64,000 nt of DNA, from NCBI GenBank assembly GCA_028684065.1, contig JAQUGO010000003.1, positions 122,171 to 186,170 of the forward strand, in the 5' to 3' direction. The notes under the pieces were generated by a model. The model ran no database searches. It was given only the letters and a program-made list of their open reading frames with translations, and was not told the DNA's origin. Source of the stretch: Sulfurospirillaceae bacterium (GTDB taxonomy: Bacteria > Campylobacterota > Campylobacteria > Campylobacterales > Sulfurospirillaceae). Below, one piece after another: positions 1 to 64,000 of this stretch. A program made the translations under genes and the position numbers. Numbering within the stretch: the stretch's first letter is position 1; each line of letters opens with the position of its first letter.

Positions 1-351
1 AGTTACTTTGATACCACTCATAAACAGACTATCAAAACCAATTACACCATTAATATCTGTACCAAATGCCAATGTGTAACCAGCAATAACCCATACGATA
101 CTCGCAACAATATAACCCATAACACTCATTGCAATAGTGTTAAGAAGGTTTTTGGAACGTGACATACCACCATAAAAAAGTGCTAGGCCAGCGGGTGTCA
201 TTAACATAACAAGCGCAGTTGCTGTTAATACCCACGCTGTATTTCCAACGTCAAGGGTTAAGACCTTTTCGGCAGCCTCAGCAGCCGCTTCTTCCGCTGC
301 AAAGATTGATACTGGCAACAATGTTGCGAGTGCAAGTAGTTTGTTTCTCAT
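1..351 (-). CDS. amt: Ammonium transporter (Amt/AmtB family), N-terminal part
   Basis: Inner-membrane ammonium channel; only the first 117 codons lie in the window and the gene continues beyond position 1. The protein starts with a signal-like segment (MRNKLLALATLLPVSIFA), then an Ala/Glu-rich linker and the first transmembrane helices. The diagnostic GLALFYGGMSRSKN stretch of Amt proteins is present, followed by a second helix. The ATG is preceded by a very good ribosome binding site (AGGAGGATTCA). It is divergent from the opgB-like gene. In this family a glnK/PII gene often lies next to amt, but none is visible here. The family call is firm; what the full-length protein looks like cannot be judged. 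Confidence 0.93.
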   Translation of the reverse strand, partial: MRNKLLALATLLPVSIFAAEEAAAEAAEKVLTLDVGNTAWVLTATALVMLMTPAGLALFYGGMSRSKNLLNTIAMSVMGYIVASIVWVIAGYTLAFGTDINGVIGFDSLFMSGIKVT

Positions 352-481
352 TGAATCCTCCTAATGTTTTAAACTGATGAAATTGTATCACTAGTCAGTT
401 TTGATTATATGCATTATTATGATTAAAATTTAATCAATTAAAGCGTAAGGTAATTTTTACTGCAAACGTATCACAAAGAGA

Positions 482-487
482 TATAAT
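482..487 (+). promoter_or_regulatory. Probable -10 box for the opgB-like pair
   Basis: TATAAT lies 38 bases upstream of the chosen ATG at 525, in an AT-rich intergenic stretch between the divergent amt and opgB-like genes. No convincing -35 is seen, as is usual for Campylobacterota vegetative promoters. Called by eye. Confidence 0.45.
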
Positions 488-524
488 TCGATTTTAGTCT
501 TATCTCTTGTTAGGAATAAATACA

Positions 525-2453
525 ATGAATATCTATTTATGGCTCTCTCTGACTCTTTTTATTTTGGCACTTTTTTTATCGCGCAATCGTACACGAAACA
601 AGTACAGCCTCTTTTTAGGGGCATTTATCATTTACCTTTATATTCTTTTAACCGGTGCTTATGTAGTTGCGGATTACTTCACGGGTGAAGGTATCAATGA
701 TGCTGTTCTCTATCATCTACGTTATGGCTTGGAAGGTTCAGGGTTTGGTGATTATTATTTAATCATGACAATTGGCTTTGGATTTTTTATTGCGAGTTTT
801 ATTATTGCTTATTTTTATTATCGTCTTTTGAAAAATGATATTTTTCCTAAAGAAAAGCGCATTAGAAGGATTTTGTCGACTTCTTTACTCATTGCTTCGA
901 TTGCTTTACACCCCACGATTGTAACTTTTTATGGTGATGTATCAGAAGCTGTTGGGATTAAAAATGAGTTAAGCCTTCAAAATAATTTTGCAGATTATTA
1001 TAAAACACCTACCATTCAAAGTATAAGTGATGAGCATCCTAATTTAGTTTACATCTTTGCTGAGAGTTTTGAAACGACCTATTTTGACGAAACGCTTTTT
1101 CCTTCTTTAGTAACACATTTACGCAGTTTTAAAGAGCAAAGTACCTATTTTACAGATATTCGTCAAGTGAAAGGAACGAGCTGGACGATAGCGGGGGCTA
1201 CGGCTGTTATTTGTGGATTACCTCTTGTCACCCCTTCTTCAAGCTCTAAGACTTCGCAGGGTAATTCTATGTCAAAAATGGATTCATTTTATTCGGGTGC
1301 GACATGTATGAGTGATTTATTGCATAAAGAAGGTTATAGGATGGTCAGCCGAAGGGGTGCTTCGTTAAAATTTGCAGGTACCGATAAATTGTATCGTACA
1401 CATCATTTTGATGATATTAAAGGTCTTGATGAATTAAAACCTCTCCTAAAAAATCAAAGTTACCAAACGGCCTGGGGATTGTATGATGATACTTTGTTTG
1501 ATATTGCGCTGAATGATTTTAAAAAGCTCTCCACGTCAAAGCGTAAATTTGCCATGTTTATTTCTACGATGGATACGCATCATCCATCAGGGCATGTCTC
1601 TAAAAGTTGTGAGCATAATAGTTACCAAGATGGAAGCAATAGCATGCTCAATGCTGTATATTGTTCTGATGAACTGATTACAAAATTTATCAAGAATATT
1701 CAAGAGTCACCTTATGGAAAAAACACAGTTATTGTGGTTGCTTCCGACCACTTAGCTATGCACAATTTAGCCATTGATACCTTAAATAAAGGGGAGAGGC
1801 GAGATCAATTGATGATTCTTGACCCTCGTCGTAAAAGTGAAAATAAAGTTGAAAAAATGGGTTCAACACTAGATATTAGTACAACATTGCTACCTTTTTT
1901 AGGCTATAAAGCCGATGTTGGGTTAAGTCGTAACTTATTAAGTGATGATAAATCTTTAGTACAAGTGTTTGATGATTTTGATGAGCAGCTTGATGCATGG
2001 ACAAAAGATATTAGTAAATTTTGGGAATTTCCAAAAGTAGAAGATACAATAGCCCTAGATGCTAACACTAAAGGATTTAAGATAGGAAAAACATTTTATC
2101 GTTATCCTATCTTATTGCGTATCAGTGATACATTAGAAGTAAATCCTTTTTTTGAAGTGAAGCTCAAATATTTTGAAACACCTAAATTGTTTGATTATTT
2201 AAAAGATTTTCAAGCAGATGATACTTTTTTATGGGTAGATAAATGTTCACGTATTGCAGTTTTAGGTGAAAAAGTAGATGAAAATGCTAAGCTGTGTTAT
2301 GCATTAGGAACACTAGGTTCACCTATAGAGAGTGGGAATCTTACAAAAATCCAAATTACTCTCGAACACCTAAATCGTATCATTGCGCAAAACTCTTCTG
2401 AGGAAGAAGCTACGCATAAACGAAAGGTACTATCTGATTTTAAAGAGAAGTAA
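525..2453 (+). CDS. OpgB/MdoB-like phosphoglycerol transferase (sulfatase fold), copy 1
   Basis: Membrane-anchored periplasmic enzyme of the alkaline phosphatase/sulfatase superfamily, closest by motif to phosphoglycerol transferase I, which adds sn-1-phosphoglycerol to periplasmic glucans. About four N-terminal transmembrane helices (residues ~1-135) precede the catalytic domain. Visible family motifs: NLVYIFAESFETTYFDE (metal-binding Glu), GTSWTIAG (catalytic Thr), CGLPLVTPS, WGLYDDTLFD, STMDTHHP, and VVASDHLAMHN (metal-binding Asp-His). I chose the ATG at 525 rather than the in-frame TTG at 507 because the neighbouring paralogue starts at the equivalent residue and AGGA sits about ten bases upstream. 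The acceptor could be a glucan or another surface glycan; no opgG/opgH genes are in the window. Confidence 0.85.
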   Translation: MNIYLWLSLTLFILALFLSRNRTRNKYSLFLGAFIIYLYILLTGAYVVADYFTGEGINDAVLYHLRYGLEGSGFGDYYLIMTIGFGFFIASFIIAYFYYRLLKNDIFPKEKRIRRILSTSLLIASIALHPTIVTFYGDVSEAVGIKNELSLQNNFADYYKTPTIQSISDEHPNLVYIFAESFETTYFDETLFPSLVTHLRSFKEQSTYFTDIRQVKGTSWTIAGATAVICGLPLVTPSSSSKTSQGNSMSKMDSFYSGATCMSDLLHKEGYRMVSRRGASLKFAGTDKLYRTHHFDDIKGLDELKPLLKNQSYQTAWGLYDDTLFDIALNDFKKLSTSKRKFAMFISTMDTHHPSGHVSKSCEHNSYQDGSNSMLNAVYCSDELITKFIKNIQESPYGKNTVIVVASDHLAMHNLAIDTLNKGERRDQLMILDPRRKSENKVEKMGSTLDISTTLLPFLGYKADVGLSRNLLSDDKSLVQVFDDFDEQLDAWTKDISKFWEFPKVEDTIALDANTKGFKIGKTFYRYPILLRISDTLEVNPFFEVKLKYFETPKLFDYLKDFQADDTFLWVDKCSRIAVLGEKVDENAKLCYALGTLGSPIESGNLTKIQITLEHLNRIIAQNSSEEEATHKRKVLSDFKEK

Positions 2454-2519
2454 AATAACTTCTCTTTTCATCCAAAATGTATCATACTAAACTCCATTAA
2501 ACAAGGAAAAACTGTACTT

Positions 2520-4451
2520 ATGAATTTTATCTTATTAGCTTCAATGATACTCTTTATGGTTTCTGTATACTTATCAAAAAATAGACTACGAACCCAAAAG
2601 AGTCTTTTGGGGGGAACATTGATCATTTTTATTTATATGATTCTGACAGTGTTTTTTATCGTATCGGATTATTTTACTGGAGAAGGCATTAATGATGCGG
2701 TGATTTATCATTTGCGTTATGGGCTTGATGATTCTGGTTTTGGTGATTATTATAACATCATTAGTATTGGTCTTTTTCTCTTTATTGCAAGTTTAACCCT
2801 TTCAATTTTTTACTATCGTATGGTCAAAAACAGCGTTGTAGTCCATCACCATATTGTGAAGCGACTTTTGTCTGGTGGGTTTTTAATCGTTGCTTTGGTC
2901 TTACATCCTACGGTTAAAGCCGCGTATACTATGGCATCAAAGGCGTTAGGTTTTGAGAGTGCTTTGGGTCAAAAATATCCTTTTACCGAGTATTATAAAA
3001 CACCCAATGTATCAGCTTTAAGTGATGAGCATCCCAATTTAGTTTATATTTTTGCTGAAAGCTTTGAAACAACTTATTTTGATGAAGATATATTTCCTTC
3101 GTTAGTGAAACAACTACGAGGTTTAAAAGAACAAAGTCTTTATTTTACAGATATTAGGCAAGCACTAGGAACAAGTTGGACAATAGCAGGTATGACGTCT
3201 GTATTATGTGGTTTACCACTTGTAACGCCATCAACTAATGCGCATTCACCTCAGGGCAACTCGATGTCTAAGATGAGCTCTTTTTATTCAGGCGCTACAT
3301 GCTTGAGTGATTTATTGCATGAAGAAGGGTATACATTAACGTATCGAAGTGGCTCTTCTTTAGCTTTTGCAGGTGTTGATAAGCTATATAAAACACATCA
3401 TTTTGGTGATGTGAAAGGGGTTAAAGAGCTTAAAAATGTCATCAAAAATCCTAATTATAAAAATCCTTGGGGATTGTATGATGACACACTTCTTGATATC
3501 GCTTTTAATGATTTTAAGAAGCTCTCTTCTTCTAAGCGCAAGTTTGCACTGTTTCTTTCGACTATGGACACGCATCATCCGTATGGACATGTTTCTAAAA
3601 GCTGCCAAAGGCAAACGTATAAAGATGGTACCAATTCTATGCTCAATGCCGTTGCATGTTCGGATGAGCTTATTACGAAGTTCATTAAGCAAATTCAAAA
3701 TTCTCCTTATGGTAAGAACACGGTCATTGTTGTTGGATCAGATCACTTAGCCATGCATAATTTAGCCATTGATGATTTAATGAAAGGGGAAAGACGTGAT
3801 TTGTTTATGATTTTCCCGCCAACACTTTTAGAGCATCAAATCATTGATAAACCTGCAACAACACTAGACATTGGAGCTACGATATTACCATTTTTAGGGT
3901 ACAAAGGTCAGCTTGGTTTGGGTCGGGACATCTTAAGTGAAGAGGGGACATTAATCGAACGATTGGATGATTTTGAAAAAATATTAAGTGCTTGGTCAAC
4001 AGATATTAGTCAGTTTTGGGGATTCCCTAAAATTGAACGTGATATTACGATTGATAGTAATCGTAAAGGAACAAAAATAGGCAAGTCATTATATAAATTC
4101 CCCATTTTATTACGGATTAGTGATACGCTTGAAGTAAATCCATTTTTTGAAGTAAAACTCAAACATTTTGAAACACCAAAATTATTTAATTATTTGCAAG
4201 AATTTCAAGACAACGATACTTTTTTATGGATAGATAAATGTTCACGTGTCGCTTCTTTAGGAGAAACGATAGATATGAATGGAAAATTATGTTTTGCTAT
4301 TGGAAAACTCGGCTCAACCATAGAAATGGGCGTTCTTAACAAAGAAAAAGTTTTTTCATTAGAAGCGATACAAAAAGAGTTTTTAGTAGAAGCAACCCAT
4401 GAAAAAGCCCTTCTTCGAAAAGAGGGCTTATCTCAAATTATTGAAAAATAA
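2520..4451 (+). CDS. OpgB/MdoB-like phosphoglycerol transferase (sulfatase fold), copy 2
   Basis: Tandem paralogue of the preceding gene, co-linear over its whole length (643 against 642 residues). It has the same membrane domain and the same catalytic motifs: NLVYIFAESFETTYFDE, GTSWTIAGMT, CGLPLVTPS, WGLYDDTLLD, STMDTHHP and VGSDHLAMHN. Predicted role is transfer of phosphoglycerol (or a similar alcohol phosphate) to a periplasmic or surface glycan. The ATG at 2520 follows AAGGAAAAACTGTACTT. The gap to copy 1 is 66 bases with no terminator, so the two are probably cotranscribed. The two copies differ most in the membrane helices and the C-terminal tail, suggesting an old duplication. The last ~50 bases contain a terminator for the convergent chemoreceptor gene. 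Confidence 0.85.
   Translation: MNFILLASMILFMVSVYLSKNRLRTQKSLLGGTLIIFIYMILTVFFIVSDYFTGEGINDAVIYHLRYGLDDSGFGDYYNIISIGLFLFIASLTLSIFYYRMVKNSVVVHHHIVKRLLSGGFLIVALVLHPTVKAAYTMASKALGFESALGQKYPFTEYYKTPNVSALSDEHPNLVYIFAESFETTYFDEDIFPSLVKQLRGLKEQSLYFTDIRQALGTSWTIAGMTSVLCGLPLVTPSTNAHSPQGNSMSKMSSFYSGATCLSDLLHEEGYTLTYRSGSSLAFAGVDKLYKTHHFGDVKGVKELKNVIKNPNYKNPWGLYDDTLLDIAFNDFKKLSSSKRKFALFLSTMDTHHPYGHVSKSCQRQTYKDGTNSMLNAVACSDELITKFIKQIQNSPYGKNTVIVVGSDHLAMHNLAIDDLMKGERRDLFMIFPPTLLEHQIIDKPATTLDIGATILPFLGYKGQLGLGRDILSEEGTLIERLDDFEKILSAWSTDISQFWGFPKIERDITIDSNRKGTKIGKSLYKFPILLRISDTLEVNPFFEVKLKHFETPKLFNYLQEFQDNDTFLWIDKCSRVASLGETIDMNGKLCFAIGKLGSTIEMGVLNKEKVFSLEAIQKEFLVEATHEKALLRKEGLSQIIEK
4402..4429 (-). terminator. 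Rho-independent terminator for the minus-strand chemoreceptor gene, inside the opgB-like copy 2 coding end
   Basis: Read on the minus strand, AAGCCCT pairs with AGGGCTT (7 bp) around a loop of about eleven bases and is followed directly by a T run (TTTTTC). It lies just past the chemoreceptor stop at 4467 and within the last codons of the convergent opgB-like gene. Confidence 0.6.
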
Positions 4452-4466
4452 TAAGCTTCAAGAGCT

Positions 4467-6350
4467 TTAAGATTTAAATTTACCGAGCTCATTATTAAGG
4501 TTTTCAGTCATGTTATGAAGGTGCTCCGATGCTTTTGAAACATTGTTGATGCTCAGAATATTATCATGTGAAATGAGATTGATTTTTTCAACTTCTTCAA
4601 CGATATGTTGGATTTTAGAAGAGGTATCGATAAAATTCTCAACAGAGTGATTGGTATCATTAATGGTTTGTAAAATGATGGTGTCAATATGTGTCATACC
4701 ATTTTGCAATGTTGTAGTAATGGTTGCTAGATTTTGTATCTCTTTAGCATTATAGGTTATATCAGTATTGGTATCCATAATGGAATGAACGACAACATTA
4801 ATAGTCGTATCAATTTCACTCAAGCTTTTTTGTGTACGTTCGGCAAGTTTTCTGACTTCATCAGCAACGACAGCAAAACCACGACCATGTTCACCAGCTC
4901 TTGCTGCTTCAATGGCCGCATTTAGGGCTAAAAGATTGGTCTGATCAGCAATATCTTTGATAATACCTAGAACATTTTTGATTTCATTGGCATGGTCACT
5001 GACATGGTTTAATTTCTGAACAAGTTCTTGCTCTTTAATGGCTGTGATTTGCATCGTGTGCTCAAGCTGTTCAACTTGTTGTTTTACCGTATTAATATCA
5101 CCTTGCGTGCATTTTAATACATTTTGTGATTTTTTTGCTTTCTCAACGGAAAGTTGAATACTATGGGTTAACGTAGAACTTTTTTCTTTGGTTTCACGGA
5201 TGATTTTTGATTCTGCATGGGCATTTCGTACCACTTCCGATGCTGTACGGGAAAGTTCCTCAGAAATAGAAGCATTTTCATGGCTGATGATTTTTGAGTT
5301 TTTAACAATTTCGTGGAGCTTGTCAATAAAGCTATTAATGTGAAGCGAAACTTTTGCAAATTCATCTTGACCATTGACTTCAAGACGTTGTCTTAAATCA
5401 CCATCAGCACTAGAAAGGGTGCATGCAATATCACCGAGCCTATTTAAAGGCATTAAAAGTGCTCTGATGAGGAGAACCACAATAACAATAGACACTCCAA
5501 GCATCGCAGACCCCATCAAAAATAACTTTATCATTTGTGCATTTAAAAAGGCATAGGATGTTGATTTATCATAGGCTATACCAACTCTCCAACCACTCTC
5601 TTCTGAACGTGTATAGGCGTATAATTTATCGATATTTTTATAGGTATAATGCAGAATACCACTTTTTTGGCTATCAAATTGGTTGGTTAAAGAGGGTACA
5701 ATAGTTGTTAAATCTTTACCTATTATTGATTGATCAGGATGGGCGATAACAATGCCCTTTGTATCTTGAATGATGCCGTATCCTCCTTCAAAATTAATCT
5801 CTGAGATAGCCTTCGTAAGACTATCGAGTGTAATATCAACACCAAGAACCCCTGTAAATTCTTTCTCGTCATTGTAGATAGGAATCATAATAGTAATCAT
5901 TAAAATATTGTTAGTCGCGCCTACATATGAATCTGTCATACTAATTGTTTTAAGCTCTTTGGCTTTGATATACCAAGGACGAATTCTAGGGTCATATCCT
6001 TGTGGTCTAACTTTTTCACTCCCCCAAAGCATTCCTCCATCTTCAAATCCTATATAAGAGTCAATTCCGCCAACGATTTTAGTAGTTTCTTTAAGTTTTT
6101 CAGTCATATCATGCAAAGTTCTGATATCAATATCTTTATAAAAGAGTGCGGCACTGATGACGTTTTCTTTTTTAGTATGCAATAAAAGGTCGATGTAATT
6201 TGTGAATGAACGAGAAGTTGTTTGTAAGCTTGATTCGATTTGATTGACACTATTTTTTTTAGTATCAAGATAACTAAAAAGACCAAAAAGCATGAGGCTT
6301 AAAAAGAGTAAGATAGAAACCGTCAACGTTATTTTTGTTTTAAAAAGCAC
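4467..6350 (-). CDS. Methyl-accepting chemotaxis protein with dCache sensor domain
   Basis: Transmembrane chemoreceptor. Order: TM helix near the N terminus, a periplasmic double-Cache domain (~residues 25-260), second TM helix, HAMP domain, and a cytoplasmic signalling hairpin. The hairpin tip [42 protein letters not shown] binds CheA/CheW. The sensor contains DPRIRPWY and a later GVDI, matching the R..WY...D pattern of dCache domains that bind amino-acid amino and carboxyl groups, so an amino-acid-like ligand is plausible. No C-terminal CheR-tether pentapeptide is seen. I prefer the GTG at 6350, which has AAAGG eight bases upstream; the longer in-frame TTG at 6392 has no ribosome binding site. 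Single gene with its own terminator. Confidence 0.9.
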
Positions 6351-6459
6351 AGAGGGCACCTTTGGATAAAATTTTGATGATTTTATCGTCAAAGCACTAC
6401 AAAAGGATTACAGAATAAAGAGGAAAAGAGTATGCTTGATACTCTTTAGAGGGAAAGGT

Positions 6460-6669
6460 TTATGCCTTTTTCAAAAAGCATGTTTTTAGGACAAGCCCTT
6501 TAATTTTATCGGCATTGCATTCGATTTCATCTTCATTATCAGTGAGTCGAATATTTTTTACAAGTGTACCGCGCTTTAGCGTAGCGGATGTTCCCTTGAC
6601 TTTAAGATCCTTGATAACAGTTACGCTATCGCCGTCATTTAAGATATTGCCATTACTGTCTTTTGCCAT
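6460..6669 (-). CDS. PhnA/YjdM C-terminal-domain protein
   Basis: A 69-residue protein matching the C-terminal SH3-like domain of PhnA/YjdM: KDSNGNILNDGDSVTVIKDLKVKGTSATLKRGTLVKNIRLTD. The N-terminal zinc ribbon of full YjdM is absent, as in many short homologues. Despite the historical name from the phosphonate operon, the family's role is not settled. ATG preceded by AGGAGTAAGT. Single gene, divergent from metH. Confidence 0.8.
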   Translation of the reverse strand: MAKDSNGNILNDGDSVTVIKDLKVKGTSATLKRGTLVKNIRLTDNEDEIECNADKIKGLVLKTCFLKKA

Positions 6670-6749
6670 ACTTACTCCTAAAATTTCTCTTTATTATAAC
6701 ATTAATCAGAGTTTTGATACCATATAGTATATTATAGCTAGGAATATAT

Positions 6750-9700
6750 GTGGTAACACTCAATCAACTAATAAAGCAAAAATTTTTAATAATCGATGGT
6801 GCGATGGGCACGCAGATACAAGCACTAACGTTAAGTTCTGAAGCATGGCAAGGTATGGAAGGTTGTAATGAACTTTTAAACGTTACATGTAAAGAAGAAA
6901 TTCTAAAAATTCATCAAGGCTATTTATTAGCAGGTGCAGATATTATCAAAACCAATACCTTTGGTGCATTGCCGTGGGTTTTAGATGATTATAGTATTGG
7001 ACATAGAGCGTATGAGTTAGCACGGGCAGGGGCTGAAATAGTCAAAGAAGCATGTGTCGCTTATTCAACTTTGCAAAAACCGAGATTTGTAGCCGGTGCT
7101 ATGGGACCAGGAACAAAGCTTCCTTCATTGGGGCACATCGGATACGATGCCATGTATGAAGGGTATAAAATTACGGTGCAAGGTTTAATTGATGGTGGCG
7201 TTGATGTCTTCTTAATCGAAACAGCTCAAGACCCTTTGCAAATCAAAGCTGCACTTCATGCCATTCAAGACGTTCAAAAAGCTTTACATGTAAGCCTTCC
7301 TGTGATGGTGTCTGTAACGATTGAGCTGAGTGGTTCAATGCTCATTGGAACCGATGCAACCACCATCGCAACGATTTTAGAACCCTTTGATATTTTAAGC
7401 CTTGGTTTTAACTGTGGTACAGGGCCTGAACAGGTCGAGAAACATCTTAAAACACTTTGTTCTGTTTGGGGTAAACCCATCAGTGTGCATGCCAATGCAG
7501 GACTCCCTCAAAACAGAGGTGGTTATACCTTTTATCCAATGGGGCCACGCGAATTTGCAGACTTGCAAGAGAGATTTACTCTGCTTGATGGTGTTGCGAT
7601 AGTGGGTGGTTGTTGTGGCACAACCCCTCAGCATATCTTAGAGCTAGCCAAAAGAGTGGAGGGCAAAACGCCTTTGCCTCCTACAGGCAAAATGGAGCGA
7701 AGCATTGCCTCTTTATTTGAAAGCCGAGCGCTTAAACAAGACCCAGCGCCTTTTTTAATTGGTGAACGCAGTAATGCTACAGGTTCCAAAGCGTTTCGAG
7801 AGCTTTTACTCGCAGAAGATTATGATGGTACGCTAAGCGTGGGACAACAGCAAGTCAGAAGTGGTGCGCATGGTATTGATGTGAGTGTCGGTTTTGCAGG
7901 ACGTGATGAACATAAAGACACTAAAGAAGTTGTTGGGCGATACGTTCAAAAAATCCTTTTACCTTTGATGCCCGATACTACGCAAGTACCAGCTCTTGAA
8001 GTTGCACTTAAACTTATCGGTGGAAAGCCTATCATCAATTCAGTAAATCTTGAAGATGGCATTGAAAAGTTTGATAAAGTTTGTTCTTTAGCCAAGCGCT
8101 TTGGTTGTGCTTTAGTGTGTTTGACGATAGATGAAGTGGGTATGGCGAAGAGTAAAGCACAAAAAGTGGCGATTGCACAACGTATTTATGAATTAGCGAC
8201 GCAAAAACACGGTATCCATCCTGAGGACTTAGTGTTCGACTTATTGACCTTTACCGTTGGTAGTGGGGACGCTGAGTATCATACAGCAGCCATTGAAACC
8301 ATAGAGGCGATACGTGAATTTCATGCAATGCACCCCGAAGTGGGTTTTGTACTTGGCATTTCAAATATCTCGTTTGGTTTGGCTAAGCATGCGAGAGAGT
8401 ATCTAAACTCCGTCTTTTTGCACCATTGTGTGCAGGCGGGATTGAGCATGGCGATTGTGAATGTGAAAAATACGCTTCCGATGCATAAAATAAGCGACAT
8501 TGATAAAAAGATGTGTGAAGATTTACTCTTTAACCGCCGTGAAGAGGGCGACCCACTGTTTGCTTTTATTAGCCATTTTGAAGATGTAGTTGACAATAAA
8601 GAGGAGAGTGACGCGGCGTATGAAGCCATGAATACGGAAGAGAAAATCGCTTCTTTGCTCATCGATGGTGACAAAGAGCGGATGATGAAAATCCTTGTTA
8701 GTGCTAAAGAAGAGATAGCGCCTGAACGCATCGTCAATGAGCTGCTTATTAATGCGATGAAGGTTGTTGGCGAGCTTTTTGGAAGTGGCAAGATGCAACT
8801 GCCTTTCGTGCTTCAATCGGCAGAAGTGATGAAAGCTTCGGTGGATTATCTAAATCCCTTTTTACCGAGAAAAGAGAAAAGTAGTACAACGACCTTGATT
8901 ATCGGAACGGTCAAAGGCGATGTTCATGATGTGGGTAAAAACCTTGTGGATATCATTTTAAGTAACAACGGTTTTAAGGTCATCAATATTGGTATTAAAG
9001 CTGACCTTGAGCATTTTATAGAAGCGTTAAAAACCCATAAAGCGGATGCAATTGGCATGAGTGGACTTTTGGTTAAATCGACCAATGTTATGAAAGAAAA
9101 TCTTGAAGCCATGCAAACAATGGGACTTAAAATCCCTGTGATTTTAGGGGGCGCGGCCTTGACGGATGCTTTTGTCGAAGATTTTTGTCGTCCGATTTAT
9201 GATGGGCCCATTTTTTACTGTAAAGATGCTTTTGAAGGCATAGAAGCGATGAGTCGCATTGAAGCTCAAAATTTTGATACCTCTTTTGGTCGAAAAGTTT
9301 TGGATAAGGCAAATGAAAAAGCTAAAAAAGAACCTGTGCTTATGCCTTCTTTTAGTGAACTTAAAATGCCAAGCCGTGAGATACGCATTCCCATACCACC
9401 ATTTTGGGGTAGACGCGTTTTAAAGACAGATGTCAAATCGCTTGCTTTTGAATGGATAAACCATAAGATTTTATTTGCACAGCGTTGGGGATACAGCGGA
9501 AAAGGGCAAAGTAAAGAAGCAAAGCAAAAACAACTTGATGAAGTATTGTGGCCTGCGTATGAGCGTATTAAAGCAGATATTGAGAGGCTAGGATTGTTTG
9601 AACCAACCATTATTTATGGTTACTATCCAGTGCGTTCTGATGAAAATAAGCTCTATCTTTTGGATGAGAATGAAGGCTATTTTAGTGAAGAACAGATTAA

Positions 9701-10220
9701 TACAGAACCTATTGAAATGGTAGCCAGACGTGCTATTAAAACATTTGATTTTCCACGCCAAAATCGTGTGCCATTTCGTTCATTGAGTGATTTTATAGCT
9801 TCCGATCGTCATGATGTACTTGCCCTTACATGTGTCAGCGCGGGTGCAAAGTTTTCTGCTTATGAAAAAGAGCTTTATAACGCTGGTAATTTTACTGAAT
9901 ATTTTTTCGTGCATGGCTTTAGTGTGGAACTTGCCGAAGCATTAGCCGAGATTGCGCATAAACAAATACGACTTGATTTGGGTATTGCTGAGAATGAAGG
10001 ACATAGTCTTCGCGATGTACGAATGAAACGTTATACCGGGTGTCGCTATTCATTTGGTTATCCTGCATGCCCTGCATTGGAAGATACAAGAGTGATTTTT
10101 GATTTATTGAAACCTGAGGAGTTTGGAATTGAACTGAGCGAAACATTTCAAATTCACCCAGAACAAAGTACCACAGCTATCGTAATGCACCATCGTGAGG
10201 CGCTTTACTTTAATGTGTAA
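6750..10220 (+). CDS. metH: Cobalamin-dependent methionine synthase
   Basis: Transfers the methyl group of 5-methyltetrahydrofolate to homocysteine through cobalamin, in the cytoplasm. At 1156 residues all modules are present: homocysteine-binding domain (IIDGAMGTQIQ at the start; zinc ligands NCGTGPE and VGGCCGTTPQHI), pterin-binding domain (FLIGERSNATGSKAFRELL), B12 cap and B12-binding domain (VKGDVHDVGKNLVDIILSNNGF; the His is the lower axial ligand), and the AdoMet reactivation domain (GYYPVRSDEN; RYTGCRYSFGYPACPALED). Start is GTG; an AGGA lies seven bases upstream and the overlapping ATG two bases earlier runs into a stop at once. The following hydrolase begins 21 bases downstream, so they may be cotranscribed. 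Confidence 0.97.
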   Translation: MVTLNQLIKQKFLIIDGAMGTQIQALTLSSEAWQGMEGCNELLNVTCKEEILKIHQGYLLAGADIIKTNTFGALPWVLDDYSIGHRAYELARAGAEIVKEACVAYSTLQKPRFVAGAMGPGTKLPSLGHIGYDAMYEGYKITVQGLIDGGVDVFLIETAQDPLQIKAALHAIQDVQKALHVSLPVMVSVTIELSGSMLIGTDATTIATILEPFDILSLGFNCGTGPEQVEKHLKTLCSVWGKPISVHANAGLPQNRGGYTFYPMGPREFADLQERFTLLDGVAIVGGCCGTTPQHILELAKRVEGKTPLPPTGKMERSIASLFESRALKQDPAPFLIGERSNATGSKAFRELLLAEDYDGTLSVGQQQVRSGAHGIDVSVGFAGRDEHKDTKEVVGRYVQKILLPLMPDTTQVPALEVALKLIGGKPIINSVNLEDGIEKFDKVCSLAKRFGCALVCLTIDEVGMAKSKAQKVAIAQRIYELATQKHGIHPEDLVFDLLTFTVGSGDAEYHTAAIETIEAIREFHAMHPEVGFVLGISNISFGLAKHAREYLNSVFLHHCVQAGLSMAIVNVKNTLPMHKISDIDKKMCEDLLFNRREEGDPLFAFISHFEDVVDNKEESDAAYEAMNTEEKIASLLIDGDKERMMKILVSAKEEIAPERIVNELLINAMKVVGELFGSGKMQLPFVLQSAEVMKASVDYLNPFLPRKEKSSTTTLIIGTVKGDVHDVGKNLVDIILSNNGFKVINIGIKADLEHFIEALKTHKADAIGMSGLLVKSTNVMKENLEAMQTMGLKIPVILGGAALTDAFVEDFCRPIYDGPIFYCKDAFEGIEAMSRIEAQNFDTSFGRKVLDKANEKAKKEPVLMPSFSELKMPSREIRIPIPPFWGRRVLKTDVKSLAFEWINHKILFAQRWGYSGKGQSKEAKQKQLDEVLWPAYERIKADIERLGLFEPTIIYGYYPVRSDENKLYLLDENEGYFSEEQINTEPIEMVARRAIKTFDFPRQNRVPFRSLSDFIASDRHDVLALTCVSAGAKFSAYEKELYNAGNFTEYFFVHGFSVELAEALAEIAHKQIRLDLGIAENEGHSLRDVRMKRYTGCRYSFGYPACPALEDTRVIFDLLKPEEFGIELSETFQIHPEQSTTAIVMHHREALYFNV

Positions 10221-10241
10221 CATCATTTTAAAGGATATGAC

Positions 10242-11030
10242 ATGCAAAAAACAATAGGTGGTCTGTCGGTTTTTATTGAAGGGGATAAAAAAAATAAAGC
10301 AATTATTTTTTTACATGGGTTTCCTTATGACCATACTATCTGGCAAGCGCAAGTTGAAACTTTGAGCAAAGCATATTATTGTATCGCATACGATATCAAA
10401 GGGCTTGGCACTTCTTCAGTTGGGGACGGGCAGTTTACGATGGAATCGTTTGTAGATGACCTTGAAACTATCATTCAGGAGCTTGATTTAGAAAAGCCCA
10501 TTGTGTGTGGGCATTCTATGGGTGGGTACATCATCTTACGTGCAATTGAACGCAAGGAAGAGCAATTTTCAGCCGTGATTTTGTGTGATACATCTTCAAA
10601 TTCAGATTCGGATGAGAAAAAAATTGACCGAAGTGATGCCATTGGTCGTATTAATGCCTATGGCGTTAGGACATTCTCAAAAAACTTTATCACACGATGT
10701 TATGGTGAGAGCTATAAAAAACAGTATAAAGAGGATTTGAAAAAGCGTGTCGCAAAATCTTCTACCTTTAATTCTATTGGTGTTAAAGGGTGTATTTTAG
10801 CGATGATTACCCGAACCGATACAACAGCGTATTTGAGTCAAATGACCATTCCTGCTTTACTACTGTGTGGTGAACAAGATACCTTGACGACACCCGAAAA
10901 GATGCAAGAGATGGCAATAAAAATATCAAAAGTACAGTATGTTTCTATCCCTGAAAGTGGGCATATGAGCATGGTAGAAAACCCTCTTGCGGTGAATCAT
11001 GCTATCAAAGATTTTTTAGCAACTTTATAG
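10242..11030 (+). CDS. Alpha/beta-hydrolase
   Basis: Cytoplasmic alpha/beta-fold hydrolase of 262 residues with a complete triad: nucleophile Ser in GHSMGGY, acid in LLCGEQDTLT, and His in PESGHMSMVENP. The oxyanion-side motif FLHGFPYDHTIW is also present. Substrate unknown; the closest look is to small esterases or lactonases of the 3-oxoadipate enol-lactonase type, but nothing here supports a specific reaction. Good ribosome binding site (AAAGGATATGAC). It lies between metH and the sirtuin gene with gaps of 21 and 9 bases. Confidence 0.85.
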   Translation: MQKTIGGLSVFIEGDKKNKAIIFLHGFPYDHTIWQAQVETLSKAYYCIAYDIKGLGTSSVGDGQFTMESFVDDLETIIQELDLEKPIVCGHSMGGYIILRAIERKEEQFSAVILCDTSSNSDSDEKKIDRSDAIGRINAYGVRTFSKNFITRCYGESYKKQYKEDLKKRVAKSSTFNSIGVKGCILAMITRTDTTAYLSQMTIPALLLCGEQDTLTTPEKMQEMAIKISKVQYVSIPESGHMSMVENPLAVNHAIKDFLATL

Positions 11031-11039
11031 GAGTTTACT

Positions 11040-11735
11040 ATGGCACGCGTAGTTATTTTTAGTGGAGCGGGCATTAGTGCGGAGAGTGGACTCTCCACTT
11101 TTCGTGATACGGGAGGACTTTGGGAAAAGTACCGCATCGAAGAGATTTGCCAAGCGGGTTGTTTGTCATGGAATCGTGAAAATACCCTCGTATTTTATGA
11201 CGCTAGACGCGCACAATTAGGCGATGTTGTGCCCAATGCAGCACATGAAGCTATCGCTAAACTACAACAACGCTATCCTAAAGACATCGCTATCATTACC
11301 CAAAATGTTGATGATTTATTTGAGCGGGCAGGGTGTAAGGATGTTTTGCATCTGCATGGCTTTCTTCCCAACCTTCGCTGTGAAAAATGCTCCTCTACTC
11401 AAGCTGTTGGTTATGAGAAGCAAGAACGAAGCCTTACATGTAAAGTGTGTAGTGGAAGTTTACGCCCAGATATTGTTTTTTTTGGAGATCCAGCACCAAT
11501 GTACCAATACCTTTATGAAGCGATGGAAGATTGTAAGTGTTTAATCATCATCGGCTCAAGCGGCAATGTCGTAGGAATGGATCATTTTGCCAAAAGTATC
11601 AAGCACTCCATCCTCAATAATTTAGAAAAAAGTTCAGCTATTGATGAGAAGGTTTATACTAAAGTAATTTATAAAAAAGCAACAGAAGCAATAGATGAAA
11701 TTGTCAAAGATATAGAATTTTTTTTAAAAGCATAA
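11040..11735 (+). CDS. cobB: Sir2-family NAD-dependent protein deacylase
   Basis: Removes acyl groups from protein lysines using NAD. Motifs: NAD pocket FSGAGISAESGLSTFRD, catalytic core TQNVDDLFERAG followed by HLHG (catalytic His), four zinc Cys in two CxxC pairs (CEKC, CKVC), and VFFGDPAP. FYDARR supplies the Tyr and Arg (YxxR) that mark SIRT5/CobB-type enzymes able to remove succinyl or malonyl groups. The segment that is usually GTSLxVxPA reads GSSGNVVGMDHF, which is divergent. 231 residues, normal length. Good GGAG site 9 bases after the hydrolase stop. Probably cotranscribed with the upstream gene. Confidence 0.9.
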   Translation: MARVVIFSGAGISAESGLSTFRDTGGLWEKYRIEEICQAGCLSWNRENTLVFYDARRAQLGDVVPNAAHEAIAKLQQRYPKDIAIITQNVDDLFERAGCKDVLHLHGFLPNLRCEKCSSTQAVGYEKQERSLTCKVCSGSLRPDIVFFGDPAPMYQYLYEAMEDCKCLIIIGSSGNVVGMDHFAKSIKHSILNNLEKSSAIDEKVYTKVIYKKATEAIDEIVKDIEFFLKA

Positions 11736-11769
11736 TTCCTCAAAAGCATCACATGTAAAGTTTCTATAA

Positions 11770-12630
11770 TCAACTAATCTGATAGCGCTTCATGAAAAAA
11801 TGATGCAACCACAATGAAAAAGCTATGACAGCGCTTCCTAAAGCGAGCAAAACAAAATTGGTTGGTGTTCTCCAAATCAAAAGATTCATAATTAATCCAG
11901 CAGGAACAAGAGCGTTGTTCATAATAGCAAGCACCCCTGCATCAACCTCGCATGCACCTTTATTCCAAAGAAAATAGCCAAGTCCAGAAGCTACGACACC
12001 AAGCCACACTAAAACACCCCATTGCGTTAAGGAGGGTGAAATTTTTTCTACATTGGTAAACAATCCAAAGGCAATTAAACTCACAAGCAATGCACCAAAA
12101 TGAAAATATCCAAAAACATCGCGCTGTTGAATACCTTGATGTGATTCCATCACTTTTTTATAGGCACTTTGTCCGATGGCAAAACAGATATTCGCCCCTT
12201 GCACCATTAAAAAGCCCGTAATAAAGTTTGCATTGACATCGTGGTATCGGATGATATATGCTCCCAATACAGCTACACCAGCACTAATTAAATACAAAGG
12301 TTTAAACTGACCCTTTAAGGCATCGTAGACCAACGTCACGTAAATAGGTGTAAAAATAGTGAAAAGGATGACTTCGGGAACAGTGAGAAACAAAAATGAT
12401 TGATAGAAGAAAAGATACATGAAGCCAATTTGGACACTACCAATCAACATGATTTTAAGTTTTAATTCTGTGGCGACACCTTGAAACTTCGTCAGCGGTA
12501 AAAAGATAAGTGAGGCTATACTGACACGCACTAAAACTGCAAAATAACTATCAACCTTACCTGCTAAAAATTCACCAATAAAACTAAATGAAAACGCCCA
12601 AACCAATGTCATCACGATCAAATATCGCAT
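11770..12630 (-). CDS. EamA/DMT-superfamily transporter
   Basis: Inner-membrane protein of 286 residues with about ten hydrophobic helices in two repeats, typical of EamA (drug/metabolite) exporters. The start MRYLIVMTLVWAFSFSFIGEFLAGKVDSYFAV is characteristic. Members export amino acids, carboxylates or other small metabolites; substrate cannot be told from sequence. ATG preceded by AAGGATATAT. Convergent with the sirtuin gene and transcribed alone. Confidence 0.85.
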   Translation of the reverse strand: MRYLIVMTLVWAFSFSFIGEFLAGKVDSYFAVLVRVSIASLIFLPLTKFQGVATELKLKIMLIGSVQIGFMYLFFYQSFLFLTVPEVILFTIFTPIYVTLVYDALKGQFKPLYLISAGVAVLGAYIIRYHDVNANFITGFLMVQGANICFAIGQSAYKKVMESHQGIQQRDVFGYFHFGALLVSLIAFGLFTNVEKISPSLTQWGVLVWLGVVASGLGYFLWNKGACEVDAGVLAIMNNALVPAGLIMNLLIWRTPTNFVLLALGSAVIAFSLWLHHFFMKRYQIS

Positions 12631-12744
12631 ATATATCCTTCTTGAAATTAAGCTATTACTATACCATGAGGATGATTAGTTTCAAAGAAAAAGACGAGAA
12701 AGAGGATATTAAAGTTTTGATATTTCACAGTAAGTCTTAGTGGA

Positions 12745-12863
12745 ATGACCCAAAATAGTATATTGAAGAATTTAAGCAAAAGGCTGTCAATCAAGTGATT
12801 AAAAATGGCTACCGAATAAAAGACATTACACAAAGATTAGGTGTACATAAGTTTAAAGTTTAG
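12745..12863 (+). pseudogene. Remnant of an IS3-family transposase OrfA (N-terminal helix-turn-helix)
   Basis: Reading from 12759 gives YIEEFKQKAVNQVIKNGYR followed by IKDITQRLGVHKF and a stop, a clear match to the start of IS3-family OrfA (typically RYTEEFK..AV..V...GYS..EVA..LGVS). The likely original start ATG ACC CAA AAT at 12745 is in another frame and meets a frameshift before the helix. The protein breaks off after the first helix-turn-helix, and OrfB is absent. It is therefore a short, dead fragment. Confidence 0.7.
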
Positions 12864-12866
12864 CTC

Positions 12867-12919
12867 TGACCCCTTTTCTTTTTTGTGACCCCTTTTCTTT
12901 TTTGACCCCTTTTCTTTTT
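12867..12919 (+). repeat. Three-copy tandem repeat TGACCCCTTTTCTTTTT
   Basis: TGACCCCTTTTCTTTTT occurs at 12867, 12886 and 12903, with spacing of 19 and 17 bases (the first copy has an extra TG). It begins three bases after the transposase remnant stops. GGGGTCA words like this are common at IS or REP-type element ends, so this may be a worn element boundary. Not coding. Confidence 0.75.
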
Positions 12920-12990
12920 ATGTTTTGTGGGTCATCCCTAACCAAGTTTATTTCTAAATCAGCTGAATACTAGTGAGAAGCTTTACAATG

Positions 12991-13716
12991 TTAATAATGG
13001 TCATATAGATTAGGTGCTTTTATTTGATTTTCTGCAACTATGAGTTGATCAGAGTATGGTTTTTGCTCTTCAAACCACAAGACATAGCCTTTATGCGCTA
13101 TCGTTTCGATACATAAAAAAGTCAATTTTTTTCTAAGCCGATACACTAGTGAACGGATTGAATCAATGGTGATATATTCATTGTCCCAAACATTTGTTTT
13201 AATCATATCAAAGGTAACTAAATGATTTTTATGAGCATATAAAATGCCAAAAAGAGAATCTTCTTTGATTGTAAGGCGTTGTTTTGTTTTACCAATGTGA
13301 ACGCATTTTGTGCCAAAATCAAAAGAGCAATTTGTTCCCAATGAAATTGAATCTTGACGTATGTTTAAAAAATGTTTTATTTTCATCTCTAACTCATCGA
13401 TGCAAAAAGGATATTTTATAAAATCATCACAGCCATAGGCATAAGCTTTTACAATTGTTTTATAATCCAATTCATGACTTAAGTGGAGCATAATAACAGG
13501 CATTGTAGGATAATATTCTTTGATAGCTTTTAAAAGAGATAAACTTCCACATAAATCATGAGACATTTCTAAAATATAGCCACTGTACCCATCATCGATA
13601 ACGGGCATTGCTAATGAAGCGAGTTCGTAAACTTTTGTGTTATAACCATAAGAAGATAATCGTGCACAGATCTCTTTTTGAATTAATTTATTTTGTTCAA
13701 ATAATAAAATTTTCAT
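12991..13716 (-). CDS. OmpR/PhoB-family response regulator with degenerate receiver
   Basis: DNA-binding regulator: receiver-like domain (residues ~1-115) and winged-helix effector domain (~130-225; ...IDSIRSLVYRLRKKL...IETIAHKGYVLWF). The receiver lacks the standard phosphorylation set. The acidic pair reads EQN rather than EDD, the acceptor Asp position is Glu (GYILEM), the conserved Thr is His (VIMLHL), and the Lys-Pro reads IKYPF. It probably works without phosphorylation or as a phospho-mimic. I chose the ATG at 13716 (AAGGAAATAT upstream; MKILLFEQN is the normal receiver start) rather than the longer frame from 13761. No partner kinase is adjacent. Target genes are unknown. Confidence 0.82.
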   Translation of the reverse strand: MKILLFEQNKLIQKEICARLSSYGYNTKVYELASLAMPVIDDGYSGYILEMSHDLCGSLSLLKAIKEYYPTMPVIMLHLSHELDYKTIVKAYAYGCDDFIKYPFCIDELEMKIKHFLNIRQDSISLGTNCSFDFGTKCVHIGKTKQRLTIKEDSLFGILYAHKNHLVTFDMIKTNVWDNEYITIDSIRSLVYRLRKKLTFLCIETIAHKGYVLWFEEQKPYSDQLIVAENQIKAPNLYDHY

Positions 13717-13910
13717 ATATTTCCTTGAATAATCGTCTTTACAAGTGAAAGCAATATACATTTTTTATAAAAAACCTATATGAGTGTACCATGCATGTAT
13801 AGCGTAAAAATAGCAAGAAGGAATAGGATGTGATGTTTGAGCATGAAAGATTGGTCTAGAGATAGGTAAATAATATTTGAGGAAAAGATAGTAAGATTGA
13901 GAGGTTCTTG

Positions 13911-13934
13911 TAAGGCTTTACATGTAAAGCCTTA
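13911..13934. repeat. 24-bp perfect palindrome containing TTACATGTAA
   Basis: TAAGGCTTTACA and its exact reverse complement abut here with no spacer. It lies 12 bases past the stop of the CNNM gene and could act as its terminator, though no strong T run follows on the minus strand. It also holds the window-wide word TTACATGTAAAG, in both orientations. Confidence 0.65.
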
Positions 13935-13945
13935 CTTATTTAAAT

Positions 13946-15022
13946 TTAAATAATTTTAGCTTTTTCGATTTTTTTCTTTTCGACTTTCATTCTGTCTTGG
14001 AACTGCTTACTTCTATCTTTGGCAAAGAGTTGCATATCTTCAATTTCGTCCATTTCATCCACAATTTCGACACCTAATAAAGTTTCAATAGCATCTTCCA
14101 GACTGACAACGCCAACCGTTTGTCCGTAGCTATCATAGACGATAAAAAGGTGTGTTTTACGTTTAATAAACTGGTCAATCAGGTTTGGAACAGGAAGGTT
14201 TTCTGAGACCATGTGTACTTCAGTTGAAATGCTTTCCAGTGTAATTTTATCGTGGTCTTCAACACTTTCTTCCAAAATATGCTGGTTGAAAACAATGCCC
14301 ACAACGTCATCGAGCGTTTCACCAAAAATAGGAATACGTGAGTGTATATACATTCTATCATCTTCGATAGCTTCTTCAATAGTAGTAGAAGAGGGTAAGG
14401 CAAAAACAACACTACGTGGTGTCATAATATCTTTGGCTTTAATATTTTTGAGTTTTAAAAGATTTTCAATTAAATCACTTTCTTTGCTAAGAATTGAGCC
14501 ATCTTTTTCACCCATCGCGACAACAGCCATGATTTCATCACGAGAATAGTGCGGAGATTTTTTTTGATTTTTTGCAATATAGCGTGTTAGCATCGAGGAA
14601 ATAAAGGTAAAAGGTGCCGTAATCGTTACAAAAAAACCAATGATATGCCCTGCTGGAATAAGAAGTTTTTTCCAATACAATGCACCAATCGTTTTAGGGA
14701 TAATTTCTGAGAAATACAAGATAATAAGTGTCACACTAAAAGCGACTAAAGCTTGCCATTGTTCGCCAAAAAGGAGTTGGGTTTGTGCTCCTACACCCGC
14801 CGCACCCATGGTATTGGCAAAGGTATTGAGTGTAAGGATGGAAGAAATAGGTTTATCAATATTTGATTTTAAATTCTTCAACATGGCAATAGTTTCTTCA
14901 TTATTCTCTTTAGGCAGTGTTTCGATATAGGAATTTGTACTAGATAGAAGAACGGCTTCTAAGATAGAGCAGAGAAAAGAGACACAAACTGCAAGTGATA
15001 GATAGGTAAAAAAGAGTGTCAT
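13946..15022 (-). CDS. CNNM/HlyC-type transporter-like protein (DUF21 + CBS pair)
   Basis: Inner-membrane protein of 358 residues. An N-terminal DUF21/CNNM membrane domain (about four helices, with the conserved LNTFANTMGAA and SEIIPKTIG motifs) is followed by two CBS domains (IMTPRSVVFALPSSTTIEEA; RKTHLFIVYDSYGQTVGVVSLEDAIETLLG). The C-terminal CorC/HlyC transporter-associated domain is missing and is replaced by a charged Lys/Glu tail. The family is linked to Mg2+/Co2+ handling. The ATG has no clear ribosome binding site of its own but overlaps the stop of a 21-codon ORF (ATGA), which suggests translational coupling. Confidence 0.88.
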   Translation of the reverse strand: MTLFFTYLSLAVCVSFLCSILEAVLLSSTNSYIETLPKENNEETIAMLKNLKSNIDKPISSILTLNTFANTMGAAGVGAQTQLLFGEQWQALVAFSVTLIILYFSEIIPKTIGALYWKKLLIPAGHIIGFFVTITAPFTFISSMLTRYIAKNQKKSPHYSRDEIMAVVAMGEKDGSILSKESDLIENLLKLKNIKAKDIMTPRSVVFALPSSTTIEEAIEDDRMYIHSRIPIFGETLDDVVGIVFNQHILEESVEDHDKITLESISTEVHMVSENLPVPNLIDQFIKRKTHLFIVYDSYGQTVGVVSLEDAIETLLGVEIVDEMDEIEDMQLFAKDRSKQFQDRMKVEKKKIEKAKII

Positions 15023-15084
15023 AGGCGTAAGCCTAATGGGTGATTATAGGTATAACTACGCGAGTCCGGATCGCTTTGGTTCAT
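15019..15084 (-). CDS. Candidate 21-residue small ORF/leader coupled to the CNNM gene
   Basis: An ATG at 15084 preceded by AAGGAAATCTCT opens a 21-codon frame starting MNQSDPDSRSYTY and ending PLGLRL. Its TGA overlaps the ATG of the CNNM gene (ATGA). The small ORF has the better ribosome binding site of the two and a TATAAT box lies 33 bases upstream. It is hydrophilic and matches nothing I recognise. It could be a translated leader that delivers ribosomes to the CNNM start, or a real small protein. Evidence is limited to start, stop and spacing. Confidence 0.45.
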   Translation of the reverse strand: MNQSDPDSRSYTYNHPLGLRL

Positions 15085-15116
15085 AGAGATTTCCTTAGGT
15101 ATGTTTTGAAGGCGTT

Positions 15117-15122
15117 ATTATA
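15117..15122 (-). promoter_or_regulatory. Probable -10 box for the small ORF/CNNM unit
   Basis: TATAAT on the minus strand between the msrB stop and the small ORF start, giving a predicted 5' leader of about 25 bases. No -35 is apparent. It would let the CNNM unit be expressed separately from ktrBA-msrB. Confidence 0.45.
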
Positions 15123-15137
15123 GCATATTTAAAAAGG

Positions 15138-15503
15138 CTATTCATTTTTGGCACGAAATAGGAGCGATAAAGAGTTAACACAATGCCTCGTATTTTTTGG
15201 GGTTAAGTATTCTCCTTCGAAGACATGACCTAAGTGCGCTTTACATGTAGCGCATACAATTTCTGTTCGCCTACCGTCTTTATCAGCTATACGCTCTACG
15301 GCTCCTTGGATTTCATCATCAAAACTTGGCCAACCACAGTGTGCGTGAAACTTATCGGAGGATTGGTATAAGGGAGTATTACAGCGTTTGCAAAGATACT
15401 GACCTATCCCATCAAAGTCGTTGTACTTTCCAGTAAAAGGCCGTTCTGTACCCTTTTGCTCAATAATATATTTTTCTTCGGGTGTTAATGGATTAAATTG
15501 CAT
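15138..15503 (-). CDS. msrB: Peptide-methionine (R)-S-oxide reductase
   Basis: Repairs methionine-R-sulfoxide in proteins. All family features are present in 121 residues: two zinc CxxC pairs (C38/C41, C84/C87), GCGWPSF-type motif as HCGWPSFDD, RRTEIVCATCKAHLGHVF, and catalytic Cys108 in RHCVNS. No signal peptide, so cytoplasmic. The ATG follows the ktrA stop by one base and has AAGG upstream, so it is cotranscribed with ktrBA. The usual partner msrA is not in the window. Confidence 0.93.
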   Translation of the reverse strand: MQFNPLTPEEKYIIEQKGTERPFTGKYNDFDGIGQYLCKRCNTPLYQSSDKFHAHCGWPSFDDEIQGAVERIADKDGRRTEIVCATCKAHLGHVFEGEYLTPKNTRHCVNSLSLLFRAKNE

Positions 15504-15504
15504 G

Positions 15505-16179
15505 TTAATTCCTTATCTCTTCACTTTTTTCAGTTAAATCTCGTAACTTTGTAATAAATATTTTTTTTCCAATAAATGCAAGCATATCATTTTCACGAAT
15601 GCGATATGTTTTTTCAATATCAAATAACCAATTATCCCTGCTTTTACATGCGATTAGTGTAATCTCATTTTCAAACATGATTTCAATCTCTTGTACCAGC
15701 TTTCCAACCAAAACTTTAGGGGTTAAGAATTTAGCAATTTTGACAGTGCTGCTAAAATCTATCTCATCAATAATGACATTACCGACTAGATTTTCAACCA
15801 GCTTTTTAGCTGATTCTCGCTCAGGGTAGATTACTTTAAAGGCACCAAGACGTGCTAAAATTTCACCATGGGTACGAGTGATAGCTTTTGCAATAATGTT
15901 TTTATTATCCAACTCTTTGAGTGCCATAAGGGTTAAAATGCTGGATTCAATATTTTCACCAATACTGATAATAACGGTATCTAGGCCTACGACACCCGCT
16001 TCTTGCAACGCTCTGATATCTGTACTATCAAGCCGTATAGCATCTTGAATATAGTCACTAATCTCTTGGACTTTATGCTCATCATGGTCAATTGCGATAA
16101 TATCCAAACCTTGTTCTGCAAGACCTTTTGCGATATGGTAGCCAAATTTCCCAAGCCCAATAACGGCAAATGTTTTCAT
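15505..16179 (-). CDS. ktrA: Potassium uptake regulatory subunit KtrA (RCK protein)
   Basis: Cytoplasmic nucleotide-gated subunit of the Ktr potassium uptake system. It has an RCK_N Rossmann domain (MKTFAVIGLGKFGYHIAKGLAEQG, with the GxGxxG nucleotide loop and the acidic IAIDHD at the end of strand two) and an RCK_C domain (KVLVGKLVQEIEIMFENEITLIACKS). 224 residues, normal. The ATG overlaps the ktrB stop (ATGA), so the two subunits are translationally coupled. Confidence 0.94.
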   Translation of the reverse strand: MKTFAVIGLGKFGYHIAKGLAEQGLDIIAIDHDEHKVQEISDYIQDAIRLDSTDIRALQEAGVVGLDTVIISIGENIESSILTLMALKELDNKNIIAKAITRTHGEILARLGAFKVIYPERESAKKLVENLVGNVIIDEIDFSSTVKIAKFLTPKVLVGKLVQEIEIMFENEITLIACKSRDNWLFDIEKTYRIRENDMLAFIGKKIFITKLRDLTEKSEEIRN

Positions 16180-17507
16180 AGTAAAATTCTCCCTGTCGGA
16201 TAATGAATATGTTTGGTTTTCTCTTTCCCTATCAGTAAAAAACCAAAGGCAAAGATACCCATTCTTCCAATAAGCATTAATAAAATAATAATCGATTTAC
16301 CAAAAGAATCAAATGTTTGCGATAAACTTAAAATATCGCTGTTCCCCACAGAAACACCTACGGTACAAAAGGCTGAAATGACCTCAAAAAGAGTGGCCAT
16401 AAAATTACTGTGTTGAGTTTCTGTAAGGATCACCGTAGCGCTAATGGTGATAAAAGAGGCAACTAAAATGATAGCAGAAGATCGATTAATAATTTCGGTA
16501 GTGATGGTTCGTTTAAATGCATGAGGTTCTTGGTTGCTAATTTTAATAGTATGAATCGTCGCAATTATCAAGACAGCAATAGTTGTTATCTTAATACCAC
16601 CTGCGGTACTACCCGCTCCACCACCAATCATCATAAAAATAGTAGAACAAAATAATGAAGCATCGCTCAATTGAGAGAGATCTATACTATTAAAACCAGC
16701 TGTTCTAAAGTTAACAGAGAGAAAGAAGCTATTGAGTATTTTTTGATACAATGGCATCAATGTAAAGATTTTTTCATTGTCCCATTCAATTGCTAAAAAA
16801 AGAAGAGTTCCCGCAATGACTAAAAAAAGTGTACCTACGAGTGTGATTTTTGTGTGTACCGAGAGCATATATTTTTTTTGTAAAAATTTATAGTGTAGTT
16901 CAACCAATACCAAATACCCAAGACCTCCTAAAATAATTAAAAGACTGATTGTTATCAATGAAGCATAATCATTATTATAACTCATGAGGCTATCTGTAAA
17001 GAGTGAAAAACCTGCATTATTAAATGCAGAAACAGCATGAAAAATACCTTGCCAAAGGGCATCAAGAAATGGCATGTCCTGGTAAAAACGAAGGGCTAAA
17101 ATAAGTGAGCCTATCGTTTCAATGAATAAAATAAATAAAAATACTTTTTTTAAGAAATGTTGGATGTCAAGATTACTGGAATAATTGAGTGACTCTTTGG
17201 CCATTGTTTTTTCGTGAATATTAAGATTTTTGCGCATAAATAAAAAGAAAAGCGTCACGATACTCATATAACCAACACCACCAATTTGAATGAGTGCTAA
17301 AATAATAAACTGTCCTAAAAAAGTAAAGTTTTCAGAAGTGCTTGTTACAATTAAACCTGTCACACATGTTGCAGAGGTGGAGGTAAAAAGTGCATCCATA
17401 AATGTTAATGGTCCAAGATGGTTAAAAGGAAGCATTAAAAGAATAGCACCAATAAAAACGACACTAAGATAGCTAAGAAAAATTATTTTCAACGTTTTTT
17501 GATTCAT
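16176..17507 (-). CDS. ktrB: Potassium uptake channel subunit KtrB
   Basis: Membrane-embedded K+ (Na+-coupled) translocation subunit of the TrkH/TrkG/KtrB superfamily. Four pore repeats with selectivity-filter glycines can be read: TSTSATCVTGL, SAFNNAGFSLF, VNFRTAGFNSI and SAFCTVGVSVG. I start at the ATG at 17507 (AGAGGCTCA upstream), giving 443 residues; the longer frame from 17537 adds ten residues that overlap the promoter repeats. First gene of the ktrB-ktrA-msrB unit. Confidence 0.93.
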   Translation of the reverse strand: MNQKTLKIIFLSYLSVVFIGAILLMLPFNHLGPLTFMDALFTSTSATCVTGLIVTSTSENFTFLGQFIILALIQIGGVGYMSIVTLFFLFMRKNLNIHEKTMAKESLNYSSNLDIQHFLKKVFLFILFIETIGSLILALRFYQDMPFLDALWQGIFHAVSAFNNAGFSLFTDSLMSYNNDYASLITISLLIILGGLGYLVLVELHYKFLQKKYMLSVHTKITLVGTLFLVIAGTLLFLAIEWDNEKIFTLMPLYQKILNSFFLSVNFRTAGFNSIDLSQLSDASLFCSTIFMMIGGGAGSTAGGIKITTIAVLIIATIHTIKISNQEPHAFKRTITTEIINRSSAIILVASFITISATVILTETQHSNFMATLFEVISAFCTVGVSVGNSDILSLSQTFDSFGKSIIILLMLIGRMGIFAFGFLLIGKEKTKHIHYPTGRILL

Positions 17508-17523
17508 TGAGCCTCTATTATGC

Positions 17524-17541
17524 ATTATAAAACGCATTATA
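17524..17541 (-). promoter_or_regulatory. Duplicated -10 boxes in front of ktrB
   Basis: On the minus strand TATAAT occurs twice, at 17541-17536 and 17529-17524, because the 12-base unit GCATTATAAAAC (plus strand) is repeated in tandem at 17522-17533 and 17534-17545. Each copy could direct a transcript starting 10-25 bases before the ktrB ATG. Confidence 0.5.
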
Positions 17542-17603
17542 AAACGATATACCTTAAGCCAATTTTTGTTAAAATTTTCAGCTAAATTTAAAGGAGAAAA
17601 TAG

Positions 17604-19601
17604 ATGAAAAATCCAAAAGGATTTAGAGGAAAATATTTCAGCCTTGCTGCAATATTGGCTTTAAATGCAACCCAGCTTGTCGCTCAAGAGACACAGAGTT
17701 TTGCAGATACACAAGCTAATAGTACTCCCAAAGAGTATGCACAAAGCGAAGAAGAGACACCGCCTCTAAACGAAATCCCTGTTGTTGTCGTTTCGAAAAA
17801 AATTAAAGTTTCCGAAGTTAGCGCTCCCTTTGCTTCTGAGGTTTACACTCAAAAAGAGATACAAAAATCTCACTCCAAAGATATCTACGAATTTTTAAAT
17901 ACTCAAACGTCTGTTTCAACAATCTCCAGTTACGGTAATCCGTTGACTCAAGCTATTGATATGCGTGGTTATGGGCTTGGTACTGGCTATGAAAATACGG
18001 TTGTCACTGTCAATGGTAGGCGACTAAATACAATTGATATGACACCCCAACTGCTCTCAGCCATTCCTATTGATAGCATTGAAAAAATCGAAATAATTAA
18101 AGGCAGTGGCTCGGTTGAATATGGCGATGGAGCAAATGCGGGTGCTATTAACATCATTACCAAAGATTACGAGGGCGCAACAGTAAAAAGCCACATAGGC
18201 GATAATGGCTTATGGTTTGGCTCCTTAGGTGTGGGTGTGAAAGAAGAAAAATTTTCTATTTCGGGCTACATTGATGACTACAGTCTTGAAGGCTTTAAAA
18301 ATCTTGATAACAGCGGTACTAAAGATGCTAGTTGGAACCGCAATAAAGCTATAAAAGCAACTTTCACACCAATAGAAGATTTAACGATGAACATTGGCAA
18401 GACATTTTCAAAAATGAGTGTTTATTATGCCAATGATTTAACACTAGCGCACTATAACCAAAGTCCATATACGATTCCAACCAGTGGTTACAATGAATAT
18501 TATTTTAGCTCTAATGTATTCAATTATGGAATTAAGTATAAGATAAATAGTAAATTTAGCGTTGATGCACAAATCTTTGATGAAGATAAAGTTTCTGATT
18601 ATATTACTTACAACTCACGAAGCAATTACTCTTATAAAAGTTATGATACAAAACTTAATTATAACGACACGCAGTTTAAAGCTCTTCTTGGTCTTCAAGC
18701 CTTTGATGGTGAGCGAATTGCTTTTGGTAATAAAACCAGTAAAGACAACCTAGGTATTTACGCCAAAGCGGATTATCTATGGGATGCACATACTCTTTCT
18801 TTAGGCGCAAGGGATGAAAAAGTAACGTACACCTATGAAAGTGCGACACGTAGCAAAGACGATACGTCATTGCAAGCGTATGACATAGGTTATAACTATA
18901 AAATCAATGCCAAAACATCTATTTTTGCTAATGTTAACCGCTCTTTTCAAGCGCCCGATATTGATCGATTTTTTAGTTGGGGTGGAGCTTTTAATGGCTT
19001 TATTGAGCCTATGAAAGTCGATACTTACAATCTTGGGTTTAATTATCTGCGTTATCCACATACGCTTAAGGCAACACTTTTTTATGCCTCTGTGGATAAT
19101 GAGATTTACTATAACGCGTTAACCGGTAATAATACTAACTTAAAAGAGACCCAAAAAAGAGGCGTGGAGCTTTCTGAGAAGTACAACATACTTTCCAACC
19201 TTTTTACAACACTAAACTATACCTATATTGACACAGAGATTATCGATGATGGGTTGAGTGGAAATTATAATGGGCGTGCAATACCAGGTGTATCACCTCA
19301 TACCCTTAAGCTCTCTATCGGATACAACCCGATTAAGCCATTAACATTTATAGTGTCCGATACTTATAAATCCAAAACTTATGCTATTGATGATTTTGAT
19401 GGCATGTATGGCAAAATGGAGAGTTATCATGTTACCGATTTATCGGCTACGTACGCCTATAAGAATTACGAATTTTTTGCCAAAATCAATAATTTATTTG
19501 ATGAAAAAAATGCTATGTTTGCCAGTGGTTGGTCGGGCTTAGGTGTTTATCCTGTGAATTATGAGCGCACCTTTCTTCTTGGCGCAATTGCGAAATTCTA
19601 A
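17604..19601 (+). CDS. TonB-dependent outer-membrane receptor
   Basis: Outer-membrane transporter of 665 residues with signal peptide (MKNPKGFRGKYFSLAAILAL..LVAQ), a TonB-box-like stretch (EIPVVVVSKK), plug domain (VTVNGRRLNTIDMTPQLLSAIPIDSIEKIEIIKGSGSVEYGDGANAGAINIITK) and a beta-barrel ending in the aromatic residue Phe (GAIAKF). The plug resembles FepA/CirA/BtuB types. The ligand (siderophore, cobalamin, haem) cannot be told. No tonB, exbB or ABC transporter is adjacent; it is cotranscribed with a small membrane protein (TAATG overlap). ATG preceded by AAAGGAGAAAATAG. Confidence 0.92.
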   Translation: MKNPKGFRGKYFSLAAILALNATQLVAQETQSFADTQANSTPKEYAQSEEETPPLNEIPVVVVSKKIKVSEVSAPFASEVYTQKEIQKSHSKDIYEFLNTQTSVSTISSYGNPLTQAIDMRGYGLGTGYENTVVTVNGRRLNTIDMTPQLLSAIPIDSIEKIEIIKGSGSVEYGDGANAGAINIITKDYEGATVKSHIGDNGLWFGSLGVGVKEEKFSISGYIDDYSLEGFKNLDNSGTKDASWNRNKAIKATFTPIEDLTMNIGKTFSKMSVYYANDLTLAHYNQSPYTIPTSGYNEYYFSSNVFNYGIKYKINSKFSVDAQIFDEDKVSDYITYNSRSNYSYKSYDTKLNYNDTQFKALLGLQAFDGERIAFGNKTSKDNLGIYAKADYLWDAHTLSLGARDEKVTYTYESATRSKDDTSLQAYDIGYNYKINAKTSIFANVNRSFQAPDIDRFFSWGGAFNGFIEPMKVDTYNLGFNYLRYPHTLKATLFYASVDNEIYYNALTGNNTNLKETQKRGVELSEKYNILSNLFTTLNYTYIDTEIIDDGLSGNYNGRAIPGVSPHTLKLSIGYNPIKPLTFIVSDTYKSKTYAIDDFDGMYGKMESYHVTDLSATYAYKNYEFFAKINNLFDEKNAMFASGWSGLGVYPVNYERTFLLGAIAKF

Positions 19602-20173
19602 TGAAAATACACGTAAGAGCTTACCTTTGGTACAAGCTGTTTAACTCTATGTTTTTTGGATTGAGTGTGGGGAGTATTTTTGTGCTGTATGCTCCTCTTG
19701 AACCGTCCATTTTTTCATTGGGGGGAATTGTATTGGCCATGGCAATGCTCTTAGTGGCAAAGTTTTACGAGAAGATGATGAATCTTCTCGTTTTTTATCG
19801 CGTAACGCTTTTAGTGGAAATTGTTCCTCTTTTTATCATTATCAGTTTTTTGCTATTTCAATACCATTATGCAAGTGTTATGTTTATCTATATTTCGTAC
19901 CAAGTCACTTTTGTTTTTGGTAATTATTTGATGCGTATGGAAACCTTAGTGCTTAAGCGTGCAATACTTCTTGGTTTTGCTGATGTACTAAAGCAAAAAG
20001 GCTATCTTCTTGGTTTGGTTATCTCTTATGTATTTTATAAAGTGGCTGAATTCTTTGGTATCACGAGCAAGCAAGAACAAGTATATGATTTACATTTTGG
20101 ATTGCTTCTCCTACAAATATTTATTCTTTTACTCGTTTTAAAAACTTTTCGTACATGCTCTTTAGCATCCTAG
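19601..20173 (+). CDS. Hypothetical integral membrane protein linked to the TonB receptor
   Basis: 190 residues with five or six hydrophobic helices and positively charged loops; no family recognised. Its ATG shares a base with the receptor's stop codon (TAATG), so it is translated with the receptor gene and may act in the same uptake path, for example as an inner-membrane step or accessory. It is about half the size of an MFS permease. Function unknown. Confidence 0.75.
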   Translation: MKIHVRAYLWYKLFNSMFFGLSVGSIFVLYAPLEPSIFSLGGIVLAMAMLLVAKFYEKMMNLLVFYRVTLLVEIVPLFIIISFLLFQYHYASVMFIYISYQVTFVFGNYLMRMETLVLKRAILLGFADVLKQKGYLLGLVISYVFYKVAEFFGITSKQEQVYDLHFGLLLLQIFILLLVLKTFRTCSLAS

Positions 20174-20228
20174 TTAAAATTTAGGGATAAAAGATTAAAA
20201 TAGAAGCAGAATAATACAAGGATTAGGC

Positions 20229-22121
20229 TTGCGAAGGGAAGATAACACACTGTTTCATATGTTTTTACAGACATATCAAAATTACCAAGATAAAAATGCA
20301 CTCATTTATAGAGTGCTCGATCAAGAATTTAAAATAAGTTATGCGAAATTATTTGATGATGTTTTAGTATTGGCAAGAGCCTTCAAAGCCAAAAAAGTGG
20401 AAAAAGGCTCTAAAGTAATGTTTTTGTGTGACAATCGTTATGAATGGATGGTCACCGATTTAGCCCTTATTTCTTTAGGAGCTATTAGTATTCCACGAGG
20501 TACGGATACACCTACTTTAGAATTAGAATTTATTCTCAAGCATTCAGGCGCACACTTTTTAATTGTCGAAAATGAAGCGCTACATGTGAAGCATGAAGAG
20601 ATGCTCAATACTTTAGTTTTGAAAGCTATTTTTATCATTGAAGCGCCAAAAGTACACTCTTTACTGAGTAATATTTACTCTTATAATGACATTTTAAAAG
20701 ATAAAGTAATTGAACTAAGTGAAATTGAAGCGTTTAGTGCCGGCAAAGATATGTTGGATGAAAATGATATTTTTACCATAATTTATACTTCTGGAACAAC
20801 GGGAATTCCCAAAGGAGTGATGCTTACTCATAAGAATATTATGTACAATGTGAGAGAATTACCTGCACTCATTGCACTTGAAAGTGACGATTTGTGGGTG
20901 TCTATTCTTCCTTCATGGCATATTTTTGAGCGCGCTTGCGAATATCTTTCACTTTCTCGTGGCTGTTGCACGGTGTATTCAACAATTAAAACATTTGCGG
21001 CTGATTTGGAACAGTATAAACCTACCTTAGTCGCTACAGTACCAAGGCTTTGGGAATCGATGTATACGAAAATTAATACTACTCTTGAAAAAAAAGATGC
21101 CAAAAAAGCAGCACTTTTTAAGAAGCTTGTGGCACTTTCGGCTAAGTATAATGACTTGCAACGCATTGTTACAGATGAACTTCCTCGATTTGAAAAAGAG
21201 CACCTTTTGATGACGCCTTTAAGAAAAATATTCGCTTCAACACAACTCTTTTTTCTTTATCCTTTTAATGCTTTTGCCAAGAAAAAACTAGCATTGGTTA
21301 AGGAAAAATTTGGAGGGCGGCTTCGTCTGGCGATAAGTGGGGGTGGGGCGTTACCTGATTTTTTAGACGCATGGATTGACGCTATTGGTATTCGTATTGT
21401 TAATGCGTATGGTATGACGGAGTGTGCCCCTGCCATAGCAGGTAGAGCACTTAACTGCAGTACCTTTTCTACGCTTGGTCTTCCAACTAAAGATACGATA
21501 CTCGTGATTATGACACCAGGTGGTGAAGAAGCCAAAGTAGGCGAAATCGGTGAAATTTGGCTTAAAGGCGAACAGATAACACCAGGCTATTATGAAAATC
21601 TAGAAGAAAATGAAAAATCATTTACGAAAGATGGTTTTTTTAGAACGGGCGATTTAGGTAAATTGACCATCAAAGGTGAACTGATTATTACAGGGCGTTC
21701 TAAAGAGATTATCGTGCTGGCTAATGGTGAAAATATCGACCCTACTCGTATTGAATCAACCATCGCCATGTTGCCATTTATTACCGATACCATTTTAGTG
21801 GGACATTCTAAAAAAGGATTAGGGGCACTTATTGTTCCTGATTTTGAAAAGCTTAAAGATTATGTGGCTTTACATTTTGACAAAGTCGTACACAATATTG
21901 AACAAGTCATGGAAGACAAACAGATTGTGGCTAAAATCAAGGGTGAAATGAATGATTTATTACAGCAAACCAAAGGATTTAAACCTTTTGAAAAACTTCA
22001 AAATATCCATTTTTTAGAAAATGATTTTACAGTAGGCGAAGAGCTGACCAATACGTTTAAAAAGAAACGCCATGTTATTGAAAAAAAATACAAAGAAATA
22101 ATCGACAAATTTATCCATTAG
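20229..22121 (+). CDS. AMP-dependent acyl-CoA synthetase (long-chain fatty acid-CoA ligase type)
   Basis: Activates a carboxylic acid via an acyl-adenylate to the CoA thioester. Adenylate-forming motifs in order: YTSGTTGIPKGVMLTHKN (P-loop), NAYGMTECAPAIAGR, and FRTGDLGKLTIKGELIITGRSKEIIVLANGENIDP (hinge and fatty-acyl signature). 630 residues, like the FadD15/AAE long-chain group. Start is TTG with AAGGATTAGGC just upstream; no better start is in frame. Whether it serves fatty-acid recycling to membrane lipid or beta-oxidation cannot be said; no fad genes are nearby. Confidence 0.9.
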   Translation: MRREDNTLFHMFLQTYQNYQDKNALIYRVLDQEFKISYAKLFDDVLVLARAFKAKKVEKGSKVMFLCDNRYEWMVTDLALISLGAISIPRGTDTPTLELEFILKHSGAHFLIVENEALHVKHEEMLNTLVLKAIFIIEAPKVHSLLSNIYSYNDILKDKVIELSEIEAFSAGKDMLDENDIFTIIYTSGTTGIPKGVMLTHKNIMYNVRELPALIALESDDLWVSILPSWHIFERACEYLSLSRGCCTVYSTIKTFAADLEQYKPTLVATVPRLWESMYTKINTTLEKKDAKKAALFKKLVALSAKYNDLQRIVTDELPRFEKEHLLMTPLRKIFASTQLFFLYPFNAFAKKKLALVKEKFGGRLRLAISGGGALPDFLDAWIDAIGIRIVNAYGMTECAPAIAGRALNCSTFSTLGLPTKDTILVIMTPGGEEAKVGEIGEIWLKGEQITPGYYENLEENEKSFTKDGFFRTGDLGKLTIKGELIITGRSKEIIVLANGENIDPTRIESTIAMLPFITDTILVGHSKKGLGALIVPDFEKLKDYVALHFDKVVHNIEQVMEDKQIVAKIKGEMNDLLQQTKGFKPFEKLQNIHFLENDFTVGEELTNTFKKKRHVIEKKYKEIIDKFIH

Positions 22122-22142
22122 TCTTTCTTTAAAGGAGTTACA

Positions 22143-23540
22143 ATGGCTAAGATAACCTCCTATGGGGCAGCTTTGATGGTGACAGGTTCGTGTCATCTTT
22201 TTGAACTAGGTTCTATTAAAATTTTAATAGATTGTGGAATGATTCAAGGGGAGAGTTGGCAGGATAATTATGAGCCTTTTGGTTTTGATGCCAAGGAGAT
22301 TGATTATTTAATTTTAACACACGGGCATGCTGATCATATAGGGCGTGTTCCTAAGCTTGTTAAAGAGGGATTTCGCGGGAAAATATTTGCCACAGCCCCG
22401 ACATTTGATATCGCACAGATTATGCTACTTGATAGTGCAGCTTTATTGTATGAAGAGTATGAAACTTTGCTAAGAAAGGCACTGCGAAGAGGAGATGAAA
22501 GTAGTGTAAAAGAACCGCTTTATCTTAAAGAACATGTTGAGCATGTTTTTGCGCTACCTTTACATGTAGCAAAATATGATGAAATGATTGTATTAGCACC
22601 TTTTCTTTCACTGACTTTTTATGATGCGGGGCATATCTTAGGAAGTTCCTTTATTTCACTTAGTTATGAAGAGGAGGGCGTTAAAAAAGGTGTCATTTTT
22701 TCAGGTGATTTAGGAAGCCATAATCGTCTTTTACTCAACAGCTTAGAAAACCCTCCCCATGCACAGACTCTCTTTGTAGAATCTACATATGGGGATAGAG
22801 AACATCGTGAGATAGCTGAAAGTATCGCTGAATTCAAAGAAGCAATTCTCTCAACTTTAGAAGAAGGGGGTAATGTTGTGATTCCTTCTTTTGCCTTAGA
22901 GCGAACACAAGAAATCTTGTGGTTATTGCACAGTATGCATAAAGAGGGATTATTACATCATTGCTATGTTTTTTTAGATAGTCCTTTAGCTATTGAGGCA
23001 ACCAAAATTTATCAAAAATATCCCGCAAATCTCAATCAACAATTAGGTCTACATGTAAGCCTTGGTGATGATCCTTTTTCTTTTCCTCAATTAAAGTTAA
23101 CGCAACGTAAAGCTGATTCTATTGAAATCAATGAGGTCCAAAAAAAAGCAATTATAATCGCAGGTAGCGGAATGTGCACCGGTGGTCGAGTAGTACACCA
23201 TCTTAAACATCGTATTTGGAATCCTAAAAACGCTATTATTTTTGTAGGGTATCAAGTCAAAGGAACGATGGGAAGAGACATTGTGGATGGCGCTAATTAT
23301 ATACGCATTTATGGTGAAGATATTAAAGTGCGAGCAAAAGTATATACTATCAATGGCTTTTCAGCTCATGCTGACAGAAAAGACATGCTTCTATGGCTGA
23401 AAAAAATTAAAGAGTTAAATATTATTTACCTTATTCATGGTGAAACGGATAAAATAGAGCACTTTAAATCATATCTATTAGAACAGTGTCAGAATATCAA
23501 AATTCATAGTGTTAAAAAGAGAGAAACTATATACATTTAA
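22143..23540 (+). CDS. Beta-CASP metallo-beta-lactamase-fold ribonuclease-like protein
   Basis: Zinc-dependent nuclease-like protein related to CPSF73/Ysh1 and bacterial MBL-RMMBL proteins. It has the metal motif LTHGHADHIGRVP (H60, H62, D64, H65), AGHILGSSF, FSGDLG, the beta-CASP entry VESTYGDREH, and the C-terminal RMMBL motif GFSAHADRKDML. 465 residues. Likely acts on RNA ends or processing in the cytoplasm; it is separate from RNase J, which is longer. ATG preceded by AAAGGAGTTACA, 21 bases after the acyl-CoA synthetase gene. Confidence 0.88.
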   Translation: MAKITSYGAALMVTGSCHLFELGSIKILIDCGMIQGESWQDNYEPFGFDAKEIDYLILTHGHADHIGRVPKLVKEGFRGKIFATAPTFDIAQIMLLDSAALLYEEYETLLRKALRRGDESSVKEPLYLKEHVEHVFALPLHVAKYDEMIVLAPFLSLTFYDAGHILGSSFISLSYEEEGVKKGVIFSGDLGSHNRLLLNSLENPPHAQTLFVESTYGDREHREIAESIAEFKEAILSTLEEGGNVVIPSFALERTQEILWLLHSMHKEGLLHHCYVFLDSPLAIEATKIYQKYPANLNQQLGLHVSLGDDPFSFPQLKLTQRKADSIEINEVQKKAIIIAGSGMCTGGRVVHHLKHRIWNPKNAIIFVGYQVKGTMGRDIVDGANYIRIYGEDIKVRAKVYTINGFSAHADRKDMLLWLKKIKELNIIYLIHGETDKIEHFKSYLLEQCQNIKIHSVKKRETIYI

Positions 23541-23625
23541 GGAAAAAGGTTAAATTGACTAGCCTTTCTTAAATATGTTATACTAAGATACTAGATAATA
23601 GAGATAAATTTTATACTTAATTTAT

Positions 23626-23631
23626 TATAAT
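23626..23631 (+). promoter_or_regulatory. Probable -10 box for the hybrid-kinase operon
   Basis: TATAAT 30 bases upstream of the kinase ATG, in an AT-rich 120-base gap after the beta-CASP gene. No -35 apparent. Confidence 0.45.
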
Positions 23632-23660
23632 CACACTCTTTAATGAAAGTATAGGTACCC

Positions 23661-26552
23661 ATGTTTAAACATATGTTAAATAAATTTTCTCTTTTGCAAT
23701 CACTTACAGTCATGGTGCTTATATCTCTTATTTTACCGCTTCCTCTTATCTTAGTCACCTATGCTTATGGTACCTATGAAACTAAACAAGACAAACAAAA
23801 TACTATCAATAGTAAAAAATTTAATTTATCTGCTGAAATTTTTGTAGAGTCCCTTTGGAACTTTTATCCAGAGCTTGGTAAAAAAATGATGGATCAATTA
23901 TTATTAGATCCTGCTGTACTTTATGTCAAAGTGATTGATATCAATAAAAAAGATTTTTTACAAGGTGAGAACAAAGGTAATGCATCACTTTATGACGTTA
24001 CCATTATGCAAAAAACACTCGAAAAAGATGGCATGGCAATAGGCTCTTTAGAAATAGGTTTTCATAAACTCCGTCTTTTAGAATCAGTTATCTCCGATAT
24101 GACATTGTTTGGTTCCATTATTTTACTTCAGACTTTGTTGGTCATTTTTGTTATTTCTCTCATTTACTATAAAAAGATTGTTAAACCTATAAGGCGCTTG
24201 GTAGAGCATTCGACATTATTATCACAGCAAAAGTTAGATGAACCTTTTGTATGGGAAAAAAACGATGAAATAGGCACACTAGGCGTTGCTCTTAATGATA
24301 CGCGTATTAAACTAAAAAGCCTTTTTGAAGCATTAAAGTATGAAAATGAAACGCTTGATGAGAAAGTCAAACAACGTACGTTGGAGCTTGAAAATGCGAG
24401 TCGATATAAATCAGAATTCTTAGCCAACATGAGTCATGAGATACGAACTCCTATGAATGCTATTACTGGAATGTTGCATTTTTTAAGTAAAACAGCGCTT
24501 AATGCAACACAAGCCAATTACATCACTAAGATTAAAGAAGCATCTTCCGTTTTACTCCATATTATTAATGATATTTTGGACTATTCTAAAATTGAAGCAG
24601 GTAAGATGGAGGTTGAAAATATCGCCTTTGATATGCATAAGGAGCTTAAAAAAAGTTGTTCTATTTTTTCTATCTTAGCGAAAGAAAGAAATATAACACT
24701 CACATGTGATTTTATACACACACATCGCTTTTTTAAAGGTGATCCTTACAAAATTATGCAAATTGTAAATAATTTTTTAAGTAATGCTATCAAATTTACC
24801 TCACAAGGTTTTGTTCGTTTATGTGTTAATGAACAGATGGTTGATGAGCAAAATGAGTCAATTCTTCTCTTTAGTGTGACGGATAGTGGCATTGGTATTT
24901 CACAAGAAAAACAGCTTTTATTGTTTAAAGCTTTTGGTCAGCTTGATGCTTCTATCACACGTAAGCATGGTGGAACAGGATTGGGGCTTTATATTTGTAC
25001 TCAATTATCGACCATGATGAATGGAAAAATTTACGTGGAAAGTGAAGAAAACAAAGGAAGTACCTTTAGTTTTGAAATTAAGCTTCCTATGATTCAAGGT
25101 TCAGAAATTTTAAATGAAAATCAAGTAAGTGATTTTCAGCCATTGCATATTTTACTCATTGAAGATGATGAAAAGCTCAGTGACAATATTTCATCAATGA
25201 TTCGTTCATTTGGTTACTTTGTAACTCATAAAAAAAGTAACGATCATCTTAACTCTTTTATAAATGATCTTGCTGAGCCTTTCCATCTTGTAATTTTGGA
25301 TGCTGCATTAGAAAAAGAGGATGGGTTAAGTTTATTTAAAAAAATAAGTCATACTCCTCATGCAGAAAAAATATCAAATGTGTTGATGCTGTGTGACAAT
25401 AGTAGCGAAGAGTTTAAACGTCGTGCTCTTGCAGCTGGCATTAAATCTACTTTATCAAAGCCTGTAAACCCTTCAATGTTGTATGATGAAATTACACTTT
25501 TATGCAATGTTTCAACAACTAAGCCACCTTTTGATCCTTCGCAAATTGACTTATCACAAAAAAAGATTTTGGTGGTCGAAGATAACGATATCAACATGGA
25601 AGTTGCACTTTATTTACTCAAAGATACGCGTGCTATAGTAGAAGCTGCACGCAATGGGTTAGAGGCCATTGATAAAGTAAAACAGTACAGTTATGATGCT
25701 ATTTTAATGGATTTGCAAATGCCTTTGATGGATGGGTATGAAGCAACACGCTTAATTCGTAAAGAACTCAATATTAACACTCCTATTATTGCAATGACTG
25801 CTAATGTAATGGCTCAAGATGTTGAAAAATGTTTATCTTCGGGCATGGATTTTCATATTGGTAAGCCCTTTGATGTTGAAGATTTTTATGGAGTTTTACT
25901 AGAAGCATTGCATGTAAATGTCACATTGCAGAAACCAGAACATAAAGAGATAGCCATAAAACAACGCTTTAATAAACAAGGAGCCACACAAAAATTGGGC
26001 GGTTCAGAGATATTGTGGCAAAAAGTATTTCGTAGTTTTTATGAGCAATACTTACCGTTAGAAGAAACTTTACAACATTTACATAAAGAGCAAAATCTCA
26101 CATTAATGATAGATTATATACATACTTTAAAAGGTTTATCTGGGACGGTTGGTGCTTTTATGTTACAAGAAGAAAGTTTAAAAATTGAAACTTTGCTGAA
26201 AAAAAATAAGACCCTAGAGAGCATTGATTTTGAACCTTTATTAGCTGAGTATCATCAATTATTTACTATTTTGAAGGATGAATATACACATATTGCCCAA
26301 GATAAGATGGAGGAAACATTACTAAAGTATGAGAATATAGAGGAAATTTTGATTTTAGTCAATGATTTATTAGTTGCTCTAGAAGCTTCTAATGTTTCTC
26401 GCATTAACCTTATTTTGGATAATTTAGTCTTGTTTGAAAACGTGCAAAAACATTCAGTGTTTAAGTCAATTGTCCTATCGTGCAAACAATTTGATTTTGA
26501 AGCTGCGCATCAAAGCGCTCAATATTTAAAAGAGGAATTTGTTAATGGCTAA
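23661..26552 (+). CDS. Hybrid sensor histidine kinase (HAMP-HisKA-HATPase-REC-REC-HPt)
   Basis: Membrane-bound phosphorelay kinase of 963 residues. TM helices at ~17-36 and ~149-170 flank a small periplasmic domain, followed by HAMP and HisKA (ANMSHEIRTPMNAI, H259). The ATPase domain has N box NNFLSNAIKFT, G1 DSGIGIS and G2 GTGLGLY. Receiver 1 (ILLIEDDEKL, LVILDAALEKEDG), receiver 2 (ILVVEDNDINM, ILMDLQMPLMDG, TAN, GKPF) and a C-terminal HPt domain (DYIHTLKGLSGTVG) follow. The two receivers and HPt suggest a BarA/EvgS-like relay. The next gene, an HD-GYP response regulator overlapping it, is the likely final target. Confidence 0.93.
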   Translation: MFKHMLNKFSLLQSLTVMVLISLILPLPLILVTYAYGTYETKQDKQNTINSKKFNLSAEIFVESLWNFYPELGKKMMDQLLLDPAVLYVKVIDINKKDFLQGENKGNASLYDVTIMQKTLEKDGMAIGSLEIGFHKLRLLESVISDMTLFGSIILLQTLLVIFVISLIYYKKIVKPIRRLVEHSTLLSQQKLDEPFVWEKNDEIGTLGVALNDTRIKLKSLFEALKYENETLDEKVKQRTLELENASRYKSEFLANMSHEIRTPMNAITGMLHFLSKTALNATQANYITKIKEASSVLLHIINDILDYSKIEAGKMEVENIAFDMHKELKKSCSIFSILAKERNITLTCDFIHTHRFFKGDPYKIMQIVNNFLSNAIKFTSQGFVRLCVNEQMVDEQNESILLFSVTDSGIGISQEKQLLLFKAFGQLDASITRKHGGTGLGLYICTQLSTMMNGKIYVESEENKGSTFSFEIKLPMIQGSEILNENQVSDFQPLHILLIEDDEKLSDNISSMIRSFGYFVTHKKSNDHLNSFINDLAEPFHLVILDAALEKEDGLSLFKKISHTPHAEKISNVLMLCDNSSEEFKRRALAAGIKSTLSKPVNPSMLYDEITLLCNVSTTKPPFDPSQIDLSQKKILVVEDNDINMEVALYLLKDTRAIVEAARNGLEAIDKVKQYSYDAILMDLQMPLMDGYEATRLIRKELNINTPIIAMTANVMAQDVEKCLSSGMDFHIGKPFDVEDFYGVLLEALHVNVTLQKPEHKEIAIKQRFNKQGATQKLGGSEILWQKVFRSFYEQYLPLEETLQHLHKEQNLTLMIDYIHTLKGLSGTVGAFMLQEESLKIETLLKKNKTLESIDFEPLLAEYHQLFTILKDEYTHIAQDKMEETLLKYENIEEILILVNDLLVALEASNVSRINLILDNLVLFENVQKHSVFKSIVLSCKQFDFEAAHQSAQYLKEEFVNG

Positions 26553-27564
26553 AATTTTAATTATAGATGATACTCCTGAATATATCACGATGCTCACAGC
26601 TCTTTTACCTGAATATGAAGTATTTGCTGCAAAGGATGGTAAAAAAGGTTTACATCTTGCCGAAACAGTGATTCCTGATTTAATTCTTTTAGATATTAAC
26701 ATGCCATTAATGACAGGCTATGAGGTTTGCAGAAGACTTAAAAGCATAGAACGTATACGAAATATTCCCGTTATTTTTCTAACAGCCAATGACGGTAGTG
26801 ATTTTGAAGAGATTGGTTTTAAAATGGGTGCTGTCGATTATATATGCAAGCCTTTTAATGCCTCTGTCCTTAAGGCAAGAGTAAAAACGCATGTCAATTT
26901 ATACCAATTACAGTCAAATTTGCAGCAACAGGTTAAAAAAGATACTGAAGAGATACGTAAATTAAATTATGAAATTACCTATATCTCTGCATCTATTGCA
27001 GAGATGAAATCCAAAGAAACAGGACAGCATTTAAGACGTGTATCTGAATTTTCTTATCTATTATGTAAATTTTTAGGCAAAGATGAAACAGAATGCGAGC
27101 AAGTTAAAATCGCATCGGTACTGCATGATATAGGTAAAGTTGGTATTCCAGATGAAATTTTAAATAAGCCTGAAAAGCTTAATGTAGAAGAGTGGAATAC
27201 CATGAAAACACACTCAAAACTTGGGTATTCCATGTTGGTTGATTCAGAATTTGAAAGTATGCGTTTAGCAGCACGCATTGCATTAGAACATCACGAACGT
27301 TGGGATGGGAAAGGCTATCCGAACGGTACATCGGGAGAAGCTATTTCTTTAGTGGGCAGAATTTGTGCTGTCGCTGATGTCTTTGATTCGTTATTGGATA
27401 GACGTGTTTATAAAGAACCTTGGAATGAAGTAGACGTCAAAGAGTATTTTGAAAAGATGAAAGGTATACAGTTTGATCCACAGATTGCTTCTATCCTTCT
27501 TGATAACTTTGATATGTTTATCGATACATGGAAATCTTTGTTAAAAGTAAAGACAGTATCGTGA
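26545..27564 (+). CDS. Response regulator with HD-GYP c-di-GMP phosphodiesterase domain
   Basis: Receiver (ILIIDDTPEY, LILLDINMPLMTG, VIFLTAND, CKPFN) followed by a short coiled linker and an HD-GYP domain (ASVLHDIGKVGIP, HHERWDGKGYP, ADVFDSLLDRRVYKEPW) that hydrolyses c-di-GMP. All metal ligands seem present. I start at the ATG at 26545 (AGAGGAATTTGTTA upstream), which overlaps the kinase gene by eight bases; the TTG at 26539 is less likely. Output of the upstream phosphorelay: signal sensed at the membrane lowers c-di-GMP. Confidence 0.93.
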   Translation: MAKILIIDDTPEYITMLTALLPEYEVFAAKDGKKGLHLAETVIPDLILLDINMPLMTGYEVCRRLKSIERIRNIPVIFLTANDGSDFEEIGFKMGAVDYICKPFNASVLKARVKTHVNLYQLQSNLQQQVKKDTEEIRKLNYEITYISASIAEMKSKETGQHLRRVSEFSYLLCKFLGKDETECEQVKIASVLHDIGKVGIPDEILNKPEKLNVEEWNTMKTHSKLGYSMLVDSEFESMRLAARIALEHHERWDGKGYPNGTSGEAISLVGRICAVADVFDSLLDRRVYKEPWNEVDVKEYFEKMKGIQFDPQIASILLDNFDMFIDTWKSLLKVKTVS

Positions 27565-28250
27565 AGTTTTTATTTTTATACTTATGGGTATTCGCATCGG
27601 CTTATGCTGAAATTTATACGGCATATACGGAGCAATTACCTCCCTATAATTTTTTGAAAGATGGTAAAATAGAGGGAAAAGCAACGGAGCTTTTAAAAAA
27701 AATGCTGAAAAAAAATGGTGATGCATTAAATGGTCAGATTCAATTTGGTCCTTGGGCTAAAGGGTATCAATCCGTTTTAAATAATAAAAATACAATACTT
27801 TACAGTACCGCTAGAACGAGGGACCGAGAGTTTTTATTTAAGTGGGTTGGACCCATTGATATCTTAACAATTGGATTGATAGCAAAGAAAAGCAAAAAGA
27901 TAGTGATACCGAATAGTGATTTTTTACATCATTATAAAATTGCAGCTATGTATGAAACAGCAGCAGAGAGTTTACTCTTTGAATTAGGAATAAAGCCTGA
28001 TGAATTGGATAGGTTTACCAATATCTACACACAAATGCGTAAGCTACACGAAGAAAGAATTGATGCGGTAGCCTTTAGCATAGAATCTATGAAACAATTC
28101 ATTTTAGAAGCAGGACTTAATCCTGATGAATATGAAACAGTTTATGTGCTGAAAGAGAGTGAACTCTATTTTGCTTTTAATAAAGATACCTCTGAATCAC
28201 AGATTGACTCTCTCAATAAAATCCTTAAAACGTTAAAGCAAGAAAAATAA
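27561..28250 (+). CDS. Periplasmic solute-binding protein (SBP family 3 type)
   Basis: Small extracellular-solute-binding protein (229 residues) with a signal peptide (MKFLFLYLWVFASAYA) and the type-3 fold start YTEQLPPYNFLKDGKIEGKATELLKKMLKK. It resembles amino-acid-binding or orphan YckB-like proteins without an ABC permease. The GTG at 27561 overlaps the stop of the HD-GYP gene (GTGA) and directly precedes the signal peptide; an ATG at 27528 would add eleven odd residues. Translational coupling to the kinase and HD-GYP genes suggests it delivers a ligand signal to the kinase. Confidence 0.82.
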   Translation: MKFLFLYLWVFASAYAEIYTAYTEQLPPYNFLKDGKIEGKATELLKKMLKKNGDALNGQIQFGPWAKGYQSVLNNKNTILYSTARTRDREFLFKWVGPIDILTIGLIAKKSKKIVIPNSDFLHHYKIAAMYETAAESLLFELGIKPDELDRFTNIYTQMRKLHEERIDAVAFSIESMKQFILEAGLNPDEYETVYVLKESELYFAFNKDTSESQIDSLNKILKTLKQEK

Positions 28251-28325
28251 TAGTCTATTTTTTTATATGAATTTTAAGTCTCAAAGAGTATAGTTTCACA
28301 CGATATAGTATGTAAAGGAGTCATC

Positions 28326-28607
28326 ATGCAAGTTAATGCAAATGCTATGATGTCCATATCAAATTGGATGAATAATAGTGCCAATAATATTGCCAATGTT
28401 AATACGCAAGATTATAGTGCTACACAAACAACGATGAATAATAACGGAAGTGGTGTGGTTGCTCAAAGTTCACAAACAGGTAATAGAACGGATTTGGCTA
28501 AAGAAATGACAGATCAAATTTCGATTGAAAAAAGTGTTGATGCAAATGCTCAAGCTATTAAAACACAAGATAAGATGATAGGCTCACTCTTAGATTTAAC
28601 TATATAA
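28326..28607 (+). CDS. Miniature flagellar rod/hook-type protein
   Basis: 93 residues that join the two conserved ends of axial flagellar proteins. The N-terminal rod motif reads SNWMNNSANNIANVNTQDYSA (compare ANNIANVNT in FlgB/C/F/G/E) and the C-terminal rod motif reads MTDQISIEKSVDANAQAIKTQDKMIGSLLDLTI. The whole middle domain of a normal rod or hook protein is missing. It probably folds as the D0 coiled coil and could be a rod or hook accessory. ATG preceded by AAAGGAGTCATC. A CGATATAG stretch at about 28300 may be part of a flagellar-sigma (FliA) promoter, but the -35 spacing is poor. Confidence 0.75.
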   Translation: MQVNANAMMSISNWMNNSANNIANVNTQDYSATQTTMNNNGSGVVAQSSQTGNRTDLAKEMTDQISIEKSVDANAQAIKTQDKMIGSLLDLTI

Positions 28608-29619
28608 TTAACATAGCATCTCCGTAAGAGAAAAATCTATATTTTTCTCTTACGGCTTCTTCGTATAATTCCAAGGTTTTTTCCAGACCCACAAATGAAG
28701 CAACAAGCATAATTAAAGTAGATTTTGGCAGGTGAAAATTGGTTAAGAGATGATTAACCCTCTGAGGTTTATTGTGTGGATGCAAGAATAAATTACATTT
28801 ACCAAAGGCTTGATGTTCTCTTGCATAATATTCAATCGTACGCGTTACCGTTGTTCCTACTGCTAAAAGAGGCTTTTGGGAGTCGATAAGCTTACATGTA
28901 AGCTTAGGGATAGCATATAACTCTTCGTGCATAACGTGGTCATATATATTTTCTGCTTCTACAGGTTTAAATGTTCCGGCGCCTACATGTAAGGTTAGAA
29001 AATGTGTTTCATAACGTTTTTTTAAAGCTTCAAACATAGCAGGTGTAAAATGTAAAGAGGCTGTTGGTGCCGCTACAGCACCTTTTTCTTTTGCAAAGAC
29101 ACTCTGATAATCGACACTATCTTCAGCATTATCTTCTCGCTTAATATAAGGGGGCAAAGGGATATGTCCAATGCACTCTAATATTTCAAAAAGTTTTTCT
29201 GTAAAAATAGCTTCACCATTTTGAGAAAAAGCAACTTTTCGTGTACCATCTTCATAACATGTGATAATATGGGCTTGCAGGCCTTGGTCAAAAAAGATAT
29301 CCATACCTTCTTTAACACGTCCTCTAATATAAACAGAGTAGCAATTTTCAGGTAATGGAGCATTAAGTAAAAATTCTACTTCACCACCACTGGTTTTATG
29401 CCCAAAAAAACGTGCTTTGATAACTTTTGTATCATTCAGAAGTATGGCTATATCATGCGGTAAAAAATCAAAAAGATGTTTAAAAAGCGTATGGGTTACA
29501 CTCCCATTTTGGCGGTTATAAACCAGTACTCTAGCCATATCTCTTGGGTTTAAAGGGTATGCCGCGATAAGTTCACTGGGCAAAACATAATCATAACTTG
29601 ATTTTAAAAGAGGATTAAT
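28600..29619 (-). CDS. queA: tRNA preQ1(34) S-adenosylmethionine ribosyltransferase-isomerase
   Basis: Makes epoxyqueuosine in tRNA from preQ1 and AdoMet. Family features: YDYxLPSELIAxYP start, LLNDTKVIKARFFGHKTSGG, GHIPLPPYI, TASLHFTP, LHVGAGTFKPV, GTTVTRTIEY, TNFHLPKSTLIMLVASFVG and a terminal YRFFSYGDAMLI. The ATG/GTG/TTG-limited frame would begin at TTG 29583 and lose the conserved SYDY. In-frame upstream is ATT at 29619, with AGAGGA seven bases before it and only three bases after the tatC stop. I therefore place the start at this ATT, a rare initiation codon. The 3' end overlaps the convergent flagellar-type gene by eight bases. Confidence 0.88.
   Translation of the reverse strand: MNPLLKSSYDYVLPSELIAAYPLNPRDMARVLVYNRQNGSVTHTLFKHLFDFLPHDIAILLNDTKVIKARFFGHKTSGGEVEFLLNAPLPENCYSVYIRGRVKEGMDIFFDQGLQAHIITCYEDGTRKVAFSQNGEAIFTEKLFEILECIGHIPLPPYIKREDNAEDSVDYQSVFAKEKGAVAAPTASLHFTPAMFEALKKRYETHFLTLHVGAGTFKPVEAENIYDHVMHEELYAIPKLTCKLIDSQKPLLAVGTTVTRTIEYYAREHQAFGKCNLFLHPHNKPQRVNHLLTNFHLPKSTLIMLVASFVGLEKTLELYEEAVREKYRFFSYGDAMLII
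28622..28655. terminator. 15-bp perfect hairpin inside the queA 3' end
   Basis: CCGTAAGAGAAAAAT and its exact complement flank a four-base loop (CTAT). It lies 15 bases after the stop of the flagellar-type gene and within the last queA codons. It may terminate the plus-strand gene (weak T-rich follow-up) while encoding the conserved QueA tail. Confidence 0.5.
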
Positions 29620-29622
29620 GGA

Positions 29623-30393
29623 TCAATCCTCTTTTGTTGTTGTATTTTCTTCATCGTCATCATCGGATTCACTCTCTTCTGGCTCAACATAAGGATTCAC
29701 TGCTTTGGCAACGAGAATAGAAATACCATAAAGAATCGTTAAAGGTCCCGCCATTAAAAACTGTGAGAGAATATCCGGCGGTGTGAGCAGAGCTGAAATA
29801 AAGAAAATAATAATAATAGCGTAGCGAAAGAAATCTTTGAGTGCTTTATCATCCACAAGGCCTAATTTTGCGAAGAAAAAGATAACAACAGGAAGCTCAA
29901 ATGCTAAGCCAAAACCAATCAACACTTTGGTAAAAAAGCCTACATATTCCCCAATACTTGGAAGTGCTGTAAAAAGTTCACTACCAAAGCCAATTAAAAA
30001 GGCAAAAGCGAGAGGAATAACAACATAGTAGCAAAAAGAGGCACCTATAAGAAACATTAATGTTGCTGCACTGACAAATGGGACAACCAGTTTTTTTTCA
30101 TTTTCATAAAGCCCCGGAGCTACAAAAAGCCAAAATTGCCAAAAAATGACAGGTAAAGAGATGACAAAGCCTGTGAAGAAAGCGACTTTCATAGCTGTAA
30201 AAAAGGGTTCTTGAACACCCGTAAAAATTACATTACTACCAGTAGGTAATACTGCCTTAAGTGGTGCTATCATCCAGCCAAGGATAGGTTGCCAAAATGA
30301 AAAACAGACAATAAACATAATAATAACAATAGCGACTGAAATAGCCAGACGCTTACGAAGTTCAACTAAATGAGGCTTAAGTTCATCAAACAT
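29623..30393 (-). CDS. tatC: Sec-independent protein translocase TatC
   Basis: Inner-membrane core receptor of the twin-arginine translocase, binding the RR signal peptide. 256 residues with six helices and family motifs HLVELRKRL near the N terminus, FWQFWLFVAPGLYENEKK, FGLAFELPVVIFFFAKLGLV and LTPPDILSQFLMAGPL. C-terminal acidic tail (ESESDDDDEE). Its ATG overlaps the tatB stop (TAATG), and queA follows after three bases, so tatB-tatC-queA form one unit. Confidence 0.96.
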   Translation of the reverse strand: MFDELKPHLVELRKRLAISVAIVIIMFIVCFSFWQPILGWMIAPLKAVLPTGSNVIFTGVQEPFFTAMKVAFFTGFVISLPVIFWQFWLFVAPGLYENEKKLVVPFVSAATLMFLIGASFCYYVVIPLAFAFLIGFGSELFTALPSIGEYVGFFTKVLIGFGLAFELPVVIFFFAKLGLVDDKALKDFFRYAIIIIFFISALLTPPDILSQFLMAGPLTILYGISILVAKAVNPYVEPEESESDDDDEENTTTKED

Positions 30394-30830
30394 TAGGCAT
30401 TTACCTCTTTTTTGGTTTCAGCGAGAGACTCATTTAGCGTAGTTGTTGGTGTAATGGGAGTATTATCAATGGATACCTGCATAGTGCGATCACTGTTCAT
30501 AGGTGAAGCAATCGTTTGTTCTATCTCTTTTAAGGAGTCATTAACACCTTGAGTAGATTTTTTGATTTCTTCGAGTTCATCAAAGGTGATAACTTTACGA
30601 GCACTAGTAGCTGCATCATCTAGCTTTTTTTTGTATTCTAATGCTTCTTCTTTAAGTTCTTGAATTTTCATCTCTTGCTCAAAAGAGTTCTTGACATCAT
30701 TGATGCTGCTTTTAAATGTTTTAAAGAATTTAGCTATTTTAACCATAGCATCAGGTAGTTTATCGGGACCAAGAAATAAAATAGCGATAATCGCAATGAT
30801 AAGGATTTCTCCCATACTCATACCAAACAT
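30393..30830 (-). CDS. tatB: Sec-independent protein translocase TatB
   Basis: Single N-terminal membrane helix (MSMGEILIIAIIAILFLGPDKLPDAMVKIAKFFKTFKSS) with the hinge Gly-Pro, an amphipathic helix and a long charged coiled region, typical of TatB. The Glu early in the helix (GEIL) fits TatB rather than TatA. 145 residues, normal. tatA is not in the window. First gene of the tatB-tatC-queA unit. Confidence 0.92.
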   Translation of the reverse strand: MFGMSMGEILIIAIIAILFLGPDKLPDAMVKIAKFFKTFKSSINDVKNSFEQEMKIQELKEEALEYKKKLDDAATSARKVITFDELEEIKKSTQGVNDSLKEIEQTIASPMNSDRTMQVSIDNTPITPTTTLNESLAETKKEVNA

Positions 30831-30903
30831 AAATTCTACCGCCTATAACTTGAATTTTAAAGTATTGATTTTATCTTAATTTTTATCAAAAGAATATAAA
30901 GAT

Positions 30904-31620
30904 TTACCAACTAACACTCTGGGGTGGGTTAGTTTTAAATGCTTTTTTTAGGGCTTTAGGGAGTTTGTTTTTAAGATTACCCATACCCAAAGGTTGAGCA
31001 AAATGCAAAATAGAAGCACTTTCTTCAGGTGTTAAATTTGGGTTGTGTATAAAGGCAATATGGGGGCATTGTTGTGTTGCTACTTTATAAATACCAGAAG
31101 CATAAGCAAAGATATGAGGAAAAGCTACTTCATCAAATTTCTCACCCCATGCAAAGAAGATAAAATGACCTTTGAAAATAATTTTTTTAGAAAAATTGTA
31201 ATTATTTACATCATAGTTAACTTTGCTTCCTTGTAAATCTGTATCAAATTTGACTAAGGCATTTTTGCGTTGTAAATTAGCTTCATTGTAGTTAAATAAG
31301 GTTTTAATCTCTATCAATTGACCTTCATAGGCTTTGAGTAATCCTTCAAAGGCTAGTAAAGCTTTATCTAAATGCAGCTCACTAAAGGCAGTTGTAAAAT
31401 CAAAATTTTGCTCTAATAATGATGTCGTCATTTCACATGTAAGGGGTGCGGAATTGCCAGGATGAAAAAGCATGATAGTTCCAGCAATGGAGTTGTCTTG
31501 AGCCAGTAGTGTTTCAAAGGCTTCCAAGGAAAGTGTTTGATCTTTTGGATTAATATAAAGATATGTTTGGGTTCGATAGACTAATTTTTTTTTGCATGTA
31601 AAATGTCCAAAAGCTTGCAT
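30904..31620 (-). CDS. Hypothetical protein, unrecognised
   Basis: 238 residues, soluble, no signal peptide or membrane helix, and no family I recognise. Visible features are HFTCKKKLVYRTQTYLYINPKD near the start and aromatic-rich GHFIFFAWGEKFDEVAFPHIFAYASGIYKVA in the second half. A basic C-terminal tail (GNLKNKLPKALKKAFKTNP) closes the protein. ATG preceded by TAAGGTAAAACG. It stands alone, divergent from the GGDEF/EAL gene. Coding is supported by length, codon style like its neighbours and a ribosome binding site; function is unknown. Confidence 0.75.
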   Translation of the reverse strand: MQAFGHFTCKKKLVYRTQTYLYINPKDQTLSLEAFETLLAQDNSIAGTIMLFHPGNSAPLTCEMTTSLLEQNFDFTTAFSELHLDKALLAFEGLLKAYEGQLIEIKTLFNYNEANLQRKNALVKFDTDLQGSKVNYDVNNYNFSKKIIFKGHFIFFAWGEKFDEVAFPHIFAYASGIYKVATQQCPHIAFIHNPNLTPEESASILHFAQPLGMGNLKNKLPKALKKAFKTNPPQSVSW

Positions 31621-31726
31621 CGTTTTACCTTATGAGTGAATATAATTGTAATTGTACTACAATAGGGCTGTAAAAGAGATATAATAGTATAAATATGGTC
31701 ATATTATTAAAGAAAGAACTGAGGTA

Positions 31727-33631
31727 ATGAATACGTTGAAAGTTAATCTAATGTCATTACGAATAGTCGGAATTTATTTTCTTTTTTCATTGGTATGGAT
31801 TTTATTCTCAGACGCAATATTGGCTTATTTTATCAATGATATTACATTATTAAATTCCCTTCAAACATACAAAGGAACTTTTTTTATTCTCATAACATCT
31901 ATTATTCTTTATTCTCTAATACACTCTCATATAACAATGATTTTTCGTATGGAAAAGAGGCTTGAAGACAATGAACAACGCTTAGAATATGTCATTCAAG
32001 GAGCAAATTTAGGGTACTGGGATTGGAATTATTCCAGTAATGGTCATGTTGTAAATGATACGTGGTTATCCTTCTTGGGTCTGCAAAGAAAAGATATCAA
32101 AAATGATATAGCAGATTGGACAGATTTAATTCATCCTGATGATAAAGCATTGGTTCAAAGTACCATAGAAAAAACACTTCAAGATTTTAAGCCATACGTG
32201 ATTGAGTTTAGAATGAAACATCACGATGGACATTGGGTATGGATAGAAGGTTCAGGGGCTGTCGTCGAAAAAGATGACAAGCTACACCAAGCTTTACGCC
32301 TTGTTGGAACACATAGAGATATTAGTGATCGTAAAAGAGTAGAAGAAGAGATCATTTTTCTTGCTTTAAATGATCCTTTGACAAAATTACCCAATCGCAT
32401 TTTGTTAAAACGCAAATTTGATGCCTCCCTTGCAGCGCATATAGCGTACGAGCAGCTCGCTTTTCTTTTTTTAGATTTAGATGCCTTTAAAACAATTAAT
32501 GATTTATATGGGCACACAATTGGAGATAAAATTATCCAAGATGTAGCGCTTCGTTTGTCCCGAAAAATAGGTATTAATGATATTATTTCACGCGTTGGTG
32601 GCGATGAATTTGTTATTTTAACACACGATGTTGTTTCCGTTGAAACTTTATGTAAGAATGTATTGATGTGTATGCATGAGGCATTTTATGTTGAAGCACA
32701 ACCAATCACTTTAAGTGTGAGCATTGGTGTTGTTCTCTATCCCCAAGATGGTAATACATTTGAAGAACTTTTTAAGTACGCTGATATCGCAATGTATGCC
32801 GCTAAGAATAGCGGTAAAAATGGCTATAAATTTTATCACAAATCGATGAGTGAGCAGTTATGTGAGTCTGCGGCACTGGAAAATTCTATAAAAAGAGGTC
32901 TTTCTAATGATGAATTTTGTCTATATTATCAACCTCAAATTAATTTAAATACAGGCAAGGTTATAGGAGTAGAAGCATTAGTGCGATGGATGAGTCCGCA
33001 TGTTGGCTTGATTTTCCCGAATGATTTTATTCCTCAAGCTGAAGAGAATCGCTTGATTATTCCGCTTGGTGAGATTATCTTTAGAAAAGCATTAGAACAG
33101 TCAAAAATATGGGAAAGTAGCGGTGTATTTGATGGAACTATGGCAATCAACATTTCAGCTGTACAAATAGAAGAGGAAAATTTTGTTGCAAAAATTGAAG
33201 CTATTAGACACATCGTTGATATAAATGCCTCAAAAATTGAGTTAGAAATTACAGAGAGTTTTTTGATGAAAGATCCTTTCTATGCGGCAGAAACATTGCA
33301 AAAACTCAAAACTATTGGCTATAAAATTTCCATTGATGATTTTGGAACAGGTTATTCATCTTTAGCCTATCTGAAACAGCTTCCTTTGCATAAATTAAAA
33401 ATTGATCGAACGTTTATCAAAGACCTTTCTAGTGATAAAGATGATCGAGCCATTGTGCGAGCTATTATTGCACTGGCTAAAGCACTTGAGCTAGAAGTAT
33501 TAGCGGAAGGCGTAGAAACTGAAGAGCAAAAAGTTTTTTTATTAGATAATTGGTGTGATACAGCCCAAGGCTATCTTTTTGCAAGACCTATGAGTATAAA
33601 GGTATTTGAGGATTTTCTTCGTCAAAACTAA
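31727..33631 (+). CDS. PAS-GGDEF-EAL c-di-GMP enzyme, membrane bound
   Basis: 634 residues: two N-terminal membrane helices (~10-35 and 48-66), a PAS_3 sensor domain (~85-205; WDWNYSSNG, IHPDDKALV, GTHRDISDRKR), GGDEF domain with intact RVGGDEF, and EAL domain with intact GVEALVRW, NISAVQ, ELEITES, DDFGTGYSSL, KIDRTFI and LAEGVETEEQ. Both cyclase and phosphodiesterase centres look functional by motif. No inhibitory RxxD site is seen before GGDEF. Acts in c-di-GMP control of motility and surface growth; signal unknown. Confidence 0.93.
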   Translation: MNTLKVNLMSLRIVGIYFLFSLVWILFSDAILAYFINDITLLNSLQTYKGTFFILITSIILYSLIHSHITMIFRMEKRLEDNEQRLEYVIQGANLGYWDWNYSSNGHVVNDTWLSFLGLQRKDIKNDIADWTDLIHPDDKALVQSTIEKTLQDFKPYVIEFRMKHHDGHWVWIEGSGAVVEKDDKLHQALRLVGTHRDISDRKRVEEEIIFLALNDPLTKLPNRILLKRKFDASLAAHIAYEQLAFLFLDLDAFKTINDLYGHTIGDKIIQDVALRLSRKIGINDIISRVGGDEFVILTHDVVSVETLCKNVLMCMHEAFYVEAQPITLSVSIGVVLYPQDGNTFEELFKYADIAMYAAKNSGKNGYKFYHKSMSEQLCESAALENSIKRGLSNDEFCLYYQPQINLNTGKVIGVEALVRWMSPHVGLIFPNDFIPQAEENRLIIPLGEIIFRKALEQSKIWESSGVFDGTMAINISAVQIEEENFVAKIEAIRHIVDINASKIELEITESFLMKDPFYAAETLQKLKTIGYKISIDDFGTGYSSLAYLKQLPLHKLKIDRTFIKDLSSDKDDRAIVRAIIALAKALELEVLAEGVETEEQKVFLLDNWCDTAQGYLFARPMSIKVFEDFLRQN

Positions 33632-33688
33632 TTTTTAGCTCCTTTTGAGTAAAATAAGCCAATTTTATCATATAGGGCGAAGCATTCA

Positions 33689-35890
33689 ATGGAAAATTTA
33701 GAAGCGGTATTAAAAAAACACAAATTAACAATGGGTGAGTATGAAAATATTCTAACGATTTTAGGCAGAGAGCCAAATATGCTAGAGATTGGTATCTTTT
33801 CTTCAATGTGGAGTGAACACTGTTCTTACAAATCCAGTAAAAAATATCTTAATGGTTTTCCAACAAAGGCTCCATGGGTTATTCAAGGTCCCGGTGAAAA
33901 TGCAGGTGTTATCGATGTTGGCGATGGTATGGCCGCTGTTTTTAAAATGGAATCACATAATCATCCTAGTTTTATCGAACCGTATCAAGGTGCGGCTACG
34001 GGTGTTGGTGGTATTTTAAGAGATGTTTTTACAATGGGTGCTCGTCCTGTTGCTAACATGAATTCACTTCGCTTTGGAAATGTGACGAATAATGATGATC
34101 TTTCTCGTCATCAACGCTATTTAGTACGCGGTGTCGTTGCTGGAATTGGTGATTATGGTAACTGTATGGGTGTGCCAACTATTGGTGGTGAAACATTTTT
34201 TGATGAAAGTTACAATGGTAATATCTTAGTCAATGCGTTTACCTTAGGTCTTGCCAAAAGTGATGAAATTTTTTATGGTAGAGCTGAGGGTATCGGCAAT
34301 CCTGTTGTTTACGTGGGTTCTAAAACAGGACGTGATGGACTAGGTGGGGCAGTTATGGCCAGTGATAGCTTTACGGAAGCCAATAAATCACTTCGCCCAA
34401 CAGTACAAGTAGGGGACCCTTTTGCTGAAAAATTATTGCTCGAAGCATGTTTAGAGCTTTTTAAAACAGATTATATTGTCGGTATCCAAGATATGGGTGC
34501 AGCAGGACTGACGTCAAGTTCATTTGAAATGGCAGGACGTAGTGGCAGCGGAATGATTATGCATTTAGATAAAGTGCCTGCACGAGAACCAGGGATGGAG
34601 CCTTTTGAATTTATGCTCTCTGAATCCCAAGAACGAATGTTGATTTGTGCCAAAAAAGGGTATGAAGATAAAGTCGTTGATATCTTTAGAAAATGGGACT
34701 TAAGTGCTGAAATTATCGGTGAAGTAACGGCTACTGGAAATATGGAACTTTTCTGGCATGGAGAACGAGTAGCGGACATGCCAGTACAACCAGTTGGAGA
34801 GAAAGCACCTATTTATGACAGACCAACAAAAGAACCAGCATATCTTGCATCTATAAAAAATACAACCATTAATGATTTTGCCAAAGTCGATAATCAAAAA
34901 GCTTTTGATACTTTATTGAATTCTGTTGAAATTTGCGATAAATCGTGGATTTTTGAACAATACGATTCGATGGTACAGACCAATACGATTAAAGCGCCTG
35001 GTAGTCTTGATGCCAGTGTCATCCGTATCAAAGAAAATGGTAAAGCACTTGCAATGAGTAGCGATTGTAACCCACGTTATAATTACATTGACCCTAAAAT
35101 GGGTGCAGCGGCTGCAGTGGCTGAGAGTGGGCGAAATGTAGCTATGAGTGGCGCTAGACCTTTAGCAATTACAGATTGTCTGAATTATGGAAACCCAGAA
35201 AATCCAGAAGTGATGTGGCAGTTTGCACAAGGGTGTTACGGCATTAAAGAGGCATGTGCGAAACTCAATACGCCTGTTGTCAGTGGTAATGTCTCGTTGT
35301 ATAATGAAACTAATGGCATTGGTGTTTTTCCAACCCCTGCAATTGTAATGGTAGGTCTAAATGATGATGCTACCAAAACACTTCCTTCCTGTTTTCAAAA
35401 AGAGGGTGCTTCATTATACCTTATCGGCGAAACAAAAAGCGACTTTGGTGGAAGTTTGTATATGAAAGAGATGTATGGTAAAGTCGAAGGCAATCTTGCA
35501 TCCTTAAGTTATGAAAATGAGTTAAAACTATGGGAACTGGTTATTGAAGCCAACAAAAAAAGTTTTTTAAATGCGGCAAAAGATGTGAACGTCGGTGGTA
35601 TTGCTGTAGCGTTAGCAAAAATGTCAGCCAAAAGTGGTAAAGGTTCTACGAGTAAAATAAAACTTGAAGATGCAAGAGATATTTTTGCGGAGAGTTTTTC
35701 ACGCGCCATTGTTGAAGTCAATGATGAAGCAGGTTTTGAGGCTATGGCAAAAACCATTGGTTTAAGCGTTGTAAAAATTGGAACAGTAGGTGGCGATAGC
35801 TTGACATGTAACGATGTTTCCAAAGATGTTGCCATCATTAAAGAGCGCTATTTTAACCGCTTTGCTGAAGTGATTGAACAAGATATTTAA
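33689..35890 (+). CDS. purL: Phosphoribosylformylglycinamidine synthase subunit PurL
   Basis: Purine synthesis step 4, in the small-PurL form that works with PurS and PurQ. 733 residues. Motifs: [67 protein letters not shown], and the second-half [26 protein letters not shown] and [13 protein letters not shown] at 33689 and a good hairpin terminator after the stop. purS and purQ are not adjacent. Confidence 0.96.
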
Positions 35891-35896
35891 TTTCTG

Positions 35897-35925
35897 AGAG
35901 GTGTGTAACACCTCTTTCCCTTTTT
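35897..35925 (+). terminator. Rho-independent terminator after purL
   Basis: AGAGGTGT pairs with ACACCTCT across a GTA loop, followed by TTCCCTTTTT; begins seven bases after the purL stop. Confidence 0.7.
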
Positions 35926-36077
35926 AAATCGTAGTTTGAATTTTTACATTTAAAAATTTAACTACTTTTTCTTAGTTGATGTCTTAAATTTACTTCATAA
36001 GTAATAGATTCAATCCATCTAGTTTTGGATAAATTATGAAATTATTTTATTAATTTCGTAATATCAGAGGATGAAAA

Positions 36078-37121
36078 GTGTTTGATACGGCAAAATACAA
36101 TCAATGGATGCAATCTTCAAGGGTTTTACAAGTTCGTTATATTTCTCTTTTAACAGCCCTTTTATATTGTATCTATGCTCAAATTGATCCCTTTATTGTT
36201 CCTACAAAATCTTTATTTTTTGTTCAATCAATCCATTTGTATTTTCTCTGTCCTTCCATCCTAGTGATTGTCGGGTTAACTTTTTTTGAAAAGTATCACG
36301 CTATTTTGACCTATCTTCTTATATTAGATCCCATTGCGGCAAGTCTTGGAAATTTTCTGATTCTCCCAAGACTTGACGAACCAACTCTTTATATTTCAGA
36401 AACGTATTTTATTATTTTTTGGGTTTTTATTCTTTCTGGATTAAGGCTTTTTCATGCCATCATCAGTGTCAGTGTGATCATTTTCATCTCTCTTCTTTCC
36501 AGTATGTATCTTTCATCACAAGCGTTTATGCTGCATCTGTTTTGGATTCTTTGTGCCACCTCTTTTGGAATTTTAGGTGCTTACCTATTGGAACGCTCAA
36601 ACAAAAAAGTATTTAAAAATAAGGAGATACTGGCAAATCTTGCCAACACTGACAAACTCACAGGCCTTTACAATCGCGCCAAATTTGATGAAGTTTTATC
36701 ACATGAGTTAGCGCGCACCGAACGATTTCATCACTCATTTGGTTTAGTCATGATTGATATAGATTATTTTAAGTTGGTCAATGACAACTATGGGCATCAT
36801 GTAGGAGATACTTTTTTAGTCGAAATTAGCACTCTTCTTAAAAACTCTGTTCGTTCAACGGATGTTCTGGTTCGTTGGGGAGGCGAAGAATTCGCTTTAA
36901 TTTGTTTGGAGAGTTCCCTCTCTGGCATTCTAACACTGGTAGAAACAATTCGTACCAGAGTAGAAGAATATTCATTTATGAATGTAGGAAAACGAACCAT
37001 CAGTATAGGCGTTACGATGTATGAAGAAAATGACACAGATACCATGATGATCTCACGTGCAGATAAAGCATTGTATGACGCAAAAAACAGCGGTCGGAAC
37101 TGTATCAAAGTGGCAAAATAA
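36078..37121 (+). CDS. Membrane diguanylate cyclase (GGDEF)
   Basis: 347 residues: six or so N-terminal membrane helices (a 6-TM sensory unit, ~25-175) followed by a GGDEF domain with RWGGEEFALI. RSTD five residues before the active site is a complete inhibitory I-site (RxxD). It should make c-di-GMP with product inhibition. Starts with GTG, preceded by AGAGGATGAAAA. Stand-alone gene. Confidence 0.9.
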   Translation: MFDTAKYNQWMQSSRVLQVRYISLLTALLYCIYAQIDPFIVPTKSLFFVQSIHLYFLCPSILVIVGLTFFEKYHAILTYLLILDPIAASLGNFLILPRLDEPTLYISETYFIIFWVFILSGLRLFHAIISVSVIIFISLLSSMYLSSQAFMLHLFWILCATSFGILGAYLLERSNKKVFKNKEILANLANTDKLTGLYNRAKFDEVLSHELARTERFHHSFGLVMIDIDYFKLVNDNYGHHVGDTFLVEISTLLKNSVRSTDVLVRWGGEEFALICLESSLSGILTLVETIRTRVEEYSFMNVGKRTISIGVTMYEENDTDTMMISRADKALYDAKNSGRNCIKVAK

Positions 37122-37234
37122 TCCCGGCATATTCTCTTTTAGCGCTATATTGATAAGAATAAGAGAGCATGTTAAGACTTTTTTCAGAACGCAAGGTTAT
37201 TCGTGGATACACAATCAAACATGGCATATAAAGC

Positions 37235-37963
37235 CTAAAATGTTCCATATGCCACAAAAAAGGCGATATTCATACATTGCGGTTGTGGCGCGCCATTTTT
37301 TGAAGGGCAACGCTTCATGTAGGTGTTTATTTTTTTGCCATCTTTGTTTGTAATTTTTGGATAATTAAAATTCATATAATCTACAATATTTTTACCATTA
37401 GAATGGTGAATAAACTCAACGGTACCATCTTGGTCAATTTTAGTCACAATGCCTACATGGGTGATATTTTCAGCTACTTTAACTTTGTGTTTACTTTTGC
37501 GACGTTCGGTATTTTCAAAGAAAACCAAATCACCCTTGCGAGGGTCTCTACCCTCAAAGCTAAGTCCTTTTTTATTCATAAGATTGAACATGGCACGTGA
37601 TTTTCGTGCATTATCAAAGCTTTCGCTTAGCTCTTTTTCTAAATAATAAGGGTAGCCATTTTTGATATTGATAAGATTGACAAAACCTGAACAATCACCG
37701 CCATCGCGTTTGTTTAAGTAGCTTAAAGCATTTTTGATAAGGGCGTTGCGATAGGCCATATCCATTGCCACTTTAGAAGTGTCAAAGACTGTTTTACTTA
37801 AAGGCGAAGGGTTAACTTTTTCTTCAATATACTGCTCTGATTCATAATCTGGAGCAGGTTCTTTAGTCTCATTATAAGGTATTTGTACGATAGGTGGTTG
37901 AGTTGGGGCACAGCCAGTTAGTAAAAAAAGTAGGACCATTGGGCCAAAAATATATTTCATCAT
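37235..37963 (-). CDS. NlpC/P60-like lipoprotein, copy A
   Basis: Lipoprotein with lipobox LLTGC (residues ~14-18), a Pro-rich spacer, and a C-terminal NlpC/P60-type cysteine peptidase-like domain. Possible catalytic residues: Cys in GGDCSGFV, His in ITHVGIV, and a third polar residue in FIHHSNG. The family cleaves peptidoglycan stem peptides or has a related amidase activity. 242 residues. The ATG follows AAGGTAACATC four bases after the paralogue's stop, so the pair is cotranscribed. The C terminus has extra Cys (RCPSKN, PQC), perhaps a disulfide. Confidence 0.85.
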   Translation of the reverse strand: MMKYIFGPMVLLFLLTGCAPTQPPIVQIPYNETKEPAPDYESEQYIEEKVNPSPLSKTVFDTSKVAMDMAYRNALIKNALSYLNKRDGGDCSGFVNLINIKNGYPYYLEKELSESFDNARKSRAMFNLMNKKGLSFEGRDPRKGDLVFFENTERRKSKHKVKVAENITHVGIVTKIDQDGTVEFIHHSNGKNIVDYMNFNYPKITNKDGKKINTYMKRCPSKNGAPQPQCMNIAFFVAYGTF

Positions 37964-37967
37964 GATG

Positions 37968-38585
37968 TTACCTTATCGAGCCATAGGCACTAAAATAGGA
38001 TGGGGCTAAGCATAAATGGCTATTAATGCGGCATTTTTCCATATATGAGTTCACAGTTTTTCCTTCATGCAAAGGGGATGTTGGGTAGTTTAAGTTGAGG
38101 TAGCCTATTTTATTTCTACCTCTAGTATTGTGGATAAAATGCACGGTTTCATCACTATCAACATGGGTTACAATGCCAATATGTGTGATATTATCTACAG
38201 CTTTATTTTTGGAATAGTGTTTAACGGTATTGGCAAAAAATATCAAATCCCCCACTTTTGGGTTATTGTCAAACGTGCGATTTTGGTCATTTAAAAGATT
38301 ATAAACGGCTAAAGAGCGTCTGGAATCTTCGTAAAAATTAGTAAGTTCTTCAGCATTGTAAAAAGCACCTTCGCTTTCTTTATTGACTAAAGCAACAAAC
38401 CCTGAACAATCTCCACCATCTTGCTTGTTTAAATGTTTGAGTGCCTTTTGAACGATGGCATTACGTTGTGGGGTATCATCAATGATAACTTCAACAGGTT
38501 GAGGAGGTATTGGGGTCACTTCTTTTTGTGCGCAACCACTGAATAAGAAAATACTTATTAAAAATAGAAATAAATGGTATAGCAT
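37968..38585 (-). CDS. NlpC/P60-like lipoprotein, copy B
   Basis: Paralogue of the following gene: lipobox LFSGC and the same cysteine-peptidase-like domain (GGDCSGFVALVN, ITHIGIV, FIHNTRG), with equivalent C-terminal Cys pair (EKCRINSHLC) and an ending FSAYGSIR like FVAYGTF in copy A. 205 residues. Probably anchored in the outer membrane and acting on or near peptidoglycan. ATG with AGAGGATTTGA. It lies 44 bases after the phosphoesterase gene. Confidence 0.85.
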   Translation of the reverse strand: MLYHLFLFLISIFLFSGCAQKEVTPIPPQPVEVIIDDTPQRNAIVQKALKHLNKQDGGDCSGFVALVNKESEGAFYNAEELTNFYEDSRRSLAVYNLLNDQNRTFDNNPKVGDLIFFANTVKHYSKNKAVDNITHIGIVTHVDSDETVHFIHNTRGRNKIGYLNLNYPTSPLHEGKTVNSYMEKCRINSHLCLAPSYFSAYGSIR

Positions 38586-38629
38586 TCAAATCCTCTAAAA
38601 TTGAAAAATGGAGCAAATAGTATCGTGAT

Positions 38630-39538
38630 TTACCTAAAATTTTGGACTGTAATTTGACGTTCTAATTTATCTTCCCACGAGTGACGTGTATGATTGTATG
38701 TTTTAATAATGACATAGGTTGGATACAAGAATAAAGAGTTAGTCGTTATGCTTTTTTTATTCATATCACTATTATGGATAGTGTTCACATGGTTATCATA
38801 AAGGTTAATAGGTGAAGCAAAACTCTCTTCTTCAAAAGAGGTATGCGTATGACCACTCACCCATAAAAAAAGCTGAGGATTTTGCTGAAGAATAGCATTG
38901 ATTTTTGTACTTGGTTGTGCAATGTAATTAAGTTGGTTATAGTTTTTTTTTGTGTTGAGAAGCGTATTATTAAGAGGAGCATGAAAAAAGGCAATGGTTG
39001 GTTTCGTTGGATTTTCTTTTAATGTTTTTTCCAACCATGCTAGCTGTTCAGTAGAAATTTCTGTAAGGTATTTACTTCCATCTACGGAAAGAAAAATCAG
39101 TAAATAACCTCCACGCTCAAGAGTAAAATAGTTATTTTCTAAGGAAAAGGTTTTTCTAAAAGTTTGAAGTTTTTCTTTTTGAAGTGCAAATGAGGCGCGT
39201 TGTTTTTTTCCATTTTCACTACGTTCATTAGCATAGAAATAATCGTGATTGCCATTAATAGGGTAAAAAGGTTTGTTTAGCATTGAAAAGAAAGTATGGG
39301 CAAAGGTGTATTCTTCAGGGGTACCTAGCTCTGAGCATAAATCTCCCAAAGCTACTACCATATTGACATCTTTCCAGTCATTAAGCGTTTGAATGACTTT
39401 TTCTTTGGCCAGAATATTTTTTCCAGGGAGATGTGGATCTCCTAATAAAACGATTTGTGTGTAGGGTGTTTGAGCAAAAAGAGCACATCCCATAGTCAAC
39501 ATAAAAAAGAAAAAACATTTGGTATAATGTGAGCACAT
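38630..39538 (-). CDS. Exported calcineurin-like metallophosphoesterase
   Basis: Periplasmic phosphoesterase with signal peptide (..FFFFMLTMGCALFAQ) and the complete dinuclear metal motif set: GDPHLPG, GDLCSELG, GNHDYF, FFHAPL and SGHTHTSF. 302 residues. Substrate unknown. A Cys (TMGC) at the end of the signal segment might make it a lipoprotein, but the flanking residues are not a clean lipobox. The ATG sits three bases after the PDC-protein stop without a strong ribosome binding site, so coupled translation is likely. Confidence 0.85.
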   Translation of the reverse strand: MCSHYTKCFFFFMLTMGCALFAQTPYTQIVLLGDPHLPGKNILAKEKVIQTLNDWKDVNMVVALGDLCSELGTPEEYTFAHTFFSMLNKPFYPINGNHDYFYANERSENGKKQRASFALQKEKLQTFRKTFSLENNYFTLERGGYLLIFLSVDGSKYLTEISTEQLAWLEKTLKENPTKPTIAFFHAPLNNTLLNTKKNYNQLNYIAQPSTKINAILQQNPQLFLWVSGHTHTSFEEESFASPINLYDNHVNTIHNSDMNKKSITTNSLFLYPTYVIIKTYNHTRHSWEDKLERQITVQNFR

Positions 39539-39541
39539 TAG

Positions 39542-40426
39542 TTATTCATTGTTTGTATTTTTTTTAGTGTAATTATTGGAAAAACGCGTAAAAAAATGAA
39601 AGAGCCCTAAGGAAAGTATCATCAAGGCAACTCCAGCAATTAAATAAAAGGCATTAATCATCATACTATAATCACTGAGTGCAATTTTAAAGACGACCAT
39701 TAAAGCTTCAATGGATAGAGCAATGATAATAGAAATAAGAAATTTTCCAAAAATACGATTTTCTCGATTTTCTTCAGAGTTGTAGCTTTTAAAAAAGACT
39801 TCTTGTTCCAATATTGTTTTAGAGAGATCAAAGATAGCAAGACCTAACGTTAATGATATGATTGGGGTAAAAATCATACTAATTTCTTGAATGTCATGCA
39901 TTAAAAAAGTAATGAAAAAAGTATAGCATGCATGGCCGATCAGTGCAAGAGCATAACCGACAAGTGCAAAACCGATAATCATATAAAGGACTTGTGAAAA
40001 ACGTGAAAATAGGGTATTGCTTTCCATTAGTCTAATATGATAGAGAAGCTTGTAAAGGTTAAAATCAAATACCAAATAGCCATCGTTAATTTTTTTGACC
40101 AGAGTGATACATGCATTGCCGGTATGCGAGCTGATATAAGGATTACTGACAAAGATACCATCACTAGGTATTTTTACCTTGTCAAATAAATAGCTTTTAA
40201 CCAATCCCTTGGTACTAGTATCCGTTCGATTTTGATAGAAATAATCACTGGTTTGTTTGTAGTCCTCATCCACTTGATAGACGAGTTCTAAAAAAGGCAT
40301 TAGAAGATAAATAGCTCTAATATTTTGATGCTCACAACTTTCTAGATGATTGAGTTGGATAGTTGAGCTTAGGAAACTCTCAACCGTAGCTCGGTGTTTT
40401 TTATAGATATTGATCGCATCTTTCAT
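39542..40426 (-). CDS. PDC/Cache sensor-domain membrane protein
   Basis: 294 residues. The N-terminal ~130 residues look like a single PDC/Cache domain (ISSHTGNACITLVKKINDGYLVFDFNLYKLL) but without a leading membrane helix. About four membrane helices follow (from ~145), and an Asn/Lys-rich tail ends the protein. No kinase, GGDEF or chemotaxis output is present, so it may sense and pass a signal by contact or hold the PDC domain on the cytoplasmic side. Ribosome binding site AAAGGAGATACG overlaps the patB stop; cotranscribed with patB and the phosphoesterase. Confidence 0.78.
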   Translation of the reverse strand: MKDAINIYKKHRATVESFLSSTIQLNHLESCEHQNIRAIYLLMPFLELVYQVDEDYKQTSDYFYQNRTDTSTKGLVKSYLFDKVKIPSDGIFVSNPYISSHTGNACITLVKKINDGYLVFDFNLYKLLYHIRLMESNTLFSRFSQVLYMIIGFALVGYALALIGHACYTFFITFLMHDIQEISMIFTPIISLTLGLAIFDLSKTILEQEVFFKSYNSEENRENRIFGKFLISIIIALSIEALMVVFKIALSDYSMMINAFYLIAGVALMILSLGLFHFFTRFSNNYTKKNTNNE

Positions 40427-40436
40427 CGTATCTCCT

Positions 40437-41582
40437 TTAGTCTTTTAACGAATCCATCGCTTTTTGCATTCTATTTAGAACGTTTTGAAGCATTGCTTTT
40501 TGAGTTCCAAAATTAAGGCGTACAAAGTTTGCATCACCAAAAGGTGCACCATCGCTGAGTCCTACACCAAAGTTTAAGAAAAATTCATAGGGGCTCTTGA
40601 CATGTAAAGCACTTGCATCAATCCATGCTAGAAAAGTTGCTTCTTGATTTAAGAGTTTGAGAGAAGGATTTTTAGTCACAAAAGCTTGTACCATGAGAAG
40701 ATTTTCACGCAAATAGACTCGGAGTTCATTCAGCCATGCATCACCATATTGATATGCTGCTTTCATAGCAGTAATGCCCAAAAGGTTGATACCTCCCACC
40801 ATACTTCCCATCTTTTTTTGGAAAGCATGGCGAAGTGACATGTCTGGAATGATAGCAAAAGAGGCTTGTAGCCCTGCGATATTAAAGGTTTTACTTGGCG
40901 CCATTAAGGTGATAGAGTGTTTGGCAATCGCTTCATTTAATGAAGCAATAGGAATGTGTTGGGCATCTGGCCCTAAAATCAAATCCGCATGAATTTCATC
41001 GGAGCAGATAATCATATCGTGTTTGACACACAACGTTGCAAGCTTTTCAAGCTCATCTTTTTTCAACACTGTTCCACCTGGATTGTAGGGATTACAAAGC
41101 ATAAAAAGCTTACATGTAGGGTTTATCGCTTGTTCTAAACGTTCAAAATCTATCGTCCAACGATTGTTCTCTTCTTTCATAGCGATAGTGAAGACTTCTT
41201 TGCCTGCAAACTTAGGTGCTTTAATAAAATGTGGATAGATTGGTGTTGTCGTAACAACAGTGTCACCTTCCACACAAAGGGCTGCTAAATTCATACTTGA
41301 AACCACGCCATGTGTAAAAACAAGCCACTCTTTTTGAATCTCCCAATTGTAATGACGCTTGATAAAATCAACGATTGTTTGTAATGTCTCATCATCTACC
41401 GCTGTATAGCCAAATACACCATGCGTTACTCTTTCTTGAAGTGCAGTAATAATCTGTGGAGGTGATTTGAAATCCATGTCGGCAACCCACGCGGGAAGGA
41501 TATCTTTTCCTTGATATTTATCCCATTTCTCGCAATGGCTGTGGCTTCTATCTATTATTTCATCAAAATTAAAATGTTGCAT
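40437..41582 (-). CDS. patB: MalY/PatB-family PLP-dependent C-S lyase
   Basis: Fold-type I aminotransferase-like enzyme that cleaves C-S bonds of cystathionine or cysteine conjugates. Typical MalY/PatB features: start NFDEIIDRSHSHCEKWDKY, LPAWVADMDFKSPP, HGVVSSMNLA, CNPYNPGGTV, SDEIHADL, and the PLP Lys in APSKTFNIAGLQASF. 381 residues from the ATG at 41582 (GAGGAATACA upstream); the longer frame from 41621 is not supported. The true substrate is uncertain. First gene of a minus-strand run of five genes. Confidence 0.9.
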   Translation of the reverse strand: MQHFNFDEIIDRSHSHCEKWDKYQGKDILPAWVADMDFKSPPQIITALQERVTHGVFGYTAVDDETLQTIVDFIKRHYNWEIQKEWLVFTHGVVSSMNLAALCVEGDTVVTTTPIYPHFIKAPKFAGKEVFTIAMKEENNRWTIDFERLEQAINPTCKLFMLCNPYNPGGTVLKKDELEKLATLCVKHDMIICSDEIHADLILGPDAQHIPIASLNEAIAKHSITLMAPSKTFNIAGLQASFAIIPDMSLRHAFQKKMGSMVGGINLLGITAMKAAYQYGDAWLNELRVYLRENLLMVQAFVTKNPSLKLLNQEATFLAWIDASALHVKSPYEFFLNFGVGLSDGAPFGDANFVRLNFGTQKAMLQNVLNRMQKAMDSLKD

Positions 41583-41677
41583 TGTATTCCTCAAATTAAG
41601 TAAAAGAAAAAATTGTAACATAATTTAGATTGATGTAGAATTCTAAATTGTATAAAATTTACGTGCAAGGATTATCT

Positions 41678-42430
41678 GTGACTTATATTATTGTTATTGT
41701 CGTCATTGTAGCATTTTACCTTCTAACGAAAAACTACCAGACTGAAGCATATCAACATATCAATGTGGATGTAAAGCAAAAGTTTCAAGGTAACCTTGAA
41801 GAACACGAAGCAGGACTTTTGGTGGCTTTGATGGCCAAAGTAGCTAAAGCTGATGGGCATGTCAGTGAGTTAGAAGCAGAGCTTTTAAGTTTAACTTTGA
41901 CAGATATTTCCCGTGTGTTCGAAGAGAGCGAGAACGTACGTTCTGAACTTAAAAAAATTTATCAAAAAGAGATGCTTAGCTTTGACAATACAATTATTCT
42001 TTCACAAAAATACCTTAAACTGACCCAACGTGAATATCCAAAACGCCTTAAAGTAATGGAATACCTTCTCAATCTTGCATTTATTGATGGTGAGTTTAGT
42101 GAGACAGAAGTGATGATAACCGAAGATATTGCCAAAGCTATGGAGATTAAATCGCAGGATTTTGAACGACTTATTGCACAATTTCGTGCTTATTATGCAT
42201 CTAAAGCTGACACAAAAAAACTTAATATTCAAAGAGCTTACGAAATCTTAGGGGTCAATGCCAGTGATGATTTTGAGACCATTAAAAAGCGTTATCGAAC
42301 TTTAGTCAAAGAGTATCATCCTGATATTTTAATGGGACAGGGCAAAGAGCAGTCTATCATTGACGCGGCGACGGCTAAATTGCAAGAGATTAATGAAGCT
42401 TATGAGATGATAAAAAAAGAAAAGAATTAA
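41678..42430 (+). CDS. DjlA-like membrane co-chaperone (TerB + J domain)
   Basis: N-terminal membrane anchor (TYIIVIVVIVAFYLL), TerB-like domain (~40-170; LLVALMAKVAKADGHVSELEAELL and YLLNLAFIDGEFSETE, both with acidic metal-type loops) and a C-terminal J domain (AYEILGVNASDDFETIKKRYRTLVKEYHPDIL with the HPD motif) that activates DnaK. 250 residues from the GTG at 41678, chosen because AAGGATTATCT precedes it; the TTG at 41648 has none. Same architecture as E. coli DjlA. Confidence 0.9.
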   Translation: MTYIIVIVVIVAFYLLTKNYQTEAYQHINVDVKQKFQGNLEEHEAGLLVALMAKVAKADGHVSELEAELLSLTLTDISRVFEESENVRSELKKIYQKEMLSFDNTIILSQKYLKLTQREYPKRLKVMEYLLNLAFIDGEFSETEVMITEDIAKAMEIKSQDFERLIAQFRAYYASKADTKKLNIQRAYEILGVNASDDFETIKKRYRTLVKEYHPDILMGQGKEQSIIDAATAKLQEINEAYEMIKKEKN

Positions 42431-42461
42431 AAAAAGTGTCAACCTTCTCATGAAGGTTGAC
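42431..42461 (-). terminator. Terminator for the DsbA-like gene
   Basis: GTCAACCTTC pairs with GAAGGTTGAC over a TCAT loop (10 bp). On the minus strand it is followed by a seven-T run. It lies between the convergent djlA-like and dsbA-like genes and may serve both. Confidence 0.75.
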
Positions 42462-42471
42462 ATGTAAAGAT

Positions 42472-43110
42472 TTAAAGTTCTGAATTGACTAATTCTTCAA
42501 GCTCTTTGTAGCCAAAGCGTTTTAGCGGTTTTCCATTGACAAAAAACTCAGGTGTCTGCGAAACGTTTAGAAGTTTACCATCTTCTATATCTTGTTTAAT
42601 AATCACATCAATTTCGGGCCTTTTCATATCACTTTTGAGCTTTTCAACATCAATGCCAGCTTCTGGTAAGAAGCTCCACAATTTAGCGATATTAGGCGCT
42701 TGATGGCTTGCCCATTGGTCTTGATACTTAAATATGACCTCCAATGTTTCAAAGTAAAGATTTTGAAATTTCGCTGCTTCGAGCATTTGCACTATATAGT
42801 AGGAATCGGTATGAAATGGTGCATAACGCAAAATGAGTTTGATTTGTTCTGGGTGCTTTTGCATAATTTTTTTGACAAAGGGATAAAATTGTTTGCACGT
42901 TTCACATGCCGGATCAAAAAATTCGATGATATAGGTTTTAGCATTTTCATTTCCAACGATAGGTGAATGAGGCCTGATAAAAACTGAAGCATTTTCACTG
43001 GCTATAAAGTTCAAGTTTTTGAGGTAAAAGTATTTGTAGGCAAAACTACCTGCGATATATGCAGCGATTAATACTAAAAGAGCGCTAACAACCAGTTTTT
43101 GTTTTTTCAT
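42472..43110 (-). CDS. DsbA-like periplasmic thiol oxidoreductase
   Basis: Membrane-anchored or exported thioredoxin-fold protein with N-terminal hydrophobic segment (VVSALLVLIAAYIAGSFAY) and redox motif in FFDPACETCKQFYPFV (CETC). A cis-Pro region reads VSQTPEFFVNGKPL. 212 residues. Probably oxidises or shuffles disulfides of exported proteins, with electrons passed to the adjacent DsbB-type protein. Its ATG overlaps the dsbB-type stop (ATGA). Confidence 0.88.
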   Translation of the reverse strand: MKKQKLVVSALLVLIAAYIAGSFAYKYFYLKNLNFIASENASVFIRPHSPIVGNENAKTYIIEFFDPACETCKQFYPFVKKIMQKHPEQIKLILRYAPFHTDSYYIVQMLEAAKFQNLYFETLEVIFKYQDQWASHQAPNIAKLWSFLPEAGIDVEKLKSDMKRPEIDVIIKQDIEDGKLLNVSQTPEFFVNGKPLKRFGYKELEELVNSEL

Positions 43111-43544
43111 ACTTTAAGTTTCCTTTTCAAATAAAATAACAGCCCAAAGAGTAGGCTAAAGGCGATAAGAGAGAGCAATTGAATCGTGATAAATCCAAAC
43201 CAGTTGATATAATCACTTGTACATGAGACACCTTGGGCGCAAGGTTGTGCCGCTTCTGGCAAAATTTTATAATAGAGTAGGTTTTGATAGATAGCAAAAA
43301 AGAGCCCAATGGAGACTAAGGCTGATGCGTATTTGATAATATGAGTATCTAAAGGAAAAAGTGCCATTAAAAAAAGAACAACTAAAGGATACATACAAAT
43401 ACGTTGATACCAACACATAATACAAGGAGGAAAGTGCATCACTTCACTAAAAAAAAGACTTCCTAAGGCTGCGATAGTGGCAATGAGCCAGCAAATAAAA
43501 AGAATATTCCAAATGTGATTTGATGATTTGGTCGATAAAGGCAT
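43107..43544 (-). CDS. DsbB/BdbC-type disulfide bond formation protein
   Basis: Four-helix membrane protein of 145 residues with the DsbB/BdbC redox pairs: PPCIMCWYQRICMYPL in the first periplasmic loop and PCAQGVSC in the second. It reoxidises a DsbA-like partner, passing electrons to quinone. Operon partner is the DsbA-like gene, overlapping by four bases. Shorter than E. coli DsbB and closer to BdbC/DsbI. Confidence 0.9.
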   Translation of the reverse strand: MPLSTKSSNHIWNILFICWLIATIAALGSLFFSEVMHFPPCIMCWYQRICMYPLVVLFLMALFPLDTHIIKYASALVSIGLFFAIYQNLLYYKILPEAAQPCAQGVSCTSDYINWFGFITIQLLSLIAFSLLFGLLFYLKRKLKV

Positions 43545-43665
43545 AATAATAATTCCTTATAATAAAAGAGAATGTGTGAATAGTATCGTATTTTATTTAA
43601 AGCGTAATAAAACCAACCTATTGTAAAATAAAAAGATATAAAGTATTTACATGTAAAGGAATGGT

Positions 43666-45198
43666 GTGAGAGCATTAATAAGCGTGAGCGATAAGACAGG
43701 TATTGTAGATTTTGCCAAAGCATTAGAAGCGTTAGGTTGGGAAATTGTCTCTACAGGAGGCACTTACAAACTTTTAAAAGAAGAGGGTGTTAAGGCGTTA
43801 GAAATTAGTGAAGTGACTAAATTTCCAGAGATGTTTGATGGACGTGTCAAAACGTTGAATCCTATGATTCATGGAGGTATTTTACATCGTAGAGATGTAT
43901 CTTCACATGTAGAGGTCGCTAAGCAATATGGTATCAGCGGAATAGACTTGGTATGTGTTAATCTTTATCCGTTTAAAGAAACGATTGCAAAGACCGATGA
44001 TTTTGATGAGATTATTGAAAATATCGATATTGGTGGCCCTGCGATGGTGCGAAGTGCCGCTAAGAATTTTGCGGATGTTTTGATACTCACTGATGTTTTG
44101 GATTATGATGGTGTGATTGAGGCGTTACAAGAAAAGAAAAATACACTTGAGCTCAGACGTTCGTTGATGATTAAAGCCTTTGAACATACTGCCGCTTACG
44201 ATAGTATGATTGCCAACTATATGAACAAGCGTTTTAATGATGGTTTTGGTGATAAGCAATTTGTAGTAGGAACAAAAGCATTCAACACACGTTATGGTGA
44301 AAACCCTCATCAAAAAGGTGCATTATATGAATTTGACTACTTTTTTACCAATAACTTTAAAACACTTAAAGGTGAAGCAAGCTTCAATAATATGACAGAT
44401 ATTAATGGCGCTATTAAGATTGCTGCCTCTTTTGGTGATGCCCCAGCTGTATCCATCATTAAGCATGCCAATCCTTGTGGTTTTGCGATTGGTGAGAACT
44501 TATTGGATTCGTATGTTAAAGCACTGAAATGCGACCCTATTTCTGCTTATGGTGGCGTTGTTGCCATTAACGGAACACTGAGCAAAGCTTTGGCTGAAAA
44601 AATTAATGAAATTTTTGTGGAAGTTATTGTAGCCGCCAATGTAGATGAAGATGCGTTACATGTTTTTGATAGCAAAAAACGTATTAAGATTTTTACACAA
44701 GAGAGCAAATATCTTGTTTTAAGTGATGATGACTATGACTTTAAACATGTGGATGGTGGATTTGTTTTCCAAGAGAGCGATAGAGTGGGCGATGATGAGA
44801 TTGTCAATGCCAAATGCCTTACAACACGCGTTGCAACACACCAAGAACTTTCTGATTTGGAAATTGCTTATAAAGTAGCCAGTTTAACCAAATCTAATTG
44901 TGTGGTTTATGTCAAAGACAGTGCTATGGTGGCCATTGGTATGGGAATGACCAGTCGTGTTGATGCCGCTAAGGCAGCTTTGATCAAAGCACACGATATG
45001 GGTATTGATGTGAGTGGTGCGGCATTGGCAAGTGAAGCATTTTTTCCATTCCGTGATAGTATTGATGCTGCAGCTCTTGCGGGGGTAAAAGCAATTATTG
45101 AACCTGGTGGAAGTATTAGGGATGATGAAGTTGTTGCTGCGGCAAATGAACATGGCATGGCTTTATACTTTACTGGTATGAGACACTTCTTACATTAA
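43666..45198 (+). CDS. purH: Bifunctional AICAR formyltransferase/IMP cyclohydrolase
   Basis: Last two steps of IMP synthesis. 510 residues. N-terminal cyclohydrolase ([74 protein letters not shown]) and C-terminal transformylase ([54 protein letters not shown]-like region as [15 protein letters not shown]). Start is GTG after AAAGGAAT; the preceding ATG is out of frame. Confidence 0.96.
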
Positions 45199-45209
45199 AA
45201 TTGTAACTA

Positions 45210-45223
45210 TTGATATAAGTTAA
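45210..45223 (+). promoter_or_regulatory. FNR/CRP-family operator candidate
   Basis: TTGATataaGTTAA: the left half fits FNR (TTGAT) and the right half is a perfect GTTAA as in NssR/DNR-type NO-responsive sites. Its centre (45216.5) is about 41.5 bases before the start predicted from the -10 box at 45246, the classic position for an activating CRP/FNR-family site. Confidence 0.5.
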
Positions 45224-45245
45224 GGAAAAAAGGCGTCATTTAGAC

Positions 45246-45251
45246 TATAGT
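45246..45251 (+). promoter_or_regulatory. Probable -10 box of the DUF2249/NnrS-like/DUF59 operon
   Basis: TATAGT 25 bases upstream of the first ATG; predicted transcription start near 45258. No -35, consistent with an activator-dependent promoter. Confidence 0.45.
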
Positions 45252-45275
45252 TTTATCAAAACAAAGGATAAAACT

Positions 45276-45632
45276 ATGCATAACACTCTTTTTTGGCCAA
45301 ATGACGCCAAATTGATAGAAATTGAAAATACAACCGTTCCCTTTTATGGGTATATGCAAGATGGTAAACATGTGATTGGATTTGATACCTCATCATGTGT
45401 TCCGCCTGAGCCTATGATAAATGCGATGATAGCGCTGGAAAAGCTTACTGATGAAACGATTCAAATTGTTATGATAAACCATCGTTCTCCCGTAGGATTG
45501 TTAGCTAAAGTAGGTAATTTTTATGATATCGTCATAGAAGATTTAGGCGATAGCAAACAAAAACTGACATTTTCGTATAAAGCAGGAGAGAGCGAAAAAG
45601 CAGATCTTAGTAAAAAAAATTGCGCAGGCTGA
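45276..45632 (+). CDS. DUF2249-domain protein
   Basis: 118 residues. The region FDTSSCVPPEPMINAMIALEKLTDETIQIVMINHRSPVGLL matches DUF2249, a TusA/SirA-related fold found beside NO and denitrification genes. A Cys lies just before the PPEP motif. Exact role unknown; proposed roles involve metal or sulfur handling under nitrosative stress. ATG with AAGGATAAAACT. First gene of a three-gene operon. Confidence 0.8.
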   Translation: MHNTLFWPNDAKLIEIENTTVPFYGYMQDGKHVIGFDTSSCVPPEPMINAMIALEKLTDETIQIVMINHRSPVGLLAKVGNFYDIVIEDLGDSKQKLTFSYKAGESEKADLSKKNCAG

Positions 45633-45633
45633 T

Positions 45634-46905
45634 ATGAAAGTATCACTAGCCACTGAAATGGCACCACCTTTTGGTTTAGTCGCACACTTTTTTATTACTG
45701 GAATTGTTTTTTTACTGTTATCTGCTATAAGTTTTATTTTTTTAGTTGAAGATTTTTCAGGCTATTTTATTTCACTTCATTTTGCTGCTTTTGCCCATTT
45801 ATATCTTCTTGGCTTTGTAATGATGATTATTTTTGGAGCTATGTATCAACTTTTACCAGTTGTACTTGAAGCACCAATTTTTTCAAAAGATTTTGCATAT
45901 GTACAGTTTTATCTTTATCTCATTGGATTAGTCATGATGATTGGTGGCTTTACATTTGATAATTATTTTTTATTCGTTCCTTATGGTGGGGTTATCACTT
46001 ATCTTTCAATCATTATATTTTGTATGAATGTTTTTTTAACATTTAAACGTTTAGATACTATAAATATTGTAGGTAAATACTTGCTTGTAGCAACGGCATT
46101 TCTAGCTCTTTCTGTGACTTTAGGTTTGATTGTTGGACTTAGTTTAGGGCATGGTCTATTTGAAATTTCAGTGAATGCATGGGTTCAAGCACATATGATC
46201 GGAGCTCTTGGAGGATTCGTGATGATGATAGTCATGGGCGTCTCTATGGTCTTGATTCCTATGTTCTCTTTATCGCATGGTTTTAACGACCGTTGGATTC
46301 GTATAGCTTTACCTTTACATACCGTAGGTATTTTAAGTGCCATGTTGTCCTTTTTATTTGAACTTTCATGGTTGTATAAAAGCATAGCGTTAGGAGTGAC
46401 AATAAGTTCTATAGTTCTTTATATTATACAAATGTTTCTCATTTTAAAATACAGAGTGCGTAAACAAAATGATTATTGGATCAAAAATAGTGTATTCGCA
46501 CTGCTTGCTTTAGTTTTATCAATGGGCTTAATAGCTTTAAGCATTGTCACTGATAATACATCATTCTCCTTTGCTGGAGGTTTTTTATTGCTATTTGGTT
46601 TTATCCTGTGTTTTATTGTGGGACATATTTATAAAATATTGCCATTTCTTGTTTGGTATGATAAGTTTTCACCTCTTGTTGGAAAGCAGAAAGTACCACT
46701 TTTGCATCAAATGGTGCATACAAAAATTGCAGATATACAAACTTTTAGCTTAGTGATAGCCATAGGAGGACTCACTCTAGCCATTGCTTTTAATCTCTTT
46801 GGAAAGGCATTTTTAATAGGCTCACTTTTGATGCTAGTTTCTATTTGCTTAGTAATTTATAATATTGGATACATATTTATATTTAAAATAAAGGATGAAA
46901 TATGA
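45634..46905 (+). CDS. NnrS/haem-copper-oxidase-subunit-I-like 12-TM membrane protein
   Basis: 423 residues with about twelve helices and several in-membrane His: HFAAFAHLYLLGFVMMIIFGAMYQLLPV, WVQAHMIGALGGFVMMIVMGVSMVLIPMFSL, LPLHTVG, FIVGHIYKILPFLVWY and LHQMVHTK. This fits the NnrS or lone haem-copper oxidase subunit I group, where His ligate haem. No companion oxidase subunits are nearby, so it is not a full terminal oxidase. Likely role: protection against nitric oxide. Starts two bases after the DUF2249 stop; its own stop overlaps the DUF59 start (ATGA). Confidence 0.78.
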   Translation: MKVSLATEMAPPFGLVAHFFITGIVFLLLSAISFIFLVEDFSGYFISLHFAAFAHLYLLGFVMMIIFGAMYQLLPVVLEAPIFSKDFAYVQFYLYLIGLVMMIGGFTFDNYFLFVPYGGVITYLSIIIFCMNVFLTFKRLDTINIVGKYLLVATAFLALSVTLGLIVGLSLGHGLFEISVNAWVQAHMIGALGGFVMMIVMGVSMVLIPMFSLSHGFNDRWIRIALPLHTVGILSAMLSFLFELSWLYKSIALGVTISSIVLYIIQMFLILKYRVRKQNDYWIKNSVFALLALVLSMGLIALSIVTDNTSFSFAGGFLLLFGFILCFIVGHIYKILPFLVWYDKFSPLVGKQKVPLLHQMVHTKIADIQTFSLVIAIGGLTLAIAFNLFGKAFLIGSLLMLVSICLVIYNIGYIFIFKIKDEI

Positions 46906-47198
46906 TAGTAACACAAGAAGCAGTATACGCAGGAATTTCAACAGTCATTGACCCAGAAGTTGGATTTGATATAGTCTCTTTAGGGCTTATTTATAATGTT
47001 ATTATAGAAGAGGCAAATGTCCATGTGAAGATGACACTCTCAACGAGGGGATGCCCTTTACATGAATTGATTAAACAGTGGACTAAAGAGGCTGTAGAAA
47101 AAGTGAAAGGTGTGCAAAATTGTGAGATTGAAATTGTATGGGAGCCAGCTTGGAATATTACGATGGCAAGTGAAAGTGTAAAAAAAGCACTAAGTTAG
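46902..47198 (+). CDS. DUF59/MIP18-family Fe-S assembly protein (SufT/PaaD-like)
   Basis: 98 residues of the MIP18 family: VYAGISTVIDPEVGFDIVSLGLIYNV, VHVKMTLSTRGCPLHELI (conserved Cys in the RGCP motif) and EIVWEPAWNITMAS. Members help load or repair iron-sulfur clusters. Placed with DUF2249 and the NnrS-like protein, it probably repairs Fe-S damage by NO. Start overlaps the upstream stop. Third gene of the operon. Confidence 0.88.
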   Translation: MIVTQEAVYAGISTVIDPEVGFDIVSLGLIYNVIIEEANVHVKMTLSTRGCPLHELIKQWTKEAVEKVKGVQNCEIEIVWEPAWNITMASESVKKALS

Positions 47199-47250
47199 AT
47201 AAAAAAGATAATTTTAGATTGATTTAAGATATAAAATCTAATAGATATAT

Positions 47251-47256
47251 TATAAT
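47251..47256 (+). promoter_or_regulatory. Probable -10 box for the STAS/haem-MCP pair
   Basis: TATAAT 38 bases before the STAS-like gene, in a very AT-rich 95-base gap. No -35 seen. Confidence 0.4.
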
Positions 47257-47293
47257 TTTGTATTAATATAATAAATGACTAATTGGAGTTATG

Positions 47294-47599
47294 ATGGAAT
47301 TAATGACAAGAGCTAATAGCAGTTCTTACGAGATTGTGATTACAGGAAACATTAAAACAATAATAGATGGACAAAGCATTAAAGAGGCTGTCGCGAAGGC
47401 TTATCAAGCACAAGTAGGAACTCCTATCAATCTTTATATTAAAGATTCTTTCATTATCACATCATCAGTCATTGGTTTTTTGATTAAAGCAACAAATGTT
47501 GATAAAATTCCTTTGCACGTTATCGTAGGTAGCCAAGAACTTTATGATATGCTCTCAGAAATGAATCTTCTTGATTCTATGAATGTTAGAAAGGCTTAA
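47294..47599 (+). CDS. STAS-like domain protein
   Basis: 101 residues resembling the STAS fold of anti-sigma-factor antagonists: [43 protein letters not shown] (strand and helix around the usual phospho-site) and [24 protein letters not shown]. The Ser pair in ITSSVIG could be phosphorylated, but I cannot show it. The second of two adjacent ATGs is preferred because GGAG is then five bases away rather than two. Its stop is one base before the haem chemoreceptor gene, so they are cotranscribed, and it may modulate that receptor's output. Confidence 0.7.
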
Positions 47600-47600
47600 G

Positions 47601-49190
47601 ATGAAAAAAGGTATTGGGTTTAAAATAGGCTTTACATTAATTCCTCTTTTGCTTATTAGCTTTATCATATTACAATTTTTTATTGTGAGTGAATTTAAAA
47701 AAAGTTCAGAACTTCAGAGCGAAAATAATCTTAACTTATTGAGTCAATCTGTTTTTCAAACGGTACGCTCAGCAATGAATTTGGGAGATAGAGAGTTGAT
47801 TGAAAAGTCACTGCATGATGCTGGACAGATGAAAGGTATTAAAGAGCTAAAAATTCATCAATCCCAAGCAGTGATAGATATTTTTGGAACAAATGCAAAG
47901 CCTTCAACAGATGAGATGGTGGTTGGCCTTTTTAAAAATCCAATATCTCATAATGTGCCAATTGATGATAACAATGGTCACCGGTTACGATTATTAAAGC
48001 CCTTGGTTGCTGAAGCTGAGTGTTTGGTATGCCATGCAACATCACAAAAAGGAGATGTGTTAGGCGTTATGGATATGACTTTTTCTTTTGAAGAAATTGA
48101 TGCCAATATTAGAGAAATTAGCTGGAAATTAGTTATGATTTTTATCGTTTCATTGATATTTACAGCGGTACTTATTATGTTGGTTATGAAAAAAGTTGTG
48201 GGTAATCCTTTGGATGTATTACGTGAAAGAGTCAAAGACCTTTCAAGTGGTAATGGTGATTTAACAGCACGTGTTCAAATTTCTAGCAAAGATGAATTAG
48301 GTGAAATTGCAACATATATTAATGCTTTTATTGAAAAAATCCAAGCTATTATTCTTTCGTCTCAGAGCATTTCACAATCTGTTGAACATACAGGTGAAAA
48401 ACTCAGTAGCAATACGGTTAAATTTACAGAAGGGATGGTTGAACAAGCTCATCAAATTAAAATGTCTTTTGATTTAATGAAAAATATAGAGTCTGATTTA
48501 GATCTTTCTGAAGAGTTGGCTATCCATACAGTTGAAGATAATAGCTCTTCCTTTAGTGTGTTAGAAAAAATGAGTATATCACTAAATGAAGTGGTTCAAA
48601 ATATTAATAATGCGAGTGATAAAGAGCAAGACATGTCACAACAAATTCAAGTTGTTGTTTCGCAAACGGATCAAATCAAAGGCGTACTATCTATGATTAA
48701 AGATATTGCAGATCAAACGAATCTTTTAGCACTTAATGCTGCTATTGAAGCAGCTCGTGCAGGTGAACACGGGCGAGGATTTGCTGTGGTTGCTGATGAG
48801 GTACGCAAGCTTGCTGAGAGGACTCAAAAGTCACTTGCTGAAATTGATGCCACTATTAGTGTTATTGTTCAAGGTGTAACGCAATTAAGCTCCAACATGG
48901 AAGAAAATTCTCTTAATATTCGCAATATCTCTGATAGTGCTTTTAACGTTCAAAATGAGACAGAAGAGACCAAAAATAGAACACTTCAATCTATCGAAAT
49001 TTCAAAACGAGCTTCTAAAAAAGTCGTTGAAATATCACATATGACCAATGTGATGATGGAACAGATGAAAAATACACTGAGATTGTCGAATGCAAATGAA
49101 ACTATAGCTGAGGAACTTTCTGGAATTTCATCGAGTATGTTGGAAATGTCTAAAAATCTCGATTCCACACTTTCAACATTTAAAGCCTAA
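47601..49190 (+). CDS. Methyl-accepting chemotaxis protein with periplasmic c-type haem motif
   Basis: 529 residues: TM1 (~9-30), a periplasmic domain of about 145 residues, TM2 (~177-197), HAMP, and a signalling hairpin with the same tip as the first chemoreceptor in this window ([43 protein letters not shown]). The periplasmic domain holds CLVCH (residues 141-145), a c-type haem attachment motif, after [10 protein letters not shown] and before [16 protein letters not shown], as in Tll0287/DUF3365-type or haem-PAS sensors. It probably senses redox potential, NO or oxygen. ATG at 47601 with AAAGG upstream; the longer TTG frame from 47583 overlaps the STAS gene. Confidence 0.9.
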
Positions 49191-49192
49191 TG

Positions 49193-49218
49193 TACAAAGG
49201 GATTTTATTCCCTTTGTA
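49193..49218. terminator. Bidirectional terminator between the haem MCP and ABC-F genes
   Basis: TACAAAGGG pairs with CCCTTTGTA across an eight-base loop. It starts just after the MCP stop and overlaps the last ABC-F codons. Confidence 0.6.
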
Positions 49219-51154
49219 TCATTTCCATTTTTTCTTCAATACTCAAAAGCTCTTCTATCAAAGGCTCTAAAGCTTTTTCTTTTTCTTCTAAGCTATGACT
49301 TAGAGTAGTTAACCCAAGTTTCTGATAACATTCAGGATTTTCTAAACAGCGTTGTATCTCTTTGATTTCAGCTTCAAGCATATCGATTTGAGAAGGAAGT
49401 GTCTCATAGGCTTTTTGCTCTTTATAGCTTAATTTTAGTGCAGAGGGTTCTTTTGTTTTTTGACTTTTAGGCTCACTCGCTTTGACTGCTTCCTCATTTT
49501 CAAGTATCTCTAATTCACGAATCTCTTTTTCAATGTCTAAATACTCACTGTAGTTTTGATAACTCTCTTCAATGATACCTTCACCTTTAAAAACATAAAG
49601 TTTTTTAGCCATCTTATCCACGAAATAACGGTCATGGCTGACAAAGATAACGGCTCCTGCAAAGCTTTGTATGTACTCTTCTAAGATATTAATCGTAGGG
49701 ATATCCAGGTCATTGGTAGGTTCATCTAAGATAAGGCAGTCTACTTCTTGGGTAAAGAGTAGGGCAAGAGCGACTCTATTTTTTTCCCCACCACTTAAAA
49801 CGCCAATTTTTTTATTGATATCTTCTTTGGGAAATAAAAAGTTTTTTAGATACCCATAGACATGCATATTTTTGCCTTTAACATCGACTCTATCGCCTCC
49901 ATTAGGGCAAAATGTTTCTATCAAATTCTTGTTATCATCCAACATAACACGTTGTTGGTCGAAATAGCCGATTTTAAAATCACCTACTTGAAGCTTTCCA
50001 CTATCAATGGCTAATTGTCCTAGTAAAATTTTAAGAAGCGTTGATTTTCCAGCTCCATTTTTTCCAACTATGGCAATACAGTCTTTTTGCAAGATACGTG
50101 TTGTAAAGTCTTTGATAAGCAATTTATCACCTAATTTTTTGTTTATTGCGTGCATTTCAAAAAGCATTTTTTGCTTATTGATGATTTTTTCACCGTTGAA
50201 ATTATGTTTTTCGCGTTCTAACTCAAGTTTGAGTTTGCGCACTTGCGAAGGATTTTTTTTAGCTTCCATTCGAAGATCCATAACACGCTGTTTACGCCCT
50301 TCATTGCGTTTAAGGCGTGCTTTGACGCCACGTCTTAACCACTCCTCTTCACCTTTAAGATATTTAAGAAGCGTGTCGTGTTGTTTTTGAAGCGATAGCA
50401 TGAGTTGTTCTTTACATGTAAGGTAATTTTCATACCCACCTTCAAAACTTCGAATCTTTTCATCATCAATTTCGATAGTGCGCGTAGCAATAGCATCGAT
50501 AAAATAACGGTCATGTGAAATGAAAAGAAGGGTAAACTTCGCATTCAAAATCATCTTTTCCAAAAACTCCACCATGTACACGTCAAGGTGATTTGTAGGT
50601 TCATCCAAGAGTAAAATATCGGGCTTTTTTAAAATAAGACCAGCTAGTGTCACACGGCGTTGTTCGCCACCACTAAGAGCATTAACATCATAATATTCAA
50701 ATTGCTTTAAATCAAATTCTTGCAAGACTTGTTCAACTTTTTCATCCAAATTCCATGCATCATGAATATCAAGATACGTTGCAAGCTCACTTTGCTCTCT
50801 TAAAAGTACATCATGCTCTTGAGCCGTTTCAAGCTCAATTAAGATGGCTTCATAGCGAACAAGTGCATTTTTAAGCTCACTGAGTTCCTCTTCTATGGCT
50901 TCTTTGACATTAATGTTTTCTTTAAATTTAGGAGTTTGGTCTAACATACCTACTTTAAGGTTTTTTTGGACAATGCGTCTGCCCTCATCCGCTTCTAGTG
51001 TTCCATGAACAATTTTCATTAAAGTGGATTTTCCACCACCATTTTTGCCAATAATGGCGACGCGCTCATAAGCGTGCAATGAAAAATCAACCTGTGTCAC
51101 TATTTTTTGTGACTCATATGCTTTACTAATTCCAATCAAATCTAAAAGTGCCAA
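49205..51154 (-). CDS. uup: ABC-F ATPase (Uup-like)
   Basis: Soluble twin-ABC protein acting on the ribosome. Two Walker A motifs (GKNGGGKST and GKNGAGKST), two signature motifs (LSGGEQRRV, LSGGEKNRV) and two Walker B motifs (LLLDEPTNHLD, LILDEPTNDLD) are seen. The linker between domains carries the ABC-F arm and a basic region (RRGVKARLKRNEGRKQRV), and the C terminus is a Uup-like coiled coil (~530-649). 649 residues, fitting Uup. Single gene. Confidence 0.88.
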   Translation of the reverse strand: MALLDLIGISKAYESQKIVTQVDFSLHAYERVAIIGKNGGGKSTLMKIVHGTLEADEGRRIVQKNLKVGMLDQTPKFKENINVKEAIEEELSELKNALVRYEAILIELETAQEHDVLLREQSELATYLDIHDAWNLDEKVEQVLQEFDLKQFEYYDVNALSGGEQRRVTLAGLILKKPDILLLDEPTNHLDVYMVEFLEKMILNAKFTLLFISHDRYFIDAIATRTIEIDDEKIRSFEGGYENYLTCKEQLMLSLQKQHDTLLKYLKGEEEWLRRGVKARLKRNEGRKQRVMDLRMEAKKNPSQVRKLKLELEREKHNFNGEKIINKQKMLFEMHAINKKLGDKLLIKDFTTRILQKDCIAIVGKNGAGKSTLLKILLGQLAIDSGKLQVGDFKIGYFDQQRVMLDDNKNLIETFCPNGGDRVDVKGKNMHVYGYLKNFLFPKEDINKKIGVLSGGEKNRVALALLFTQEVDCLILDEPTNDLDIPTINILEEYIQSFAGAVIFVSHDRYFVDKMAKKLYVFKGEGIIEESYQNYSEYLDIEKEIRELEILENEEAVKASEPKSQKTKEPSALKLSYKEQKAYETLPSQIDMLEAEIKEIQRCLENPECYQKLGLTTLSHSLEEKEKALEPLIEELLSIEEKMEMIQRE

Positions 51155-51239
51155 AAAAAGTGCCTCCTATGCGCAATAACGCTATTTACTTTATTTTGAT
51201 ATTATACCATTGCTTATATTGTAAAAAGGATTGTCAAGT

Positions 51240-52478
51240 ATGTTATTGTCGTTCATGTTAGGTTATACCGTGTATGTATTAATCAAAATATATGCTTCTG
51301 TTATGGAAATCGGCTTTGTTGTAAAAGCAAAAAAAAATCCTGCTATTATTTTATCGGCTGAAAATTATACTAAAGCGGCCGAGTACAAAGTGGCAACACA
51401 AAAGCTTGCTATTGTAACTACATTGTATGATTTTTTAGTGTTTGTGTGTTGGATGGGTTTTGGTTTGTCTCTTTTGGACGCTAGTGTTACCATTGAAAAT
51501 ACAATGTTGCATTCTATAGTATTTGTATTGATTTTTATTGGGATTAACTATTTTTTAGCACTTCCTTTTGAGCTTTATCAAACATTTGATTTGGATAAAA
51601 AATTTGGATTTTCAACGATTGATGTTAAGACGTATAGTATAGACCAACTCAAATCGGCACTGATGTTCCTTGTCTTTGGCTCTTTATTACTTTGGGCACT
51701 ATTTGCCATTATAGGAGCTTTTGAAAACTGGTGGCTTTTGGGCTTTGCTTTGATGTTTGCGGTTATCTTATTTATCAATATGATTTACCCAATTTTTATC
51801 GTACCGATGTTCAATAAATTGACGCCACTTGAAGATGAACATTTAAAAAGTTCCATTGAAGCATTGTTACAAAAAGCAGGATTAAAAAGCAGTGGAGTTT
51901 TTAGTTTAGATGCAAGCAAACGTGATAAACGACTTAATGCTTATTTTGGTGGACTTGGTAAATCTAAAAGGGTTGTTTTATTTGATACCTTAATTGCAAA
52001 ATTGGAAAAAAATGAGCTCTTAGCTGTTTTAGGGCATGAACTAGGACATTTTAAGCATAATGATATTGTAAAAAATATTGCTTCAAGTGCATTGATGCTG
52101 TTAATCATGTTTGCACTCTTTGGCAATCTTCCTCAAAGTTTATTTGAACAACTCAATGTTAGTAATGGACCGCATATGGTAGTTGTGATGTTTTTATTGC
52201 TCTCTTCTTTAGTTTCATTTGTATTAATGCCCTTATTTGGAATGCTTAGTCGTTATAATGAATACAGAGCTGATGAGTATGCTAGCGAGTGTGAAAGTCA
52301 AGAGGCCTTGTGTAATGCTCTTGTCAAATTGGCTGATGAAAATAAGAGCTTTCCTTTATCACATCCATTGACAATAGCGCTTTATTTTACGCATCCACCA
52401 TTAACAGAGCGTTTACGAAAACTTGGGATGAAAATTCCAGAGTATCATTCAAATTTGGAAGAATCGTGTCCAGTTTAG
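51240..52478 (+). CDS. M48-family CAAX-protease-like zinc metallopeptidase (Ste24 type)
   Basis: Membrane protease of about 412 residues with an N-terminal M48 membrane domain (several helices), the catalytic HExxH in AVLGHELGHFKHND, and the third ligand Glu in YNEYRADEYAS. Resembles Ste24/CAAX protease 1; bacterial members degrade or process membrane proteins. I use the ATG at 51240 because AAAAAGGA is nine bases upstream; the TTG at 51231 abuts it. Its end overlaps prmC by 13 bases. Confidence 0.9.
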   Translation: MLLSFMLGYTVYVLIKIYASVMEIGFVVKAKKNPAIILSAENYTKAAEYKVATQKLAIVTTLYDFLVFVCWMGFGLSLLDASVTIENTMLHSIVFVLIFIGINYFLALPFELYQTFDLDKKFGFSTIDVKTYSIDQLKSALMFLVFGSLLLWALFAIIGAFENWWLLGFALMFAVILFINMIYPIFIVPMFNKLTPLEDEHLKSSIEALLQKAGLKSSGVFSLDASKRDKRLNAYFGGLGKSKRVVLFDTLIAKLEKNELLAVLGHELGHFKHNDIVKNIASSALMLLIMFALFGNLPQSLFEQLNVSNGPHMVVVMFLLLSSLVSFVLMPLFGMLSRYNEYRADEYASECESQEALCNALVKLADENKSFPLSHPLTIALYFTHPPLTERLRKLGMKIPEYHSNLEESCPV

Positions 52479-53293
52479 AAATTAAAGAGGTTTTAAGAGA
52501 AGCAAGTCGAAGATTGTTAGGAGTTACGGATATTCCTCAAAAAGAGGCGATGCTTTTATTATCACATGTTTTAAAACAAGAGTTAAGTTGGCTAGTAGCA
52601 CATGAGAATGATGTAGTTGAAGTTGATGAGACTTTTTTTAAAAGCCTTGAACGTCGTGCTATGCATGAGCCGTTAGAGTATATCATAGGTAAAGCAAGTT
52701 TTTATGGTCACGAGTTTGATGTTGATAAGCGTGTTTTGATACCCAGACCTGAAACAGAGCTTTTGGTCGATAAGGTGCTAAAGCTTTTACCAGAAAAGGA
52801 AAGTTTGCATATTGTTGAGATTGGATGTGGTAGTGGTATTATATCGATTATGCTTTCTTTATTGTATCCATCTGCATCTTACAGTGCCGTAGATATTTCT
52901 GAGGATGCTTTACACGTTAGTTATAAAAATGCTGAAAAATTTGGTGTTCAATCTAGGATCGATTTTATTCATGGAAGTTATCTTGATAATGTTATCAAAA
53001 AGATAGATATCATCGTTTCAAATCCCCCTTATATTGCCAATCATGAGCCATTAGCCGTTGGTCTTTCATTTGAGCCTTCTTTGGCCTTGTATGGTGGAAA
53101 TAGAGGTGATGAAATGCTTAAAAACATTATAGATTTATTTATTGTACGCAATGCCAGCTTGTTGGTGTGTGAAATGGGATATGATCAAAAAAAAGCTATA
53201 TCAGAATACGCATGGTTAAAAGGTTATAAAGCAGAGTTCTATAAAGATTTAGCAGGTCTAGATCGTGGATTTTGGATCAAAGGAAAAGAATGA
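52466..53293 (+). CDS. prmC: Peptide chain release factor N5-glutamine methyltransferase
   Basis: Methylates the Gln of the GGQ motif in RF1/RF2. 275 residues. N-terminal helical domain, then the AdoMet-dependent domain with RPETELLVDKVL, IVEIGCGSGIISI and the catalytic NPPYIA. Starts with GTG (GGAAG upstream) inside the end of the M48 gene; its own stop overlaps the next ATG (ATGA). Confidence 0.94.
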   Translation: MSSLEIKEVLREASRRLLGVTDIPQKEAMLLLSHVLKQELSWLVAHENDVVEVDETFFKSLERRAMHEPLEYIIGKASFYGHEFDVDKRVLIPRPETELLVDKVLKLLPEKESLHIVEIGCGSGIISIMLSLLYPSASYSAVDISEDALHVSYKNAEKFGVQSRIDFIHGSYLDNVIKKIDIIVSNPPYIANHEPLAVGLSFEPSLALYGGNRGDEMLKNIIDLFIVRNASLLVCEMGYDQKKAISEYAWLKGYKAEFYKDLAGLDRGFWIKGKE

Positions 53294-53763
53294 TAAAAAG
53301 TTTACTGACTATATACGTCTTACTCTTGGGCTTAGCACTAGGTGTTGAAATAGCAGCAGGAGCATTTGTTGCACCGGTTATATTTCATCCTGAACGCTAT
53401 TTAGGGGCAGATGTTCTGACACATTTTCAAAGTGGTATATTGATGACACAAGTTTTTCTTAAAACTAATATACTCCTTAGTGTTGTAGCGTTGTATAGTA
53501 TTGTTTATGAATTAATGGCGTGGATTAAAAAGGAGCACGATAACTTTGCTTTAGTTTTATCGCTTTGCACTTTAATTTTGACATCTCTCTTTATTTTTTA
53601 TTACACAACATTTATTGTAGATGCTCAACTTCTTGGTCCTCAGGCAACAATGACTGCTGAGTTTGCAAAAATGCATCAAGAAAGTGAATGGGTTATCAAG
53701 ATTTTAATGATGGTACAGAGTGTATTGCTATTTAGAAAAATGGGAAAGAAACAAAAAGTATAA
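53290..53763 (+). CDS. DUF4149 membrane protein
   Basis: 157 residues from the ATG at 53290 (AGGA five bases upstream, overlapping the prmC stop). Four membrane helices with the DUF4149 start LLGLALGVEIAAGAFVAPVIFHPE. Function unknown; the conserved place after prmC and an M48 protease is common in Campylobacterota as I recall. Confidence 0.85.
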   Translation: MIKSLLTIYVLLLGLALGVEIAAGAFVAPVIFHPERYLGADVLTHFQSGILMTQVFLKTNILLSVVALYSIVYELMAWIKKEHDNFALVLSLCTLILTSLFIFYYTTFIVDAQLLGPQATMTAEFAKMHQESEWVIKILMMVQSVLLFRKMGKKQKV

Positions 53764-53793
53764 AGAGTAAAGAAATTTTCTTTACTCTTTATT
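53762..53793. terminator. Strong bidirectional terminator between DUF4149 and ftsZ
   Basis: AAAGAGTAAAGAAA and its exact complement (14 bp) are separated by one base, with A/T-rich flanks on both sides. Located between convergent genes. Confidence 0.7.
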
Positions 53794-53798
53794 AAAGA

Positions 53799-53806
53799 GG
53801 GGGGGG
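53799..53806 (+). repeat. Intergenic G8 homopolymer
   Basis: Eight consecutive G residues seven bases past the ftsZ stop, in otherwise AT-rich sequence. Runs of this length in Campylobacter often vary in length, but here it lies outside coding sequence and beyond the terminator. Confidence 0.85.
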
Positions 53807-53813
53807 AAAGGAA

Positions 53814-54932
53814 TTAATCCATTTGATGTCTAATATAAGTTGGAATATCAAGATAATCTTCTTGACCTTCATAACCACCACTAACTTTTTTCATACGTAA
53901 AATACGTTCTTTTTTAATGGCTTCTTGATTGCTATCAAGAAGCTTCATCTCTTTTGTTGCTTCTATTTTATTTTCAAAGCCTGTTGCTACAATAGTGACC
54001 TTAACGCTATTATCAGCCATCTCTGGATCAGTTGTCGTACCAAAAATAACATCTGCATCTTCATCTGCACAATCGAGAATAAGCTGCATAGCATTATTGA
54101 TTTCTGTTAAAGGGTAGGTTGGAGGAATATGGAAATGCACCAGCACACCCAAGGCACCATTAATAGATAAATTATCCAGAAGTGGTGATTCAATAGCGCT
54201 TTTAACGGCTTCAAGACCAGCATCTTCACCCGTACTTTCACCGATACCCATAAGAGCCATACCACGGTGACTCATAACCGTTTGAACGTCTGCAAAGTCT
54301 ACGTTGATGTCGCTATCACCAGAGGAGAGGACGACTAAACTCATACCACTGACTGCACGGCTTAAAACATCATCCACAATTCTAAAGCTATCTTTAATCC
54401 CTGATTTTGCATCAATAATCGCTAAGAGTTTGTCATTAGGGATAATAACAATTGAATCACACTCTTTGCGCAAATCATTGAGTCCAATTTCAGCTAGTTT
54501 AGCTCTCTTTTTACCTTCAAACATAAAAGGTTTAGTGACAACGGCAACGGTTAAAGCGCCGATTTCTTTAGCTGCTTGTGCAACGACAGGAGCTGCCCCT
54601 GTTCCCGTACCTCCACCAAAACCTGAGGCAATGAAAACGATATCTGCTTTTTCAAGGGCTGTTTTAATTTCATCGTAACTTTCAAGCGCAGATTCTTTAC
54701 CAATTTCTGGCTTCATTCCTGCACCAAGACCTTTTTTACCTAATTGAATTTTGGTCTTAGCTGAACAATTTTCAAGGGCTTGTGCGTCAGTATTAGCTGC
54801 AATGAGTTCAATTCCTTGAATTCCTTCGCGAACCATGTGGTTGATCATATTTCCACCACCACCACCAACACCAATGACTTTTATTTTAGCTCCATAAATA
54901 CATTTTGATTCTTCTATGCTAAACCCATTCAT
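53814..54932 (-). CDS. ftsZ: Cell division GTPase FtsZ
   Basis: Tubulin-like protein forming the Z ring. GTP-binding motifs GGGGGNMINHM, the tubulin signature GGGTGTGAAPVVA, and the T7 loop NVDFADVQTVM are present. 372 residues. The conserved C-terminal peptide that binds FtsA reads EDYLDIPTYIRHQMD. ATG at 54932, preceded by GAGGGG; 15 bases after ftsA. Confidence 0.98.
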   Translation of the reverse strand: MNGFSIEESKCIYGAKIKVIGVGGGGGNMINHMVREGIQGIELIAANTDAQALENCSAKTKIQLGKKGLGAGMKPEIGKESALESYDEIKTALEKADIVFIASGFGGGTGTGAAPVVAQAAKEIGALTVAVVTKPFMFEGKKRAKLAEIGLNDLRKECDSIVIIPNDKLLAIIDAKSGIKDSFRIVDDVLSRAVSGMSLVVLSSGDSDINVDFADVQTVMSHRGMALMGIGESTGEDAGLEAVKSAIESPLLDNLSINGALGVLVHFHIPPTYPLTEINNAMQLILDCADEDADVIFGTTTDPEMADNSVKVTIVATGFENKIEATKEMKLLDSNQEAIKKERILRMKKVSGGYEGQEDYLDIPTYIRHQMD

Positions 54933-54947
54933 TACTCTATTCCCCTC

Positions 54948-56312
54948 TTAAAATAATTGTGTTAATCTGTTCCACAGTTTTGAGCCAAAACCTTCACTGT
55001 GTTCTTCTTCGATACTTGCAATTCCGGCCAATTTTTCTTTGGTACTTGGGAGCTGCAATGAGCCTATCTCATTTTCTTCCATCTCTTCATCATTCATATG
55101 TTGATGATGGTTTTGACTAGGTTCAATAGTCTCATCTTTATAACGTAACTTTTTATTTGAATCAATTTCATAAGGGGTAAAAAAGCCACCTCCATACAAA
55201 ATCAAACCGATTGCTGTAGCATAACTTGGATCTCTCAGTGTTTCAAAGAGTCCATCCATTTCTCTTGGTTTGGCAATTCTAATGGGAACATTGTCAAAAA
55301 TGGTTGAAGCCAATTCTCGAAGACCCTCTAATTTTGTCATTCCACCTGTGAGTACAACACCTGCACCTATCTGCTCTTTAAAACTACTATCTTCGAGTGT
55401 TTTTGCTAAAATCATTAAGGTTTCTTCAACTCTGACGAATACGACATTAGAAACAATATTAAGTGATACTTCGTGTGTAGAGTTATCATCACCGATAACG
55501 GGAAGTTCAATAAGTTCACTTGAATTTCCTCTGAGTGAACCATATTTTATTTTAATATCTTCAGCAGCGCCAAGAGGTGTATGCAATGCTGTTGAGAGGT
55601 CATTAGTAATATTAAGAGAACCAACACCCAAAAAATCATTAAAACGCATGGAATTACCTGCATGAATCATAATGTTACATGTAGCTCCACCCATATCAAT
55701 AACGGCAACTCCCAATTCTCGTTCATCTTGGTTTAAAACAGCAATAGCAGAGGCATAACTGCCAAGAACAATATTATCTATTTCAACACCTGCTGATTTG
55801 ACTGCTTTTTTAAGATTGCTTAGGGAAGATTTTTGTGCAGTAATAATATGTACTTGTACTTCTAAGCGTGCACCATTCATTCCAAGTGGATCTTCTATAA
55901 ATTCTTGGTCATCTACTTTAAAGTTATAAGGAAGAACGTGTAGTTTTTCATATTCATTAGGGATGTTGGCATTATGATCAGCCATTTGCATTGCACGATT
56001 AATTTCTTTTATGCCAATATCACGATTGGGAATATTGACAATTCCACTACTATCGACACTTTTAGTGTATGCCCCTGAGATGGAAACAATGACTTTTTCA
56101 AATTGTGTTCCAGCAACTCTTTTAGCATCATTTAAAGCGTTTCGGATAGATTTTGATGCTAGGTCAATATTAGTGATAATGCCTTTTTTAATCCCTTGAG
56201 ATTTTGCAATACCATTTCCTAAGATTTTTATTTCACCATCATCACTTTTTTGTGCGATAATAGCGCAAATCTTTGTTGAACCAATGTCAATACCTAAAAT
56301 AGTAGTACTCAA
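54948..56312 (-). CDS. ftsA: Cell division protein FtsA
   Basis: Actin-like membrane tether for FtsZ. Phosphate 1 motif GIDIGSTKICAII, the ATP motif VIDMGGATCNIMIH, and GVVLTGGMTKLEGL are present. The C-terminal amphipathic helix (FGSKLWNRLTQLF) binds the membrane. 454 residues, somewhat longer than E. coli due to an acidic linker before the helix. Starts with TTG immediately after the ppiD stop (zero gap) with AAAGGAAAATAG as ribosome site. Confidence 0.96.
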   Translation of the reverse strand: MSTTILGIDIGSTKICAIIAQKSDDGEIKILGNGIAKSQGIKKGIITNIDLASKSIRNALNDAKRVAGTQFEKVIVSISGAYTKSVDSSGIVNIPNRDIGIKEINRAMQMADHNANIPNEYEKLHVLPYNFKVDDQEFIEDPLGMNGARLEVQVHIITAQKSSLSNLKKAVKSAGVEIDNIVLGSYASAIAVLNQDERELGVAVIDMGGATCNIMIHAGNSMRFNDFLGVGSLNITNDLSTALHTPLGAAEDIKIKYGSLRGNSSELIELPVIGDDNSTHEVSLNIVSNVVFVRVEETLMILAKTLEDSSFKEQIGAGVVLTGGMTKLEGLRELASTIFDNVPIRIAKPREMDGLFETLRDPSYATAIGLILYGGGFFTPYEIDSNKKLRYKDETIEPSQNHHQHMNDEEMEENEIGSLQLPSTKEKLAGIASIEEEHSEGFGSKLWNRLTQLF

Positions 56313-57773
56313 CTATTTTCCTTTATAGAATTGCTCGACTTTATATTGCGAAGCGAGCTTTTTTATCAAATTTTGATTCAGTTCTGTTTGTTTGACTTGT
56401 GCAACATTTTCACTAATCATACTAACATACTGCTTAGCTTTCTCTTCATTAAGCAACTTTTGTTCCAAAACTTCATATAAAATGGCTTTATCATCAACGA
56501 TTTTATAACCTTTTTTTACTGTGTTATCAAAAACAAAACTCAAAAACTCTGCGCTTTTAGCCTCAGTGAGGCCTGCGATTGATTTTACCGTATCTCGACT
56601 AACAAAACCTACTGTGCTCCCATTGAAAGTGCTCAATCTAGCTTGTGCTTTATTGTCAAGAGCCGTTGCTTTTGTTTGCGTGAGTAAATCGTTATAAGCT
56701 ATTTTTTTTGCCATCTCATAACTCATAGGTTCTGGTAATTGAATTTCTTTTACTTTAATAATAACATAGCCATCATTAACCGGAACAGGTTTCAAGACTT
56801 CATTTTTTGCGGCAACTTGGATTTTATCGACAGGAAGTGTTGTATCATCTTCATAGATTACTTTTGTATCCGTTGCAGGAATCTTACCATCTCTAAAAGC
56901 TAGGTATGTTTCAAGGGCTGCTTTTTTATCGTTTTTAAATCTTAAATCTATTAAGGCCTTATCTTTAGCTTCTTCAAAGCTCATTAATTTTCCATCATCG
57001 TGTTTGTAATTGTATTTTTCTTGCTCAAAAAATGCTTCTAAAGCTTTTTCATCGATAGGATTTGTTGAAAGAGGGAATTTGATTAGTTCAAGGTTAAAGC
57101 TTTTTTTTGTTAAGTAGTTTGCTTTATTTTTCTCCCAAAAAGCTTTTATGTCGTTTTCTTTTATGACAATATCACTCGCATCTAAGGTGACAGGGCTAAT
57201 GGCTAGTTTATCTTCCATGAAAAAAGCAGAGGCAAAGAGATTAATTTCAGTTTCTGAAGCAGAGAGCTTAAGGAAGCTTTGTAATTTATTAATAATAATA
57301 TCTTTTTTTAAACCATTTTCATAGTCACTTGGGGTCATTCTTCTGCTTTTGAGAGCAGCATAATAAATATTTTTATTAAAAGCACCATCTTCTTGAAAGT
57401 TAGCATTGTTCTTTAGAACTTCTTTAATATCGTTTTCAGTTGCAATGATACCCATATCGTTTGCATAATTGAGTAAAAGTGTTTGGTTGATAAGATTACT
57501 CATCACCATCTTGTCAATTCCCATTTGGTCTGCTTGTTCTTGGGTTAATTTCCCACCAAGCATATTATTGTAAAAACTATAGAAATTGGCATATGCTGTT
57601 TGAAATTCCTGAACAGATATCGTTTGATTTCCAACTTTAGCAACAGAAGCGGCGCGGTCTTTATTTAAATCATATGCTCCCCATCCTACAAAACCAGCAC
57701 CCACAAAGGCGATAGTGCTAATCCAGATGGTAATCACCAAATATTTTTTATGACGTTGCATCCATGTAATCAT
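56313..57773 (-). CDS. ppiD: PpiD-like periplasmic peptidyl-prolyl isomerase/chaperone
   Basis: N-terminal membrane anchor (YLVITIWISTIAFVGAGFVGW), SurA_N-like chaperone region (VGNQTISVQEFQTAYANFY ... LINQTLLLNYANDMGI) and a later parvulin-like region that is poorly conserved, so catalytic isomerase activity is doubtful. 486 residues. Helps folding of exported proteins at the membrane. First gene of a ppiD-ftsA-ftsZ run; ATG with AAAGGATATGA. Confidence 0.88.
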   Translation of the reverse strand: MITWMQRHKKYLVITIWISTIAFVGAGFVGWGAYDLNKDRAASVAKVGNQTISVQEFQTAYANFYSFYNNMLGGKLTQEQADQMGIDKMVMSNLINQTLLLNYANDMGIIATENDIKEVLKNNANFQEDGAFNKNIYYAALKSRRMTPSDYENGLKKDIIINKLQSFLKLSASETEINLFASAFFMEDKLAISPVTLDASDIVIKENDIKAFWEKNKANYLTKKSFNLELIKFPLSTNPIDEKALEAFFEQEKYNYKHDDGKLMSFEEAKDKALIDLRFKNDKKAALETYLAFRDGKIPATDTKVIYEDDTTLPVDKIQVAAKNEVLKPVPVNDGYVIIKVKEIQLPEPMSYEMAKKIAYNDLLTQTKATALDNKAQARLSTFNGSTVGFVSRDTVKSIAGLTEAKSAEFLSFVFDNTVKKGYKIVDDKAILYEVLEQKLLNEEKAKQYVSMISENVAQVKQTELNQNLIKKLASQYKVEQFYKGK

Positions 57774-57802
57774 TCATATCCTTTAGCCAACTCTTATTTT
57801 GC

Positions 57803-57808
57803 TATAAT
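57803..57808 (+). promoter_or_regulatory. Probable -10 box for bioA
   Basis: TATAAT 55 bases before bioA in the 86-base divergent gap with ppiD. Confidence 0.4.
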
Positions 57809-57862
57809 TCTATCTATATAGTTATTAAATAACGATAAAAACGATTTTAAATAAGGCAAATG

Positions 57863-59173
57863 ATGCAAGAATATACGCAAGATTTACTTGAGCAAGATTT
57901 AGCACATATTTGGCATCCTTGTACCCAAATGAAGGACCATGAAACAATAGCTTTAATCCCAATCAAGAGAGGTGAGGGAGCTTATCTTTTTGATTTTGAT
58001 GATAACAGTTATATTGATGGTGTTAGTTCGTGGTGGGTTAATTTATTTGGGCATTGCAACCCTTATATTAATCAAAAAATTAAAGAACAAGTCGATACCC
58101 TTGAACATGTTATTTTTGCCGGATTTACCCATGAGCCCATCATTCGACTTTCAAAACGATTGTGTGAAATAACACCACTTGGACTTGAAAAGTGCTTTTA
58201 TGCTGACAATGGCTCAAGTGCCATTGAAGTAGCACTCAAAATGAGCTTTCAATATCATAAAAACAAAGGTGAAAAACGTCCTTTCTTTGTTTCTTTAGAA
58301 AATAGCTATCATGGCGAGACGATTGGCGCACTTTCCGTGGGCGATGTGAAGTTGTATAAGGAAGTTTTTGAGGGTATTTTGATTCAAACATTACAAACTC
58401 CTGTCCCCGAAAATCAAACCGAAGAAGCTGCTAGTAAAGCAGCTGATGCACTAGAGGTCCTTTTTCAAGAAAGAGGACATGAAATTTCAGCTTTTATTAT
58501 TGAACCATTGGTTCAATGTGCCGGCGGGATGCACATGTATCATCCCCTTTATATTACCTTAGCACGCTCACTGTGTGATAGTTATGGTATTCATTTAATA
58601 GCCGATGAAATCGCAGTTGGGTTTGGTCGAACTGGCACAATGTTTGCCTGTGAGCAAGCAGGTGTTAGCCCTGATTTTATGGCATTGTCTAAAGGGCTAA
58701 CGGGTGGATATCTGCCACTTTCAGTTGTGCTCACTACCAATGAAATTTATGATGCTTTTTATTGTGATTATCGTGAATTTAAATCCTTTTTACACTCTCA
58801 TAGCTACACAGGAAACCCTTTAGCATGTAGTGCGGCCAATGCTACCTTGGATATTTTTGAGCATGAGAATATTATAGAAAAAAATCGTGAAAAAATTACA
58901 TTTATTAAGACGCAACTAGAACGATTTGAGGCTTTAACATGTGTAAAGGAAGTCCGTCAAACAGGGATGATAGCTGCTGTTGAGTTGCATCAAACAGACA
59001 TGAATCGACGCATCAATTTAGAGGTTTTTCAATATGCACTCTCCAAAGGTGTTTTACTGCGTCCGCTTGGAAATGTAGTTTATTTTATGCCACCTTATAT
59101 TTTGACATGTAAAGAGATTGAGACAATGATGGATGCCGCGTATGAGGCTATTGTGAGCCTTAAAGATTTTTAA
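57863..59173 (+). CDS. bioA: Adenosylmethionine-8-amino-7-oxononanoate aminotransferase
   Basis: Biotin synthesis: transfers the amino group from AdoMet to KAPA giving DAPA. 436 residues, class-III aminotransferase. BioA signatures IWHPCTQMKDH and YIDGVSSWWVNLFGH, GSSAIEVALKMSFQYH, ADEIAVGFGRTGTMFA and the PLP Lys in LSKGLTGGYLPLS are present. Two adjacent ATGs exist; I take the second since AAGG is then six bases away. The other bio genes are not in the window. Confidence 0.94.
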   Translation: MQEYTQDLLEQDLAHIWHPCTQMKDHETIALIPIKRGEGAYLFDFDDNSYIDGVSSWWVNLFGHCNPYINQKIKEQVDTLEHVIFAGFTHEPIIRLSKRLCEITPLGLEKCFYADNGSSAIEVALKMSFQYHKNKGEKRPFFVSLENSYHGETIGALSVGDVKLYKEVFEGILIQTLQTPVPENQTEEAASKAADALEVLFQERGHEISAFIIEPLVQCAGGMHMYHPLYITLARSLCDSYGIHLIADEIAVGFGRTGTMFACEQAGVSPDFMALSKGLTGGYLPLSVVLTTNEIYDAFYCDYREFKSFLHSHSYTGNPLACSAANATLDIFEHENIIEKNREKITFIKTQLERFEALTCVKEVRQTGMIAAVELHQTDMNRRINLEVFQYALSKGVLLRPLGNVVYFMPPYILTCKEIETMMDAAYEAIVSLKDF

Positions 59174-59208
59174 ACTATAATAACATAAATACACGCAAAG
59201 GATTGTCG

Positions 59209-60135
59209 TTGGAAGTTCCTCATATTCCTGTGCTTTTAGAAGAAGTTAAAGACGTTTTCAAGAGCATTGAAGAGGGTTATATTGTTGATTGTACACTGGG
59301 ATACGGTGGACATAGCGAAGCCTTGTTGGAGCAAAATGAGCATATCCGGCTCATTGGGTGTGACCAAGATGAAGAAGCTTTAAACTTTAGTCAAAAGAGG
59401 CTTGCTCGTTTTGGGGACCGTGTAAGCTTTGAGCACGGCAATTTTTCTTCTATCATTGCACAATATGCGCATTTACCTATTAGGGGAATTTTAGCGGATA
59501 TTGGGGTTTCTTCGCTGCAGTTAGATAAAAAAGAGCGTGGCTTTGCTTTTGATTCTGATACGCTCGATATGCGTATGAATCCGCATAGCCCTTTAAGTGC
59601 CTATGAAGTGGTCAATCACTATCCTCAAGGAGAATTAGAGTTTATTTTTAGGGAATACGGCGAAATCCATGAGTATCACAAAATGGCTTCGCTAATTTGT
59701 GAGGCTAGAGCGCTTAAGCCCATTGAAAGTGCCAAAGAGCTTTCAAAATTGGCTGAAAAAGTCGGTGCTAAAAAGAGCATACACCCTTCAACACTGCTTT
59801 TTCAAGCCATTCGCATTGAGGTCAATAATGAATTGGGTGTTCTGAGTGCATTACTTGAAAGTATTAAAAATGCTCATTTGGAACACTGTTTGGTAGGTGT
59901 TATCTCGTTTCATTCTTTGGAAGATAGAATTGTCAAACAGACATTTAAGCTATGGAGTCAAGCATGCATTTGTCCACCAGAGGCATTTAAATGTACTTGT
60001 GGCAAAAATCATGCTTTAGGAAAATTATGGACAAAAAAACCGATAGAAGCAAAGGCACAAGAGCTTCGTAAAAACCCACGTAGTAGGAGTGCAAAGCTGC
60101 GAGTATTTGAGATAAAGAGTGAAAATGAACGATAA
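59209..60135 (+). CDS. rsmH: 16S rRNA (cytosine1402-N4)-methyltransferase
   Basis: RsmH/MraW methylates C1402 in the ribosomal P site. Motifs: PHIPVLLEEV, VDCTLGYGGHSEALLE (AdoMet), GILADIGVSSLQLD, RGFAFDSDTLDMRM, LLFQAIRIEVNNEL and VISFHSLEDRIVK. 308 residues from the second TTG at 59209, because AAAGGA is six bases upstream and the protein then starts MEVPHIPVLL as expected; the TTG at 59203 abuts the ribosome site. Next to an FtsL-like gene, as in the dcw cluster, but mraZ is absent. Confidence 0.95.
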   Translation: MEVPHIPVLLEEVKDVFKSIEEGYIVDCTLGYGGHSEALLEQNEHIRLIGCDQDEEALNFSQKRLARFGDRVSFEHGNFSSIIAQYAHLPIRGILADIGVSSLQLDKKERGFAFDSDTLDMRMNPHSPLSAYEVVNHYPQGELEFIFREYGEIHEYHKMASLICEARALKPIESAKELSKLAEKVGAKKSIHPSTLLFQAIRIEVNNELGVLSALLESIKNAHLEHCLVGVISFHSLEDRIVKQTFKLWSQACICPPEAFKCTCGKNHALGKLWTKKPIEAKAQELRKNPRSRSAKLRVFEIKSENER

Positions 60136-60409
60136 AAATGCACTTCTTGAAGATTATGATGCTGAACAGAAAGTCGAAAAAAATTTAGATTTTCGGTTTT
60201 TACTTTTGGTTTATATGGTCATGTGTGTAGGTTTTTTACTTATACTTCCTAAAATATATATCAAAAATCAGATTTATTATATGAGCCGTGATATTAGTAA
60301 ACTCTACGGTGAATACTCTATCCTTAAGGAAGAAAACCGTGTTTTAAAACAAAACTTGGAGAATATGCGCTTTAAAAATCAAATTTTAGATAGCATTTTT
60401 ATTAACTAA
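60125..60409 (+). CDS. ftsL: FtsL-like small division protein
   Basis: 94 residues: short cytoplasmic N terminus, one membrane helix (FLLLVYMVMCVGFLLIL) and a periplasmic coiled coil (SRDISKLYGEYSILKEENRVLKQNLENM). This layout and its place overlapping the end of rsmH are typical of FtsL, the FtsQLB complex member that activates septal wall synthesis. ATG at 60125 has AAAGAG upstream. Sequence is poorly conserved in this family, so the call rests on topology and position. Confidence 0.78.
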   Translation: MNDKNALLEDYDAEQKVEKNLDFRFLLLVYMVMCVGFLLILPKIYIKNQIYYMSRDISKLYGEYSILKEENRVLKQNLENMRFKNQILDSIFIN

Positions 60410-60435
60410 TACGCTTACATGTAAAGGATGGTTTT

Positions 60436-63400
60436 GTGATAAAAGCTTTTATCCAATTTTCGATTGAAAAATCTATTTTAAATTATATTTTTCTAATTTT
60501 CTTGGTGGTTTTAGGTGTTTTTTCCTATCAGAAAATCCCTAAAGAAATTTTTCCTCCTTCGAACTTGGAAGCCATCTCTATTACGGGTTATTATGAGGGT
60601 ACAAGCCCTGATATATTGGACAAAATGGCGGTCAAAGTCATTGAAGATGACTTGGTTTCACTCAATCAAATTGACCATGTAGAAAGTCAAGTCAAAAGTG
60701 GCGCTTTTAGCATTACGGCTTATCTTAAAGATGGTTCTGATAAAAGCGAAGCACTCGATGATATCAAAGATATTGTCTCTAATAAAAGACGCGATTTACC
60801 TTCCGATATGAATGAACCTGTTGTTAAAATTTTAAAAAATAGCTTTCCTTTGGTGGTGGTTGCCATCGCAGCGAATGAAAGCAAAGAAGAGATGCTAAAA
60901 ATTGCGACACTACTCAAAAGCGATCTTGCCAAAATTCCTAATTTAAGTGACATCATGATTACGGGGGATGCCGATAAAGAGTTAGTGCTAAAAATTGATG
61001 AAAAAAAAGTGGCAGGTTATGGTTTTGGTGTCGAAGAAGTATACAGCGCACTTTCATCTTTAAGTACCGTTTTCCCAATAGGGCTTATTAAAGAAAGAGG
61101 TAAGCATCTTTTTATCAGCACCCAAGGCGGTGAGCAAGATATTGCAAAACTTGAAGAGAGCTGGCTCAGTATAGGTACGAAAAAAGTGCAACTTAAAGAT
61201 ATAGCTGAGGCTCGCTTTATGCTCTCAGATGCCAAAGAAGCATCGCATTTTAACGGTAAGCCCAATCTTTCCATTACGATTAATAAAGCCAAAGAAGGCA
61301 ATGCCATTGCGCTTGTTAAGGAGATAAAACAACTTCTCAAAAGCTATGAAGCGCGTTTTAGCGGGTATGACTTTCAAGTTTACAGCGATACCTCAGTGTG
61401 GATACGCAATCGTTTAAATACAGTCGTTTCCAATATCATCTTTGGTTTGGTTTTGGTTGGGTTTTCGGTTTATCTCTTCATCAATGCCAGAGTTGCTTTT
61501 GTGGTGACGATGGGAATTCCTGTAAGCTTTATTATTGGGTTGATAGTTTCTGAATTAATGGGCTACAGTTTAAATATGCTCTCACTTTTGGGTGTTTTAA
61601 TGGCTCTTGGAATGCTCGTGGATGAAGCGATTGTAGTGACTGAAAATATCTATCGTTACATGGAAGAAGGACTTGATGCTAAAACAGCGGCCATTAAAGG
61701 CTCTGTTGAGATGTTCCCTGCTGTTTTAACCTCGACGATGACAACGATCTTTGCGTTCTTGCCATTGCTAATTATGAGTGGCGAGATGGGTGTCTTTATG
61801 CGTATTTTACCGATAATGATATCGGTATTATTGCTTTCATCGCTCTTTGAGGCGTTTTATTTTTTACCTCTGCATGCCAAAGAATTTATTAAAATTGACA
61901 CTAGAGTGCGTAAAAATACTTCATGGTGGTTGTTTTGGAATGAACTTTATAAAAAGATTTTAACTTTTTTGTTTACGCATAAAAAACTTTTTTTAGCTCT
62001 TTTTATTGTACTCAATCTTGGCATAACGGCTGTTATGATTAAAACAAGTAAATTTCAGCTTTTTCCTGATTTTGATTCAACACAGATTTTCGTTAGTGGC
62101 AAAGTCAATATCAATAATGCCCTAGATGAAACGCAAAGTATCGTTGGTAAAGTCGAAGAGATTTTATTAAAAACGCTCAATAAAGAGGAAGTTTCCTCGG
62201 TTACCTCAACTTCGGGTTTTTTACTAGATGCCAAGTTTAAACCGCATATCGCTGAAAATAATTTTCAAATCTTCGTCAATCTCTACGAAGCCAAACCTAA
62301 AAACTTTTTTGACCGCTTTATCAATCCTTACATTTCGCCTGAATATGATGATAGTGAGATGAAACGAGGAAGAACGGCACGAGAGATTCTTAAAGACATG
62401 AAGGTTGCACTCAAGGATATTGAAAATAGTGGCGACTTTGAAGAGTTTCAAGTGATTATTCCAGGGGCTGGTATCGTTAAGACAGACATTGATATTGCTT
62501 TAAGTAGCGATGATGATGCACTACTGAAAGAGGCAATTGAGAGTTTGAGTGCCAAGGTAAAAACGATTAATGGTGTTTATAATGTCAGCCACAATCTCAT
62601 TGAAGGGGAAAAAGAGCTTAAACTCATCGTCAATCACTACGGTCAATCATTGGGCTTTAATGAAAAAAGTATTTCCGCAATTTTACGTCCTTATTTTTTC
62701 AAAGCAGAATCTTCTAAGATGTATTATGATGGAGAATTAATCCGCGTTAAGACACAAGAAAAGAAAAAAGATACTTTTGAAGCACTTTCATCCTTTTATA
62801 TCACCATCCCTCAAACAGGTCAAAAAGTGCGTTTAACGGAAGTGGTAGATTTTGAAGAGAAACCCAGTTATGCAGACATTTACAAAGACAATGGTACGAA
62901 AATCAGCTCTATTTTTGGCTCACTTACGAAGTCTATCATCACATCCTCTGCCTTTATGGAACAGATGAAACCAGAGTTTCAAAAATGGGAGAAAAAAGGC
63001 TTACATATAGAGATAAAAGGTGAGGAAAAAGAGAATCAAAAAGTGCAAATGGAGATGGCAGAGGCCGCTATTATGGCAATATTTTTAATTTTTATCGCGC
63101 TGATTTGGATGTTTGATTCACTCTTTTTGTCGCTCATTGTTTTGACCGTCATTCCACTGTCTGTTTTTGGAGCTATGTTAGGACATCTCATCATGGGGCT
63201 CAATCTTACCATGCCTAGTATGCTCGGTATCGTGGGACTTGCGGGTGTTGTAGTCAATGATGCCATCGTTATGATAGACTTTTTAAAGAAAGCAACCTCA
63301 GTTCAAGAAGCATTGGAGCTTGCCAAAACAAGGCTTCGTCCTATCTTCTTAACGTCAATTACAACCGTTTTTGGTTTAACGACGTTGATGTTCTTTGCAG

Positions 63401-63534
63401 ATGGACAATCGGTTATTTTACAACCGATGGCAATCTCTTTAGGCTTTGGTTTAGCGTGGTCGACATTGGTCAATCTCTTTTACTTACCAACCTTGTATGT
63501 ACTCTTAAAAAGGAAAAAATTGTATGCCAACTGA
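60436..63534 (+). CDS. RND-superfamily efflux permease
   Basis: Proton-driven inner-membrane pump of 1032 residues with the AcrB-like layout: helix 1, first periplasmic porter loop, helices 2-7, second loop, helices 8-12. TM4 has GMLVDEAIVVTEN (AcrB has VDDAIV), and the TM10 region reads VVVNDAIVMIDF, where AcrB has a Lys (AKNAIL). No adapter (MFP) or TolC-type gene is adjacent, so it is a lone permease. Start is GTG with AAAGGATGG upstream, after a TTACATGTAA site. Substrate unknown. Confidence 0.9.
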   Translation: MIKAFIQFSIEKSILNYIFLIFLVVLGVFSYQKIPKEIFPPSNLEAISITGYYEGTSPDILDKMAVKVIEDDLVSLNQIDHVESQVKSGAFSITAYLKDGSDKSEALDDIKDIVSNKRRDLPSDMNEPVVKILKNSFPLVVVAIAANESKEEMLKIATLLKSDLAKIPNLSDIMITGDADKELVLKIDEKKVAGYGFGVEEVYSALSSLSTVFPIGLIKERGKHLFISTQGGEQDIAKLEESWLSIGTKKVQLKDIAEARFMLSDAKEASHFNGKPNLSITINKAKEGNAIALVKEIKQLLKSYEARFSGYDFQVYSDTSVWIRNRLNTVVSNIIFGLVLVGFSVYLFINARVAFVVTMGIPVSFIIGLIVSELMGYSLNMLSLLGVLMALGMLVDEAIVVTENIYRYMEEGLDAKTAAIKGSVEMFPAVLTSTMTTIFAFLPLLIMSGEMGVFMRILPIMISVLLLSSLFEAFYFLPLHAKEFIKIDTRVRKNTSWWLFWNELYKKILTFLFTHKKLFLALFIVLNLGITAVMIKTSKFQLFPDFDSTQIFVSGKVNINNALDETQSIVGKVEEILLKTLNKEEVSSVTSTSGFLLDAKFKPHIAENNFQIFVNLYEAKPKNFFDRFINPYISPEYDDSEMKRGRTAREILKDMKVALKDIENSGDFEEFQVIIPGAGIVKTDIDIALSSDDDALLKEAIESLSAKVKTINGVYNVSHNLIEGEKELKLIVNHYGQSLGFNEKSISAILRPYFFKAESSKMYYDGELIRVKTQEKKKDTFEALSSFYITIPQTGQKVRLTEVVDFEEKPSYADIYKDNGTKISSIFGSLTKSIITSSAFMEQMKPEFQKWEKKGLHIEIKGEEKENQKVQMEMAEAAIMAIFLIFIALIWMFDSLFLSLIVLTVIPLSVFGAMLGHLIMGLNLTMPSMLGIVGLAGVVVNDAIVMIDFLKKATSVQEALELAKTRLRPIFLTSITTVFGLTTLMFFADGQSVILQPMAISLGFGLAWSTLVNLFYLPTLYVLLKRKKLYAN

Positions 63535-64000
63535 TATGATGATGCAAATAGCTGTTTTTATCGCTGTTTTAGTGATAGTTGTTGCTGTGATGGTGTGGAA
63601 TATTGTCGATAAAAAAGCGCAGATAGCACAAATGCAAGCCAAAAATGAACAATTGATGTCTGAAAATCTAGCATTAAACATGAAAAATGCACGCTTTGAA
63701 GCCGAACTCAACGCTCAAAAAGAGGGCAATCAAAAGCTCAAAGACGACCTTGATGAGCAAGGCAAAAAGCTTGAACTCAAACTCAATGCGATTATGGAGC
63801 AACATTTAGAGCATAAGCTTAAAAAATTGGATGAAACCTCTATCAAATCACTCGATACGCTCTTGAAGCCTTTTAAAGAGAACCTGGATAGTTTCAAAAA
63901 AAGTGTCGAAACCTCACAAGAATCAAGTATCAAAAAATTTGCCGAACTCTCCAAAGAGATCGAACTGGTTGCTCGCACGGGACTAAGCATCGGCAAAGAG
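63524..64000 (+). CDS. rmuC: DNA recombination protein RmuC, N-terminal part
   Basis: First 159 codons of an RmuC-family protein. N-terminal membrane anchor (IAVFIAVLVIVVAVMVWNIV), a long charged coiled coil, and the start of the RmuC domain (LDTLLKPFKENLDSFKKSVETS). The gene runs past the window end. RmuC limits DNA inversions between short repeats. ATG overlaps the RND stop by eleven bases and follows AAAAAGGAAAAAATTGT. Confidence 0.85.
   Translation, partial: MPTDMMMQIAVFIAVLVIVVAVMVWNIVDKKAQIAQMQAKNEQLMSENLALNMKNARFEAELNAQKEGNQKLKDDLDEQGKKLELKLNAIMEQHLEHKLKKLDETSIKSLDTLLKPFKENLDSFKKSVETSQESSIKKFAELSKEIELVARTGLSIGKE

Follow-up and report, generated by a model that had tools for sequence, protein, structure and literature searches.

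The window analysed here, a 64,000-nucleotide stretch of the genome of a Sulfurospirillaceae bacterium, contains two closely spaced genes encoding a STAS-domain-only protein and a methyl-accepting chemoreceptor with a predicted c-type haem in its sensor domain (Table 1). The coordinates of both genes, and the spacing of one base reported in the initial annotation, were confirmed on the sequence: a single G separates the TAA codon of the STAS gene from the ATG codon of the receptor gene. An alternative ATG start for the STAS gene is possible at 47291, but the spacing from GGAG favours the start at 47294. The source genome is 2.67 Mb long in 16 contigs, in which the chemoreceptor signalling domain is matched 21 times; among its receptor loci that can be read through, this is the only one with a STAS gene directly ahead of the receptor gene. 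The STAS family has just this one match in the source genome, and its close named relatives are in Sulfurospirillum, including S. cavolei and S. diekertiae.

Table 1. Features of the STAS-receptor locus, its upstream neighbours, and the unlinked phosphatase/kinase gene; coordinates are those of the window except where another contig is given.
Feature	Coordinates	Strand	Remarks
Three-gene set: 118 aa protein; 423-aa COX1-like membrane protein; MIP18/SufT-type Fe-S assembly protein	45276..47198	+	Neighbour of the pair
STAS-domain-only protein, RsbV/SpoIIAA type, 101 aa	47294..47599	+	Candidate phosphoserine S57 at 47462-47464
Methyl-accepting chemoreceptor, 529 aa	47601..49190	+	TM1, periplasmic c-haem Cache domain, TM2, HAMP, MCP signalling hairpin
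sCache_heme (DUF3365/Tll0287-type) periplasmic sensor domain, about residues 33-177	47697..48131	+	PF11845, Foldseek
Met59, counterpart of the GSU0935 distal axial ligand Met60	47775..47777	+	GSU0582 alignment, invariance, role from PMC8396549
CLVCH c-type haem attachment motif, residues 141-145, proximal His145	48021..48035	+
HAMP domain, residues 202-248	48204..48344	+	PF00672
Acidic site LDxxEExxIxTxED, residues 300-313	48498..48539	+	Tracks STAS presence; candidate STAS docking or adaptation site
MCP signalling domain, hairpin tip contacting CheA/CheW	48609..49049	+	PF00015
Terminator-like hairpin 3' of the receptor gene	49192..49219	+	Weak: one site found versus 1.1 expected
SpoIIE (PP2C) + HATPase_c_2 (RsbW-type kinase) fusion, 416 aa	G000:C14:46920-48167		Another contig of the source genome; sole such fusion there

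The receptor has a standard architecture, with HAMP (PF00672, 38.6 bits) and MCPsignal (PF00015, 106.3 bits) domains that both score above the cut-off and two membrane helices, and the CLVCH motif lies within its periplasmic domain as originally described. The sensor domain, whose boundaries are approximate and were drawn from AlphaFold secondary structure and by eye from hydrophobicity, scores 24.0 bits against PF11845 (Tll0287; cut-off 24.1) and 20.2 bits against PF21563 (Mcp40H-20 sensor). The only two cysteines in the receptor are both in CLVCH, which in the structural model forms a short helix between strands of the sheet as an insertion of the Cache domain. A chance match to CxxCH was rejected because the motif arises in only 3 of 20,000 shuffles of the receptor sequence and is kept without exception in 48 homologous sensor domains, in which M59, C141, C144, and H145 are all invariant down to 28% identity.

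The AlphaFold2 model of the receptor (pLDDT 88) has a whole-protein WalK model as its top Foldseek match, with the sensor-domain structures 3b42 (E 3e-6) and 3b47 (E 1.8e-5) among the best; both give low TM-scores (0.52 by target), presumably an effect of domain swapping in the crystallized dimers. A weak phmmer match of the sensor to GSU0582 (3b47) aligns Met59 with a GSU0582 methionine that is Met60 when its CxxCH histidine is numbered His143, following the numbering of PMC8396549, in which the ligand roles of the proximal His and distal Met60 in GSU0935/GSU0582 are described. A 2026 preprint defines the sCache_heme family, in which CxxCH is conserved in 99% of members; NO binding was measured in a member of the class fused to signalling modules, a class with reported NO-sensor properties, and the stand-alone members look like redox proteins, not NO sensors (PMC12889525). 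The motif, Met59, and the 3b42/3b47 fold thus support the suggestion of a haem-type sensor like those of two Geobacter receptors, and the haem half of the system is an additional member of the known sCache_heme/Tll0287 family, with covalent haem predicted. Cytochrome c maturation proteins are encoded in the source genome. The signal sensed may be NO, redox, or something else. The same c-haem domain is also present in proteins of 609-732 aa that lack the NLLALNA hairpin sequence and have other output types (L189, L190, L199, L200, L216, and L217).

No Pfam model matched the STAS protein at E <= 1, including PF01740 (STAS), which matches only two of its 57 relatives (best E 0.003). Nonetheless, the earlier 'STAS-like' label is correct: a profile of the family finds Bacillus subtilis RsbV (6m36) over its full length with an E value of 9.1e-5, and the AlphaFold2 model (pLDDT 95) has RsbV/RsbW (6m36; E 1.8e-4, TM 0.74-0.76) and SpoIIAA (1auz) as its best Foldseek matches. 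The protein as modelled is thus of the RsbV/SpoIIAA fold, and a SulP-type STAS domain was rejected, RsbV and SpoIIAA being the nearest structures. Ser57 is invariant in all 57 relatives and aligns to the RsbV phosphoserine, and is presumably phosphorylated. An ORF artefact was rejected given that homologues of the STAS gene are found in 84 of 399 genomes.

Upstream of the pair is a three-gene set that had been described as an NO-type operon. The set is real, and its synteny holds across the whole genus and in one genome of a sister genus (G258), but its identification as an NO operon was rejected: the 423-aa protein scores 26.6 bits against PF00115, below the cut-off of 34.8, and matched no NCBIfam model and no PDB chain. 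The set stands equally ahead of STAS-less receptors, and the order purH-STAS-receptor is found without it in other sister genera. Of the initial interpretation, the Geobacter-kind c-haem sensor and the conserved STAS-receptor pair stand, but the NO-specific adjacent operon does not.

The 84 STAS-containing genomes of the order span 35 genera, and 60 STAS loci were fetched for reading of their neighbourhoods. Twenty have STAS with a receptor, 18 have STAS and a receptor in the same operon as a PP2C/kinase fusion (L104, L106, L075, L083, and others), 19 have the fusion beside STAS alone (as also at L071), and three have neither, two of which hold a cut or broken receptor. The linked receptors are mainly of two kinds with unrelated sensors, the c-haem receptors of 529-530 aa and nitrate/nitrite receptors of 658-659 aa with a NIT domain (PF08376, E 2.8e-61). 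The reverse gene order, with the haem receptor first and then STAS, occurs in several other families (L104, L194, L211, and L220). Conserved STAS-chemoreceptor pairs, a search for which had been proposed with the initial annotation, are thus present in both gene orders and with both types of sensor, and its suggestion that the STAS protein tunes the receptor signal is plausible. A possible third sensor kind is seen at L076 (G021, 5971-8208), where STAS is followed by a protein that by eye is CetB/Aer-like with a PAS domain, and then by a receptor.

The initial annotation had missed the NIT-receptor pairings, a receptor site that co-varies with STAS (see below), and a kinase/phosphatase partner elsewhere in the genome. 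This last is a fusion that in the source genome consists of the SpoIIE and HATPase_c_2 domains alone and lacks an N-terminal receiver, whereas longer relatives start with receiver-like sequence. The fusion is carried by 77 of the 84 genomes with STAS and by seven of the 315 without it, a count that leaves out the nine weakest matches and for which a Fisher p value is not to be taken literally because the species are related. On the receptor tree there are five supported independent pairs for STAS and the fusion, of which four agree and one opposes (p 0.375), and this test is underpowered. Some loci have STAS and the kinase with no receptor alongside, so the switch may act on different targets in some lineages. 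At L078, L080, and L110 an RR-PP2C-kinase (or its kinase part) and STAS lie directly upstream of genes that by eye are pstC/pstA/pstB-like phosphate ABC transporter genes, so that the same switch would adjoin a different system there, and at L084, L098, L100, and L103 a NIT-type receptor, RR-PP2C-kinase, and STAS stand in series, with a gene that by eye is FlhB-like after the STAS gene at L084 and L103.

Four Sulfurospirillum-type genomes lack both STAS and the fusion at their syntenic places but retain the haem receptor. At L201-L204 the order dsb-purH-three-gene set-receptor-ABCF is kept and STAS is absent, and in G065, G204, G265, and G367 rnhB adjoins an AAA gene and the fusion is missing from the rnhB-AAA interval, whereas in STAS-containing genomes it lies directly beside rnhB there. 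The STAS-lacking receptors nest within the STAS-associated Sulfurospirillum receptors in the tree (support starred for the enclosing fork, 87 for the nearest fork), suggesting loss. Physical linkage in many families together with this double absence provides stronger evidence than the tree test for a tie between STAS and the fusion. In two further genomes, G048 (C1:413142-415191) and G062 (C1:385299-387351), the PP2C/kinase gene adjoins a 395-aa receptor gene and STAS was undetected in the genome; a diverged STAS gene may sit between the two.

Comparison of the cytoplasmic helices shows that STAS-associated receptors contain an acidic site, LDxxEExxIxTxED, exactly 75 residues ahead of the hairpin-tip sequence LLALNA. 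Searched for as a fixed pattern, it is present in 23/25 haem and 14/14 NIT receptors linked to STAS, but in none of the 18 other receptors of the source genome and in one of 25 unlinked haem receptors, which is from a STAS-containing genome (G301). The STAS-lacking Sulfurospirillum orthologues have EE replaced by KR at the site and read LDESKRLALHTVEDN and similar, and the site is absent from all 11 chemoreceptor hairpins met by the NIT-domain search of STAS-less genomes. Further genomes were picked by STAS status before inspection, and in the 30 loci that the search returned, the best helix-profile match has E-E/Q in 16 of 21 with STAS and in none of nine without. STAS-containing genomes with receptors lacking EE/EQ are G335, G383, G042, G168, G047, G124, and G021, the last with regard to its best-matching receptor.

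Among 76 receptors, 46 have both the site and STAS, 24 have neither, six have STAS without the site, and none has the site without STAS. On a tree built without the site's own columns, 11 independent phylogenetic pairs give 7.6 that agree, none that oppose, and 3.4 unchanged (p 0.008, range 0.008-0.03), and the association is weaker on a quick tree (p 0.03, range 0.03-0.125); these values are to be read with the pattern having been discovered on part of the same data, and with a receptor with E-E/Q having been preferred at STAS-containing loci with several receptors and a few genomes supplying more than one receptor. The Tsr receptor of E. coli has LLALNA at 377 and is methylated at 297, 304, and 311, and we take the acidic site to map to the adaptation region, overlapping the methylated region of the E. 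coli receptors. STAS could therefore act on signalling or adaptation, or the link could be indirect, and the acidic site could be a methylation site tied to STAS only in that way.

We propose that the two genes encode the receptor-side components of a partner-switching system in which the STAS protein docks on or tunes the receptor, a reading based on sequence comparisons to which we assign a probability of roughly 0.55. A c-type haem covalently bound in the Cache domain would be ligated by His145 and, in one of its redox states, by Met59 too, and a redox change or NO binding would swap the distal ligand and shift the transmembrane helices; the receptor would then signal to CheA by way of its HAMP domain and MCP hairpin. 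A single fusion protein would both phosphorylate Ser57, with its RsbW-type kinase half, and remove the phosphate again, with its PP2C half, and STAS in one of its two states would bind the cytoplasmic helix at or near LDxxEExxIxTxED in the adaptation region, setting receptor gain or adaptation according to the internal state of the cell. The haem and phosphorylation steps rest on homology and comparative genomics and the path to CheA on domain content; the putative contact with the helix, and the direction of its effect, we infer from the gene pairing and the co-varying site. The more specific proposal, that a serine-phosphorylation switch acts directly on chemoreceptors with STAS docking on the acidic site of c-haem and NIT receptors and altering their signalling as a second layer of receptor control, set by a kinase/phosphatase, beside CheR/CheB methylation, is a tentative one that we hold at somewhat less than even odds. 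Against partner switching at this locus, the fusion in Sulfurospirillum is unlinked to the pair and is without the receiver domain of its relatives.

A serious rival, especially where the operon encodes a REC-PP2C-kinase-like protein, reverses the direction, with the receptor as input and STAS as output. The haem receptor would alter STAS phosphorylation through CheA and the receiver of the fusion, where present, and STAS would in turn have a target of its own, such as an anti-sigma factor or a cyclase, in the manner of HsbR/HsbA. The single operon of REC-PP2C-kinase-like protein, STAS, and receptor in relatives fits a wiring of CheA to REC to PP2C to STAS, and HsbR/HsbA steers motility or biofilm through a REC-PP2C-kinase and a STAS protein (PMC6482189). 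However, CheA could not act directly on the Sulfurospirillum fusion, which has no REC, and the receptor persists at ~75% identity in STAS-less species and so has a job without STAS; we consider this direction rather unlikely overall.

It is less probable still that the two are plain operon mates, with STAS a transcription or stress regulator that is merely co-expressed and the acidic site an ordinary methylation site of a receptor subfamily. STAS-associated receptors do fall outside the cytoplasmic-domain group that holds most other receptors, such that shared ancestry explains part of the pattern, and STAS is also found without receptors. However, STAS and receptor genes are found side by side repeatedly, in either order and with unrelated sensors, EE is changed to KR in STAS-lacking orthologues, and the site has followed STAS on independent branches. 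Finally, it is doubtful that the haem motif serves redox or electron transfer instead of gas sensing, or carries no haem, since despite the apparent redox nature of stand-alone family members (PMC12889525) the domain here has a signalling module attached, as in the class with reported NO-sensor properties, and all of the ligand residues are conserved.

The relatives suggest that a sigma-factor-type phosphorylation switch is wired to chemoreceptors for respiratory signals. If this wiring is real, then the strength with which members of this bacterial order follow gradients of nitrate, nitrite, NO, or redox would be set by the internal state of the cell through the PP2C/kinase protein. The EE versus KR residue pair makes the docking idea directly testable.

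The haem receptor resembles Geobacter sulfurreducens GSU0582 and GSU0935 of the sCache_heme group in having CxxCH, the proximal His, and the distal Met at equivalent positions (PMC8396549, PMC12889525) and a periplasmic Cache/PAS-like domain in a HAMP-MCP receptor, with 3b42 and 3b47 as the nearest solved sensor domains. It differs in its STAS partner, a word search for which found no mention in the preprint that defines the family (PMC12889525). The switch proteins resemble the Bacillus RsbV/RsbW/RsbU and SpoIIAA/AB/E systems in the STAS fold, the phosphoserine position, and the families of the kinase and PP2C domains; unlike in Bacillus, a single chain combines kinase and phosphatase, and neither a sigma-factor nor an anti-sigma partner of the STAS protein was identified here. 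The HsbR-HsbA (PA3346-PA3347) system of Pseudomonas aeruginosa and CrsR-CrsA of Shewanella also have a STAS-only protein with a conserved serine (PMC6482189, PMC8256260), one protein that combines a PP2C phosphatase with an RsbW-type kinase, and a link to motility, and the longer relatives of the fusion described here likewise begin with receiver-like sequence. However, FlgM, RpoS, and a diguanylate cyclase are the targets known for these systems, whereas the STAS protein here adjoins chemoreceptors, and in contrast to HsbR the Sulfurospirillum fusion is without REC and is encoded away from STAS. In Vibrio fischeri, too, a STAS-only protein, SypA, is switched by a single protein, SypE, that acts as both serine kinase and serine phosphatase, but that system controls biofilm formation and no chemoreceptor partner is described for it (PMC8256260). 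The same review mentions in passing that some STAS-only proteins sit in motility or chemotaxis operons (PMC8256260), and we found no description of a STAS partner switch attached to chemoreceptors in the open-access literature searched, which is weak evidence of absence. The haem sensor is thus known in kind, as is the partner switch, and it is the pairing of STAS with a chemoreceptor that is the new part.
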